Source: a virus. Taken from it: a stretch of DNA of 38,629 nucleotides. The first letter of the stretch is position 1; the number at the start of each line of letters is the position of its first letter. Below the pieces are notes generated by a model, which was given only the letters and a program-made list of their open reading frames with translations, was not told the DNA's origin and did no database searches. Made by a program: the position numbers and the translations under genes. This document shows, piece after piece, positions 1 to 38,629 of this stretch. The DNA lies in IMG/VR virus record IMGVR_UViG_3300036985_003590, positions 1 through 38,629 of that record, one strand, 5' to 3'.

Positions 1-212
1 GCTATCTTCTCTGCCCCGGAAACCATTAAATAAGGCTTCCCGCCTTGGTCAGTCCAGTCGCCACCATTGGTTACTTTCAAGGCAAGTTGCTTGATTTTCA
101 CTACCGCGTCAATCCGCGCCTCTGCCTGTCTTGCAATGGCAATCAACGTATCATCTGCCAGCGCATTTTGATCTCTTGCTTCTACCTCATAAACTGCCTG
201 TGATTCACTCAT
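1..212 (-). CDS. Probable annealing/recombination protein, 5' end only
   Basis: This is the first 70 or so codons of a minus-strand gene cut by the window edge. It starts at an ATG preceded by AAGGAG. The translation is clearly paralogous to the start of the complete gene at 37435-38292: both share the patterns TLIAxAxQAExR, IKxxALxxTN, DWTDQxGxPYLxVSGxEK. The role of the family is not certain. The complete copy sits beside an exonuclease, which suggests single-strand annealing in phage recombination. Here the gene lies just downstream of an HNH endonuclease that is absent from the other copy. It probably belongs to an alternative allele rather than to a second locus in the same genome. Confidence 0.7.
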   Translation of the reverse strand, partial: MSESQAVYEVEARDQNALADDTLIAIARQAEARIDAVVKIKQLALKVTNGGDWTDQGGKPYLMVSGAEKI

Positions 213-214
213 CT

Positions 215-664
215 TTAATTTGCTCCTTTCCAAATTTTAAGCCATTTACAAACTGTTGATTGGCAACACCCATGTCTTAGTGCGATTGATTTATAGGTCT
301 CTCCATTAGCGTGAGAGGCCATAATGTCAAACCGCGCATCACATAATTTTTTATCTTTTAATTCGGGAATTAAGTCTTTGCGTCCATGACAAGACAGGCA
401 CATAGTCCGTAAGTTATCCGGTGAATTATTTTTTCTGTTTCTGTCTTTATGGTCTATTGTTATTGGTCTGCCCCACTTCGCTTTATGCTCCGCGTCTGTC
501 ATTCCGCAATCAATGCACTTATGGCCGTCACGATTGAGAATAATTAGGCGCATTTTGCCTGTGCTGTAGTGACTTGTTTCAGAAAACCCATTAGCAGCCT
601 TGAACGCTTGCCGGTGTTTACGTTGCCAATCTAATTTATCAAATGCTGCTATTTCATTTTCCAT
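215..664 (-). CDS. HNH endonuclease (149 aa)
   Basis: The middle carries a canonical HNH fold: a CIDC zinc knuckle near residue 50, ITIDHKDRNRKNNSPDNL around residues 68-85, and CLSCHGRKD near residue 90. The C-terminal 40 residues look like a helix-turn-helix (KSIALRHGCCQSTVCKWL), which would give DNA target specificity. Free-standing HNH enzymes of this kind are usually homing endonucleases in phages. Its start overlaps the stop of the upstream small gene (TAATG). The first three residues, MEN, and the preceding ribosome-binding region match the start of the gene at 38292, so the endonuclease appears to have been inserted at that start codon and to have taken over its translation signal. 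Confidence 0.9.
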   Translation of the reverse strand: MENEIAAFDKLDWQRKHRQAFKAANGFSETSHYSTGKMRLIILNRDGHKCIDCGMTDAEHKAKWGRPITIDHKDRNRKNNSPDNLRTMCLSCHGRKDLIPELKDKKLCDARFDIMASHANGETYKSIALRHGCCQSTVCKWLKIWKGAN

Positions 665-861
665 TATGCCTCCTGTTTGCGCTGTGGGTTTTTATGTAGG
701 TGAAGCGGCTCAGGGAATACGCGACACAAAATACCTGTGACGATCTCGTGTCTGTCATAAACCGGAAACGCCCTTAGCTTGCCGGTGATCTCGTCTATCG
801 CTGCTTCCTTCGGTGTTCGTAGAGGGTTTACCGGCTTCTTTTTCCAAAACTCAAATCTCAT
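664..861 (-). CDS. Small conserved phage protein (65 aa), allele A
   Basis: I do not recognise a function. The chosen ATG follows a strong AAGGAG. The protein reads as FWKKK, then KEAAIDEITGKL, HEIVTGILCRVFPEP and a basic HKNPQRK tail. It is an allele of the gene at 38292-38498: both have FWKKK, a helix beginning EAA, the pattern RVFPxPxHxHxNPxRK, and an Ala end. The reading frame stays open upstream to an ATG at 924, which would add 21 residues (see 38495-38560, where that peptide is separated by a stop). It overlaps the HNH gene by TAATG. Its position next to recombination genes suggests an early replication or recombination accessory role, which is only inference. Confidence 0.65.
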   Translation of the reverse strand: MRFEFWKKKPVNPLRTPKEAAIDEITGKLRAFPVYDRHEIVTGILCRVFPEPLHLHKNPQRKQEA

Positions 862-866
862 TTTTA

Positions 867-993
867 TCTCCTTTCGTATTTGGCGGTGGACGTTGGAAGG
901 GAGCTGTGCTTTTGTCCAACCCATCTTACCCCTTGACGTTTCCGTCACCGCCTTGTTTAAATTAAGCAATAATTGCGATATTCGGTAATTTAT
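867..993. repeat. 127-bp direct repeat, copy 1 (assembly junction)
   Basis: This stretch is identical, base for base, to the last 127 bases of the window (38503-38629). Identity stops exactly at 866/38502 on the left (a against c), and the right limit is the window end. It contains the last ten or so codons of the 962-1675 gene and the intergenic leader of the small gene below it. A length of exactly 127 points to a k-mer overlap of an assembly graph rather than to a biological terminal repeat. Confidence 0.9.
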
Positions 994-1675
994 CTTGGAG
1001 CCAGTCAGCAATTCTTTTAATTGCCTCGACCTTCCAAACTTTGTTGTCAGCTTCCCATAGACCACAGGCAGGAGATTGCCCCTGTTGCTGTTTCATCCTG
1101 AAAACAAACAGGCTTTCCGGTTGTTCAATTTCGGGGAAGGTGCGGAACGGTTTCAAGGTAACAGGATTAGGGACAACGACATTAGAAACGGTTGACAATC
1201 CGGCTTTAGCGGTAACTGTCTGCGTTTTGCCATCGTCCTCGAACTGTTGAACCTGTTCGCCTCTGATATTGCCAACTACTTTCAGTAAATCTGCGCTGGT
1301 CTCTGTCTGAACGAAAAACGATTGCAATCCGATGATGAAACTTTCGAGACTGTTGTAACTTCCGAGTAATATTGTCGGAGGTTCAAATTGTGCCACGATA
1401 AATTCAGGCCGTTCATAAAACGCATCGGCGGCAAGATAGCCGTAAAGACTGACCATAACCGGACTTTTAACGTGAATAACCAATTTCCCCACTTTTAACG
1501 AATCAATATCTTTGTTTAGATAATCTACAATGCCCGAAAGGGTATGAATTACTAAAGTGGCGGGTGTCGGGGCTTTAACAGGTACGATTCCCTTGTTGGT
1601 ATAATTACGCCCGTCAATTTCAAACTGTTCTACTTTGCTAAGTTCTTGGATCTTTTCAATCGCCTCTTTGATCAT
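962..1675 (-). CDS. Conserved phage protein, early operon (237 aa)
   Basis: The protein begins MIKEAIEKIQEL and has a conserved-looking C-terminal half, with VVVPNPVTLKPFRTFPEI followed by QPESLFVFRMK and GLWEADNKVWKVEAI. This resembles a phage early protein of about 240 residues often found next to recombination genes (DUF2303-like in general form), but I cannot fix a biochemical function. It has no signal peptide or membrane segment. The ATG follows GGAGG and overlaps the stop of the upstream gene (TAATG), so the two are translationally coupled. Its last codons lie inside the 127-bp repeat, so in a circular genome the next gene downstream is the one at 38498. Confidence 0.75.
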   Translation of the reverse strand: MIKEAIEKIQELSKVEQFEIDGRNYTNKGIVPVKAPTPATLVIHTLSGIVDYLNKDIDSLKVGKLVIHVKSPVMVSLYGYLAADAFYERPEFIVAQFEPPTILLGSYNSLESFIIGLQSFFVQTETSADLLKVVGNIRGEQVQQFEDDGKTQTVTAKAGLSTVSNVVVPNPVTLKPFRTFPEIEQPESLFVFRMKQQQGQSPACGLWEADNKVWKVEAIKRIADWLQDKLPNIAIIA

Positions 1676-2049
1676 TATTTAACCGCCTCCTTTGCGCTGT
1701 TTATTGGTGTTACATTTTCGGGTAGGGGTTTCTCGGCAAACATATCTGCTTGTCTGGTACTACGCTCACAAGCAACGCCACTTCCGTTCTTCATGCCGAT
1801 AAAGAAATGTGTGCTAAGCGGGGAAATGGGCGCAAGTTTTGTTTCGCTTCCAATCTCCACAGTGCAAAATTCTCTGCTTTCGTCCGGTTTTACTGTGAAT
1901 TTCAAAGTTATTGATCGCGTCTTTTTAGGTTCTGTGTTTGGGTCAATGATGTTGTCCAGAACATCTTGCAATGCCAGTCCGAACCTTTCTACTACTGCGC
2001 CGCCGCTTAAAGATTCCAATGATACAATTTCTGTCTTTTTTGTGTTCAT
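1675..2049 (-). CDS. Replication-terminator-like phage protein (124 aa)
   Basis: The N-terminal part reads ESLSGGAVVERFGLALQDVL then NIIDPNTEPKKTRSITLK. This pattern (GAVxERxxxxLxxVLxNIxDPNTxPxKxRxI) is typical of a small phage family that databases often call replication terminator protein, although direct evidence for that activity is thin. The middle is beta-rich and the last 30 residues are low in conserved features. It starts at an ATG with AGAGG upstream and is coupled to the following gene by TAATG. Membership of the family is a pattern judgement; the name should be taken as a family label, not a proven role. Confidence 0.6.
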   Translation of the reverse strand: MNTKKTEIVSLESLSGGAVVERFGLALQDVLDNIIDPNTEPKKTRSITLKFTVKPDESREFCTVEIGSETKLAPISPLSTHFFIGMKNGSGVACERSTRQADMFAEKPLPENVTPINSAKEAVK

Positions 2050-2058
2050 AATATCCTC

Positions 2059-2244
2059 TCATTTGATATAAATTTTATAGTGCTTATTAAAATAAATTCT
2101 GTGACCTTCATCATCTAACCCCAGGCAATACGTTCCCGGCAATCCCGGTAAAATCATCCCGCAATCGTCCCGCCATTGCACTGCTGAATAAATCCAGCCA
2201 GCAATGAGTACCGCAGCAATCGCCACGATGATGGCCTTAGCCAA
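2059..2244 (-). CDS. Small membrane or exported protein (61 aa)
   Basis: Residues 3-18 form one hydrophobic segment (AIIVAIAAVLIAGWIY), followed by a polar tail with two cysteines (DDCG and GTYCLG). This fits a small inner-membrane or exported phage protein. The only start that keeps the hydrophobic segment complete is a TTG overlapping the end of the upstream gene, and I see no good ribosome-binding site. Start choice is therefore weak. The function is unknown. Its place in the early leftward operon next to two other one-helix proteins suggests a role at the cell envelope, such as superinfection exclusion, which is inference only. Confidence 0.5.
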   Translation of the reverse strand: MAKAIIVAIAAVLIAGWIYSAVQWRDDCGMILPGLPGTYCLGLDDEGHRIYFNKHYKIYIK

Positions 2245-2413
2245 AAAGGAAACCCTGTGCCAGCCGGAGGCCGTGTTTAATCTCGTCCTGGAAGGCTATC
2301 CAGCTCATCAGCCCGCAAAGAACAAACAAACTACAAGCTGAAAAAAATAATATCCCGTTGATTATGTCTGATAATCTTCGGCCATCATCAGTCCTCATTA
2401 ACCAGCCATCCAT
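2237..2413 (-). CDS. Small membrane protein (58 aa)
   Basis: The start used here is an ATG giving MDGWLMRTDDGRRL. It overlaps the stop of the upstream gene as TGATG and has GAGGTG upstream. A hydrophobic segment, IINGILFFSACSLFVLCGLMSW, spans about residues 17-38 (the segment is given as its two ends IINGILFF and CGLMSW). A short charged tail follows. The same frame is open further upstream to 2623, but that part is low in features and collides with the better-supported gene at 2413-2556. Function unknown. Confidence 0.5.
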   Translation of the reverse strand: MDGWLMRTDDGRRLSDIINGILFFSACSLFVLCGLMSWIAFQDEIKHGLRLAQGFLFG

Positions 2414-2556
2414 CACAAACACCTCAAATAAGTGAAATTCATAAAGATTAAGAAAACAAATAGAGCCACAACCGAAATCATGATCGCAATATTCAAGGAA
2501 TAATCCCTGATCTTGTCTGTGACTCTCCGTCTGCGCGTTTGGCTGATTTTTAACAT
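2413..2556 (-). CDS. Small one-helix membrane protein (47 aa)
   Basis: The ATG is preceded by GGAGG with good spacing. The protein has a basic N-terminus (SQTRRRRVTDK) and a single hydrophobic helix (IAIMISVVALFVFLIFMNF), so it should insert with the N-terminus in the cytoplasm. It is shorter than most gene finders report. It ends in TGATG coupling to the next gene. Its function is unknown. Together with the two genes downstream it makes a run of three tiny membrane proteins in the early operon. Confidence 0.55.
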   Translation of the reverse strand: MLKISQTRRRRVTDKIRDYSLNIAIMISVVALFVFLIFMNFTYLRCL

Positions 2557-2776
2557 CTTCGCCTCCTCTATTTTTCCGTTCACCCGGGTCAGTTTCGCCG
2601 GTTCCAAAATTACCGTTAGCCACTATGCAAATTCTCTGGTGGAGATCATCTGATCGTCACAACGCAGGACTTGCGGACTTTACGAGTATTTCAGAAAGAA
2701 CGGTGCTGCTTGTTTGCTCTGCGATCTTCGTGGTCACGGCCAATTAAGGCTGCACTGGACGGCAAAGCGGGTACCG
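2557..2776. other. Intergenic stretch, no clear gene
   Basis: This 220-bp stretch lies between an HNH gene and the small membrane genes. Reading frames on both strands are short and have no ribosome-binding site, apart from the GGAGG at 2563-2567 that serves the 2556 gene. I see no strong hairpin or terminator. It could be residual DNA brought in with the HNH gene. Confidence 0.4.
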
Positions 2777-3352
2777 CTATATTGCTTCCGCTAATGCGGG
2801 TTGCAAACTGCGTAAACGTTTATGCTCTGCCGCGTGACACGAAGGGCAAAGCCGGATAACCTCAAAAGGTTTATTGTAATCTGGGTGATGTTTATGCTTC
2901 ATTGGATAATTGCAAGGACACTCGGTAAGCACTGTAATTAGTGCAGGATTGTTATTGACTTTTCTATAAGCCTTTAAAATAATTGGATGGCTATCTCGGT
3001 GTTTTTTCTGCCATATACTTACCTTTTCGGGATGGTTTTTATGGTATAGTTTTGTTACCTTGTCAATTTGTTCGCGGTGAGATGCATAATACCTTTCCTT
3101 GCAGCCTTTTGTTTTTTCTGGATTATTATTACGCCACTTTTTTGCGTATTCTGCTGACTTTAGAGGGTTGTTGGCTCTCCATTTTTTCAATCTAGCTGCC
3201 GCTCTGGCACGGTTGTTGTGGAACCACTCTCTAGCCGCCGCACTCTGACAAGCTCGGCATTGACTTCTTAAAACATTCTTATCGTTTCGATACTTTCCGA
3301 AATCAGAAAGCGGTTTAGCTTCTTTACATTTTGTACAGATTTTAGTTTCCAT
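2777..3352 (-). CDS. Zinc-ribbon HNH-type endonuclease (191 aa)
   Basis: The N-terminus is a zinc ribbon, CTKCKEAKPLSDF then CRACQSAAAREW. The middle (residues 50-130) is highly basic and contains loose repeats of the kind KKWRxNNP and KxHPE, as in DNA-binding linkers of phage homing endonucleases. The C-terminus has CPCNYPMKHKHHPDYNKP then CPSCHAAEH, an HNH-like metal site whose central HHPDY replaces the usual DHxxN. The family pattern is clear though the catalytic core is compact. It is the first gene of the leftward early operon, with GGAGG before the ATG and a promoter and operator immediately upstream. Confidence 0.8.
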   Translation of the reverse strand: METKICTKCKEAKPLSDFGKYRNDKNVLRSQCRACQSAAAREWFHNNRARAAARLKKWRANNPLKSAEYAKKWRNNNPEKTKGCKERYYASHREQIDKVTKLYHKNHPEKVSIWQKKHRDSHPIILKAYRKVNNNPALITVLTECPCNYPMKHKHHPDYNKPFEVIRLCPSCHAAEHKRLRSLQPALAEAI

Positions 3353-3371
3353 AACTGCCTCCGTTGTTGCT

Positions 3372-3401
3372 AAGGTAACATGGGTGTAACTCTTTTGTCA
3401 A
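3372..3401 (-). promoter_or_regulatory. Leftward early promoter (putative)
   Basis: On the minus strand there is a consensus -35 TTGACA (3401-3396). A weak -10, TACCTT, follows after 18 bp (3377-3372). A 16-bp operator sits between and over the two boxes, which is where a repressor would block polymerase. It would drive the HNH gene and the rest of the leftward operon, ending with the integrase in the circular genome. Confidence 0.5.
3375..3390. promoter_or_regulatory. Operator copy O1
   Basis: The sequence GTAACATGGGTGTAAC matches the perfect copy at 3927-3942 at 14 of 16 positions. It lies within the putative leftward promoter. It is one of four related sites around the small HTH gene. Confidence 0.6.
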
Positions 3402-3427
3402 GAAAAATCTTTATTTATTTTTTTACG

Positions 3428-3443
3428 GTTTCATAGTTGTAAC
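3428..3443. promoter_or_regulatory. Operator copy O2
   Basis: The sequence GTTTCATAGTTGTAAC is the most diverged member, with 12 of 16 positions matching O4. It lies just upstream of the -35 of the rightward promoter for the HTH gene and beyond the leftward -35. That position could allow activation or autoregulation. Confidence 0.4.
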
Positions 3444-3452
3444 AAATAACAT

Positions 3453-3480
3453 TTGCATTAATATTTTTTTTCTGTATAAT
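3453..3480 (+). promoter_or_regulatory. Promoter for HTH regulator, leaderless transcript
   Basis: A perfect -10 TATAAT (3475-3480) and a -35 TTGCAT (3453-3458) are separated by 16 bp. The ATG of the next gene is at 3487, only six bases after the -10. Transcription should therefore start at or next to the ATG, giving an mRNA without a ribosome-binding site. None is visible. Lambda cI from PRM behaves in the same way. Confidence 0.7.
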
Positions 3481-3486
3481 AGTGTC

Positions 3487-3855
3487 ATGGTAAAAAATGT
3501 AAACGTAACATCCTTTGATGAATATTGGCCTTTCTTCCAACAAGAAGCCAAGAATCGCGGTTATAACCAGACCCAGTTTATGGCGATTTGTGGACTACCT
3601 AAGACCCGATATAACGCTTTCACCAAAAACGAAATCAATCTAACAGCATATTATGTTTGTAAATTTATGGAGGGGCTTAGAATGACAGCAGAATATATTG
3701 AGAAAAAGAGTGGCCGGACACTATCTGATGCACAAAAGAGGGCGTTACAGAAAATTGCCTGGGCTAATGCCAATGATGACATAATCGAGGCATTAATGGC
3801 AAACAAGGGTTTAACAAAAACAATCAGGGAAAAGATCGGAAAAAAGAGCAAATAG
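3487..3855 (+). CDS. HTH regulator, probable phage repressor (122 aa)
   Basis: Residues 28-60 read as a Xre-like helix-turn-helix: TQFMAICGL as the second helix, PKTRYNAFTKN as the recognition helix, then NLTAYYVCKFMEGL. The rest is helical and basic, ending in KKSK. It has no protease-type C-terminal domain, so SOS self-cleavage is not expected. It is flanked on both sides by pairs of related 16-bp operators and sits between the leftward and rightward early operons, the usual place of a repressor. The start is fixed by the promoter: the -10 box is six bases upstream and there is no ribosome-binding site. An activator or antirepressor role is possible but less likely. Confidence 0.65.
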   Translation: MVKNVNVTSFDEYWPFFQQEAKNRGYNQTQFMAICGLPKTRYNAFTKNEINLTAYYVCKFMEGLRMTAEYIEKKSGRTLSDAQKRALQKIAWANANDDIIEALMANKGLTKTIREKIGKKSK

Positions 3856-3883
3856 TAATTAATTAAAAAAATTTCCCTGTTGG

Positions 3884-3899
3884 GTTACAGGGTTGTAAT
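3884..3899. promoter_or_regulatory. Operator copy O3
   Basis: The sequence GTTACAGGGTTGTAAT is an imperfect inverted repeat (GTTAC and GTAAT arms), with 13 of 16 positions matching O4. It lies between the HTH gene and the rightward early operon, 43 bp upstream of O4. Confidence 0.6.
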
Positions 3900-3926
3900 T
3901 ATATCCATATTTTTTTTACCCACTAA

Positions 3927-3942
3927 GTTACAAGGGTGTAAC
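3927..3942. promoter_or_regulatory. Operator copy O4
   Basis: The sequence GTTACAAGGGTGTAAC has perfect GTTAC/GTAAC arms around a six-base centre. It ends 14 bp before an ATG at 3956, so it probably overlaps the rightward early promoter. I could not pick that promoter out with confidence. Confidence 0.65.
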
Positions 3943-3991
3943 AATTAGAACAAAAATGTACGTTGTAGTATCAAGGAAATCAAGAGGTTAT

Positions 3992-4201
3992 ATGTCAGGA
4001 GCAAGAGCATACAAGCAGGAGCAAAGAGAAAAGAAAACAGCAAGTTACTTTTATAAAATTCAAACCTTAATTAACCGGTCAAAGATCAACCCGTTTGAAG
4101 TTGACTACACAGCCGAGCTTGAAAAGTTATTCCGGGACAACCCGAAGGACAAGGGGCTCATCCTTCAGGCAGAGCGCGAAGTTTACAAGGCAGCAAAATG
4201 A
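3992..4201 (+). CDS. Small early protein (69 aa)
   Basis: The preferred start is the ATG giving MSGARAYKQEQREKK, with AGAGG four bases upstream. An in-frame ATG at 3956 would add 12 residues and lacks a ribosome-binding site, but could serve on a leaderless transcript. The protein is short, charged and largely helical, with a basic first half and an acidic patch (YTAELEKLF). I do not recognise a family. Its stop overlaps the ATG of the VRR-NUC gene (ATGA), so it is the first or second gene of the rightward replication operon. It may be a small DNA-binding or regulatory protein (inference). Confidence 0.6.
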   Translation: MSGARAYKQEQREKKTASYFYKIQTLINRSKINPFEVDYTAELEKLFRDNPKDKGLILQAEREVYKAAK

Positions 4202-4509
4202 AACAGCCAAAGATAAGTGAACGAGAAATTACACATAGTATCCGATCACTTCTTAATCAATTTGGGATTTGGCATTTTAAGCACTTCGGCGGATTGTATG
4301 CGCCAAAGGGAATACCAGACATTATCGGTATAATTCCGGGTACTGGGAAGTTCATTGGAATAGAGGTCAAGGTTGCCGGAGGCCGCGTCAGCCCTGAGCA
4401 AGAACGAGTTTTGCAAAATATTAATGACGCGGGTGGCATTGCATTTGTGGCAAAAGATTTAGAAACGGTTATCGAAAAACTCGATTTGAAAAAAGGGATG
4501 TTATTTTGA
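4198..4509 (+). CDS. VRR-NUC family nuclease (103 aa)
   Basis: This is a stand-alone VRR-NUC domain, the small PD-(D/E)XK fold found in phages and thought to act on branched DNA. The active-site pattern is clear: GIPDIIGI (Asp near residue 39), GKFIGIEVKVAGG (Glu-x-Lys near residue 57) and SPEQERVLQNI with the conserved Gln. Length and domain borders match the phage single-domain version. Its start overlaps the previous stop by ATGA. Its place just before the replication initiator fits a role in resolving replication or recombination intermediates. Confidence 0.9.
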   Translation: MKQPKISEREITHSIRSLLNQFGIWHFKHFGGLYAPKGIPDIIGIIPGTGKFIGIEVKVAGGRVSPEQERVLQNINDAGGIAFVAKDLETVIEKLDLKKGMLF

Positions 4510-4514
4510 AAAAC

Positions 4515-4565
4515 AGCGGCTACCCGGCGCAGGGGAAAAGTGATTTTCCTGAATCACCTGCCGCT
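4515..4565 (+). promoter_or_regulatory. Branched hairpin between nuclease and initiator genes
   Basis: Three nested complementary blocks fold this 86-bp gap: AGCGGC (4515-4520) with GCCGCT (4560-4565), AGG with CCT, and GTGATT (4540-4545) with AATCAC (4552-4557) around a six-base loop. There is only a weak T/A run after it, so it is not a convincing intrinsic terminator. It may tune expression of the initiator, whose ribosome-binding site lies just beyond. Confidence 0.35.
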
Positions 4566-4594
4566 TAAAATTTCAGGACACAATAGGAAGTGAA

Positions 4595-5377
4595 ATGGCA
4601 AATCCACAGGTTGAAAATGGTTATACAGCAATAGCAAACGAAATTATGGACGCACTTTGTCACATAAGAATACCGGGAGAGGAAAGACAGATTTTAGACT
4701 GTATCCTTCGTAAAACTTACGGCTGGAATAAATGTGAAGATGCGATTGCGCTATCACAATTTACGGAAATGACCGGCCTCAAAAAGCCAACAGTTTGTAG
4801 GGCAATAAGCAGGCTATTATCAAAAAAGATAATCACCATTATCGAAAAAGATAACGAACCAGCAAAACTATATAAATTTACTAAAGATTATACTAAGTGG
4901 CAACCATTATCAAAAAAGATAACGTTATCAAAAAAGATAATCACCGTTATCAAAAAAGATAATCCGTCGTTATCATTATTGAGTACCACAAAAGACACTA
5001 CTACAAAAGACACTCTTACAAAAGAAAGAACTATGCCGGAAAAATCCGGCAGCTCTTACTCTAAAGATTTTTTGTTATTTTGGTCATCATACCCAAAAAG
5101 ATCAGGTTCAAAATCACAGTCATGGAAAAACTGGAAAAAACTCAACGGTAATAATCCGGGCATTGAGGTTATTTTAGCAGCAATCAAAGCACAAACTGAG
5201 TGGAGGGCAAACGCCAGGGATGGGGACTTCCGACCAGAGTGGAAAGACCCTGAACGCTGGCTTAAAAACCACATGTGGGAAGCGGAGTTTGTTGCTGATA
5301 AAAAAATAACTCTTCAAGAGTGGGCCGTGAAAAGACAGGCGGAAATGGAGGCAGAGGAAAAAAATGCAGTTACATGA
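4595..5377 (+). CDS. Replication initiator, phage O-like (260 aa)
   Basis: The N-terminal 100 residues match the phage replication protein O DNA-binding domain: ENGYTAIANEIMDAL, then ERQILDCILRKTYGWNK and a winged-helix part with TGLKKPTVCRAISRLLSKKII. The C-terminal part (from about residue 155) has FWSSYPKRSGSKSQSWKNW and PERWLKNHMWE, a pattern common in phage replication proteins. The central part (residues 75-130) is translated from iterons and so repeats LSKKII and KKDN. As in lambda, the initiator gene contains the probable origin. AGGAAGTG precedes the ATG. The next gene begins inside its last codons. Confidence 0.88.
   Translation: MANPQVENGYTAIANEIMDALCHIRIPGEERQILDCILRKTYGWNKCEDAIALSQFTEMTGLKKPTVCRAISRLLSKKIITIIEKDNEPAKLYKFTKDYTKWQPLSKKITLSKKIITVIKKDNPSLSLLSTTKDTTTKDTLTKERTMPEKSGSSYSKDFLLFWSSYPKRSGSKSQSWKNWKKLNGNNPGIEVILAAIKAQTEWRANARDGDFRPEWKDPERWLKNHMWEAEFVADKKITLQEWAVKRQAEMEAEEKNAVT
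4817..4962 (+). repeat. Iteron array, probable replication origin
   Basis: Five 16-bp copies of TTATCAAAAAAGATAA lie inside the initiator gene at 4817-4832, 4839-4854, 4907-4922, 4925-4940 and 4947-4962. Four are perfect and the second has one change (G for A). Each copy is itself an inverted repeat (TTATC/GATAA around six adenines). Spacing between starts is 22, 68, 18 and 22 bp, and a further half-site, TTATCATTATT, follows. An A-rich stretch with repeated ACAAAAGACAC follows to about 5035, as expected for a melting region. In lambda, O protein binds four iterons inside gene O in the same arrangement. Confidence 0.82.
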
Positions 5378-5783
5378 ATTTACCAAGGCAGTTTCAACCC
5401 TATGCGATTTTTACGAACGGAAGGAGCCAAAGCAAGCCACGATTGAATTATGGTTTAAGCTGGTTAATCGAATGCCATCAGAGCCTATCTCTTGGATCGT
5501 CAAGAAAATTCAGGAAACCTCTGACAGTTTCCCGCGAAATATAACCGCGACATTTTGGGGAGCTTATGGTGAATGGCAGAATGCGCATCCCGATAAGAGA
5601 GCAGGCAAAAACTACTTTGACTGCCCGGAATGTTCAGAGGGTTTGATATTCGCCAAAGGCAAAGCAAGTCGAGGCAGTTATGTTTTTCGGTGTATTCGGT
5701 GCAAGCAAGATAACACGGCAGCTTATCCACAGGCAAGCAGGCTTGAGTTATTACAAGATAATGAAGTGAGGAAAACTGCTTAA
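5364..5783 (+). CDS. Zinc-ribbon replication protein, possible helicase loader (139 aa)
   Basis: The N-terminal 75 residues are helical (MQLHEFTKAVSTLCDFYERK, then LWFKLVNRMP and WIVKKIQE). The C-terminal half is a zinc ribbon with CPEC near residue 87 and CIRC near residue 110. The gene starts within the end of the initiator gene, so the two are coupled. In lambda-like phages this position is taken by the helicase loader, and the helical N-terminus fits the kind of domain seen in such loaders. I see no Walker motifs, so it is not a DnaC-type ATPase. Loader function is inferred from position alone. Confidence 0.6.
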   Translation: MQLHEFTKAVSTLCDFYERKEPKQATIELWFKLVNRMPSEPISWIVKKIQETSDSFPRNITATFWGAYGEWQNAHPDKRAGKNYFDCPECSEGLIFAKGKASRGSYVFRCIRCKQDNTAAYPQASRLELLQDNEVRKTA

Positions 5784-5968
5784 TGGCAGACCAGCGATGC
5801 AAAGAGTGTGGCCAGGAAGTGCCCAAACAAATTAAGGTTCCCGGCTACCATTGGGAAGTGACGGACGGGTACAATTTCGGCCATTGGGTCAAAGACAAGC
5901 GCAAAAAACAGATTACTGTTTATGATGACGGGGGCAAAAGTGGCGAAATCTACGAAGAAAACTGCTGA
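5783..5968 (+). CDS. Small zinc-binding protein (61 aa)
   Basis: The start overlaps the previous stop (TAATG). Near the N-terminus is a single CKECGQE knuckle, followed by an aromatic part (GYHWEVTDGYNFGHW) and a basic segment KDKRKKQ. The only other cysteine is the last residue, so a full zinc site would need a partner or a second chain. I recognise no family. It belongs to a run of cysteine-rich small genes that follow the initiator. Confidence 0.6.
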   Translation: MADQRCKECGQEVPKQIKVPGYHWEVTDGYNFGHWVKDKRKKQITVYDDGGKSGEIYEENC

Positions 5969-6107
5969 ACGGATTAAAAAGCGCAAGTATTGCGATTTCG
6001 AACAGCGAGAAAACGAATGTCCCAGGTACGAGAAATCAACCCATTGCGATCTTTGCAAGTGGGGAATGTACGAAGGAACATGCGTTTGTTACAGGGGGGA
6101 AGAATGA
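5940..6107 (+). CDS. Small cysteine-rich protein (55 aa)
   Basis: The preferred start is a GTG giving MAKSTKKTAERIKKRK, with GGGGG upstream. An ATG at 5922 without a good ribosome-binding site is the alternative. The C-terminal 35 residues hold six cysteines (YCDF, ECPRY, HCDLCKW, TCVCY), enough for one or two zinc sites, after a strongly basic N-terminus suited to nucleic-acid binding. It overlaps the preceding gene by 29 bases and ends in ATGA coupling to the next. Function unknown. Confidence 0.55.
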   Translation: MAKSTKKTAERIKKRKYCDFEQRENECPRYEKSTHCDLCKWGMYEGTCVCYRGEE

Positions 6108-6571
6108 CCGGAACGTGTAAGGCTTGTGGGAAGAAGTTTATATCTCCATACAAAAAGCAAATCTATTGCTCAAAATCTTGTTATTATACAACCCTATGTG
6201 AGCGAGAAGCAAAGAAACGGGCAGGCGGGAAGAACGGCGTTAATACCACACCAAAGGACATGGTCTGTGTAATTTGCGGCGAAGGTTATACAACCACTTA
6301 CGGGCGCAAGACTTGCTCAGCGCAATGTCATCTTGAGCATCAGCGTAACAAATCAAAAGCAAATGCAGCCTCAAGACGCTTACCGGATCACAAATACCGG
6401 AATACCAAGTTGGTAAAATCCAAATGCCCGCTTTGTGAACGTACGCACATGGGGTTGACCAGCCGCAATTTCTGCCCACAATGTAAATTAAGCGTAAAAG
6501 CCGGGCATATTACAGATCAGTATGATGGCGGCAGGGTGTTCAGTAATAGACCTCATGGAGCTTGTGCATGA
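6104..6571 (+). CDS. Triple zinc-knuckle protein (155 aa)
   Basis: There are three successive cysteine pairs of treble-clef type: CKACGKKF with YCSKSC (residues 5-27), CVICGEGY with TCSAQC (about 55-75), and CPLCERTH with FCPQC (about 110-130). Phage proteins of this form occur near replication genes and are usually uncharacterised. The ATG follows a GGGGGG run and overlaps the stop of the preceding gene as ATGA. The longer open frame from 5990 runs back over the preceding gene and is not used. A role in DNA or RNA binding is likely from the basic linker between sites 2 and 3. Confidence 0.7.
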   Translation: MTGTCKACGKKFISPYKKQIYCSKSCYYTTLCEREAKKRAGGKNGVNTTPKDMVCVICGEGYTTTYGRKTCSAQCHLEHQRNKSKANAASRRLPDHKYRNTKLVKSKCPLCERTHMGLTSRNFCPQCKLSVKAGHITDQYDGGRVFSNRPHGACA

Positions 6572-6753
6572 GCAAACCAATTCAAATACTCGCGCAAGCG
6601 GCTGGATATAAAAACCTAAAGATCGAGGGAGGGTTCAGATTGAGCCTTGACATCTTCGAGAGCCGGGATCAGGACATTGCCATGTGCGCCCTGCTGGTAA
6701 ACAAGCGGGCGAATTTAAAACTAACAATTGAGCCGGTGGAGGAAAAGAAATGA
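6568..6753 (+). CDS. Small hypothetical protein (61 aa)
   Basis: The ATG overlaps the stop of the previous gene (ATGA), so translation is coupled. The product begins MSKPIQILAQAAGYKNLKI and has a mixed helix and strand pattern with no cysteine cluster or membrane segment. The family is not recognised. Its end overlaps the next start (ATGA), placing it firmly in the operon. Confidence 0.6.
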   Translation: MSKPIQILAQAAGYKNLKIEGGFRLSLDIFESRDQDIAMCALLVNKRANLKLTIEPVEEKK

Positions 6754-6986
6754 CTGAACTTGATATTGCTCGTGGGCGTAAGGAGATTATGGAATTGTTA
6801 CGCGTTGAAGATTGGGGGACTGTGAGAACTTGGGTGCGCCGGTATAATTTACCCTTGCGAAGAATGCCCGGAAGACAGCAACCGTTTCTTTTTGTGGGTG
6901 ATGTGAAACGGTGGTTATTAAAATATTCAGATTTAGAATTTAAAAACAAAAATAACGTCACTTCTTATAAATTAAAGAAAAAATAA
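6750..6986 (+). CDS. Small winged-helix/MerR-like DNA-binding protein (78 aa)
   Basis: Residues 10-55 read RKEIMELLRVEDWGTVRTW followed by RRMPGRQQPFLFVGDVKRWL. This is the layout of excisionase-like or MerR-like helix-turn-helix domains, in which the second half (a PxxxxxxxVxxWL motif) makes the wing and helix. The tail is basic (KLKKK). It is the last gene before the packaging module and could be an excisionase, a late-gene regulator or a packaging factor. Coupled start ATGA. A 70-bp gap with a putative promoter follows. Confidence 0.6.
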   Translation: MTELDIARGRKEIMELLRVEDWGTVRTWVRRYNLPLRRMPGRQQPFLFVGDVKRWLLKYSDLEFKNKNNVTSYKLKKK

Positions 6987-7019
6987 GCAAATCCATACAC
7001 AATCCATACCATTTTCCAT

Positions 7020-7048
7020 CTTACATTTATCTAAATACCTGTCATAAT
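7020..7048 (+). promoter_or_regulatory. Putative late promoter
   Basis: CTTACA (7020-7025) and CATAAT (7043-7048) are spaced by 17 bp. The next ATG is at 7057, eight bases after the -10, and no ribosome-binding site is visible, so this mRNA may also be leaderless. It stands in the only real gap between the replication and packaging genes. Confidence 0.4.
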
Positions 7049-7056
7049 TACCACAA

Positions 7057-7419
7057 ATGAAGAAAAAATTAACAAACGAGGAGATGTGCAAGATCGCCGG
7101 TGACTATGCAAGGAAACAAACTCTCAAAGATTGCAAAGTCGTTGGTCTCACTACACGCAAAACACTAAAAGCTATTGCGGAGGGGTTGGCAGCCAAGGAG
7201 ACAAAGACAAGTTTTGATAAAGATCGTGCGCGGTGGGCTTATTCAGATCCGCTAATTGACCACAAAACGAGATTATCAGCGGCAGCATTGGCAATATCAA
7301 TACTCGATCTTAAGCCGCCGGAGAAAAAGGAAATACAGGGAACTTTAACACTTAACCACGAACTACCGGCAGAAGTGGAAACGATGTTTGAGAAGATTTA
7401 CAGCAAGGGCAAGAAATGA
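7057..7419 (+). CDS. Probable terminase small subunit (120 aa)
   Basis: The gene sits directly before the large terminase gene and overlaps it by ATGA, the usual place of the small subunit. The product is 120 residues, helical and basic. An N-terminal helical region (EEMCKIAGDYARKQ) is followed by KVVGLTTRKTLKAIAEGLAAK, and the C-terminal end carries PAEVETMFEKIY. There is no ribosome-binding site before the ATG. The small subunit normally recognises the packaging site and is poorly conserved, so the call rests mainly on position, size and helical content. Confidence 0.65.
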   Translation: MKKKLTNEEMCKIAGDYARKQTLKDCKVVGLTTRKTLKAIAEGLAAKETKTSFDKDRARWAYSDPLIDHKTRLSAAALAISILDLKPPEKKEIQGTLTLNHELPAEVETMFEKIYSKGKK

Positions 7420-8966
7420 CAAGAAACGAAAGCCATCAAAACTATAAACTGCTCTCAGACGCTTGCAAAACACCGGCAGAGAAGACCGCTCTTGCTCGTA
7501 AGCTCTGTCTGTCTGATTTATACTTCTTGTTAGTCTATGGCCTGCACCGGGACGATGCTGATCGTGATTGGATATACCAGCAAGTGCGGGAAGTGGAAGC
7601 GCAGCCGGACGGTATGCTTGACCTATGGGCGCGTGAGCACTACAAATCAACAATCATTACTTACGCTTTGACTATTCAAGACATTCTCCGCGATCCTGAA
7701 GTTACAGTAGGGATTTTCTCACATACTAGACCCATTGCCAAAGGCTTTTTACGTCAGATCAAGCGGGAGTTTGAAGGCAACAAGACGCTTTACAATCTCT
7801 TCCCGGACATACTCTGGGACAATCCGCAGAAAGAAGCGCCGAAATGGTCAGAAGACGATGGGATAATCATCAAGCGCACAGGCAACCCGAAGGAATCAAC
7901 AGTTGAAGCATGGGGATTGGTGGATGGGCAGCCGACAAGCAAACATTACAAACTAAGAGTCTATGACGATGTTGTGACCAAAGAGTCTGTCAGTTCCCCG
8001 GACATGATCCACAAGGTCAACGACTCATGGGAATTGTCGCTTAATCTTGGCGTGGATGGCGGGAAGAGCCGTTATGTTGGTACTCGTTACCACTACAACG
8101 ACACCTACCGTTTGATTATGGATCGTGGCGCGGCAACAGCGCGGATCAGGCCAGCGACAGACGATGGTACAGTCAAGGGCAAGCCTGTTCTTTTGCACCC
8201 GGACACATTGGCAGACAAGCGCCGGGACATGGGGCCTTATACTTTCGGTTGTCAGATGCTACTTGATCCAAAAGCGGATGAGGTTCAAGGGTTCAAAGAA
8301 TTATGGCTTAAGTTCTGGCCCTGCAATCACTTCACTAATTTCAATAAGATCATCCTGTGCGATCCGGCCAATGAGAAAAAGAAAGGCAATGATTATACCG
8401 TGTTCATGGTTATTGGCCTTGGCGGAGATGAGAACTTTTACATCATCGACATGATCAGAGATCGTCTGTCACTTACAGAGAGATCAAACGTCCTGTTCAA
8501 ACTGCATCGTGAGTTCCGGCCACAGTTTGTCGGCTATGAGAAGTATGGCAAAGACTCAGACATCCAACACTATGAATCAATTATGGACAGGGACAATTAC
8601 CGCTTTGGCATTACTCCCCTGGGCGGACGGTTGAGCAAGGAAGACCGGATCAGGACGCTTATCCCGCTGTTTGAGCAGGGGCGTATTTATATTCCAGACA
8701 GATTACTCAAAACAAATTACGAGAGGATCACAGAGGATTTGGTTCAGGCATTCATCAAAGAAGAATACCTGTCATTCCCGGTTGCTCCTCATGACGATAT
8801 GCTGGATTGTCTGGCGCGGATCACTGATCCCGATTGTTACAAACCTTTCCCGAATGATGCACCGGGCAGCAGGCCGCAGAATCAAGATACATTCGCAGAT
8901 ATATTCACAATAGCGGCAAACAGGAATCAACAACAGACAAACTATAATATTTTTGGAGGTAGATAA
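7416..8966 (+). CDS. terL: Terminase large subunit (516 aa)
   Basis: This is the packaging motor and headful or site-specific nuclease. The ATPase half has a Walker A-like loop AREHYKST near residue 71 and an acidic Walker B (RVYDDVV) near residue 180. The nuclease half has the RNase H-like acidic triad: LCDPANEKKKGNDYT near residue 313, VGYEKYG near 371 and PHDDMLD near 458. The length is normal for a T7-like or P22-like large terminase. The start overlaps the preceding stop (ATGA). It is followed by a small proline-rich gene and then the portal, in the usual order. Confidence 0.95.
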   Translation: MTRNESHQNYKLLSDACKTPAEKTALARKLCLSDLYFLLVYGLHRDDADRDWIYQQVREVEAQPDGMLDLWAREHYKSTIITYALTIQDILRDPEVTVGIFSHTRPIAKGFLRQIKREFEGNKTLYNLFPDILWDNPQKEAPKWSEDDGIIIKRTGNPKESTVEAWGLVDGQPTSKHYKLRVYDDVVTKESVSSPDMIHKVNDSWELSLNLGVDGGKSRYVGTRYHYNDTYRLIMDRGAATARIRPATDDGTVKGKPVLLHPDTLADKRRDMGPYTFGCQMLLDPKADEVQGFKELWLKFWPCNHFTNFNKIILCDPANEKKKGNDYTVFMVIGLGGDENFYIIDMIRDRLSLTERSNVLFKLHREFRPQFVGYEKYGKDSDIQHYESIMDRDNYRFGITPLGGRLSKEDRIRTLIPLFEQGRIYIPDRLLKTNYERITEDLVQAFIKEEYLSFPVAPHDDMLDCLARITDPDCYKPFPNDAPGSRPQNQDTFADIFTIAANRNQQQTNYNIFGGR

Positions 8967-8967
8967 T

Positions 8968-9366
8968 ATGTTGAATGCAGTTATCCTTGCCATATTTATA
9001 GCGGTTTATATCTTATGGCCTGAGCTTATAGGTGATCCGCAATCAGGTTGTTTTGCTATTTCAACACTGGTTACAGCTATAATAAAGGGCATGGATAAAG
9101 GGCCTGATCCCTTGCCTCCTCCTCCTCCATACGTTCCGCCTCCGACTCCTCCGGCAGAAAAACCCATTGAAGCGCCAAGTGCAGCGCCTACAGAGGATAA
9201 AGCAAGTAGCAACGCATTTAAGGCAGAAGAGAAGCGGCGCATTCTGGGATCGGCTCCTAAAAAAACGAAAGACACATACGCCGGTGATACATCAGGCACG
9301 GCAACGGTGAAAAAGAAAACTCTTTTAGGTGGTGGCACAACAGGCAGCGAAACAACGGGGGCATAA
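8968..9366 (+). CDS. Membrane-anchored proline-rich protein (132 aa)
   Basis: The ATG follows GGAGG. Residues 3-20 (AVILAIFIAVYILWPELI) make one hydrophobic segment. A proline block (PPPPPYVPPPTPP) and a low-complexity Ala/Thr/Lys part follow, ending in KKKTLLGGGTTG. A short protein between the terminase and portal with an arginine- or lysine-TLLG end is common in T7-like podoviruses. It has no known role. The proline block looks like a spacer. Confidence 0.65.
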   Translation: MLNAVILAIFIAVYILWPELIGDPQSGCFAISTLVTAIIKGMDKGPDPLPPPPPYVPPPTPPAEKPIEAPSAAPTEDKASSNAFKAEEKRRILGSAPKKTKDTYAGDTSGTATVKKKTLLGGGTTGSETTGA

Positions 9367-11001
9367 ATGGCAACAAAACCTCAAGACATTATTGATTTAT
9401 TTAATGATTTAGATTCCGGGATGAGTACGCTCCGTTCTCATTTGCGTGAGGTTGCGGATTACATGGCTCCCGGCAAACAAAATATATATACCAATCTGGT
9501 TGAGGGCGGCAAGCATATGTCTAAAATATACGATGGCACGCCGATCCTTGCATTGCGGACGTTCGCCTCTGGTTTGTTTGGTAATCTATCTCCGCAGGCA
9601 TCGCCGTGGTTTTCTCTTACTACCCGTAATAAAACAGCGGCAGAAAACGCAAATGTCAAGTTTTGGTTGGCCGACACGACAGAGCGCATGAGATACGCAA
9701 TCAATGCCAGCCGAGCGCCACTAGTATTACAGGAAATATACTTTGACGAAGGATGGGCCGGCACGGGCGTTCTTTATGTGACAGAGGGTAAGAAGTATTT
9801 GCTTAACTGCCAGACCTTTAGCATTGCTAATTGCTGTATCACAGTGGACGCAGAGGATAACGTTGATGGCCTGTATCGCCGGACGAAGTTCTCTGCTTTG
9901 CAGTGCATCCAGATGTGGGGTGATCAAGTATCCAAAGACATCAAAGACGCTTACGAGAAGGGCAAACGTAAAGAAACCTTTGAGATCATCCACGCTGTAT
10001 TTCGCCGCAATGACTATGACTGGCGCAAGTTAAACAACCTGAATATGCCTTACGCTTCGATGTATATCGAGAAGAAGAACGCTAATCTATTGTCAGAAAG
10101 TGGCTATCAAGAGTTTCCTTATGCCGTTCCCCGGTGGGATAAAAGCGAAGGGGAAACAACGGGGCGATCATGCGCGATGGATGCCCTGGCTGATACCAAA
10201 ATGCTCAACCAGATGAACTACGACAACACCCGCGCATTCCAAAAGAGCATTGATCCTGTTATCTTGGCTTCAAAAGAAAGCGCACTATCATCAACAAACA
10301 CACGTGCGGGCGGCGTGATCTATCATAAATCTGGTGAAGTACCAACGACACTTGATAGTCGTGGCAACTTCTCTTTAGCTTTTGAAGTGGAAGAACGCAG
10401 GGAAAAGAGAATCAAAGAGTTTTTCTATAACGATCTTTTTCAATTATTGGCGCAAGATCAAACCAATGGCAAAACGGCTTATGAGATAAGCAAACGCCTG
10501 GAAGAAAGTATATCTATCCTTGGCCCTGCATTGGGAAGGCAACAGACAGAGTTATTTGATCCATTCCTAAGCCGTGTCTTTTGGGTATTGTATCGAGCCG
10601 GCCATTTACGGCCAGTACCGGAAGAGTTATCCAATCAGGGATTAGCGGTTGATTATGTCGGTAGGTTAGCTCTGGCGATGAAATCACAGGAAACACAGGC
10701 AACAGGGAATACTTTAAACTTTGTGGCGCAAATGGCTCAGGCTAAACCGGAAATACTGGATAACTTTGATATGGATGAGATCGCACAGGGGACAGCCCAA
10801 AGGTCAGGCATGCCGATTAAATACCTTGTGCCTCCCGATGTGAGGGATAAGAAGCGTCAAGCAAGGGAGCAGGCACAGGCAGAGGCAATAAAAGCGCAAC
10901 AGGAAGCGGAAATGATGAAGCAAGTGCCGAATCTTTCCAAAGCAATTGAGCCAAACAGTCCGGCAGAGGCGTTAATGAAAGCAGCGGGTGGTGGTAGATG
11001 A
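9367..11001 (+). CDS. Portal / head-tail connector (T7 gp8-like, 544 aa)
   Basis: Length and order match the T7-type head-tail connector, the dodecamer through which DNA enters the head and to which the tail attaches. The N-terminal part has SGMSTLRSHLREVADYMAP and a FASGLFGNLSPQASPWFSL segment, typical of the family. The middle has GRSCAMDALADTKMLNQM and the C-terminal third is helical with TAYEISKRLEESISILGPALGR. The last 50 residues form a Gln/Ala/Glu-rich helix. Its stop overlaps the next ATG. No unusual features. Confidence 0.93.
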   Translation: MATKPQDIIDLFNDLDSGMSTLRSHLREVADYMAPGKQNIYTNLVEGGKHMSKIYDGTPILALRTFASGLFGNLSPQASPWFSLTTRNKTAAENANVKFWLADTTERMRYAINASRAPLVLQEIYFDEGWAGTGVLYVTEGKKYLLNCQTFSIANCCITVDAEDNVDGLYRRTKFSALQCIQMWGDQVSKDIKDAYEKGKRKETFEIIHAVFRRNDYDWRKLNNLNMPYASMYIEKKNANLLSESGYQEFPYAVPRWDKSEGETTGRSCAMDALADTKMLNQMNYDNTRAFQKSIDPVILASKESALSSTNTRAGGVIYHKSGEVPTTLDSRGNFSLAFEVEERREKRIKEFFYNDLFQLLAQDQTNGKTAYEISKRLEESISILGPALGRQQTELFDPFLSRVFWVLYRAGHLRPVPEELSNQGLAVDYVGRLALAMKSQETQATGNTLNFVAQMAQAKPEILDNFDMDEIAQGTAQRSGMPIKYLVPPDVRDKKRQAREQAQAEAIKAQQEAEMMKQVPNLSKAIEPNSPAEALMKAAGGGR

Positions 11002-11291
11002 ACGATAATATCTTCAATGCCGGAAAAATAGAAGACGCGGCAAAAACAATAGCTGATATGCGGCAAGAGGAAGACAAGCAGAGACGTATCAACTTTGGGT
11101 TGACGTTCTCCACAAGAGAAGGATTTGAAGTTTTGAAGGATATTGCGATCATGTGTCACGCTCAGTCTATTTCTTATGTGCTGGGTGATCAGTTAGAGAC
11201 GGTTTTTAGAGAGGGTGAACGCAACGTGTTTTTATACATCTTGGCGCAATTAAGCGATGAGATGAAATCCAAAATAATGATTGGAGGTTAG
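10998..11291 (+). CDS. Bbp19-like small phage protein (97 aa)
   Basis: The C-terminal 60 residues fit the pattern of the Bbp19-like family: STREGFEVLKDIA, then a short linker and VFREGERNVFLYILAQL. In Bordetella phage BPP-1, which also carries a DGR, a protein of this kind lies among the structural genes. The function is unknown. It is placed between portal and scaffold genes, its start overlaps the portal stop (ATGA), and its own end supplies the ribosome-binding site for the scaffold gene. The family call is from the EGxRNV motif and the context. Confidence 0.6.
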   Translation: MNDNIFNAGKIEDAAKTIADMRQEEDKQRRINFGLTFSTREGFEVLKDIAIMCHAQSISYVLGDQLETVFREGERNVFLYILAQLSDEMKSKIMIGG

Positions 11292-11294
11292 TTT

Positions 11295-12203
11295 ATGGCA
11301 GAAAACGATCCGGGAAATGATCCTGGCAATCAGGGCAATCAAGGTGGTGATCCGGGAAGTCAAGGGAATCAGGGTGGTGCTCCTCCGGCTGGTGGTGCGC
11401 CAATGACAATTAACGCGGAACTATTAGGCGAGTTTAAAGATGATCCGGCATTTCAGCCGTTTCTTGATAAACCCGTTGGAGAAGTATTCAAGAGTTTTAA
11501 ACATGCTCAGTCCATGGTTGGCGGTGAAAAGATTGCGCTTCCCGTTGGTAAACTGGACACGCCGGAAAGCTGGAACTTCCTGTTTGATAAACTTGGCAGA
11601 CCAAAGGACGCGGACGGCTACAAGTTCGACAAGCCTCAACTGCCTGAGGGAGTTCCCCACGATGAGGCATTAGAGAAGCAATTTAAAGCGACATGCCACG
11701 CTACAGGCATTTTACCGAAGCAGGCTGCCGCTATCTATGCTTTGTGGAATAAGACGCAGACAGACGCATACAACGCTTTAAACGAGGCCGAAAACAAGAG
11801 ATCGGAAGTAACGGGCGAACTGTTACGGAAGGAACTTGGCACAAAAGAGCGTTATGATGAATATGTCGCGGGTGCAAAGGCGGCCTTAAATCGTTTTGGT
11901 GGTGCGCCAGAAGAAGTCCAGGCGTTTGTTGATAAGTACGGCAATGATCCTATAGTGGTTAAGGTATTCGGGAATGTTGCCAAGGGCATGATGGAAGACG
12001 CGGCCTTGCGCGGGGATAAATCCTTTAACCTGATGGGTGAGGACGCTCCGGCGGCGGTCAAGGACATTATGACGAACAAGGACAATAAACTGAATAAGGC
12101 TTATTGGGACAAGACCAATCCGCAGCATGATTACGCGGTGGCAGAGGTAACCAGATTGCAAGAGGTTATCCATGGCAATAAACCAATAAACATGGCGGGG
12201 TGA
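11295..12203 (+). CDS. Scaffold / capsid assembly protein (302 aa)
   Basis: Residues 3-35 are a low-complexity Gly/Asn/Gln/Pro tract with GNQGNQGGDPGSQG. The rest is charged and helical, with a region DTPESWNFLFDKLGRPKDADGY that is widespread in phage scaffold-like proteins. A C-terminal helical part includes YDEYVAGAKAALNRFGG. It sits two genes before the coat protein, as expected for an assembly scaffold that is lost from the mature head. Position and length support this. The sequence pattern alone is moderate. Confidence 0.75.
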   Translation: MAENDPGNDPGNQGNQGGDPGSQGNQGGAPPAGGAPMTINAELLGEFKDDPAFQPFLDKPVGEVFKSFKHAQSMVGGEKIALPVGKLDTPESWNFLFDKLGRPKDADGYKFDKPQLPEGVPHDEALEKQFKATCHATGILPKQAAAIYALWNKTQTDAYNALNEAENKRSEVTGELLRKELGTKERYDEYVAGAKAALNRFGGAPEEVQAFVDKYGNDPIVVKVFGNVAKGMMEDAALRGDKSFNLMGEDAPAAVKDIMTNKDNKLNKAYWDKTNPQHDYAVAEVTRLQEVIHGNKPINMAG

Positions 12204-12207
12204 TGAA

Positions 12208-12366
12208 ATGGAAGATACCTTTGATCCCTCGAAAGAGGGCAGACGAATAGTAACTCGTTTTGGTCAGCCGAATGATCGGCAAGTAACAGAAGACAGACAG
12301 CGGCAAGAAGAATCAGCTCCGCGAAAGGATGGGCAAGATGTCAGTAAAAAAGAAAGTGGCCGCTAA
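12208..12366 (+). CDS. Tiny charged protein (52 aa)
   Basis: The gene is too short for most gene finders. The ATG at 12208 lies a few bases after the scaffold stop. It codes for a highly charged peptide (MEDTFDPSKEGRRIVTRFG, then many Arg, Gln, Glu) ending in KKESGR. Its last 29 bases overlap the next gene in another frame. It fills the gap between scaffold and the next small gene with no space left over, which supports it, but I recognise no family. Confidence 0.5.
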   Translation: MEDTFDPSKEGRRIVTRFGQPNDRQVTEDRQRQEESAPRKDGQDVSKKESGR

Positions 12367-12589
12367 GGTCGAACCAAAAGAAGATATTAAGCCGGTTGTC
12401 TCTCCTCCTCCGGCTGATCCTGTTCCCGCCGTCCGTATATTACCGTTCGCGCTTCGGCGGGAGCTTGAGGAAATCACAAAACAGACGGGCAGAACGTTTG
12501 ATTTAAACGCGCCTATATCTGTTCTTGAAACAATTTGTAATGACGCTAACCGTCCGGCTGATTCATGGCGGAACAGGTGGCGGCAATAG
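12338..12589 (+). CDS. Small hypothetical head-region protein (83 aa)
   Basis: The preferred ATG gives MSVKKKVAAKVEPK and has AAAGG nine bases upstream. An ATG three codons earlier is possible. The N-terminal half is a Lys/Pro/Val-rich flexible segment. The second half (PFALRRELEEITKQTG) is a helical module ending in Arg-rich residues. I recognise no family. It lies just before the untranslated leader of the coat gene. Confidence 0.55.
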   Translation: MSVKKKVAAKVEPKEDIKPVVSPPPADPVPAVRILPFALRRELEEITKQTGRTFDLNAPISVLETICNDANRPADSWRNRWRQ

Positions 12590-12659
12590 CGGGTAACTCG
12601 TAAGAGTCCGCAAATTGGCAAGAAGTAAATTATGTAGTCGGGTAGCTCGCAAGAGTCCG
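12590..12659 (+). repeat. Two tandem GNRA-loop hairpins in the coat gene leader
   Basis: A 21-base element occurs twice, at 12590-12610 and 12639-12659, with two differences. Each folds as CGG, a bulged GTA, a four-base stem (ACTC or GCTC with GAGT), and a GNRA tetraloop (GTAA or GCAA), closed by CCG. The differences keep the structure: A-U becomes G-U in the stem, and GUAA becomes GCAA in the loop. That points to selection on RNA shape. The rest of the 187-bp leader to the coat ATG at 12777 has partly similar GCAAGA-GTAA-TT motifs and a strong GGAGG at its end. Confidence 0.55.
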
Positions 12660-12776
12660 TGCAAGCCAAAAGCAGGCCGTTAAAACAGCAAGACGTAATT
12701 GCTGATGATAGCTTCCGTTTGAACGGGCAGAGCCATCGAAAATTAAAAAAATAAAATAATTTTCGGAGGTTTTAAC

Positions 12777-13640
12777 ATGAGCACTCAGATTACAACTGCA
12801 ATGGTTGAACAATACTCAAGTAATGTTCAAATCTTAATGCAACAGAAAGAGTCCCGGCTACGCCAGTTGGTAAGAGTCGAAGCAGGCATCACCGGGAAAA
12901 ATGCGTTTTTCGATCAACTTAACTCAACGGCAGCGGTAAAGCGTACAGTTCGTCACGCTGATACCCCGTTGGTTTCCACTCCTCACCTCAGACGGCGCGT
13001 ATCTCTTGCCGATTACGATTGGGCTGATCTTGTTGACAATATGGATGTCAAGAAGGTTCTGACCGATCCGGCCAGTAACTACGCGATCAATGCCAAAAAT
13101 TCAATGAACAGAGCAATGGACGATGAAATAATCGCCTGTGCTTTGGCTACTTGTTACGGCGGCGTTGACGGTTCAACTTCCTACACTTTTGACACTTCCT
13201 ACAATGTGGTTGCAGCAGCATCAACAGGGTTGACCGTTGCTAAACTGCGTTCCGCTAAAGCTATCCTTGATGGCAATGAAGTGGATGATGAGGATCGTTT
13301 TTGTATAGTCGGCTCCAAGCAGCTAAGTGATCTTTTGTCAATTACAGAAGTCACGAGTTCCGATTTTAACACGGTTAAAGCATTGGTTTCCGGTCAGGTT
13401 GATACCTTCCTCGGCTTCAAGTTTGTCCGTTCGGAAAGGTTGACCTTGTCCAGTTCAACTCGTAAATGCCTTGCAGGGCAGAAAAACAGCTTGCTGTTGG
13501 CAATTGGCTTGGATGTGATCACCGATGTTGGCCCGCGCCGTGATAAAAACATGGCAACTCAGGTTTACTTGGGTATGTCCATTGGTGCAACACGTATGGA
13601 CGAAGACGGTCTGGTCGAGATTGATTGTCTTGAGTCTTAA
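12777..13640 (+). CDS. Major capsid protein (287 aa)
   Basis: Position after the scaffold and a strong GGAGG before the ATG point to the coat protein. The N-terminus (STQITTAMVEQYSSNVQIL) is helical. The middle has HLRRRVSLADYDWADLVDNMD and the A-domain region has SDLLSITEVTSSDFNTVKAL with GFKFVRSERL. These features match the roughly 290-residue podovirus capsid family, which has the HK97 fold. It is followed at once by a stable hairpin and a small virion gene. It should be the most abundant late product. Confidence 0.88.
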   Translation: MSTQITTAMVEQYSSNVQILMQQKESRLRQLVRVEAGITGKNAFFDQLNSTAAVKRTVRHADTPLVSTPHLRRRVSLADYDWADLVDNMDVKKVLTDPASNYAINAKNSMNRAMDDEIIACALATCYGGVDGSTSYTFDTSYNVVAAASTGLTVAKLRSAKAILDGNEVDDEDRFCIVGSKQLSDLLSITEVTSSDFNTVKALVSGQVDTFLGFKFVRSERLTLSSSTRKCLAGQKNSLLLAIGLDVITDVGPRRDKNMATQVYLGMSIGATRMDEDGLVEIDCLES

Positions 13641-13648
13641 CAATTAAC

Positions 13649-13669
13649 TGGCGGGTGAAATTCCCGCCA
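13649..13669 (+). promoter_or_regulatory. Hairpin after coat gene
   Basis: TGGCGGG and CCCGCCA form a perfect 7-bp stem around a seven-base loop, eight bases after the coat gene stop. No T-run follows, so it is not a simple intrinsic terminator. It could be a partial terminator or an RNA-stability element that keeps coat mRNA abundant. Confidence 0.55.
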
Positions 13670-13697
13670 TATACTAACAATACGGAGGTTTTGGATT

Positions 13698-14120
13698 ATG
13701 GATGCTTACGGAGCAAATTCAACAAAGTACGCTTCCCCGGTTCCCTCAACTTTTATGGGTGCTGAATGGGGCGGTAAATTAAGGGTAACTCACGACACAT
13801 ACACATTCGCGTCAGCGATTGCCGGATTGACTCTTCAGGTCGGTGTATTAAAACCGGGCGAAGTTTATGTTGACGGGTTTATTCATTCTGCCGATTTAGG
13901 TTCGGCCACTACTCTGATTCTGGGTGATGCTGGCGATACAGATCGTTTCCTTGCGGCAACGGTATTCACTACGGCCAGTCAGGTAACTGCATGCCGAAAA
14001 GCAGAAGGTTTGGGCTACAAGAATGATACCACGTCCGACATTCCGCTTTATGTAACTGTCGGTGTGGAAACGGCAAACGGAGCCATTGAAGTAGTTATCT
14101 TCAAGGCTTGCCCGAATTAA
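13698..14120 (+). CDS. Small virion protein after coat, possible decoration protein (140 aa)
   Basis: The ATG follows GGAGG. The product is rich in beta-forming and small residues (AIAGLTLQVGVLKPGEVYVDG, SATTLILGDAGD) and has no membrane segment. A protein of this size directly after the coat gene is often a decoration or head-stabilising protein. The position and predicted beta-rich nature are the only grounds. The two flanking hairpins share leader motifs and suggest that the gene is expressed along with the coat protein. Confidence 0.5.
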   Translation: MDAYGANSTKYASPVPSTFMGAEWGGKLRVTHDTYTFASAIAGLTLQVGVLKPGEVYVDGFIHSADLGSATTLILGDAGDTDRFLAATVFTTASQVTACRKAEGLGYKNDTTSDIPLYVTVGVETANGAIEVVIFKACPN

Positions 14121-14133
14121 CAATTTAACAGGA

Positions 14134-14155
14134 CGGGGGGAGGCAACTCCCTCCG
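14134..14155 (+). promoter_or_regulatory. Strong GNRA hairpin before methyltransferase gene
   Basis: Nine base pairs (CGGGGGGAG with CTCCCTCCG, including one G-U) surround a GCAA tetraloop. It lies nine bases before the next ATG, and the only GGAGG near that start is buried in the stem. It could act as a terminator or hold down translation of the methyltransferase. There is no T-run. Confidence 0.55.
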
Positions 14156-14164
14156 ACTATTAAC

Positions 14165-14731
14165 ATGATCGAATTACAGGCAAAAGAGAAAGACAAATAC
14201 GACCGGATGCACCAGATACCCGGATACAGTCCGGGGCCGGGTATATCATTTGTCAGTAACGCTCTGAGATATATCAAGCAGAGCGATTCGATCATTGATT
14301 TCGGATGCGGTACAGGGGATGCAGCGCAGGCATTTATTGACCTGGGGCATGATGTTCATGCGGTTGATATATCGTCCAAAGGTTTACATCATGACCTTGG
14401 AGAGAAATATCATCAGTCATCGCTTCACGATTTGCCGAAGGAATTACCTCTGGCTGATTGGGGATTTTGTGTTGACGTGATGGAGCATGTGCCGACACCA
14501 TGGGTTGATATAGCATTGTGGCAGATGTCCAGAAAAGTTGAGAACTGTTTTTTCTCGATCTCTGGCCAGAAGGACGGATGGGGAGCAAAGATCAATGACG
14601 TATTGCATTTAACCGTTATGCCTGGCGAATGGTGGCTGGGTAAAATCAGCGAGCATTGGCATGATGTCCGATGGGTAAATACCGCCGGAAACTCATACGA
14701 AATAGTGGCAAAAGGGGCGAAACGTGACTGA
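14165..14731 (+). CDS. SAM-dependent methyltransferase 1 (188 aa)
   Basis: A class I methyltransferase core is visible: motif I DFGCGTGDA at residues 45-53, a following acidic VDIS at the end of the second strand, and LADWGFCVDVMEHVP near residue 100 (motif IV region). The C-terminal half has MPGEWWLGKISEHW. The substrate is not evident. It does not look like a DNA methyltransferase (no DPPY or NPPY). It overlaps the next gene, a Rossmann-like protein, and both precede the DGR tail-fibre gene. A second, related methyltransferase is at 22710. They may modify a small molecule or a surface sugar. Confidence 0.8.
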   Translation: MIELQAKEKDKYDRMHQIPGYSPGPGISFVSNALRYIKQSDSIIDFGCGTGDAAQAFIDLGHDVHAVDISSKGLHHDLGEKYHQSSLHDLPKELPLADWGFCVDVMEHVPTPWVDIALWQMSRKVENCFFSISGQKDGWGAKINDVLHLTVMPGEWWLGKISEHWHDVRWVNTAGNSYEIVAKGAKRD

Positions 14732-15356
14732 TGTACCTATCTGGGAAAGTAACGGCATAAGAGGCAGGGGCGAAAAGGCTCCCGGTTGTGCCGGCAGCTT
14801 CAAAGGCACGGCGGTTGTGCTGGGATCAGCGCGGTGTATCTGGGACGATTGCGCCAAGATAGATTTCACCAAGGTTGAAGTAATTGCCATTAACAACATG
14901 ATTATGCACTGGAAAGACCGCGTCCATCATGGAGTGTCATTGCACCCGGAAGAACCGCCTCTTTGGAGGCAATTGCGCTGGACGAATCAATGCGAGGAAA
15001 GCCATGTCATAACACACAGTCATCGGCTGCCAGAGAACAACGATAACCTAGCGCCACAAGAGTTTAAGACGCGATGTGGTCTCGATTACCTTTGGGAGAT
15101 TGAGGGTGGCAGGGGTGGCAGTTCCGGCCTATTTGCGGCGATGATTGGCTTGGCCTTGGGTTATGACAAGATCATTCTCGCCGGTGTGCCCATAGACGGG
15201 ACAGGGCATTTCTTTGATCCTCCGGGGAAGGTGGTAAATCAGTTTCTAGGGACAAACATTAAAGAAGAATGGGACAACGCAAACCACAATTATTTTAAAG
15301 GTAGAGTTAAATCATTATCAGGTCGAACGAAAGAATGGTTGGGAGAACCGGAATGA
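14724..15356 (+). CDS. Rossmann-like protein, possible sugar-related (210 aa)
   Basis: The GTG start has AGGGG upstream and overlaps the methyltransferase stop. The beginning is GTAVVLGSARCIWDD, a nucleotide-binding-like turn, and a second characteristic part is SGLFAAMIGLALGYDKIILAG followed by PIDGTGHFFDP (written as its two parts). This pattern recurs in phage and surface-glycan genes and resembles DUF115/MptE-like proteins. The reaction is unknown. The gene runs into the DGR target gene by ATGA. Its place between a methyltransferase and a variable receptor-binding protein suggests an effect on the cell surface or the fibre. Confidence 0.5.
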   Translation: MTDVPIWESNGIRGRGEKAPGCAGSFKGTAVVLGSARCIWDDCAKIDFTKVEVIAINNMIMHWKDRVHHGVSLHPEEPPLWRQLRWTNQCEESHVITHSHRLPENNDNLAPQEFKTRCGLDYLWEIEGGRGGSSGLFAAMIGLALGYDKIILAGVPIDGTGHFFDPPGKVVNQFLGTNIKEEWDNANHNYFKGRVKSLSGRTKEWLGEPE

Positions 15357-16813
15357 GGAATAAAAGATACACAAATCTGGCAAGAAGAGAATTAACAATA
15401 ACATCAGCCGTTTCTAATGATCCGTATGATGCAGATACTTGGAATGGTGTGGATCATGTTGCCCCTTCTAAAAATGCTGTAAGAGATCAGTTTTTGGCAC
15501 TAGGTACACCAGATATTGCTTTTGCTTCCTCTGCTGAGGTCGCAGCCGGGACGGTGACAGATAAGGCAATTGCTCCCGACACTTTAAAAACAGCACTTGA
15601 CCTAAAGGCAAACATCACTCCCTCTTATTATGGCGTGTCGTGGGACGAATCCTTAGATACATACGCTAGAACAGGAGATAATGCAGGGTATCAAGTAGGG
15701 GCAACTCTTGGGAATACCCGTCTGCCTATACAGGCGAACATGAAAAGATGTTTAGTGGCAGATGATGGGACAGTCAACCACTATCTTGACCAAACAAATT
15801 CAGCATTATTAGCTGAGGGCGGTGCTTCAGATTTAACCGGCGCTGATGGTCAGGTAATGGTTCAGATACCGAAGTTTTGGCATAGACACACTTATGTTGG
15901 CACGGTGCATACATGGGAAATAAGCACAGTTGCAAGAGCCGGGTTTAGCGTTCATCAGGCATTTGTATCCGGGGCAACAGAATATGACTATATTTATATC
16001 GGAGCTTATGAGGCTATTCTCTGGGATGCCACAACGTCCACTTACATAGATTATGTATCCGGTGCGACCATTGACCATGATAATGACAAACTTAGCAGCG
16101 TAACAGCAAAAAGACCCGTCACAAACATAACGCGACATTTTGGCAGGGTAATGGCAGCTAAACGAGGCGCGGGCTGGTCACAAGAATTGTATGATTACCG
16201 GTCGGCAGTTCAACTGTTATACCTGACCGAGTATGCCAGCTTTAATTCACAGGCCAAGATCGGTGCAGGCATTTCCAATGTAACAGATTGGGCGGGTATT
16301 TCTTATTATCCATTTGCTCCGTCTGGTAACTCCAACTCAATAGGTAATGCCACTGGTAACACAGCTGGTGGGACGGGATACGCAGCAGAAGCCAGCAAGT
16401 ATATGTCTTACCGAGGGATAGAGAACTTTTACGGCCATTTATACAAATGGATGGATGGCTTAAACGTCTATGAAAGCGGCGGCAATCATCGTGCATGGGT
16501 GTGTAATGTCCTTGCTAATCTGGCTGACGATACAACAACCAACTATTCTGACACTGGCGTTAATTGCAAAGCGGATGATGGTTATCAAAATACATTAATC
16601 AACATAGACAGAGGTTTCTTACCGGCGGTGGGATCTGATGCAGATGCGGCAACTAAGATTACTGATTATTATTACCAAACTACGGGTTGGGCGGTTGCCC
16701 TTTCGGGGGGTTGGGCGGCTGATGGCGCGTATGGCGGTGTCTTCTATCTGAATGTCGGCAATGCGTCCTCCATTTCCCATGCGTATTTCGGCTCCCGCGT
16801 GTGTTTTAGATAA
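15353..16813 (+). CDS. DGR target: variable tail fibre / receptor-binding protein (486 aa)
   Basis: The preferred ATG overlaps the previous stop (ATGA) and has GGGAG upstream; an ATG at 15335 is possible. Residues 35-90 have a tail-fibre repeat (DIAFASSAEVAAGTVTDKAI followed by DTLKTAL). From about residue 250 the protein has the C-type-lectin/formylglycine-enzyme-like fold common in DGR proteins, with YRGIENFYGHLYKWMDG. The last 43 residues are the variable repeat, ending in NVGNASSISHAYFGSRVCFR. Many variable positions sit at former Asn codons. It should mediate host binding, with diversification of the receptor site by retrohoming. Confidence 0.93.
   Translation: MRNKRYTNLARRELTITSAVSNDPYDADTWNGVDHVAPSKNAVRDQFLALGTPDIAFASSAEVAAGTVTDKAIAPDTLKTALDLKANITPSYYGVSWDESLDTYARTGDNAGYQVGATLGNTRLPIQANMKRCLVADDGTVNHYLDQTNSALLAEGGASDLTGADGQVMVQIPKFWHRHTYVGTVHTWEISTVARAGFSVHQAFVSGATEYDYIYIGAYEAILWDATTSTYIDYVSGATIDHDNDKLSSVTAKRPVTNITRHFGRVMAAKRGAGWSQELYDYRSAVQLLYLTEYASFNSQAKIGAGISNVTDWAGISYYPFAPSGNSNSIGNATGNTAGGTGYAAEASKYMSYRGIENFYGHLYKWMDGLNVYESGGNHRAWVCNVLANLADDTTTNYSDTGVNCKADDGYQNTLINIDRGFLPAVGSDADAATKITDYYYQTTGWAVALSGGWAADGAYGGVFYLNVGNASSISHAYFGSRVCFR
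16684..16807 (+). repeat. DGR variable repeat (VR)
   Basis: This is a 124-bp stretch at the 3' end of the target gene that aligns without gaps to 16888-17011 (offset 204). Of 23 differences, 22 are at adenines of the other copy, and adenine is replaced by G, T or C. It ends two codons before the stop. The last bases (CTCCC-CGT-TGTTT) are the likely region for initiation of mutagenic homology. Confidence 0.95.
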
Positions 16814-16840
16814 CGAGAGAACGTAACACGGAGGCACAAA

Positions 16841-16849
16841 ATGGCATAA
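16841..16849 (+). other. Two-codon mini-ORF with full ribosome-binding site
   Basis: GGAGG (16830-16834) is followed at normal spacing by ATG GCA TAA. This is the gap where many DGRs carry the accessory avd gene. The mini-ORF could be a vestige of such a gene or a translated leader that affects the template RNA. There is no longer open frame here on either strand. Confidence 0.45.
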
Positions 16850-16887
16850 ATTAACATAAGTAGTACAAGGTTGCATGCTGGTGCGCT

Positions 16888-17011
16888 GAGTTAGGCGGTT
16901 GCCCATTCAGGGGGTTATGCGAATAATGGCACGAATGACAGTGTCTTCTATCTGAATGTCAACAATGCGTCCTCCAATTCCAATGCGAATATCAGCTCCC
17001 ACGTATGTTTA
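16888..17011 (+). repeat. DGR template repeat (TR)
   Basis: This is the invariant donor copy, in the gap between the target gene and the reverse transcriptase. It has 32 adenines, of which 22 differ in the VR. Read in the VR frame it would give many Asn codons (AAT/AAC), the usual design that gives broad variation at mutated adenines. The third codon in that frame is TAG (16892-16894), aligned with TGG in the VR. One non-adenine difference is present (16918, T in TR against G in VR). Confidence 0.95.
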
Positions 17012-17060
17012 TTTAGTAAGGCTCTAAAGTATGTGACCGCACCTCTTGGTGAAAAATAAA

Positions 17061-17105
17061 GACTGTCTCATTATGTGCTGGTAGGGAAACCGAAAGCTCA
17101 GAGAC
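17061..17105 (+). ncRNA. TR-RT spacer RNA element (putative)
   Basis: The 118 bases between TR and RT contain a GTCTC/GAGAC inverted repeat (17064-17068 and 17101-17105) enclosing a purine-rich loop. In BPP-1, the RNA downstream of TR is needed for cDNA priming. By analogy this spacer should be part of the template RNA. The fold here is weak and is given by eye only. Confidence 0.35.
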
Positions 17106-17129
17106 GAAAATAAACACAAAAGGAACAGA

Positions 17130-18188
17130 ATGAAACGGTACGGTAATTTATACGAGAAGATTTACGACATCGAGAATATTCGACTTGCCCATCATAACGC
17201 CCGGAAAGGTAAAAAACATTATGATGGTGTAGGCATTGTTGATGCTAATCCTGAATTTTACTTTGAGCAAATCCATGAGATGTTGAAGAACAAGACGTTT
17301 AAAAATGCTCCGTATCATGTCTTTAAAAGAAAATTCGGCACTAAAGAACGTGAAATATTCAAGCTACCTTATTTCCCGGATAGAATCATCCATCATTGTA
17401 TCATGCAGATTATGGAGCCTATCTGGAAAAAGTCATTGATACGGGACACCTATTCATCAATTAAAGGCAGAGGCTTGCATGATGGCGTAAAGAGGGTAAA
17501 GCAGGCGCTAAAAGATAAAGAAGGCACTAAATATTGTCTGAAATTAGACATCAAAAAGTTTTACCCGTCTGTCGATCATGATATTTTAAAGCAGATAATC
17601 AGGAAAAAGATTAAATGCCCGGATACGCTTTGGCTTCTGGATGAAATAATAGACTCCACACCCGGTATTCCCATTGGCAATTATCTGTCTCAATACTTCG
17701 GAAATATATATCTGTCAGGGCTTGATCATTTTATAAAAGAAACCTTACGAGTTAAATATCACTTTAGGTATTGTGACGATCTGGTGTTATTTGCCGGAAC
17801 CAAAACAGCGCTACATGCCGCGATTAATTCCATAAAAGAGTATTGCAGTTCATCCCTGTTGCTGTCCTTGAAAAGCAGCTATCAAATTTATCCTATTGAC
17901 ATTCGCGGGGTTGATTTCCTTGGGTACAGATTCTTCCACGGCTTTATATTATTACGCAAATCTATTGTCAGAAACTTCAAAATTAAAATAACCTCTATCC
18001 GTAAAGATTGGGGAAAAATATCCGCAACCAAGGTTATCAATGGATTGATGAGTTATTACGGCTGGATAAAATATGCTGATTGCAAGAGGCTTTTTGATAA
18101 ATATGTGGACACAGAAATAAAGAACATTGTTGGGGTATGTTGTGTCCAACTAAAACAAAATAACCCCTTGATGGAGGTTGCACCATGA
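17130..18188 (+). CDS. DGR reverse transcriptase (352 aa)
   Basis: It copies the template repeat with errors at adenines. Palm motifs are in order: FKLPYFPDRIIHHCIM (residues 73-90), LKLDIKKFYPS (about 137-147), IPIGNYLSQYFGN (about 179-191, the DGR-type motif 4 with SQ), YCDDLVLF (213-220, the catalytic Asp pair) and VDFLGYRFF (about 262-270). The length is usual for DGR RTs, and there is no maturase or endonuclease domain. AAGGA precedes the ATG. Its stop overlaps the next gene's ATG (ATGA), so it is co-translated with two small downstream genes. Confidence 0.96.
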   Translation: MKRYGNLYEKIYDIENIRLAHHNARKGKKHYDGVGIVDANPEFYFEQIHEMLKNKTFKNAPYHVFKRKFGTKEREIFKLPYFPDRIIHHCIMQIMEPIWKKSLIRDTYSSIKGRGLHDGVKRVKQALKDKEGTKYCLKLDIKKFYPSVDHDILKQIIRKKIKCPDTLWLLDEIIDSTPGIPIGNYLSQYFGNIYLSGLDHFIKETLRVKYHFRYCDDLVLFAGTKTALHAAINSIKEYCSSSLLLSLKSSYQIYPIDIRGVDFLGYRFFHGFILLRKSIVRNFKIKITSIRKDWGKISATKVINGLMSYYGWIKYADCKRLFDKYVDTEIKNIVGVCCVQLKQNNPLMEVAP

Positions 18189-18574
18189 AATCAAACTCAG
18201 ACTCTATACCTCTAACCACAGTTAAATCTAATGGTTTAACCCAAGTTAGATATGATGCTATCGAAGTAACCAGAGAAAACCCCGATGGTAGCACAAAGAC
18301 AAGTTACGATTTTTCTTATGTGGAGATTGAAGGTGAACTGACAAGAAGCAAAATAATTAACGCTATTATCGCTGAGGTCCATACCAAAGATGCAGAACTG
18401 GCACTGATAAACAACGAACTTGCCACTATTAAATCTATGTTTGAGAGTAAAGATGTAGAATTAACTCCCACAAATAGAGAGATTGTTGGCACAAAGATAG
18501 AACCATACAGCGATTATCAGTTGTTAAGGGCGCACGCTAAAGCAATTGCTGACGTTGTGCTGGAATCAATTTAA
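18185..18574 (+). CDS. DGR-linked small protein 1 (129 aa)
   Basis: The ATG overlaps the RT stop and the gene's own stop overlaps the next ATG (TAATG), so three genes are translated in series. The first 55 residues look beta-rich (TQVRYDAIEVT and SYDFSYVEIEG). The rest is helical, with SKIINAIIAEVHTKDAELAL and a final YQLLRAHAKAIADVVLESI. It does not match the four-helix Avd accessory protein in length pattern or composition. The family is not recognised. Coupling suggests a DGR-related role, but a tail-fibre chaperone or small virion protein cannot be excluded. Confidence 0.6.
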   Translation: MKSNSDSIPLTTVKSNGLTQVRYDAIEVTRENPDGSTKTSYDFSYVEIEGELTRSKIINAIIAEVHTKDAELALINNELATIKSMFESKDVELTPTNREIVGTKIEPYSDYQLLRAHAKAIADVVLESI

Positions 18575-18885
18575 TGGAGGAGTCGGAACCGCCAAAACGA
18601 TTTAGTGACTTCGCCCGCGAACATGTCCCTTTAGACGGGGTGAAGCTGAAAATTGACGATATTATAAACAAAGAAATAACGGTGATCGGCTACAGAGTCA
18701 AGGACAGTAAATTTACAAAGGATAAAGTTACCACATGCTTAACTATACAGTTTTTACTTGGAGATGCGCGACATGTTGTCTTTACCGGAAGTGGGGTGTT
18801 GTTGGATCAATGCAAATCCTACGAAAACGAAATCCCATTTTTGGCAACGGTAAAGAAGATAGATAAGTATTTTACGTTTACATAA
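18574..18885 (+). CDS. DGR-linked small protein 2, possible OB-fold ssDNA binder (103 aa)
   Basis: The beginning is RFSDFAREHVPLDGVKLKID, followed by ITVIGYRVKDSKF, then TTCLTIQFLLGDARHVVFTG and PFLATVKKIDKYFTF. Alternating strands of this sort fit a small OB-like barrel, as in single-strand binding proteins, and similar small genes accompany DGR RTs in other phages as far as I recall. The start is coupled to the gene above (TAATG). If it binds ssDNA it could protect the mutagenic cDNA. The OB call is by pattern and is not certain. Confidence 0.5.
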   Translation: MEESEPPKRFSDFAREHVPLDGVKLKIDDIINKEITVIGYRVKDSKFTKDKVTTCLTIQFLLGDARHVVFTGSGVLLDQCKSYENEIPFLATVKKIDKYFTFT

Positions 18886-18900
18886 AGGAGGCAGCATTAA

Positions 18901-19821
18901 ATGCCAGCTAAACTTATCACATTAGAAGATTATCCATCATTGGGGGGGCAATACTGTTTCATTCAAAGGGCAGTTGACGGGTACATACTGGAAAATTCAG
19001 CGTCCGCCGGTCATACTCTGGGCGAATTTTATTCTCAATCAACAGTGACAGACAAAAAGATTCTTTTAATAGAGAACCCGAATATGCCTGGTGTTTACGA
19101 AGGATCAGAAAACAGGGTTGCTTTCGATGATGGCAAGTACATTGTGCGATATTGTCAGTCGGATGATGTAATTGTAGCGGTTGAAGAGTGGAGTATCCGG
19201 GGCGATGCGATTATGGATGAAACCGAATGGATGGTCACGGTACCCGTTGGAATGAATGCGCTTGGCGCTTCTGATTTGGTTATCTGCAACAATGCGCTAC
19301 GACTTCTGGGTAACAACCCCATCAATGCCATAACGGACGATAATAAGGCGGCTAAACTCTGCCTGCAATTCTATCAGCAAACAGTTGACGCGGTTTTAAG
19401 AGCTTATACTTGGAACTGTGCCACAGTCGGATCAGCGGCATTGGTTGCGGCAACGGCTCCGACATTTGGGTTTAGTTACGCTTACGAACTGCCGTCCGGC
19501 TGCCTGCGTGTCTTAATGATCTCTGATGACGATACAATAAAGTTTAAGATTCAAAACGGGTTTCTTTTAACCGATGAGGGAACCGCACAAATATCATACA
19601 TCAAACGCATTGGCGCTGATGAAATGGATAGTCTGTTGATTGAAGTAATGTCCGCACGATTGGCGGCGACAATAGCGCTTGGTTTGACCAATTCACCGAC
19701 CATGGCTGAAAGTGTCTGGAAACTTTACAAAGACAAATTAGACGAAGCGCAAACCGTTGATGCTTTTGAGGGGACGGCCCCACAACTAGCGTCTAATGAT
19801 TGGATTAATTCAAGGGGGTAG
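18901..19821 (+). CDS. Tail tubular protein A-like with N-terminal extension (306 aa)
   Basis: From about residue 119 (MNALGASDLVICNNALRLLG) to the end the protein matches the podovirus tail tubular protein A (T7 gp11-like), with YTWNCATVGSAALVA, a SYAYELPSGCLRVL motif and a final helical part. It forms the ring below the portal. T7 gp11 has about 196 residues, so the first 118 residues here are extra. They are beta-rich (QYCFIQRAVDGYILENS, YIVRYCQSDDVIV) and may be an attachment module for the fibres encoded just upstream. GGAGG precedes the ATG. Confidence 0.85.
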   Translation: MPAKLITLEDYPSLGGQYCFIQRAVDGYILENSASAGHTLGEFYSQSTVTDKKILLIENPNMPGVYEGSENRVAFDDGKYIVRYCQSDDVIVAVEEWSIRGDAIMDETEWMVTVPVGMNALGASDLVICNNALRLLGNNPINAITDDNKAAKLCLQFYQQTVDAVLRAYTWNCATVGSAALVAATAPTFGFSYAYELPSGCLRVLMISDDDTIKFKIQNGFLLTDEGTAQISYIKRIGADEMDSLLIEVMSARLAATIALGLTNSPTMAESVWKLYKDKLDEAQTVDAFEGTAPQLASNDWINSRG

Positions 19822-19824
19822 GTA

Positions 19825-22713
19825 ATGCCAAGAGTATCGCCCGCGATCACTAATTTCACCGCCGGAGAATACAGCCCGCAGATGTTCGGGCAGATTGATC
19901 TTGCGTCCTATCCTAACGCTTGTCGGTTACTGCGTAATTTCGTTTGTCGCGTGCATGGCGGCGGGCAGAAGAGACCGGGAACGATCTTTATTGCCGAAGT
20001 GAAAGACAGCACAAAAGAAACCCGTCTCATCCCCTTCCAGTATTCGACAGAACAGGCTTATGTTTTGGAATTAGGCAACTCATACATGCGCGTGTTTATG
20101 GATAGGGGCCAGGTGCTTGATGATGAAAGCGATCCTTTTGAGTCGGGAACTCCTTACGTAACTGCTGATCTTAGTTCCCTTCGTTTTGCCCAAGACAAAG
20201 ACCTCATGTATTTATTTTTGAGAAGCAAACCAATTCAAAAACTCATTCGTTATGATCATGATGATTGGATATGTAAAAATGCCCCTATTGAAGACGGGCC
20301 ATATTTACCGAGTAACGCCGCGGCAGAGATCGGAGTTAATTTAGTTCCTGATCCCGATATGGAGGGTAACACGGGTTGGACATCGGTTGGCAGCCCCTTA
20401 GTGCAAGAACAAAGCACAGAAAGATTTTACGCAGGTGCATACTCCCGCAAATTATTAGCGCTGGTAGCTACGGATGGAGTAAAATCCGGCGTCTTTACAA
20501 CGGTTACTGCAAGCAATTATCGTATAAGGTTCAGGGTATTTACGTCGGCGGGAACATTAATCTTAAAGTTTCATCCAGGCAGTGATTCGGGTACATTAGT
20601 AACAATAGACACTTTGACCGGCATACCATCAGAGGAATGGACAGAGTACGAAAGATGGTACACGGAAACGGCAGGGGGAGCGGCAGCATATATTGAATTT
20701 TTGGGGCCAGCGGTGATTTTGTCGGCCACAGAACTAATTACTAATGGGAATTGTGAAGTAATCACAGGATGGACAAAAACAGGAGAATGGGCAGAACACG
20801 TTATAGCTTTAGATTCGGCTCAAAAACACGCGGGTACATATTCCCTTAAATATACAAAAGATGTCTCTCACGCTGCGGAAACAGCAGTCATCCATAGTGC
20901 TAATTTTTATACAGAGGAAGGAAAATGGTATAAATATAGTTTTTGGTTGCGCGGTGATGCCGCCAATTCATATACCTATAAAATCAGGTCAGGCGATGAT
21001 TCGGAAGATATGGTCAGTGCAACCGTCACACCGACAGCGGACACATGGACTAATTACACCGGATACTACAAAGAAACAGGAACAGGGGGATATGCTAAGT
21101 TTTATATTTCCCATCTTGGAGCAGCCGGCGTTTTGGTGGAATGGAGAATAGACGATGTTTCTATTAAAGAAGTCACATCCGAAATCTTCATTGATAATGT
21201 TGAGATATTTAAGATTGATTCATTAACAATGACACCCTCTGCCATCACGGGCAATGGGATTACATTAACGGCCAGCTCTTCATACTTTGTGGCCGGTCAT
21301 ATCGGCGCATTTTTCCGTTTAACTCATGATTCAACCACGGGGCATGTCATTATAAGAAGCATTACATCGGGCACAGTGGCGGTTGCTGATGTGATAACTA
21401 CCCTAGGTGACGATGCGGCAACGGATAATTTTGCCGAAGGCGCATGGTCGATAAAGAACGGATACCCGTCATGCGGTTGTTTTTTTGAACAGCGCCTAAT
21501 GGTGGCATCGTCAGAGAATGATGCAGACGCAGTATGGGGGTCAAAGCCGACAGAATATGAAGACTTTACGCCCGGCGTTTTAGACGCTGATCCGGTTGCC
21601 TACAAGTTACAATCAGATATTATCCGTTGGCTTGGTGCAATGGGGCAGTTGGTTGTCGGTACGGTGAATGCAGAATATCGGTTAGGTGCGCAAAGTGACG
21701 CGGCAGCATTAACGCCAACAAATGTTAAATTGACACCGCAAAGCCGGAAGGGATCATCAGACCTTGACCCGGTGAATGTCGGCAACGCTATCCTGTTTGT
21801 GCAACGCCGGGGCAATGCCGAGAATAGCGGGACAAAGCTCCGCGAGTTATCCTACAATTACGTCAATGATTCTTACGATGGCATTGACCTGTCATTATTT
21901 GCAGAACACATCAGTGGATCAGGGTTTAAACGAGTTGTTTTTATGTCCTCCCCGTTCCCTATATTATGGGGACAAACAGAAGATGGTCGGCTGGTAGGTA
22001 TGACGTATGAACGTGAGCAGAAGGTTATCGGCTGGCATTATCACCCGATGGACGGATTAGTCGAGGATATCTGCGTGATCCCCGGAGACAACCAGGACGA
22101 TTTGTACATGATAGTCAACCGGACAATAGACGGAGTGGAAAAGCGATATATTGAAGTAATGGCCGATTTTGATTTCGGGACAGACTATAAAGACGCTTAT
22201 TTTGTTGATTGCGGATTATCTTATGATGGATCTCCGACAAGCAGTTTATCGGGATTAGAACACCTGGAAGGTAAAACCGTTGCAATTTTAGCAGACGGAA
22301 TTGTGCAAACTAAAAAAACGGTTGCCAATGGCGGGATCGCGCTGGATACCGCCGCTTCTGTTATCCATGTGGGCCTACCCTATACCAGCGAGCTTGAACC
22401 TTTAGACCTTCAGGGCGGCTCTATCGAGGGCGTAAGTCAAGGGAAAATCAAGCGTATTCATGGCGTGGCTTTATATCTCTACAATTCGATGGGCGGGGAA
22501 ATCGGGCAAGATGCGAACACAACCGAAAGGATATTTTATAAAGAAGAGACTGAGGGCGCAGGCGAACAACTCGATCTGTTTACCGGGATAAAGGACGATT
22601 TCAATTTTAGTGGTGATTGGCAGCTTGATGCCAGGGTTTATATTAAACACGATGACCCATTGCCATTTACTGTTTTATCAATACTCCCACGCTTCAGGAC
22701 GGAAGACCGATGA
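19825..22713 (+). CDS. Tail tubular protein B-like nozzle with inserted carbohydrate-binding modules (962 aa)
   Basis: The ends match tail tubular protein B (T7 gp12-like, the nozzle): an N-terminal NFTAGEYSPQMFGQIDLASY with NFVCRVHGGGQKRPGT, and a C-terminal half with CFFEQRLMVASSENDADAV, then a VVGTVNAEYRLGAQSD region. Between, at about residues 170-470, are two tandem jelly-roll modules of CBM4/9-like type: one from LVPDPDMEGNTGWTSVG, the other from LITNGNCEVITGWTKTGEW to WRIDDVSIKEV. The second appears to interrupt the first, since FIDNVEIFKI, the expected last strand of module one, follows it. They could bind host glycans. Confidence 0.88.
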   Translation: MPRVSPAITNFTAGEYSPQMFGQIDLASYPNACRLLRNFVCRVHGGGQKRPGTIFIAEVKDSTKETRLIPFQYSTEQAYVLELGNSYMRVFMDRGQVLDDESDPFESGTPYVTADLSSLRFAQDKDLMYLFLRSKPIQKLIRYDHDDWICKNAPIEDGPYLPSNAAAEIGVNLVPDPDMEGNTGWTSVGSPLVQEQSTERFYAGAYSRKLLALVATDGVKSGVFTTVTASNYRIRFRVFTSAGTLILKFHPGSDSGTLVTIDTLTGIPSEEWTEYERWYTETAGGAAAYIEFLGPAVILSATELITNGNCEVITGWTKTGEWAEHVIALDSAQKHAGTYSLKYTKDVSHAAETAVIHSANFYTEEGKWYKYSFWLRGDAANSYTYKIRSGDDSEDMVSATVTPTADTWTNYTGYYKETGTGGYAKFYISHLGAAGVLVEWRIDDVSIKEVTSEIFIDNVEIFKIDSLTMTPSAITGNGITLTASSSYFVAGHIGAFFRLTHDSTTGHVIIRSITSGTVAVADVITTLGDDAATDNFAEGAWSIKNGYPSCGCFFEQRLMVASSENDADAVWGSKPTEYEDFTPGVLDADPVAYKLQSDIIRWLGAMGQLVVGTVNAEYRLGAQSDAAALTPTNVKLTPQSRKGSSDLDPVNVGNAILFVQRRGNAENSGTKLRELSYNYVNDSYDGIDLSLFAEHISGSGFKRVVFMSSPFPILWGQTEDGRLVGMTYEREQKVIGWHYHPMDGLVEDICVIPGDNQDDLYMIVNRTIDGVEKRYIEVMADFDFGTDYKDAYFVDCGLSYDGSPTSSLSGLEHLEGKTVAILADGIVQTKKTVANGGIALDTAASVIHVGLPYTSELEPLDLQGGSIEGVSQGKIKRIHGVALYLYNSMGGEIGQDANTTERIFYKEETEGAGEQLDLFTGIKDDFNFSGDWQLDARVYIKHDDPLPFTVLSILPRFRTEDR

Positions 22714-23282
22714 CGACACCGCAAGACTTTAACGAGATATGGGAAAAGGGAGAATACCGCAGGGGTTCAACGTGTCAAAGACTTGTGCCGTTTCTCTTGC
22801 GCTATATACCCGCAGGCTCGACAATTAATGATTATGGCAGTGGTACAGGCAGGGCAGAAATCGAGTTGTTAAGGGCCGGTTATTTGATAAATATGGTGGA
22901 TTTTGCGTCCGTTGCCCTCGAAGATGAAACTCGTACGTTAATCGGGGATAAATTAACATACATAGTCAGCCCGCTTGAATCGTTGCCCGCTGATTTCCCG
23001 GTTGCTGATTGGGGTATTTGTATCAATGTTCTAATGACGGTTGACCCGGAAAAGTTGGACAAGATCATGTCGGAAATGCGCCGGACATGCCGCAATCTAA
23101 TAATCGAGGTTTATGATCGGACAGATGTCCGATTGGGTAAAGACCTCACCACGATTAAAGGAAACGCTGCTTTCTGGTTTACAGAAATGACAAAATACTG
23201 GAACTGTGTTGAATCGGTTGGAAGCCCTGAACATCATGGGCGATATATTACTATTGGACGGGAGGTGGTAAGTGGAACGTGA
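22710..23282 (+). CDS. SAM-dependent methyltransferase 2 (190 aa)
   Basis: Motif I is DYGSGTGRA (residues 41-49), and VADWGICINVLMTVD follows at about residue 98, parallel to LADWGFCVDVMEH in the methyltransferase at 14165. The two share length and layout, and thus look like old paralogues, though the active-site glycine loop differs (GSGTG against GCGTG). The GTG start of the next gene lies inside its end. It follows the nozzle gene by ATGA. The substrate is unknown. It is not of DNA-methyltransferase type. Confidence 0.75.
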   Translation: MTTPQDFNEIWEKGEYRRGSTCQRLVPFLLRYIPAGSTINDYGSGTGRAEIELLRAGYLINMVDFASVALEDETRTLIGDKLTYIVSPLESLPADFPVADWGICINVLMTVDPEKLDKIMSEMRRTCRNLIIEVYDRTDVRLGKDLTTIKGNAAFWFTEMTKYWNCVESVGSPEHHGRYITIGREVVSGT

Positions 23283-23496
23283 AGCGATAAAGGAAGCCGT
23301 TAAGGAAGCACTAAGCGAAGAGCTAAAGGCATTTTATATTGATCGTGAAACCCACTATCAACATCACCAGTTGATAGGTAACTGGTCAAGCACACTTAAT
23401 TCTTGCAAAAGAGCTTTAATTACAGCAACATCAACAATTATAATCGGTGCTATCTTAGGGCTAATGGCAATTGGGTTTTGGGCAAAAGGAAGATGA
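23272..23496 (+). CDS. Small membrane protein, possible spanin or holin-like (74 aa)
   Basis: The GTG start has GGAGGTGG upstream and overlaps the methyltransferase stop. The N-terminal 45 residues are charged and helical (EREAIKEAVKEALSEELKAF), followed by one hydrophobic segment near the C-terminus (ALITATSTIIIGAILGLMAIGF, written as its ends ALITATST and LMAIGF). It could be a holin-associated or membrane-remodelling protein in the lysis cluster. The single helix and cytoplasmic N-terminus do not fix its role. Confidence 0.5.
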   Translation: MEREAIKEAVKEALSEELKAFYIDRETHYQHHQLIGNWSSTLNSCKRALITATSTIIIGAILGLMAIGFWAKGR

Positions 23497-23642
23497 CAGA
23501 AAACGAAGAGTTAAAATTGAGGATAGAATACCTTGAGGACGAGAAAAGATGTCTTGAATTAAGACTTCTTAATGCTCAAACTTTTATTGAGTATTTCTTG
23601 CATGCGCAAAAGGAGAAGAAAGATGGAACTTTGGAAATATAG
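23493..23642 (+). CDS. Tiny coiled-coil protein (49 aa)
   Basis: The ATG overlaps the previous stop (ATGA). Almost the whole product is a predicted helix: MTENEELKLRIEYLEDEKRC, then ELRLLNAQTFIEYFL and a Lys-rich tail. A heptad-like Leu pattern suggests a coiled coil. It overlaps the next gene by 20 bases. Function unknown; it lies in the lysis-like cluster. Confidence 0.55.
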   Translation: MTENEELKLRIEYLEDEKRCLELRLLNAQTFIEYFLHAQKEKKDGTLEI

Positions 23643-24204
23643 TTGGTTTCAAGCATTTACGATGTGGTGCAATAAATGGGATTGGTGGCGAACCTATATG
23701 TGGGGCAGAAGTATTAGCTATGAAGATTATGTCCGCAATTTCGGGGAGGTTTTAAGAGAATCTTTTTTCCCCTTCATCGTCAAAGATGTAAAGAGTTACT
23801 CTATATTCAATCTCAGATGTGGGTATGTTGCGGCAGATAGGATACCGACTATTGCTAATCCTAATATATGGGTAGTACCTATGGGAGTGAGAAAACTTGT
23901 TTGGTCTGGTGAGAAATGGACTATCATTGACCTAAGAGTATTCAACCCTTGGTGGACGAAGTTCTGTAATGCGGTGTTCTTTCTTCAGTTTGCAGTAAGT
24001 CTTAAATACTATATTCCAATTCCCTATGTCTCAATGGTTGTCAAGATTGCTCCTTGGTATTTTCAGTTTGGGTTAGGTTGGGGGCCGGAAGCAAACGGAA
24101 CGGCTATCTTATGCGGTAAGTTCAGATTTGTAAACGAAAAGACAAGTAATGAAACACAATGGAATCCGTCAGATGTAATCGGGTATTATGAAGGCACAAT
24201 TTAG
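23623..24204 (+). CDS. Aromatic-rich hypothetical protein (193 aa)
   Basis: The ATG (MELWKYSWFQAFTMW) has AAGGAG upstream; the longer frame back to 23572 runs over the previous gene. The product is unusually rich in Trp, Tyr and Phe: WCNKWDWWRTYMWGRS near the start, VFFLQFAVSLKYYIPIPYVSM in the middle (split as its ends VFFLQF and PYVSM) and a hydrophobic IAPWYFQFGLGWG. It may be membrane-associated. I recognise no family. It may be an envelope or lysis-related protein, judged by place only. Confidence 0.55.
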   Translation: MELWKYSWFQAFTMWCNKWDWWRTYMWGRSISYEDYVRNFGEVLRESFFPFIVKDVKSYSIFNLRCGYVAADRIPTIANPNIWVVPMGVRKLVWSGEKWTIIDLRVFNPWWTKFCNAVFFLQFAVSLKYYIPIPYVSMVVKIAPWYFQFGLGWGPEANGTAILCGKFRFVNEKTSNETQWNPSDVIGYYEGTI

Positions 24205-24215
24205 AGGTGAAAAGA

Positions 24216-24620
24216 ATGGAATTAACTCTTGCAAGAAAAACATTAACTGAGAAGTCAACTATCGGTCAACTATTTATAAATGGTAATTTGTTTTGTTACA
24301 CCATGGAAGATTGTGTCCGGGACGTAAAGGTGCCCGGAGAGACGGCAATTCCGTATGGGGTTTATGAAGTCATTACCAATTATAGCAACCGATTTAAAAA
24401 GGTAATGCCGTTGCTATTAAACGTCCCCGGCTTTGAGGGTGTTCGCATACATTCCGGCAACACGGCAGAGGATACAGAAGGTTGTATTTTGGTTGGGGAG
24501 AAATCTCATATAGAAAACTTTATTGGTAATAGCAAGGTAACTTATGACAAGTTTATGCCCTTCCTTAAGGCCGGAATCGAAGAAGGCAAGGTAATATTAA
24601 CGATCACAAAGGAGAAATAA
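24216..24620 (+). CDS. DUF5675-like protein, candidate endolysin (134 aa)
   Basis: The ATG with AGAGGTG upstream gives MELTLARKTLTEKSTIGQ; a GTG three codons earlier is possible. Residues 40-75 read PYGVYEVITNYSNRFK, and the key motif is VRIHSGNTAEDTEGCILVG near residues 76-94. A His-Gly and a Gly-Cys placed like this recall an L,D-transpeptidase-type active site, and the family (DUF5675) is found near phage lysis genes. It stands just before the holin. No classic lysozyme, amidase or lytic transglycosylase is visible elsewhere, so it is the best candidate for wall cleavage. Confidence 0.65.
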   Translation: MELTLARKTLTEKSTIGQLFINGNLFCYTMEDCVRDVKVPGETAIPYGVYEVITNYSNRFKKVMPLLLNVPGFEGVRIHSGNTAEDTEGCILVGEKSHIENFIGNSKVTYDKFMPFLKAGIEEGKVILTITKEK

Positions 24621-24621
24621 A

Positions 24622-25065
24622 ATGGCTGGAATATCACTAGCAAACTTAGATTTAGGAACTGTTCTTACAGGCGCGGGAACTCTGTTGAAGGACATCCGCA
24701 CAGCGATAACCGGGAAGGAACCTTTAAGCGCTAATAAGGCGGCAGAGATCGCCCTGGAAGCAGAGAAAATCGAAGCGGTAATAGAAACGGCACGGGTTTC
24801 TGTTATGGTAGCCGAGGCACAATCACAGGATAAATGGACATCCAGAGCAAGACCGGCTTTTCTTTATGTGATGTATATTATGATTTTAACATCTATCCCA
24901 ATGGGGATAATCTACGCTGTCAATCCCGTAGTTGCGGCAAATCTTACCAGTGGAGTAAAGGCATGGTTACTCGTTATCCCTGAAAGTATGTGGGCATTAA
25001 TGGGAGCTGGTTATCTTGGATATGTAGGCGCGAGGAGCTACGATAAAAAGCAGGGAGTTATTTAA
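24622..25065 (+). CDS. Holin, 3-TM family (147 aa)
   Basis: The C-terminal half has two clear hydrophobic stretches: LYVMYIMILTSIPMGIIYAV at about residues 83-102 and AWLLVIPESMWALMGAGYLG at about 114-133. The pattern DKWTSRARPAFLYV before the first is typical of the three-TM holin family seen with gene-transfer release. The N-terminal part is helical (EIALEAEKIEAVIETARVSV), with the first weak hydrophobic part. It would make lethal membrane lesions at the end of the cycle. It directly follows the DUF5675 gene, making a lysis pair. Confidence 0.8.
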   Translation: MAGISLANLDLGTVLTGAGTLLKDIRTAITGKEPLSANKAAEIALEAEKIEAVIETARVSVMVAEAQSQDKWTSRARPAFLYVMYIMILTSIPMGIIYAVNPVVAANLTSGVKAWLLVIPESMWALMGAGYLGYVGARSYDKKQGVI

Positions 25066-25493
25066 TGGAAGTCGTTGACTTTAAAATTGAGCATTTTGAC
25101 CGGATGGAACTCCTTGAACGCGGATGGCAGAGACGGGAAGACAGAACAATATTTGTCAACTACCCGCATCTCGGCCCGGCCTATACTCTTTTGGATGGAG
25201 ACGTGCCTATCGTTTCTGGTGGTTTTGCTATGTTGTGGCCAGGTGTTTGCGATTCATGGATGCTTATCAGTAAACATATCAAGCGGTATCCGCTTAGTGT
25301 CTATAAAACCGTGTCCACGAAAATGAAATGTGTCATCGAGAATTATAAACTATACCGGATACAAACACTTATACAAGAAGGCGATATGACGGCGATTAAT
25401 TGGATAGAACGTCTTGGTTTCACGCGCGAAGGAGTCATGAGACAATTCGGGCCGGATAGACAAAACTATCTCATGTACGGGAGGATTTTCTAA
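25065..25493 (+). CDS. T7 gp13-like internal virion protein (GNAT fold, 142 aa)
   Basis: The layout matches the small acyltransferase-like internal virion protein that opens the T7 core cassette: a beginning with DFKIEHFDRMELLERGW, a central strand VSGGFAMLWPGVCDSWML, and an end with AINWIERLGFTREGVMRQFG followed by a Tyr-rich tail. The GNAT-like end (GFTREG) resembles acetyltransferase motifs, but catalysis is not known. TAATG couplings bind it to the holin before and the next gene behind. Confidence 0.75.
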   Translation: MEVVDFKIEHFDRMELLERGWQRREDRTIFVNYPHLGPAYTLLDGDVPIVSGGFAMLWPGVCDSWMLISKHIKRYPLSVYKTVSTKMKCVIENYKLYRIQTLIQEGDMTAINWIERLGFTREGVMRQFGPDRQNYLMYGRIF

Positions 25494-26110
25494 TGGCTGG
25501 TATTATGGCGGGGTCGTACAGGTCTTATGGCGCGTATTATGAGGGTGAACAGCAGAACGCTTATTATAATAATCAAGCCTTGCTTACTGAACGCGAAAAA
25601 GAGGAAGCAAGGCGTAAAATTGAGATGGACGAACGGAAAGCTGAGTTTCTTCAAATGCAGGCCGGTTACGCGCAGATAGATGTTAAGGACGCGAAAGCCA
25701 AGAGTGAAATTTTTTTAAACCAATATCAGGGTGAAACAGATAAGGGCGTGGCAACAGGGTTTACCAAAGGGGCTAAATCGGGCGTTGATATGTCATTTGG
25801 TTCCCCTCTGGAAGCATTGGCAGATCAAAGTGATAAACGAGCCTTTGGTTACGCTGTAACAAAGTGGGAGGGGGATACCGATGTCTGGCAAAAGGAACGA
25901 GACGCTCAGGGAATACAGGAAAAAGCCACAATCATGCTAGATAAAACTAAGGTGGATACAGCTAATTTAGGGATGTATGATTACCAGGCAAGTATTTATC
26001 GGACAGCGGCAGGGGAAGCGCGGAAAGTGGCAAGGTTGAAAGAACAAACGTCAAACATGCAATCCACAAATGACGGTTTTATGCGGGGCATGTCTTTTGT
26101 AATGGGCTAA
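25493..26110 (+). CDS. T7 gp14-like internal virion protein (205 aa)
   Basis: It follows the gp13-like gene by TAATG. The product is Ala/Gln/Lys-rich and helical, beginning MAGIMAGSYRSYGAYYEGEQ and with a long charged region (LLTEREKEEARRKIEMDERK). It is close in length to T7 gp14 (196 residues), the core protein that makes the outer-membrane pore in DNA ejection. There is no clear motif, so the call is by position, length and composition. GAGG precedes the next gene. Confidence 0.65.
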   Translation: MAGIMAGSYRSYGAYYEGEQQNAYYNNQALLTEREKEEARRKIEMDERKAEFLQMQAGYAQIDVKDAKAKSEIFLNQYQGETDKGVATGFTKGAKSGVDMSFGSPLEALADQSDKRAFGYAVTKWEGDTDVWQKERDAQGIQEKATIMLDKTKVDTANLGMYDYQASIYRTAAGEARKVARLKEQTSNMQSTNDGFMRGMSFVMG

Positions 26111-26122
26111 AAGAGGTTTAAA

Positions 26123-27829
26123 ATGGATATTAACATACCAAGTATATTATCTGGTGGCGCGGGAAGTCTAGGCAGGGCAATGCAAGAGGCGGGTGATTCT
26201 GCTTTGCAGAGCGCAAACCAAAGAGCGAAGGTAATCGGAGCCATTGTAAGCAAAAATATAAAGGCCGAAAATGATCAGCAGAACCTTATTGAAGGTGTAA
26301 GGCTTGATAACGACCTTAAAGTGCAACTGGATGAATATGATTCATTTACTCTCAAATCCACGGACGGAACTGAACCAAAACTGCTTGATGAAATGAAGGC
26401 AGCACACACGGAAATAAAAGACAACTTTCTCAAAAAAGCGTCAAACACAGAAGTTTCTAATTATTTAAACCGATCATTTATGGCCGATCAGCAAACGCGG
26501 TTAAGAGGCGCACAGCAGACACTAGACAAGAAACTTTGGGATACATCCCTCACTACCATAAAAATAAATACGGATGATGAAATAAGAAAATCGGTACAAA
26601 CAGGGGAATACGAGAATGGTCTTGGGAAGGTTGATTTTTTCCTGGATGCACAGGGCGGGTATTTAGGTGCGGCCAAGGATACTTTAAAGACATTGGAGCG
26701 TTCCCGTTATACCGAAAATTGGTTAAAAACAATGGCGAGCAATCCCATAAACGCGCCTTTTTTAATTCAACGTCTGGCTGATCCGGTAGAGAAAAAGAAA
26801 ATATTTGCCAATCTGGATGTGAATAAGATTGATGAAATGGAAAGGTTGCTGCAAGGGGCGGGGAAAGAGGCCATTACGCAAGCCGCTTTTACCAAAGTGT
26901 ATTCAGACCCTCGTTTCCAAAGTGGCGGGAAGTTCTCTCCGCAGACTGCCATAAGCACGATCTTTACCCCGGATGGCATGAAGGAGTTTGGATTGACACC
27001 GGAAACAGCGGGGCAAGTGGCGCAGATGGTTCAGCATAACGATATAGCCACAAAGCAAGCGAAGAAAGACATACAGGAAAAGAACTTAGACAATATTTAT
27101 GGGTTGATCCCTTCTAATCCGCAAGGTGCATTGAAGGCTATCAAAGCCAAAATCAATACAGGTGAGATTGACCAGAAAGAAGGAGCTCAGCTTTACCGAT
27201 CCCTTGAAACAGGAATGCTTCAAAACAATGTACTAGCCGCACAGTTGGGTGTTTTTGATGTGCAGTCGGCCATTGTAGCGGGTAAAATTACAGACAGGAA
27301 CGCAGTTGTTGCGGCGGTCGCTGCACTGGGGCCGGGGGCAACAAAAGATTTGCCGGGGCTGTTATCTCTATTGGAAGGATCAAACAAGAAGAGAGGCGGA
27401 GTCAACTATTTCGCCGAAGCGGAAAAAGAATTAAATGCAAGAGTTACTGAAACCAAGGGTAAAAATTCTAAAGAAGCCAAGCGTATAGAGAATGGTGAGA
27501 TTCAAAAGACGCTTCTTGATTGGATGAATAAGAACGGAGTGGAGGTAGATAATCCCGCCGTTATGACGCACTACAGGGAATTGATAAAAGGTAAAGCCAA
27601 GTGGGGTGAAAAGGCCAAGGATGCGGTAGTTGATTTTGTCATGCCGGGTGAAAAGAAACCCACGTCCGATCAAGAGCTTTTACAGCAGAAGGCAGCGGCA
27701 AAGCAGCCGGAAGCTCCTAAAACACAATATACGGAAGCACAAATCAGGCAATGGCTCAAAGAAAAGAAGATTAAGAACATTGATGAACAAGTCGAAATTT
27801 ACCGTAAGCAGGGGTACATTAAGAAATGA
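26123..27829 (+). CDS. Internal virion protein, T7 gp15-like (568 aa)
   Basis: The protein is helical throughout, starting with DINIPSILSGGAGSLGRAMQ and QRAKVIGAIVSKNIKAENDQ, and has charged repeats such as LDNIYGLIPSNPQGALKAIK. There are no membrane segments. T7 gp15 (747 residues) and related middle core proteins are long and helical and take this place. The C-terminal 60 residues are Lys/Gln/Ala-rich with a final EAQIRQWLKEKKIKN. Stop and next ATG overlap (ATGA). It should act in the ejection tube through the periplasm. Confidence 0.6.
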   Translation: MDINIPSILSGGAGSLGRAMQEAGDSALQSANQRAKVIGAIVSKNIKAENDQQNLIEGVRLDNDLKVQLDEYDSFTLKSTDGTEPKLLDEMKAAHTEIKDNFLKKASNTEVSNYLNRSFMADQQTRLRGAQQTLDKKLWDTSLTTIKINTDDEIRKSVQTGEYENGLGKVDFFLDAQGGYLGAAKDTLKTLERSRYTENWLKTMASNPINAPFLIQRLADPVEKKKIFANLDVNKIDEMERLLQGAGKEAITQAAFTKVYSDPRFQSGGKFSPQTAISTIFTPDGMKEFGLTPETAGQVAQMVQHNDIATKQAKKDIQEKNLDNIYGLIPSNPQGALKAIKAKINTGEIDQKEGAQLYRSLETGMLQNNVLAAQLGVFDVQSAIVAGKITDRNAVVAAVAALGPGATKDLPGLLSLLEGSNKKRGGVNYFAEAEKELNARVTETKGKNSKEAKRIENGEIQKTLLDWMNKNGVEVDNPAVMTHYRELIKGKAKWGEKAKDAVVDFVMPGEKKPTSDQELLQQKAAAKQPEAPKTQYTEAQIRQWLKEKKIKNIDEQVEIYRKQGYIKK

Positions 27830-29145
27830 TTAGTGATCCTTTGGGAATAATGGGGAATCAAGAACAGGGGGCAATGCCTGATCCTTTAGGTTTGGCTAAT
27901 ATGGCAAACACTTCTTTGGATTCTGACAAGCCAACTCAGATATGGTCAGAGCCGGATAAATCATGGTGGCAGAAGACCAAAACCTATATTGATGATCTGC
28001 CTGAAAAGAACATCGGTCAGGTTGGGATGGATGCTCTTGAGGCTTTTGGCGGGTTGTTTGGTGACGATTCTAAGGAAAACGCAAGATCATTTGACAATTA
28101 TCAGGTGTCTAAAGAGACGGGTATCCCGGTTAATATGGTCGGTGAACGGGAGCGTATTGACTATGCCAACTCAAAGGGATTTTACACACAACCGGAGAAG
28201 TACGATTTCTTGATGAAATTGTCTCTTGCGCCGATTGCTGCCGCTTCTTTTACCGAAGTGTCTGCCGGATATGCCGCTGCCGGACTTTATGGCGCTGTGG
28301 CTAAAGCTGGCGGGATTGCTGCCGGGTTTGGTGTGTTTATGGGGCTGGCAGAAGCGGAAAACTATGCCGTATCAAAAGCCACTGACAGCAAATATCAGTT
28401 TGGCGCAGGCAAGGGTTTGGCAGAGTTGTCCGGTGATCCAGAGGGGCCGATGTCGGACGTGTTAAAACTGACTGATCTGGTCGGGCAGGCATTTGCAACC
28501 AAGGGCATAATGGTTGGTAAAGATAAAGCCGTTTCCGCATTTGCTGAAAACTATATGAGGGAAGTTATCACGAAATATAAAATGCCTGAAAAGGTTTATG
28601 TCTCACCGGCAGAGTTTAGAGAGTTTCGAGGTTGGGGGCCGGAGTCGGGGTTATCAGTAGAGCAGGCGGCGATCCTTAAAGATTTAAAGATGACAAAAGA
28701 GGACATGGTATTTGCCGTTAAAAACGGCATTGATATTGAAATCCCTGCCTCAAGGCTGGTTACTATTCAGGACAAGCCGTGGGTGCAGTCGATAAAGAAC
28801 TTATTTAAGGTTGATCCATATAAAACAACTACTACTGAAATGGGCGGTGAGGCCGTGGCTAAAAAGCCTGTGGCTGGTTTAATCGAAGGGCAGACACAAA
28901 CTATTATCCCCGGAGAGATCGTTCAGCCAGCGGCAGCGTCCGCAGAAGGATTGGTTCAAATAAAGGGTGCTGAAACTAAATACACCCCGGAGATGTTTCC
29001 GGCCGATACGCAACTCGAAGTATCCCGGTTGAAGGATGGTGAGATAGTCAAAGAGAAAGTGCCTGTTGAAACAGCTATCAAAGAATTAAGCGATACTAAA
29101 TCAATGGTTGACCGACTCAAAGCGTTCAAGGAGTGCATCGGATGA
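27826..29145 (+). CDS. Internal virion-type protein with hydrophobic centre (439 aa)
   Basis: The middle, about residues 130-190, is rich in Ala and Gly (PIAAASFTEVSAGYAAAGLY, then AKAGGIAAGFGVFMGLAEA) and could insert in a membrane. The first part is low in features and has SDKPTQIWSEPDKSWWQ. The C-terminal part is Pro/Val/Lys-rich with VQIKGAETKYTPEMFP, where a peptide extension looks flexible. It follows the gp15-like gene by ATGA, in the core cassette, and should be packaged with it. I see no enzymatic motif. Confidence 0.55.
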   Translation: MISDPLGIMGNQEQGAMPDPLGLANMANTSLDSDKPTQIWSEPDKSWWQKTKTYIDDLPEKNIGQVGMDALEAFGGLFGDDSKENARSFDNYQVSKETGIPVNMVGERERIDYANSKGFYTQPEKYDFLMKLSLAPIAAASFTEVSAGYAAAGLYGAVAKAGGIAAGFGVFMGLAEAENYAVSKATDSKYQFGAGKGLAELSGDPEGPMSDVLKLTDLVGQAFATKGIMVGKDKAVSAFAENYMREVITKYKMPEKVYVSPAEFREFRGWGPESGLSVEQAAILKDLKMTKEDMVFAVKNGIDIEIPASRLVTIQDKPWVQSIKNLFKVDPYKTTTTEMGGEAVAKKPVAGLIEGQTQTIIPGEIVQPAAASAEGLVQIKGAETKYTPEMFPADTQLEVSRLKDGEIVKEKVPVETAIKELSDTKSMVDRLKAFKECIG

Positions 29146-29426
29146 AAGTAATTAAAGGTAAAGAACCGGTTAAAGAGATTGAGATTGATGATCGGGAGCC
29201 GATGGACAGGGTTGCCGATGAGTTGGTGAAGTTTACCGAGGCTGTTCAGACGATGACCAAGGCGCAGGCGGAAGAGATTGCCAAGGTGCTAAAACTTGTG
29301 CTGGCAGCCGTGGAAAAGCCACAGGCCCCGCGCGAATGGTCACTTAAGGTTGTTCGCCGTAACTCTGACGGGATGATTGAGGGCGTTAATCTGGTGGCAA
29401 ACGACAATAAGAGGTTATTACAATAA
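29142..29426 (+). CDS. Small helical protein (94 aa)
   Basis: The ATG overlaps the previous stop (ATGA); AAGGAG lies 15 bases upstream. The product begins MKVIKGKEPVKEIEIDD and has a helical middle (ELVKFTEAVQTMTKAQAEEI), ending in a strand region with EWSLKVVRRNSDGMI. Short proteins like this with an end of the type W-x-x-x-V-x-R-x-x-D-G-x-I occur in phage virion clusters as accessory factors. Function unknown. TAATG overlap to the next gene. Confidence 0.55.
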   Translation: MKVIKGKEPVKEIEIDDREPMDRVADELVKFTEAVQTMTKAQAEEIAKVLKLVLAAVEKPQAPREWSLKVVRRNSDGMIEGVNLVANDNKRLLQ

Positions 29427-29899
29427 TGGATAATACCAAAATAGATATAGGCACAACCGGCGATGATATAGCAACCGATGATATTGAAGGCGTAAAATAT
29501 CAACGAATGAAAGTAACTCTGGGCGCGGATGGTGAGAATGACGGGGATGTCTCGGCGGATAACCCAATGCCTGTATCTGGTGCGTTTTATCCGGCAACAC
29601 AGCCAGTAAGTGCGGCTAGTTTGCCGCTCCCGGGTGGCGCTGCATCATCAGCGAATCAAACAGTTCTGGAGACTTTAGTCGATACCCTACAAGAGTTAGT
29701 CCAAAGACTAGCACCGTTGGGATCCGCGATGAATATTGCCGGTGGCAATGGATTAAGGATTGTGGGAGTTGGTGGAACTTATGCAGTTACCGGGCCGCTT
29801 ACATCAGCACAATATACGGCTTCTAATCTGACAAGCAGACAAGCGGTGGAAAATCAAACAGCAGTATTAGCCAATATCAATAATTGCGTGGGGGCATAA
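29426..29899 (+). CDS. Virion appendage-type protein (157 aa)
   Basis: The pattern GADGENDGDVSADNPMPVSG, followed by FYPATQPVSAASLPLPGGAA, is typical of small phage virion proteins encoded near fibres and tail appendages. The rest has coiled-coil-like helix (TVLETLVDTLQELVQRL) and a Gly-rich C-terminus. It could link to the propeller-like protein that follows. The exact position in the particle is unknown. The start is coupled by TAATG. Confidence 0.55.
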   Translation: MDNTKIDIGTTGDDIATDDIEGVKYQRMKVTLGADGENDGDVSADNPMPVSGAFYPATQPVSAASLPLPGGAASSANQTVLETLVDTLQELVQRLAPLGSAMNIAGGNGLRIVGVGGTYAVTGPLTSAQYTASNLTSRQAVENQTAVLANINNCVGA

Positions 29900-29900
29900 A

Positions 29901-31355
29901 ATGGGAGAAGCACAAAATAACAAACCGGAATTACACAGGAAAGAATGGCAGACAATGATGCCAGCGCCTACTACAACGGCAGCAGGTGGTTTTATTGTTA
30001 AGGGTAATGGCAATGTATCACGATTTGTCATGTATATAGCCTCTGCGACCGTTCATTATCTTTATGACCATCGTAATGATGATTGGATTCAGATTGCTTC
30101 TGGCGCATTATCTCCGGCTTTTGGTGCGGGTGTTTGTGGAGTTTACACAGCATGGTCTGGAACCTTCACAGCAAATGGTGGGTCAACAACAACTGTAAGT
30201 GTTAATGCAGCAACTCACGCACTTAATGGATTTGCAGTCGGTCAGACAATAGAATTTTTATCAGGAACGGCAGCAAACATCGGATTAAGACGAACAATAC
30301 TTTCCATGACAAGCCCTAATCTAGCGACTGGAAATATTATTTTAACATTAGACTCGGCAGTAACTTCCGTTGCCAACAATGACACCTTTAGAATCAACTC
30401 TGGTAGATTTTGGATATTGGAAGCAACAGGAACTTTGGTTGCAGCTTCTTATAGAGTTTATGATGTTTGTGCCGGAACTTGGACTTCAAGAGAAATTACA
30501 GGACTTCCCGCAGCACCGGGAACAGATGGTAAATTATGGACACCGGGAACATTCGGGGTAAGTTATGACACAGGAACGGCAGCAGCTACAAGCAGCACAA
30601 CAGCACTCGATTGCACAGGGAAAACATGGACAGCAGACCAATGGATTAACTATCAAGTGAGAATTACAGGCGGCACAGGGCAAGGACAAATCAGAGTTAT
30701 TACTGATAACGATACTGATACGCTTACCATCGCAGCAGGGATAGACTTGGATGCTACCTCCACTTTCGTCATTGAGGGTGATGAAAACGCTATTTACTAT
30801 TTAGGCAATGGCGCAATCACTATGTATAAATATTCAATCTCTGGCAATTCATGGGCAACACTTGCGCCAACTGCAAATAGAGCAGCAGCACCAAGCACAG
30901 GGGCAACCGCAGAGTTTGTTGGGCAAACAGGAGTAGCCTCATGGGCGAATGTTTCAGACATTAAAGATGGTCGCTATATGTATTCGTTCAGAGGTGGAGG
31001 GTCAGGCGTAGTTGACCGCTACGATATTTCGGGTGGAACGAACGGAGCAGGGACGTGGGTTGCTTGCGCTTATCATCCATTTATAACCACATTCACTACT
31101 GGCACAGGTTCAGATTGGGATAACGAACATATTTATTTAGTCAAAGAAGGAACTGCCGCCATACCTCAACGAGTTTTTGCTTACAATGTCGTAAGTAATG
31201 AAATTCACCCCGTGACAACTGATTGGTATTTGGGGGGTGCGGCCTTAATCGGCAATAAGGCATGGATACATCAACTATCTAGTGCCGGATTAATTAAGTG
31301 GCTATATGTGTTGCAGTCAACATCAACGGTATTAAGACGGATAATGATTTATTAG
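29901..31355 (+). CDS. Beta-rich virion protein, possible propeller (484 aa)
   Basis: Almost all of the product is Thr/Ser/Gly/Ala-rich beta sequence. Recurring pieces such as ATVHYLYDHRNDDWIQIASG, AIYYLGNGAITMYKYSISG and DGRYMYSFRGGGSGVVDRYD look like Kelch-type blades (a Gly pair plus Tyr-x-Tyr and a Trp). A second type of motif, TWTADQWINYQVRITGGTGQ, has the look of a short beta-sandwich found in tail fibres. It could be a tail appendage or a second receptor-binding protein. No catalytic motif is visible. It is bound in the operon between two small structural genes. Confidence 0.55.
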   Translation: MGEAQNNKPELHRKEWQTMMPAPTTTAAGGFIVKGNGNVSRFVMYIASATVHYLYDHRNDDWIQIASGALSPAFGAGVCGVYTAWSGTFTANGGSTTTVSVNAATHALNGFAVGQTIEFLSGTAANIGLRRTILSMTSPNLATGNIILTLDSAVTSVANNDTFRINSGRFWILEATGTLVAASYRVYDVCAGTWTSREITGLPAAPGTDGKLWTPGTFGVSYDTGTAAATSSTTALDCTGKTWTADQWINYQVRITGGTGQGQIRVITDNDTDTLTIAAGIDLDATSTFVIEGDENAIYYLGNGAITMYKYSISGNSWATLAPTANRAAAPSTGATAEFVGQTGVASWANVSDIKDGRYMYSFRGGGSGVVDRYDISGGTNGAGTWVACAYHPFITTFTTGTGSDWDNEHIYLVKEGTAAIPQRVFAYNVVSNEIHPVTTDWYLGGAALIGNKAWIHQLSSAGLIKWLYVLQSTSTVLRRIMIY

Positions 31356-31367
31356 GAATTATAATGA

Positions 31368-31565
31368 ATGAGCTTATTACTTTTATTCCGGCCAAGGGGA
31401 GTAGTTACCCCGCCTTATGTTGAACCGGAGATTGTCCGGGGCGGTGGTGGTGGTGTATGGAACACAACAAACGAACGACCCCGACAGACCGTTGATGTCC
31501 GTAAGGACGATGAAGAGTTTATGCAGTTAATGGCTTTTGTGATGCCAATTATTATGGAGCTATAA
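31368..31565 (+). CDS. Small hypothetical virion-region protein (65 aa)
   Basis: The product starts MSLLLLFRPRG, has PPYVEPEIVRGGGGGVWN in the middle and ends in a helix, FMQLMAFVMPIIMEL. It is too short for a clear fold. The end overlaps the next start by TAATG. An ATG upstream at 31364 in another frame makes the start less certain. Its role is unknown. Confidence 0.5.
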   Translation: MSLLLLFRPRGVVTPPYVEPEIVRGGGGGVWNTTNERPRQTVDVRKDDEEFMQLMAFVMPIIMEL

Positions 31566-34500
31566 TGAGTAAATATACCGACTGTTTGAATAAGACATTC
31601 CCCGAAAAAGATCATGAATTACTCAAGGAAGAATTAAAAAAGAAAGCCAAAGAATTATCTAGCGGCAGTTCCCGTCCGGCTAAAAAATATATCCATCAGG
31701 CAGCAGATGAATTGATGGGAAAGTTTGAGGCTGACAGTGCGTCTATTGAGGGGCAGTTGAAACAATCTGCTATAGCTGTTAAACCTGAGGATACAAATAA
31801 ACCAGCGCCAGTTACTCCCGAAGAAACTATTGACGATGTAAATACCCTTTTGGATATGGCTGCGCGTCAAGATAAGGCGCAGGGTGTTATCGGTGACAAT
31901 CCCTCTTATGAAGCGATCCGTGCGGAGGCTTCCCGGCTGGCCTTTGCTAATGTCCAAAAGAAAATTGACTTTGCCAAGCGAAAAGAAAACGCGGCAATTA
32001 AAAGACAGGGGCTTCTTGATGCCAAAGAACATCCTGTTAAGATTGCCATGGATACTATTATTCGTGATGGCGGTATCCGTCAATCGTCTCTCGATCATTA
32101 CGACAAAGACACTGTAAAAGAGTTAATGCGTAAACGGATGGGGCTTGTTACCAAAGATGGGAAGTTTGCCCTTGATGAGTTTGCCCAGGAGAATAACTTT
32201 GCCGATGGTGATACGCTTGTTAGTGCAATCCTTGATTGGCAGGGGATGAAAAAAGAAGGGGAAAAACTAGGGGCTGATTTTGTTGAGAGATTCAGCGATA
32301 TGTTCACCGAAACGGAAAAAGCCGATTTCCATATTGATCTTTTAAAAGAAGAAGAAAAGATATTAGGCCGGTTACTGAAGGGAAACAAACCCAAACCGGA
32401 TAAGGGATTGAAAGGATTTATCCGGGAGGAAACAGGGCAGACGATGGTTGATTCCCTGATGGTGTCAGAATATGACGCACTAAAGGCCGGGATGAAGAAG
32501 GCAGAACAGGCATCACGGGTAGCATTTAGAGAGGGTAAAATTGATGGCGCTCTGGCTGAAAAAACCAAGCAAAGAGAAATTGCCGAAAGGATGAAGGCAA
32601 AAAAAGAAGCGCGGGAAGAAGCAAAAGAGATACACGCTGATATAATTAAAATCACAAAAGATAATAACCTTCCATTGGATTATCGGGATAAGATCAAAGA
32701 ATTTCTTTCTGATTACGATCTGCTTCCCCGGAGCGAACAGGGCCGCAGACAGACGGAATCAACACGCGAGTTTATTGATCGTCAAGAGGCGGCTGGTGAG
32801 GATGTCAATATTCCACGGGCATTACTCAACAAGATTGACCGTTACGGTAAAATACCATGGAGGGAATTAACCCTTGACCAGTTCCGCGACATTGGGGATC
32901 AGGTTAAGATGCTGGCTCATTTGGGCAAACTCAAAGGGCAGTTGATAGAACAGGGTCAGAAACGGACATTTGAAGAGGCCATAAGTAATGTAGTGGGGAC
33001 GATACAAGGCAACTGGCCTGCCCCTGTTTCTCTTCCTTCCGATGTGGAAAATATGTTTTTAGACCCGTCATATATTGACAGATTAAAGGAAAACAAAAAC
33101 AAGTATTTGACTCAGTTGACCAAGCCCGAATATATCACCCGCAGATTGGACGGATGGAAAGAACTTGGGCCAGTGCATGAAGCTATTTACATGCCGATTC
33201 AGAGGGCTTCTGATGCCGAAATAGCAAACATTAAACCTATTTTTGCAGAGTTGACCGCACTGTTTGAACCTTTTAAAAAGAAGGGCGGCAAGTGGCTCAA
33301 AGAGAAATACAAAATCCCCGGAGTGCCGCAGATAATGACCAAAGAAAAGATTTTGATGGTGGCGCTTAACGCCGGCAACGAGGGTAATATCAATGCGCTG
33401 ATGTCCGGTTATAATTGGGATGCTACGCAGATTGACGCGATTACTAGCAAATTAACGGATGCTGAACGTGGCCTTGTTCGGGGCATTTTTGATATGTATA
33501 AAAAGCAATATCCTGAACTGGCAAGAGTCTATGAAAAATTTACCGGGCAGAGATTAAAGGCGGTTGAGGGTGACTATCATCCCTTAGTTTTTGATCGTAA
33601 ACTATCATGGTTGGCTGACAAATTAGGTGCAATGGAGCAGGCGCGAGACCTTTTTGAAGCCATCTATCCATCACTCAAGACAAAAGACAGTTTCACCCAT
33701 GAACGGCGCGGCGGGTTGCTCCCTCCAAAATTGGAATTGTCTGTTATCTTTAAGCACATGGCAGAGGTAAATCATTATGTTACACATGCAGAGGCTGTCC
33801 GGGATGTGCAGAAAATAATCTCAGACCCCAGGGTTCGGGGCGCAATCGAAGACGCGCCGATCTCCATTGGCGGGACGGAAGGATATGCTCAATTAATCCC
33901 CTGGCTGCAAGATGTTGCTAAACCTCAAAGAATGCCAATGACTCAGGGTGAAGCATGGATTAAAAAGATTCGGACAAATGCGACTATTGTCGGCATGGGG
34001 TTGAAGTTTTCTGTCGCGGCGTTTAATATTTTGGGTGCTACACAGTCAATCAATGCCATTGGTATGGGTGAATTTAGCAAAGGTGTAGCTCAATTCTTTA
34101 CCCACAGGGCCGACATGGTTGAAGCAATCAAGGCCAAGTCACCGGAGATGGCGGCTCGTGCAAATACGTGGGATCGTGATCTTGCTGATATGTATGGTCG
34201 TCTTGGATTGGAAAACTTTAAGGGATCACAGGCAATAAAAGACTCATTCTTTTCGATGATAACGCTAATGGATTTGGCCGTGGCCTATCCGACATGGCAG
34301 GGCGCTTTTAATGTCGGGATGAAACAATTTGGCGGGCAAGAGGCAAAAGCTATTGACTTTGCAAACATGAAAGTCAGATTGGCTCAGGGGTCGGGATTAC
34401 AGAAAGACCTTGCCGCGATTCAGCGCGGCGGCGAACTACAAAAACTCGTTACCATGTATTATACTTTCTTTGCCTCGATGAACGGGGAATTGACTGAGGC

Positions 34501-34966
34501 GCAATTAAAGACAGGGAATAAAGCCGCTTCCAAAACTGATCTTGCGAAAAGTTGGTGGTGGTTGGTGGTGGCTCCGGCCCTGTTGGGTTATATGCTGACC
34601 GAAAGAAAAGTGCCGGATGGATGGGAGTCATTATCAGAAATAGCACGGTATCGTCTGGCCGGGTTGCCAATCGTCCGGGATGTTATCAGTCCGATGATCT
34701 CAGGGTTTGATTATAAGTTTTCTCCTGTCGCCAGGGCTGGTGAAGTAGTTGTTAAAACGGGCAAACAGGTAGTCAAGGTATTTGATCCCAATGATGATGT
34801 GGACACTGGATCGCTGGCAAAGGGTATCTTTGAAACCTCCGGTTACGCTTTTGGTCTTCCAACATCTCAGGCATTGATTACGGTAAATGGTTTCCTTGAT
34901 TTAGCAGAGGGGGAAACATCTGATCCAACAAGATTGCTATTTAGAGCACCACTGGAAGAGGAATAA
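31565..34966 (+). CDS. Large internal/polyvalent virion protein (1133 aa)
   Basis: This is the largest gene and ends the late operon, the place of the T7 gp16-type ejection protein. The first 380 residues are charged and helical with a coiled-coil part (about residues 310-365). The central part has DGWKELGPVHEAIYMPIQRA. The C-terminal third fits the large polyvalent protein family (LPD38-like) from GMGLKFSVAAFNILGATQS to a hydrophobic WWWLVVAPALLGYML near residue 996, then YRLAGLPIVRDVISPM. I see no transglycosylase motif of gp16 type. It is probably ejected and spans the inner membrane. Confidence 0.7.
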   Translation: MSKYTDCLNKTFPEKDHELLKEELKKKAKELSSGSSRPAKKYIHQAADELMGKFEADSASIEGQLKQSAIAVKPEDTNKPAPVTPEETIDDVNTLLDMAARQDKAQGVIGDNPSYEAIRAEASRLAFANVQKKIDFAKRKENAAIKRQGLLDAKEHPVKIAMDTIIRDGGIRQSSLDHYDKDTVKELMRKRMGLVTKDGKFALDEFAQENNFADGDTLVSAILDWQGMKKEGEKLGADFVERFSDMFTETEKADFHIDLLKEEEKILGRLLKGNKPKPDKGLKGFIREETGQTMVDSLMVSEYDALKAGMKKAEQASRVAFREGKIDGALAEKTKQREIAERMKAKKEAREEAKEIHADIIKITKDNNLPLDYRDKIKEFLSDYDLLPRSEQGRRQTESTREFIDRQEAAGEDVNIPRALLNKIDRYGKIPWRELTLDQFRDIGDQVKMLAHLGKLKGQLIEQGQKRTFEEAISNVVGTIQGNWPAPVSLPSDVENMFLDPSYIDRLKENKNKYLTQLTKPEYITRRLDGWKELGPVHEAIYMPIQRASDAEIANIKPIFAELTALFEPFKKKGGKWLKEKYKIPGVPQIMTKEKILMVALNAGNEGNINALMSGYNWDATQIDAITSKLTDAERGLVRGIFDMYKKQYPELARVYEKFTGQRLKAVEGDYHPLVFDRKLSWLADKLGAMEQARDLFEAIYPSLKTKDSFTHERRGGLLPPKLELSVIFKHMAEVNHYVTHAEAVRDVQKIISDPRVRGAIEDAPISIGGTEGYAQLIPWLQDVAKPQRMPMTQGEAWIKKIRTNATIVGMGLKFSVAAFNILGATQSINAIGMGEFSKGVAQFFTHRADMVEAIKAKSPEMAARANTWDRDLADMYGRLGLENFKGSQAIKDSFFSMITLMDLAVAYPTWQGAFNVGMKQFGGQEAKAIDFANMKVRLAQGSGLQKDLAAIQRGGELQKLVTMYYTFFASMNGELTEAQLKTGNKAASKTDLAKSWWWLVVAPALLGYMLTERKVPDGWESLSEIARYRLAGLPIVRDVISPMISGFDYKFSPVARAGEVVVKTGKQVVKVFDPNDDVDTGSLAKGIFETSGYAFGLPTSQALITVNGFLDLAEGETSDPTRLLFRAPLEEE

Positions 34967-35050
34967 AGGACATCGGTTTGACTCCCTGTTTTTTGTGATG
35001 GCGTGGGTCACTGTAGGGTCGCGCCTTCTGTAACTCAATCCAGTTGTGAA
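34967..35050. other. Gap after late operon
   Basis: Between the last late gene and the tmRNA-like end there is no open frame of note. The T6 run at about 34992-34997 follows CCCTG but has no stable stem before it. CCTTC (35026-35030) and GAAGG (35048-35052) can pair across 17 bases just before the tmRNA-like end. No full tRNA or tmRNA 5' half is present. Confidence 0.4.
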
Positions 35051-35083
35051 GGGCAGCGGGTTCAACTCCCGCCGCCTCCACCA
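35051..35083 (+). other. Probable attP core: tmRNA (ssrA) 3' end
   Basis: The sequence has a T-arm (GCGGG-TTCAACT-CCCGC at 35056-35072), a seven-base acceptor strand CGCCTCC, discriminator A and CCA (to 35083). This is the form of a bacterial tmRNA 3' end, with a 5' strand of type GGGGGCG missing here. It lies 30 bases from the integrase stop, where a phage att core would be. On integration the phage copy would rebuild the host gene's 3' end. A tRNA 3' end is the alternative, but a serine-type tRNA would normally carry discriminator G. Confidence 0.7.
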
Positions 35084-35112
35084 AGAATAATCTTTTGATT
35101 TCAATTAGTTAG

Positions 35113-36264
35113 TTAGTTTTGATTCTCTGTTTTGACCTTGGTTTTCAGGGTCAACGCAGGGTCAAATTGGATGACCTTTCCAGTGTCAGTATAGATGTTT
35201 CTGATCTGTTCATCGTCCGCCTGACCGTAGTATCTTTCAAAGGCTTTATTTGTGGCGCTCATAGTTGCTTTTTTGATTTCTTCGGGTGTCCGGTATGCCC
35301 TTAATGCCCTAACTGATGAATGTCTGGTTCCACCGTAAAGGTCAATTCCTTCAATGCCTAGATTCTGGCAAGCCTTTTTCCACCACTTATAAAAGTATTT
35401 CAATCCGAAAGCCTGATCTTTTACCGTCCCTTTTATCCCGCCCTCATGCCGGAAAAACGGCATAGCAGGGAAAGACAGAGAAAATGATTTAATCAGGTCT
35501 ATATCTTCGGTTAAGATCGGGACGGTTTTGAATTTCTTTTCCTTCGGGTGAGGGAAGTAAAGATATTTATTCGCCAGGTCAATTTCGCTTTCCTTGAGGT
35601 TAATCATCTCCGCTGGCCGGATGCTGATGTAAGTTGAAAGCCACTTTATGCCAAGATAAACTTTCGGGTTCGGACAGATCCGCTTCACTTCCTCAATGAT
35701 TTTAATTTGTGTTTCTTTAGAAACAGTTTTTCGGTATCCGAGTTCAAACTTAACAACCGGGAATTCAGGCAGGTCATGTATCATTTGCCGTCTTTTCAGC
35801 CAGACAAACATCGAATGAATATCTGACATGATGTTGTGCTTGGTCTTACCAGAGCAAGTAAGCTGCTTCAAGAAGTCCTCAAAGTGACCATAGCGAACAT
35901 CTTTGATATTGATGTTGCCAAAGTATCTTTGAGCATGCCTGATATGGTTGGCAATGTCTTTGTGGGATTTCAAACCTTCTTTGTGTTCAATATATTTTTC
36001 TGAAATGTTGGAAAAGCCGAGAGGATTATCTCTTTTATAATCCCGCTCATCAAAGGTCTTTTCATCTGACTTGAAACGTAATCCTGTAAGTGTCCTGAAT
36101 GCGATAGAATAAGAGTTGTACCGCTTGGTAATCCCGCCGAATTTCATCTTTAGTTTAGTGGTTTTAATGTCTTTGTGGTTAGGACAGGCCAGACTATTGC
36201 CAACGTCTTTAAAACGACTGCCGCACACTGGACATTTCTCATCTGAATAAATGCCGCCTTTCAT
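35113..36264 (-). CDS. int: Tyrosine integrase with zinc-ribbon N-terminus (383 aa)
   Basis: The start chosen gives MKGGIYSDEKCPVCGSRFK with a perfect GGAGGTGAT upstream. The N-terminal 30 residues are a zinc ribbon (CPVC and CPNH). The core binding domain follows with ISEKYIEHKEGLKSHKDI. The catalytic residues are present: Arg in ISIRPAEM (about residue 214), a beta-hairpin Lys in HPKEKKFKTVPI, GTRHSSVRALRAY with His-x-x-Arg (about 313), and Tyr in FERYYGQ (about 345). It is the last gene of the leftward operon and abuts the tmRNA-like att site. It should catalyse site-specific integration. Confidence 0.93.
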   Translation of the reverse strand: MKGGIYSDEKCPVCGSRFKDVGNSLACPNHKDIKTTKLKMKFGGITKRYNSYSIAFRTLTGLRFKSDEKTFDERDYKRDNPLGFSNISEKYIEHKEGLKSHKDIANHIRHAQRYFGNINIKDVRYGHFEDFLKQLTCSGKTKHNIMSDIHSMFVWLKRRQMIHDLPEFPVVKFELGYRKTVSKETQIKIIEEVKRICPNPKVYLGIKWLSTYISIRPAEMINLKESEIDLANKYLYFPHPKEKKFKTVPILTEDIDLIKSFSLSFPAMPFFRHEGGIKGTVKDQAFGLKYFYKWWKKACQNLGIEGIDLYGGTRHSSVRALRAYRTPEEIKKATMSATNKAFERYYGQADDEQIRNIYTDTGKVIQFDPALTLKTKVKTENQN

Positions 36265-36487
36265 ACATATCACCTCCCCGGAGGGAAACGATGTTAAACT
36301 TATGGCGGCGTTTGTCAAGTTCATTTATTTTCTATCCTTGGCATTGGCCTGGACGCGGCCCTCAGGATGCTCCATGTCCAGAAGCAAAATATTATGATTG
36401 CGATGATTAGCATTTGCGATCATTAGTGGCGGGGCGGCACCACACTACCATATGTTACGCCGCCCCACCTGATAGCCCACCACTGAG
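36265..36487. other. Gap with a strong GC hairpin
   Basis: This 223-bp gap separates the nuclease and integrase genes. GGGGCGGC (36431-36438) and GCCGCCCC (36459-36466) form a perfect 8-bp stem around 20 bases, with two further pairs after a mismatch. There is no T-run on the minus strand after it, so termination would have to be of another kind. It may reduce integrase expression from the leftward operon. No gene is seen in the remainder. The integrase ribosome-binding site lies at the left border. Confidence 0.5.
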
Positions 36488-37438
36488 CTACGCTGCTTTA
36501 TCCATTGCATTAGTAAGATGTTGCACTTTGCGTTTCCAAAACTTTGTGACCTTCTCGTAAGCGGCTTTAATGTCCATCGGTACATCGTAGGATTTTCGCT
36601 CTTGCCACTTTCCAGAAACAAAATAGTCACCCGCGAGGATCTTCTCTTTTCCTTCGACAAGTTCTTTGACCTGATCGTCAATCTCTTTGTGTTCATCAAC
36701 AAACGGTTTTAGGGTTTCCAACCGGTCAAGCATGGTTGCCAGTTCGCCGGTATCAATCTCAACTTCCTTGCCGATCTGCACAGGTAGGCAGATATGAGAA
36801 AAAGCGCAGTTATCACACCACATCGGTTGATTGATTGGTTCCGGCATAGTTCCGGCTGCCAGGTGAGCGTTGATCTCCTCTGCACGTTTGAGCGTTTCCT
36901 CTCCAAGCTCATAGTCAATATCAAGCCATATTTCTTTTATCGCGCCAGATGATTTGTCTTTGAACAGGAAAACTGCCTTTTCTTTACCGTCCATAAACAT
37001 GTATAGGTTAAGCTGTGTCGGGTATTTCCGTAAATAGCCATATTTCCCATTTTTTAGGTCATTTGCGCTATTGATTGACTTGAACATATACGGAGAGCAA
37101 GACTTGATCTCCAGAGGGTAAATATCGCCATTATCAGAGACGATCTTTCCGTCCACGTGTCCGGTTATTCCGTATTCCTTCCACTCAAAAGAACGCTGTT
37201 GTTCAATGACAGTTACCCCAGCCTCTTCCAATTCCCTCAACACGATTTTCTCGATCTCATTGCCCATATCAAAAACTTGCTGAAGGCCTACATCATGCAG
37301 TGATTTTTCAGACCAGCGTGTTCGATTCAGCACGTGGTATTTGACACAAGGTATTCCCAGATCGCTCGCGCGGTTACTATTTACCGGATGCTGCTTAATC
37401 TTCTTTCTCTTTGATTCAAGTATTTTTTCGACTATCAT
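36488..37438 (-). CDS. PD-(D/E)XK exonuclease, RecB/Cas4-like with Fe-S cysteines (316 aa)
   Basis: The ATG overlaps the previous stop and has AGGAG upstream. The nuclease core shows GHVDGKIVS (Asp near residue 94) and PLEIKSCSPYMF (Glu-x-Lys near residue 110). One cysteine near the N-terminus (GIPCVKYHV) and three in WCDNCAFSHICLP (about residue 205) make the four-cysteine set of Fe-S nucleases such as Cas4 and AddB. The last 100 residues are helical. With the probable annealing protein before it, it forms an exonuclease and annealing pair, as in Red-type recombination. Confidence 0.85.
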   Translation of the reverse strand: MIVEKILESKRKKIKQHPVNSNRASDLGIPCVKYHVLNRTRWSEKSLHDVGLQQVFDMGNEIEKIVLRELEEAGVTVIEQQRSFEWKEYGITGHVDGKIVSDNGDIYPLEIKSCSPYMFKSINSANDLKNGKYGYLRKYPTQLNLYMFMDGKEKAVFLFKDKSSGAIKEIWLDIDYELGEETLKRAEEINAHLAAGTMPEPINQPMWCDNCAFSHICLPVQIGKEVEIDTGELATMLDRLETLKPFVDEHKEIDDQVKELVEGKEKILAGDYFVSGKWQERKSYDVPMDIKAAYEKVTKFWKRKVQHLTNAMDKAA

Positions 37439-38292
37439 CCTTCTTCTCCTGGGGTTCTTTCTGCTGGTTCGCATTTCTTGATTGACTCAATGTCATTGCC
37501 AAACTGTCCGGTTGTGTATCCGATCTCCACTTGCAAACCGGCTTCCAATGCTTCTTTGGCAATCTTCGCGTTGCTCTCGCTGAAGGTTCCGTATTCGATT
37601 TCTCCGCACTTAATGACATACTTCGTCCAAGGTTTTTTGGTTTTGGCGTTTGTGCCGGTTGTCTTGCGAACATCGGTCACGCCAGCGGTTACTTTCTGCG
37701 CCCCTTCGGAAGCTATACCTGTGTTTGTTTTTCCGGCTTTTTTGTAGTCAACACGGCCTACGCTGTCTTTGGTAATTCCCGACTCCTGCAAATCTTCCCA
37801 TGTCAGGTTACGCAGACCGAGCAAGCGGGTAATACCGTTGCCGATGCAGTTTGTATATGCAGACTTTTTTAAATCGCCCTTGTCAATTTCAGACGGCGGC
37901 AGTTCCTTCCGGTCATCACCGTAACCGGCATATTTCTTGAAAAAACCGTCCTTGCTTGAACGAGTACCGATGGCCTCTATGGTTGCCCCTGCTACGGTAA
38001 AATATCCCTTGTAGGTGTACGCAAAGTGGCCGCTTTCCTCTGTTTCAAGTAGGGGTTCGTCTATCTTCCAGGCAATCCCGAAAACACGTGCGACCTTTTC
38101 AGATCCAGAAACCTGAAGGTAAGGATTGCCAGCCTGATCCGTCCAATCCCTTGCGTTTGTTGCCATGAGCGCGGCGCGTTTGATCTTGTTTAATGCGCTG
38201 ACTCTCTTCTCAGCCTGTTCAGCCAAAGCAATTAAGGTTGAATCACCGATTGCTGGAACTTCTACGTCTGCTACTACTAATCCGTTTTCCAT
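37435..38292 (-). CDS. Probable single-strand annealing or recombination protein (285 aa)
   Basis: The beginning is DSTLIALAEQAEKRVSALNK, then DWTDQAGNPYLQVSGSEKVA, and the centre has KKYAGYGDDRKELPPSEID and AYTNCIGNGITRLLGLRNLT with WEDL. The last part, after a Thr/Ala-rich linker, is a separate beta-rich domain (KPWTKYVIKCGEIEYGTF). The family is widely found in phages beside Cas4-like nucleases and so could be an annealing protein. I see no known SSAP signature by eye (neither RecT, Erf nor clear Rad52), so the role is inferred. The start overlaps the previous stop as TAATG. Confidence 0.6.
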   Translation of the reverse strand: MENGLVVADVEVPAIGDSTLIALAEQAEKRVSALNKIKRAALMATNARDWTDQAGNPYLQVSGSEKVARVFGIAWKIDEPLLETEESGHFAYTYKGYFTVAGATIEAIGTRSSKDGFFKKYAGYGDDRKELPPSEIDKGDLKKSAYTNCIGNGITRLLGLRNLTWEDLQESGITKDSVGRVDYKKAGKTNTGIASEGAQKVTAGVTDVRKTTGTNAKTKKPWTKYVIKCGEIEYGTFSESNAKIAKEALEAGLQVEIGYTTGQFGNDIESIKKCEPAERTPGEEG

Positions 38293-38498
38293 TATGCCTC
38301 CTTGCGCTTGGGGTTACGGTGAATGTGCACCGGCTGCGGAAACACCCGCGACAATACCGCGCTTAAAATTTCTTCCCTGTCCTCGTACTTTGACCAGGTA
38401 ACAAGCCGATCTGTTATGTCCAGAACTGCGGCCTCTTTCTCTGATACAAACGGGTTTGCCTTCTTCTTCCAAAATAAATCCCCAAATATTCCCTTCAT
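38292..38498 (-). CDS. Small conserved phage protein (68 aa), allele B
   Basis: The ATG follows AGGAG and overlaps the stop of a 21-codon frame (ATGA). The product shows FWKKK, EKEAAVLDITDRLVTW, then EILSAVLSRVFPQPVHIHRN and a basic end. It is an allele of the gene at 664-861. In this version it joins directly to the annealing-protein gene (TAATG) without the HNH gene. Function unknown; an early recombination accessory is possible. Confidence 0.65.
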   Translation of the reverse strand: MKGIFGDLFWKKKANPFVSEKEAAVLDITDRLVTWSKYEDREEILSAVLSRVFPQPVHIHRNPKRKEA

Positions 38499-38560
38499 GC
38501 TCTCTCCTTTCGTATTTGGCGGTGGACGTTGGAAGGGAGCTGTGCTTTTGTCCAACCCAT
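38495..38560 (-). CDS. Possible tiny gene (21 aa)
   Basis: ATG at 38560 begins MGWTKAQLPSNVHRQIRKER and ends with TGA overlapping the next ATG as ATGA. AAGGGG precedes it. The codons look protein-like, but there is little length to judge by. In allele A (664-924) the same peptide is fused in frame to the downstream small gene, because the sequence between differs. Either this is a true small gene or one fused form is the older state. Confidence 0.35.
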   Translation of the reverse strand: MGWTKAQLPSNVHRQIRKERA

Positions 38561-38629
38561 CTTACCCCTTGACGTTTCCGTCACCGCCTTGTTTAAATTA
38601 AGCAATAATTGCGATATTCGGTAATTTAT
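38503..38629. repeat. 127-bp direct repeat, copy 2 (window end)
   Basis: This is identical to 867-993. On the minus strand 38598-38629 gives the last codons of a protein that is the same as the end of the 962-1675 gene (PNIAIIA). The sequence therefore should continue as at 994 and beyond, closing a circle of about 37,636 bp. Confidence 0.9.

Follow-up and report, generated by a model that had tools for sequence, protein, structure and literature searches.

The locus described here raises the question of how a diversity-generating retroelement (DGR) works when no avd gene is detectable beside its reverse transcriptase (RT). DGRs are powerful natural protein diversifiers, and most of their biochemistry has been done on the element of phage BPP-1, which needs Avd. 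On the combined evidence, the window (i.e., the whole stretch of viral DNA that was analyzed, 38,629 nucleotides) very probably carries an avd-less DGR that is complete, has been active recently, and diversifies the lectin-like C-terminal tip of a tail protein, with a template RNA comprising the helices P0 to P4 proposed below. The element lies at 15335-18188, with the target ORF, variable repeat (VR), template repeat (TR), and RT arranged in this order on the + strand, as an earlier note on this DNA had described. Its features are as follows:

15335..16813, + strand: target gene, tail protein, 492 aa (phrog_5302, E 1.1e-89; AlphaFold2 model; TaqVP, Z 25.2)
16684..16807, + strand: VR, with the mutagenized core at about 16694-16789 (alignment to TR)
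16788..16807, + strand: fixed 3' block of the VR, IMH-like (identical in three otherwise differing VRs; fixed bases clade-wide)
16869..16879, + strand: helix P0, 5' strand, GGUUGCAUGCU (pairing and permutation tests)
16888..17011, + strand: TR, with an in-frame TAG at 16892-16894 (alignment to VR)
16992..17011, + strand: TR 3' block, fixed and IMH*-like, apparently skipped in copying to the VR (three-VR and clade comparison)
17028..17038, + strand: helix P0, 3' strand, AGUAUGUGACC (pairing and permutation tests)
17035..17121, + strand: Rfam RT-17 RNA, RF03020 (42.7 bits versus a cut-off of 40.4)
17040..17051, + strand: helix P1, 17040-17043 with 17048-17051 (compensatory pairs, covariance)
17065..17105, + strand: helix P2, 17065-17069 with 17101-17105 (compensatory pairs, covariance)
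within 17065..17105, + strand: helix P3, 17074-17078 with 17096-17100, with a U-U mismatch inside
within 17065..17105, + strand: GGUA/GAA internal loop, followed by helix P4, 17084-17085 with 17090-17091
17130..18188, + strand: DGR RT, 352 aa, with IGNYLSQ and YCDD (Pfam, PHROG, and PDB matches; tree)

The likelier start of the target gene is the ATG at 15353, which has a good ribosome-binding site, rather than 15335; the VR ends 6 bases short of the end of this ORF. The two repeats align without gaps at an offset of 204, with 23 differences over 124 bases (A>G 14, A>T 6, A>C 2, T>G 1). Thus, 22 of the 32 TR adenines are changed in the VR, and T16918>G is the sole difference at another base, which reproduces the counts reported earlier. 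For comparison, no other ungapped alignment of the TR within the window exceeds 55/121, versus 100/121 for the VR. In its repeats, therefore, the element is a DGR, i.e., a VR/TR pair differing at TR adenines.

Attributing all 22 adenine changes to mutagenesis was nevertheless rejected, as those in the 3' block are fixed across the clade. This became evident from two viral contigs, L002 and L003, whose RTs are 92% identical to that of the window. The two share one and the same TR sequence, which matches the window TR at 117/124 positions; their VRs are widely different. The last VR block reads GGCTCCCGCGTGTGTTTT in all three VRs (window, L002, and L003) where the TRs have AGCTCCCACGTATGTTTA, and the TR adenines at 16994, 17001, 17005, and 17011 correspond to G, G, G, and T in each of these close VRs. 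Clade-wide, the VRs have G opposite the first 3'-block adenine in 43/43 distinct loci and opposite the second in 32/33 loci. Adenines merely 3-6 bases upstream of the fixed block show a mixture of changed and unchanged bases across loci, so that the border between random and fixed adenine changes is sharp. Because the same bases recur in the three VRs and throughout the clade, the four 3'-block changes are, on these alignments, fixed differences of the IMH/IMH* type left alone by homing rather than products of mutagenesis, and the VR and TR end in the fixed, differing 3' blocks characteristic of IMH and IMH* in DGRs. Opposite TR positions 16889 and 16893, too, each of the three VRs has G; these differences, the second of which falls in the TR's in-frame TAG, are probably fixed as well. 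Since some of the fixed changes are synonymous (GTA/GTG, CTA/CTT), selection on the protein alone is not a sufficient explanation. When the six end positions are set aside, 16/26 core adenines are changed, along with one non-adenine change (T16918>G), and the clade totals for the core amount to 333/628 TR adenines versus 13/1,307 other bases. The adenine bias, which had been read as a whole as the signature of DGR mutagenesis, thus holds in the core, but at least 4 of the 22 changes (probably 6) are fixed end differences.

Comparison of L002 with L003 further provides evidence of activity. Of 29 differences in 4,555 aligned bases, 28 lie inside the 124-base VR; there is one mismatch outside it, and no difference occurs in the 1,379 bases that run from the VR end to the end of the RT. 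Among the VR differences, 18/28 fall at TR adenines, and the other 10 are non-adenine changes in L002, which count against the reading of a recently active DGR. The targeted diversification that the earlier note hoped to see in sample reads is thus found in the sister lineage rather than for the window copy itself; for mutagenic homing through cDNA, this evidence is indirect.

No solved relative of the target protein was found by sequence. In the AlphaFold2 model, the C-terminal part (about 134-492, ~360 residues) resembles the variable protein TaqVP (PDB 5vf4; Z 25.2, with an rmsd of 3.1 over 268 residues), and its resemblance to Treponema variable protein 1 and Mtd is less close; the N-terminal 94 residues form a low-confidence extension. 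The C-terminal part is thus predicted to adopt a TaqVP-like C-type-lectin variable-protein fold. The VR lies at the 3' end of its gene, as expected of a DGR target, which usually has a C-type-lectin fold.

The RT matches PF00078 and phrog_1423 and contains IGNYLSQ and YCDD, the former an instance of the DGR motif [IVL]GxxxSQ. Its best solved relative is PDB 8ub7 (E 1.6e-39), titled just "Reverse transcriptase," which we take to be the BPP-1 DGR RT; group II RTs follow at 1e-16, and retron-named RTs are also far behind. In a quick tree of 78 RTs, built with two group II RTs as the outgroup and with retrons left out, the window RT falls in an avd-less clade with those of crAssphage LMMB, Perkons, and many bacterial DGRs. 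This clade (59 rows, SH-aLRT 98) is separate from the Avd-type RTs, and the split of the group II outgroup from the DGR RTs has a support of 99. The tree, a check proposed in the earlier note, and the structure-database search thus group the enzyme with DGR RTs and not with those of group II introns or, in the PDB ranking, retrons; by motif and phylogeny, it is a DGR RT. Together with the repeats, the VRs of relatives, and the L002/L003 pair, this supports the view that the DGR is complete and has been active in its lineage.

The earlier expectation that the element differs from BPP-1 in its accessory genes is borne out in a specific sense: it has no Avd. The Avd model NF033474 found no match in the window or its 26 relatives (0/27 records), whereas as a positive control it detects the BPP-1 Avd and 27/28 BPP-1-type records. 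The gene after the RT (18185-18574) showed no family match suggestive of Avd. An Avd too divergent for this model could escape it; as judged by these searches, the window DGR is without a detectable Avd, and the BPP-1-type arrangement with Avd adjoining the RT was not found in the window. A comparable case is the DGR of crAssphage LMMB, which has the order target-VR(IMH)-TR(IMH*)-RT and no avd (PMC7290462); this architecture is termed lineage 3 there, after Wu et al. By gene order (target-TR-RT), lack of avd, and an RT in the LMMB clade, the window DGR is of this lineage 3 type.

Most of the TR-RT spacer is covered by the Rfam family RT-17, an RNA overlooked in the earlier note, at a score above the curated cut-off, and the family also matches the equivalent place in relatives. 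In a limited search, with key DGR papers outside its reach, the literature on RT-17 yielded no stated function. An alignment of 27 spacers contains 10 pairs, all with compensatory changes. A covariance model, R1, was built from 20 seeds and is found directly upstream of the RT in 34/35 viral RT loci and, at E<=0.01, in 61/80 genome RT loci; past this threshold, weaker matches are also in place. It scores strongly in crAssphage LMMB (55.5 bits), cr6_1, Perkons, and LBR48 and weakly in Versailles, vir215, vir525, and the archaeal virus ANMV-1. The counts of covarying pairs exceed those of shuffles and of all slid versions, with the proviso that the alignments used, A5 and A6, had been adjusted to the structure and their counts are therefore biased in its favor. 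Scans of 39 whole genomes with R1 returned 39 matches at E<=0.001, of which 36 are accompanied by a DGR RT. These matches include loci outside the starting RT set, such as L241. The fold occurs in the same place in viruses and in bacteria of many phyla.

The RNA also pairs across the TR. The stretch immediately preceding P1 is complementary to the one just upstream of the TR, mostly over 8-15 pairs, and the sequences of this helix, P0, vary from locus to locus. The native score is 21.0, compared with 13.6 (sd 0.29) for permuted partners (0/10,000 permutations reach the native value) and 12.7-14.4 for the negative controls (VR flank, RT body, and reversed flank). In the window, P0 consists of 16869-16879 with 17028-17038 and is present in the unconstrained fold of the whole RNA; in crAssphage LMMB, it comprises 18 pairs. 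As P0 joins the 5' flank of the TR to the spacer, the TR would become a closed loop. RT-17 is here extended to a five-helix fold, P0 followed by P1 to P4. A helix between the spacer and the 3' block of the TR was considered as well; this pairing is weak (8/5,000 permutations reach it) and was dropped in favor of P0. A TCAGC priming adenine in the TR, homologous to that of BPP-1, was seen by eye, with support too weak to claim.

The same unit also exists apart from an RT gene. Three genomes (those of L079, L076, and L095) carry a TR that has P0 (14-15 pairs) and is followed by the RNA, with no neighboring DGR RT. Over the stretch counted, the two VRs of one such cassette, L242, differ from the TR at 17 and 21 adenines, respectively, and at two other bases each. 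These cassettes indicate that the RNA accompanies the TR and not the RT gene, and the RNA model offers a way to find RT-less template cassettes missed by RT-based surveys.

Several other readings of the locus must be weighed. That the RT might be of group II intron, retron, or defense type, with the repeats unrelated to it, is suggested by sub-cut-off group II, Drt3a, and UG17 matches in NCBIfam and PADLOC, which listed no DGR model for this RT; as the NCBIfam matches all lie far under their cut-offs (best 106 versus 300 bits) and the motif, the fit to PDB 8ub7, and the tree all point to DGR RTs, the probability of this reading is practically negligible. A formerly working element whose window copy is now an inactive remnant would agree with the single VR known for the window itself, but the RT ORF is open and complete with its catalytic motif, the core differences are nearly adenine-only, the RNA pairs are intact in the window, and the sister lineage varies almost only in the VR, which makes decay very improbable.

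The remaining two readings concern the RNA and the missing helper. Given that it immediately precedes the start of the RT at almost every locus, the RNA could be a cis-acting leader that controls translation or transcription of the RT and is not part of the template RNA. However, P0 pairs across the TR to its far side, the RNA follows a TR with no RT gene next to it in three genomes, and within one genome a copy before no RT is kept at least as well as the one before the RT (68.0 versus 54.2 bits); a leader role is thus quite unlikely. It is unlikely, too, that Avd or another helper is supplied in trans by the host or another phage. The need of BPP-1 for Avd (PMC12875486) and weak four-helix-bundle matches in many bacterial genomes speak for such a supply. 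Against it, only 1/39 genomes with avd-less DGRs has an above-cut-off Avd match, located on a contig other than that of the DGR, the viral records of this clade are without Avd, and crAssphage LMMB is also reported without avd (PMC7290462).

By analogy with BPP-1, the folded spacer RNA most likely serves as the portion of the template RNA to which the RT binds, an assignment that may be new to the field. In BPP-1, the spacer has the task of recruiting the RT complex, priming of the cDNA within IMH* falls to an adenine internal to the spacer, and termination falls to a motif that lies upstream of the TR (PMC12875486). In the window, the template RNA would be a transcript from about 16865 to the RT start, with P1-P4 and the RGUA/GAA loop serving as a handle gripped by the RT without Avd. 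Synthesis may start where the fixed 3' block of the TR has its 5' edge, or close by, which would keep the TR bases downstream from being copied into the VR, and would then proceed through the TR with errors at A until it reaches P0, its probable stop. Homing would then put the cDNA in place of the VR core, and the fixed block would act as IMH/IMH*. In its general form, we lean, by a modest measure, towards the proposal that RT-17 makes up the 3' half of a conserved template RNA of DGRs, P0-[TR]-P1-P4, which bacteria and the viruses of bacteria and archaea have in their avd-less DGRs and which is a homolog of the BPP-1 spacer; here, P0 would loop the TR and limit the cDNA, P1-P4 would bind the RT without Avd, and a TR-RNA unit may lack an RT gene and be served in trans. 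Such a compact avd-less system, with RNA limits set by covarying helices, leads to testable predictions of what the RT needs. It also offers a minimal two-part diversifier (RT and RNA) and gives the RT-17 family a role.

The phage itself, earlier called a T7-like podovirus, does have podovirus-type head-tail genes; its affinities, however, are with BPP-1 (portal 30%, tail tube B 34-40%, and a large virion protein of 1,133 residues 26% identical), and it encodes an integrase, a Cas4/RecE-like exonuclease, and an O-like replication gene. A search for a T7-type RNA polymerase (PF00940) gave no match in the phage, nor in its controls. From its gene content, it is best called a BPP-1-related temperate podovirus carrying a different DGR lineage.

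Among known systems, the Rfam family RT-17 shares sequence and hairpins with 17035-17121; its model is without helix P2 and P0 and finds part of the clade that R1 finds. TaqVP, the variable protein of the Thermus aquaticus DGR, has the same fold as the C-terminal 360 residues of the target at 18% identity, and the N-terminal extension belongs to the window protein. BPP-1, likewise a podovirus, has portal, tail tube, and large virion proteins related to those of the window phage. Its DGR (mtd/avd/TR/brt) has an RT 32% identical to that of the window, with the IGxxxSQ motif in both; its target belongs to a different family, although Mtd shares the lectin fold. Unlike the window phage, BPP-1 has Avd and a longer spacer with two more stems. 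BPP-1-type spacers nonetheless follow the same order as the window clade, P1-P2-P3-RGUA/GAA-P4, and several such records have a segment complementary to the TR flank (0/5,000 permutations reach the native mean), a signal partly driven by longer, further-upstream pairing in BPP-1 and a few others. Covariance models of the avd-less and Avd-type spacers do not detect each other's group, so that homology of the two RNAs, which is likely but not proven, rests on the shared order, the loop motif, and P0. The DGR of crAssphage LMMB belongs to a phage of a different order and host group, and crAss-type phage targets are merely about 24-27% identical to the window target. In the text of PMC7290462, the spacer RNA of crAssphage LMMB is not described, and neither "hairpin" nor "spacer" occurs. 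Its DGR has the same gene order without avd, an RT about 45% identical, and the same spacer RNA.

Template repeats (TRs) accompanied by the P0-P4 RNA fold also occur with no adjacent reverse transcriptase (RT). The single locus of this sort that was studied, L242, carries the following features:

L242:5771-5972, TR plus P0-P4 RNA cassette, with no adjoining RT
L242:6035-6155 and L242:7602-7722, variable repeats (VRs) of two short target genes served by this cassette

Cassettes of this kind, at L242, L231, L243 and L244, were found in three bacterial genomes, each of which also possesses an RT-bearing DGR elsewhere, and they are candidate templates for use in trans.

The window TR contains an in-frame TAG within 16888-16894, the VR counterpart of which is always TGG; the TRs of several relatives likewise have an in-frame TAG at the equivalent tryptophan codon. 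In the sister-lineage viral contig L002, the VR (L002:75-198) differs from its own TR at 10 non-adenine positions, three of which carry the base of the window lineage, and outside the VR the contig is nearly identical to L003, the second contig of that lineage. Recombination, non-adenine errors of the RT and assembly noise at the contig end are all candidate explanations for these differences.

Two other features were located in the window:

4513-4578, Rfam int-alpA RNA (37.4 bits), directly upstream of an O-like replication gene
24622-25065, gene for a putative 3TM holin like those of gene transfer agents (match to PF11351, E 1.3e-19)

The annotation examined for the L225 stretch of the archaeal Methanosarcina virus MetMV lists no RT; the window target shares 47% identity with a protein of this locus (4001-5497). 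At L210:3903-3989, in an Avd-type DGR, the spacer matches the covariance model built from avd-less spacers weakly (16.8 bits), and the avd-less core GAGUAGGGAAACCGAAAGC is present there with hardly a base changed. This spacer is thus a possible link between the Avd-type and avd-less spacer types.

Follow-up and report, generated by a model that had tools for sequence, protein, structure and literature searches.

A small OB-like protein linked to the reverse transcriptases of DGRs without Avd, a probable accessory factor

A family of small proteins, which we refer to as ORF B, shows a close genetic link to DGR reverse TRANSCRIPTASES. We think it probable that ORF B is an OB-like accessory protein of DGRs that lack Avd, likely one that binds single strands at the reverse transcriptase (RT), and that its neighbour ORF A is a companion of the tail fibre and not a DGR part. 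The first-pass annotation of this DNA had proposed both small genes as undescribed parts of the DGR. The proposal stands for ORF B, which is linked to DGR RTs, is found in frame with the RT and occurs in the position of Avd, and is not supported for ORF A, which stays with the fibre where RT and template repeat (TR) are absent.

The window is a 38,629-base viral contig whose structural module is podovirus-like (Head-tail_con, Phage_capsid_2, Bbp19-like and nozzle). It also has a Phage_rep_O replication gene, and the DGR lies amid its tail genes (Table 1). The TR and the variable repeat (VR) align over 124 columns with 23 mismatches, 22 of which are at TR adenines, and the VR lies within the last codons of the target gene. 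The RT is related to BPP-1 Brt and to the RTs of crAss-like phages. This locus is a genuine DGR without a detectable Avd, as had been noted from the sequence at the outset. PF05635 had 0 matches at E≤0.01 among 44 window ORFs, a scan that omits the target, the RT, ORF A and ORF B; those four were scanned separately against Pfam, and neither ORF A nor ORF B had a meaningful family match. Searches by phmmer with bAvd and ACA1 Avd as queries found nothing in the window or in the RT loci. With no match in the Pfam and phmmer scans, an Avd homologue hidden among the window ORFs was ruled out. Two methyltransferase genes flank the DGR and tail genes of the window (14165-14731 and 22710-23282).

Table 1. 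Features of the DGR locus in the window
Feature	Coordinates	Strand	Evidence
DGR target, variable protein of tail-fibre type	15335..16813	+	phrog_5302 tail protein, E 1.1e-89; VR at 3' end
VR (variable repeat)	16684..16807	+	pairs with TR
TR (template repeat)	16888..17011	+	pairs with VR
DGR reverse transcriptase	17130..18188	+	phrog_1423, E 4.5e-116; PF00078 (RVT_1), E 3.7e-17
ORF A, 129 aa, pI 4.8, likely tail-fibre companion	18185..18574	+	phrog_11557; model pLDDT 90; RT-less relatives behind fibre
ORF B, 103 aa, OB-like, proposed DGR accessory factor	18574..18885	+	RT linkage, in-frame RT, Avd position, model

The two small genes follow the RT with the overlaps first read from the sequence: the RT stop and the ORF A start overlap as ATGA (18185-18188), and the ORF A stop TAA (18572-18574) overlaps the ORF B start as TAATG (18572-18576). 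Compared with a relative (L001) by the NG86 method, dN/dS is about 0.06 for the RT, 0.21 (0.125/0.598) for ORF A and 0.10 (0.039/0.390) for ORF B, ratios that indicate purifying selection on both small genes. Because these ratios are low and both genes have relatives elsewhere, ORF A and ORF B are more than chance ORFs.

We searched for ORF B relatives with a profile built from five members and blind to the RT, and obtained 32 viral loci. An RT sequence adjoins ORF B in 29 of these (22/25 when distinct proteins are counted); within the 29, the RT is broken in L053 and cut by the contig end in L027. Locus L034 has no RT nearby but carries RT-ORF A-ORF B elsewhere on the same contig, and in L036 and L048 ORF B follows a tail-fibre gene in records where neither an RT nor a TR was found. 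In L048 an HNH-type homing endonuclease-like gene, recognised by eye (4870-5475), occupies the place of the RT between a lectin-type tail fibre and ORF B. Among 50,697 phage records, searched with four ORF B-family tblastn queries of which the last three added nothing further, the only relatives are those of vir525 (Methanosarcinales) and ANMV-1, and both lie directly after the RT (2/2). This neighbourhood is the one expected of ORF B if it is the DGR part that the first-pass annotation proposed. The family phrog_19665 was matched by 19/29 ORF B relatives (best E 6.5e-8), and the window's own ORF B had no PHROG match.

Starting from the RT, a profile of 12 seed RTs gave 80 loci, or 67 after removal of near-copies. 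ORF B is present in 56/80 (48/67), a count biased upwards because 9 of the 12 seeds came from ORF B loci. ORF A is present in 50/80 (43/67), the two occur together in 26/80, and no locus is without both. A TR/VR pair was present in 60 of the 61 RT loci with at least 1.5 kb of upstream DNA. ORF B is absent from 24/80 of these related DGR loci and occurs in only two of the 138 phage records whose RT is related, and is therefore optional. Another eight RT regions, taken from phage records, contained ORF B in 0/8 and ORF A in 3/8 (cr7_1, vir215 and, weakly, Arawn). The gene orders in the 67 loci are RT-B (22), RT-A-B (18), RT-A (18), RT-B-A (5), B-RT (2), A-RT-A (1) and A-RT-B (1). We rejected the idea that ORF A and ORF B form one system: they often co-occur, but either may be missing, and ORF A persists without the RT. 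On an RT tree of 86 rows made by a quick method, ORF B falls in three separate parts and 10 changes are needed. As a control we scanned with the gene that follows ORF B (18901-19821) and obtained three loci, too few for a baseline; two are close relatives that carry the DGR, and the third (L218) has no RT, ORF A or ORF B.

The association extends to the reading frame of the RT. In L118 the RT and the ORF B domain form a single open frame of 464 aa, in which an internal Met could permit a separate ORF B product, and in L106 they are likewise in frame up to the contig end. The top two BFVD fold matches of ORF B are RT-domain proteins by description (E 7e-7 and 2e-6). In two other loci (L067 and L087) the order is VR-ORF B-TR-RT, the layout of the BPP-1 DGR (VR-avd-TR-RT) with ORF B in the avd slot. 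The C-terminal extension of the RT of crAss-like phage cr7_1 was matched weakly by Foldseek (E 6.6e-3); we did not count it as an RT-ORF B fusion. In-frame TAG codons occur both in the RT of cr7_1 and in the gene after it (L141, 2538-3810), because of which the annotated RT is truncated; the true RT frame seems to be recoded, with a beta-rich C-terminal extension.

A working partner of the RT is at least equally suited by these in-frame loci and by the varied gene order as is a protein that controls the RT, for example by repressing translation of its own operon or limiting RT activity, without a role in homing; that alternative, to which the tight coupling or overlap of ORF B with the RT or ORF A would lend itself, we consider very improbable.

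The ORF B model, built from 29 sequences (pLDDT 84, pTM 0.68), has strands at residues 34-44, 54-62 and 65-71, a helix at 74-82, and strands at 89-96 and 99-102. This order of elements is that of the OB fold, and an OB-like topology is predicted. The OB-like strand pattern proposed from the sequence fits the model, with weak matches to solved structures: the best was an insert of RuvB-like-2 (Z 6.8), followed by SSB (3lgj_B, Z 5.8, rmsd 2.3, 68 aligned) and PriB (5wqv_B, Z 5.5, rmsd 2.4, 65 aligned), with RPA, POT1 and Teb1 at about 4.4-4.6, in a comparison that covered the PDB folds of the VIA list and in which a Z below 8 may reflect merely a common arrangement. Foldseek against the PDB gave no significant match (best E 0.051), and a profile search of PDB sequences gave a best match of E 0.6. 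ORF B is not basic, with a near-neutral pI of 6.7 and a family median of 7.5. On the basis of the predicted fold we infer that ORF B may bind nucleic acid. Despite the likeness of the model to bacterial SSB and PriB, ORF B has no sequence similarity to them and is linked to the RT.

Relatives of ORF B also occur in cellular genomes, in part away from any DGR. Among 294 genomes of the phylum of G008 (record L020: Methanosaeta), the family is present in 8. In G008 and G248 an RT adjoins the ORF B-family gene; in G016, G026, G036, G046 and G054 the proteins have one or two OB-like repeats and acidic tails, with no RT near; and G292 carries a fragment with a stop, with no RT found. Archaeal DGR-free relatives with an acidic N-terminal tail and a single or double OB-like repeat are found in L165 (7041-7775, minus strand), L166 (6960-7661, plus strand), L167, L168, L169 and L170. 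By eye, pairs of these archaeal genomes share flanking genes: aminotransferase, lysA-like and dapF-like genes in one case, and deacetylase-like and isopropylmalate-dehydratase-like genes in the other. Such archaeal chromosomal relatives, together with the OB-like predicted fold, would suit a general-purpose SSB or replication protein of the virus, present in the RT operon by chance. We judge this improbable, since ORF B is found beside RTs and tail-fibre genes and has no sensible Pfam match, SSB models included.

Among 296 genomes of the phylum of G009 (record L021: Bacteroides), ORF B is present in three, with an RT beside all three; these three also carry ORF A, in the order RT-A-B in two and on another contig in one. 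That ORF B is a gene of archaeal viruses only was ruled out by Phage_rep_O in the window and by two more genomes of the phylum of G009 with RT-ORF A-ORF B. At a contig end in L054 (3222-3320), the ORF B beside RT-ORF A breaks into two CRISPR-like repeats with a spacing of 61, which may reflect misassembly via a spacer with a match to ORF B. Some 14 kb from there, this contig carries another ORF B that differs from the first.

ORF A is an acidic protein of beta hairpins and helices. The division into a beta half and a helical half made at first reading is borne out by the model, with strands within residues 2-49 and helices within 54-128, and so is the statement that ORF A does not resemble Avd, given the missing Pfam match and the half of the model that is beta. 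No convincing match was found among PDB folds (best Z 5.3), and each of the eight BFVD matches at E≤0.001 is a viral protein that is uncharacterised or has no name, with crAss-like ones included. The family phrog_11557 was matched by 18/28 ORF A relatives. Two RT-blind profile scans gave 48 ORF A loci, 39 with an RT and 9 without. A contig end truncates three of the nine RT-less loci (L191, L204 and L215), and six have a tail-fibre gene upstream (L013, L175, L176, L186, L187 and L200). In the first five of these six, fibre and ORF A are present, the RT is absent from the record and TR/VR are absent. MetMV, a complete circular record, likewise has ORF A without RT or TR, behind a tail fibre by position. 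The sixth locus (L200, 3356-5836 of a 35.6-kb record) has a tail fibre, TR/VR and ORF A and ORF B sequence, with no RT found, and we read it as a DGR whose RT has been lost or is supplied in trans. Because loci without RT and TR keep the fibre-ORF A pair, with ORF A directly behind a CLec-type tail-fibre gene, ORF A goes with the fibre whether or not a DGR is present. We conclude that it more likely serves the tail fibre as a companion than belongs to the DGR. The first-pass annotation had named occurrence mostly in DGR-free phages, for instance as tail proteins, as evidence against its proposal, and the loci of ORF A come near to this; it had also taken tight coupling as a mark of a DGR part, and for ORF A translational coupling is by itself insufficient.

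The same RT-less ORF A loci could mean that both ORFs belong to the tail-fibre module, with a role in assembly or as chaperones, and hitchhike because the DGR targets the fibre. We regard this as unlikely, though it is the strongest of the alternatives. It accommodates the two loci in which ORF B itself lies behind the fibre without an RT, as well as L098, in which one frame joins the N-terminal half of ORF A to ORF B. By pairwise distances, ORF B tracks the RT no more closely (correlation 0.50) than ORF A does (0.47), and co-divergence with the RT was dropped as a discriminator between them because the values are alike. The hitchhiking reading does not accommodate ORF B in frame with the RT or in the Avd position of two loci, nor the phage records, which never show ORF B without a DGR RT. 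Furthermore, ORF B accompanies the RT without ORF A in 24/67 dereplicated loci, and is therefore no mere passenger of the tail companion.

Avd is a helical protein. ORF B, in contrast, is predicted to be beta-rich and OB-like, has no similarity to bAvd and lies downstream of the RT in the window, within a DGR that otherwise resembles that of BPP-1 in its tail-fibre target, in the same order of VR, TR and RT, and in having a small accessory gene. The named DGR accessory genes are Avd, which belongs to the PF05635/cd16375 group, HRDC and MSL (PMC10053308). HRDC and MSL are, like ORF B, extra genes linked to DGR RTs (PMC10053308), but have other domains (PF00570 and PF01624), to which ORF B has no Pfam match. 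DGRs without avd have been described in lineage 3 of the crAss-like phages (PMC7290462). For ANMV-1, the cassette figure draws an Avd ORF, and the gene behind the RT goes unmentioned in the cassette section (PMC4372165). A small ORF between AdtA and the RT of ANMV-1 (L018, 6726-6920, AJP62063) overlaps the TR (6705-6824), and its product resembles the VR-encoded end of the target; because of this overlap and likeness, AJP62063 probably represents the TR, annotated as a gene, and not Avd. No ORF B-like family is described in the available portions of the DGR literature (PMC4372165, PMC7290462, PMC8144416, PMC12875486, PMC10053308, PMC6642488, PMC10612066, PMC3240598, PMC7159879), with an earlier mention possible in the 2018 NAR accessory-gene or 2017 Nature Microbiology surveys. 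Nor do the accessible parts of publications on DGRs with OB-fold or single-stranded DNA-binding proteins describe such a protein. The families of the ORF A and ORF B relatives, phrog_11557 and phrog_19665, have no assigned function. ORF B, a previously unnamed protein, is probably a missing part of this DGR.

The TR-RT cassette sits between the tail-fibre gene and ORF A. We propose that one transcript would carry the TR, the RT and the small genes, and that coupling would keep ORF B near the RT. ORF B would act on or next to the RT, with a single-stranded ligand that may be the TR-RNA, the mutagenised cDNA or the VR target once opened. At the C-terminus of the RT it could hold the template RNA or emerging cDNA and shield it from nucleases; it could also help the cDNA pair with the opened VR, so that cDNA would be made or kept and handed to the VR. 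Contact with the RT, nucleic-acid binding and the step of action are inferences. When the BPP-1 DGR is reconstituted in E. coli, ExoI limits it in a way that does not depend on ExoI nuclease activity, and targets copied through lagging-strand synthesis are favoured (PMC12875486); a factor that holds or anneals cDNA would for these reasons be useful. Because two loci have ORF B where Avd would stand, it may instead do the job of Avd, supporting cDNA synthesis.

The ORF B family touches two questions, how mutagenic cDNA arises without Avd and how the cDNA enters the VR. Its presence in the Avd position or in frame with the RT makes both testable: DGRs without Avd could be reconstructed in E. coli in versions that have or lack ORF B, and the natural fused protein suits structure work. 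ORF B could also aid DGR-based tools for directed evolution. More tentatively, and as a suggestion to which we give slightly less than even weight, many DGRs of bacterial and archaeal viruses that lack Avd may rely on an OB-fold protein of their own, in some cases fused to the RT, that is dedicated to holding the template or cDNA, which would be a second, unrelated accessory solution, possibly with built-in delivery of single-stranded DNA.
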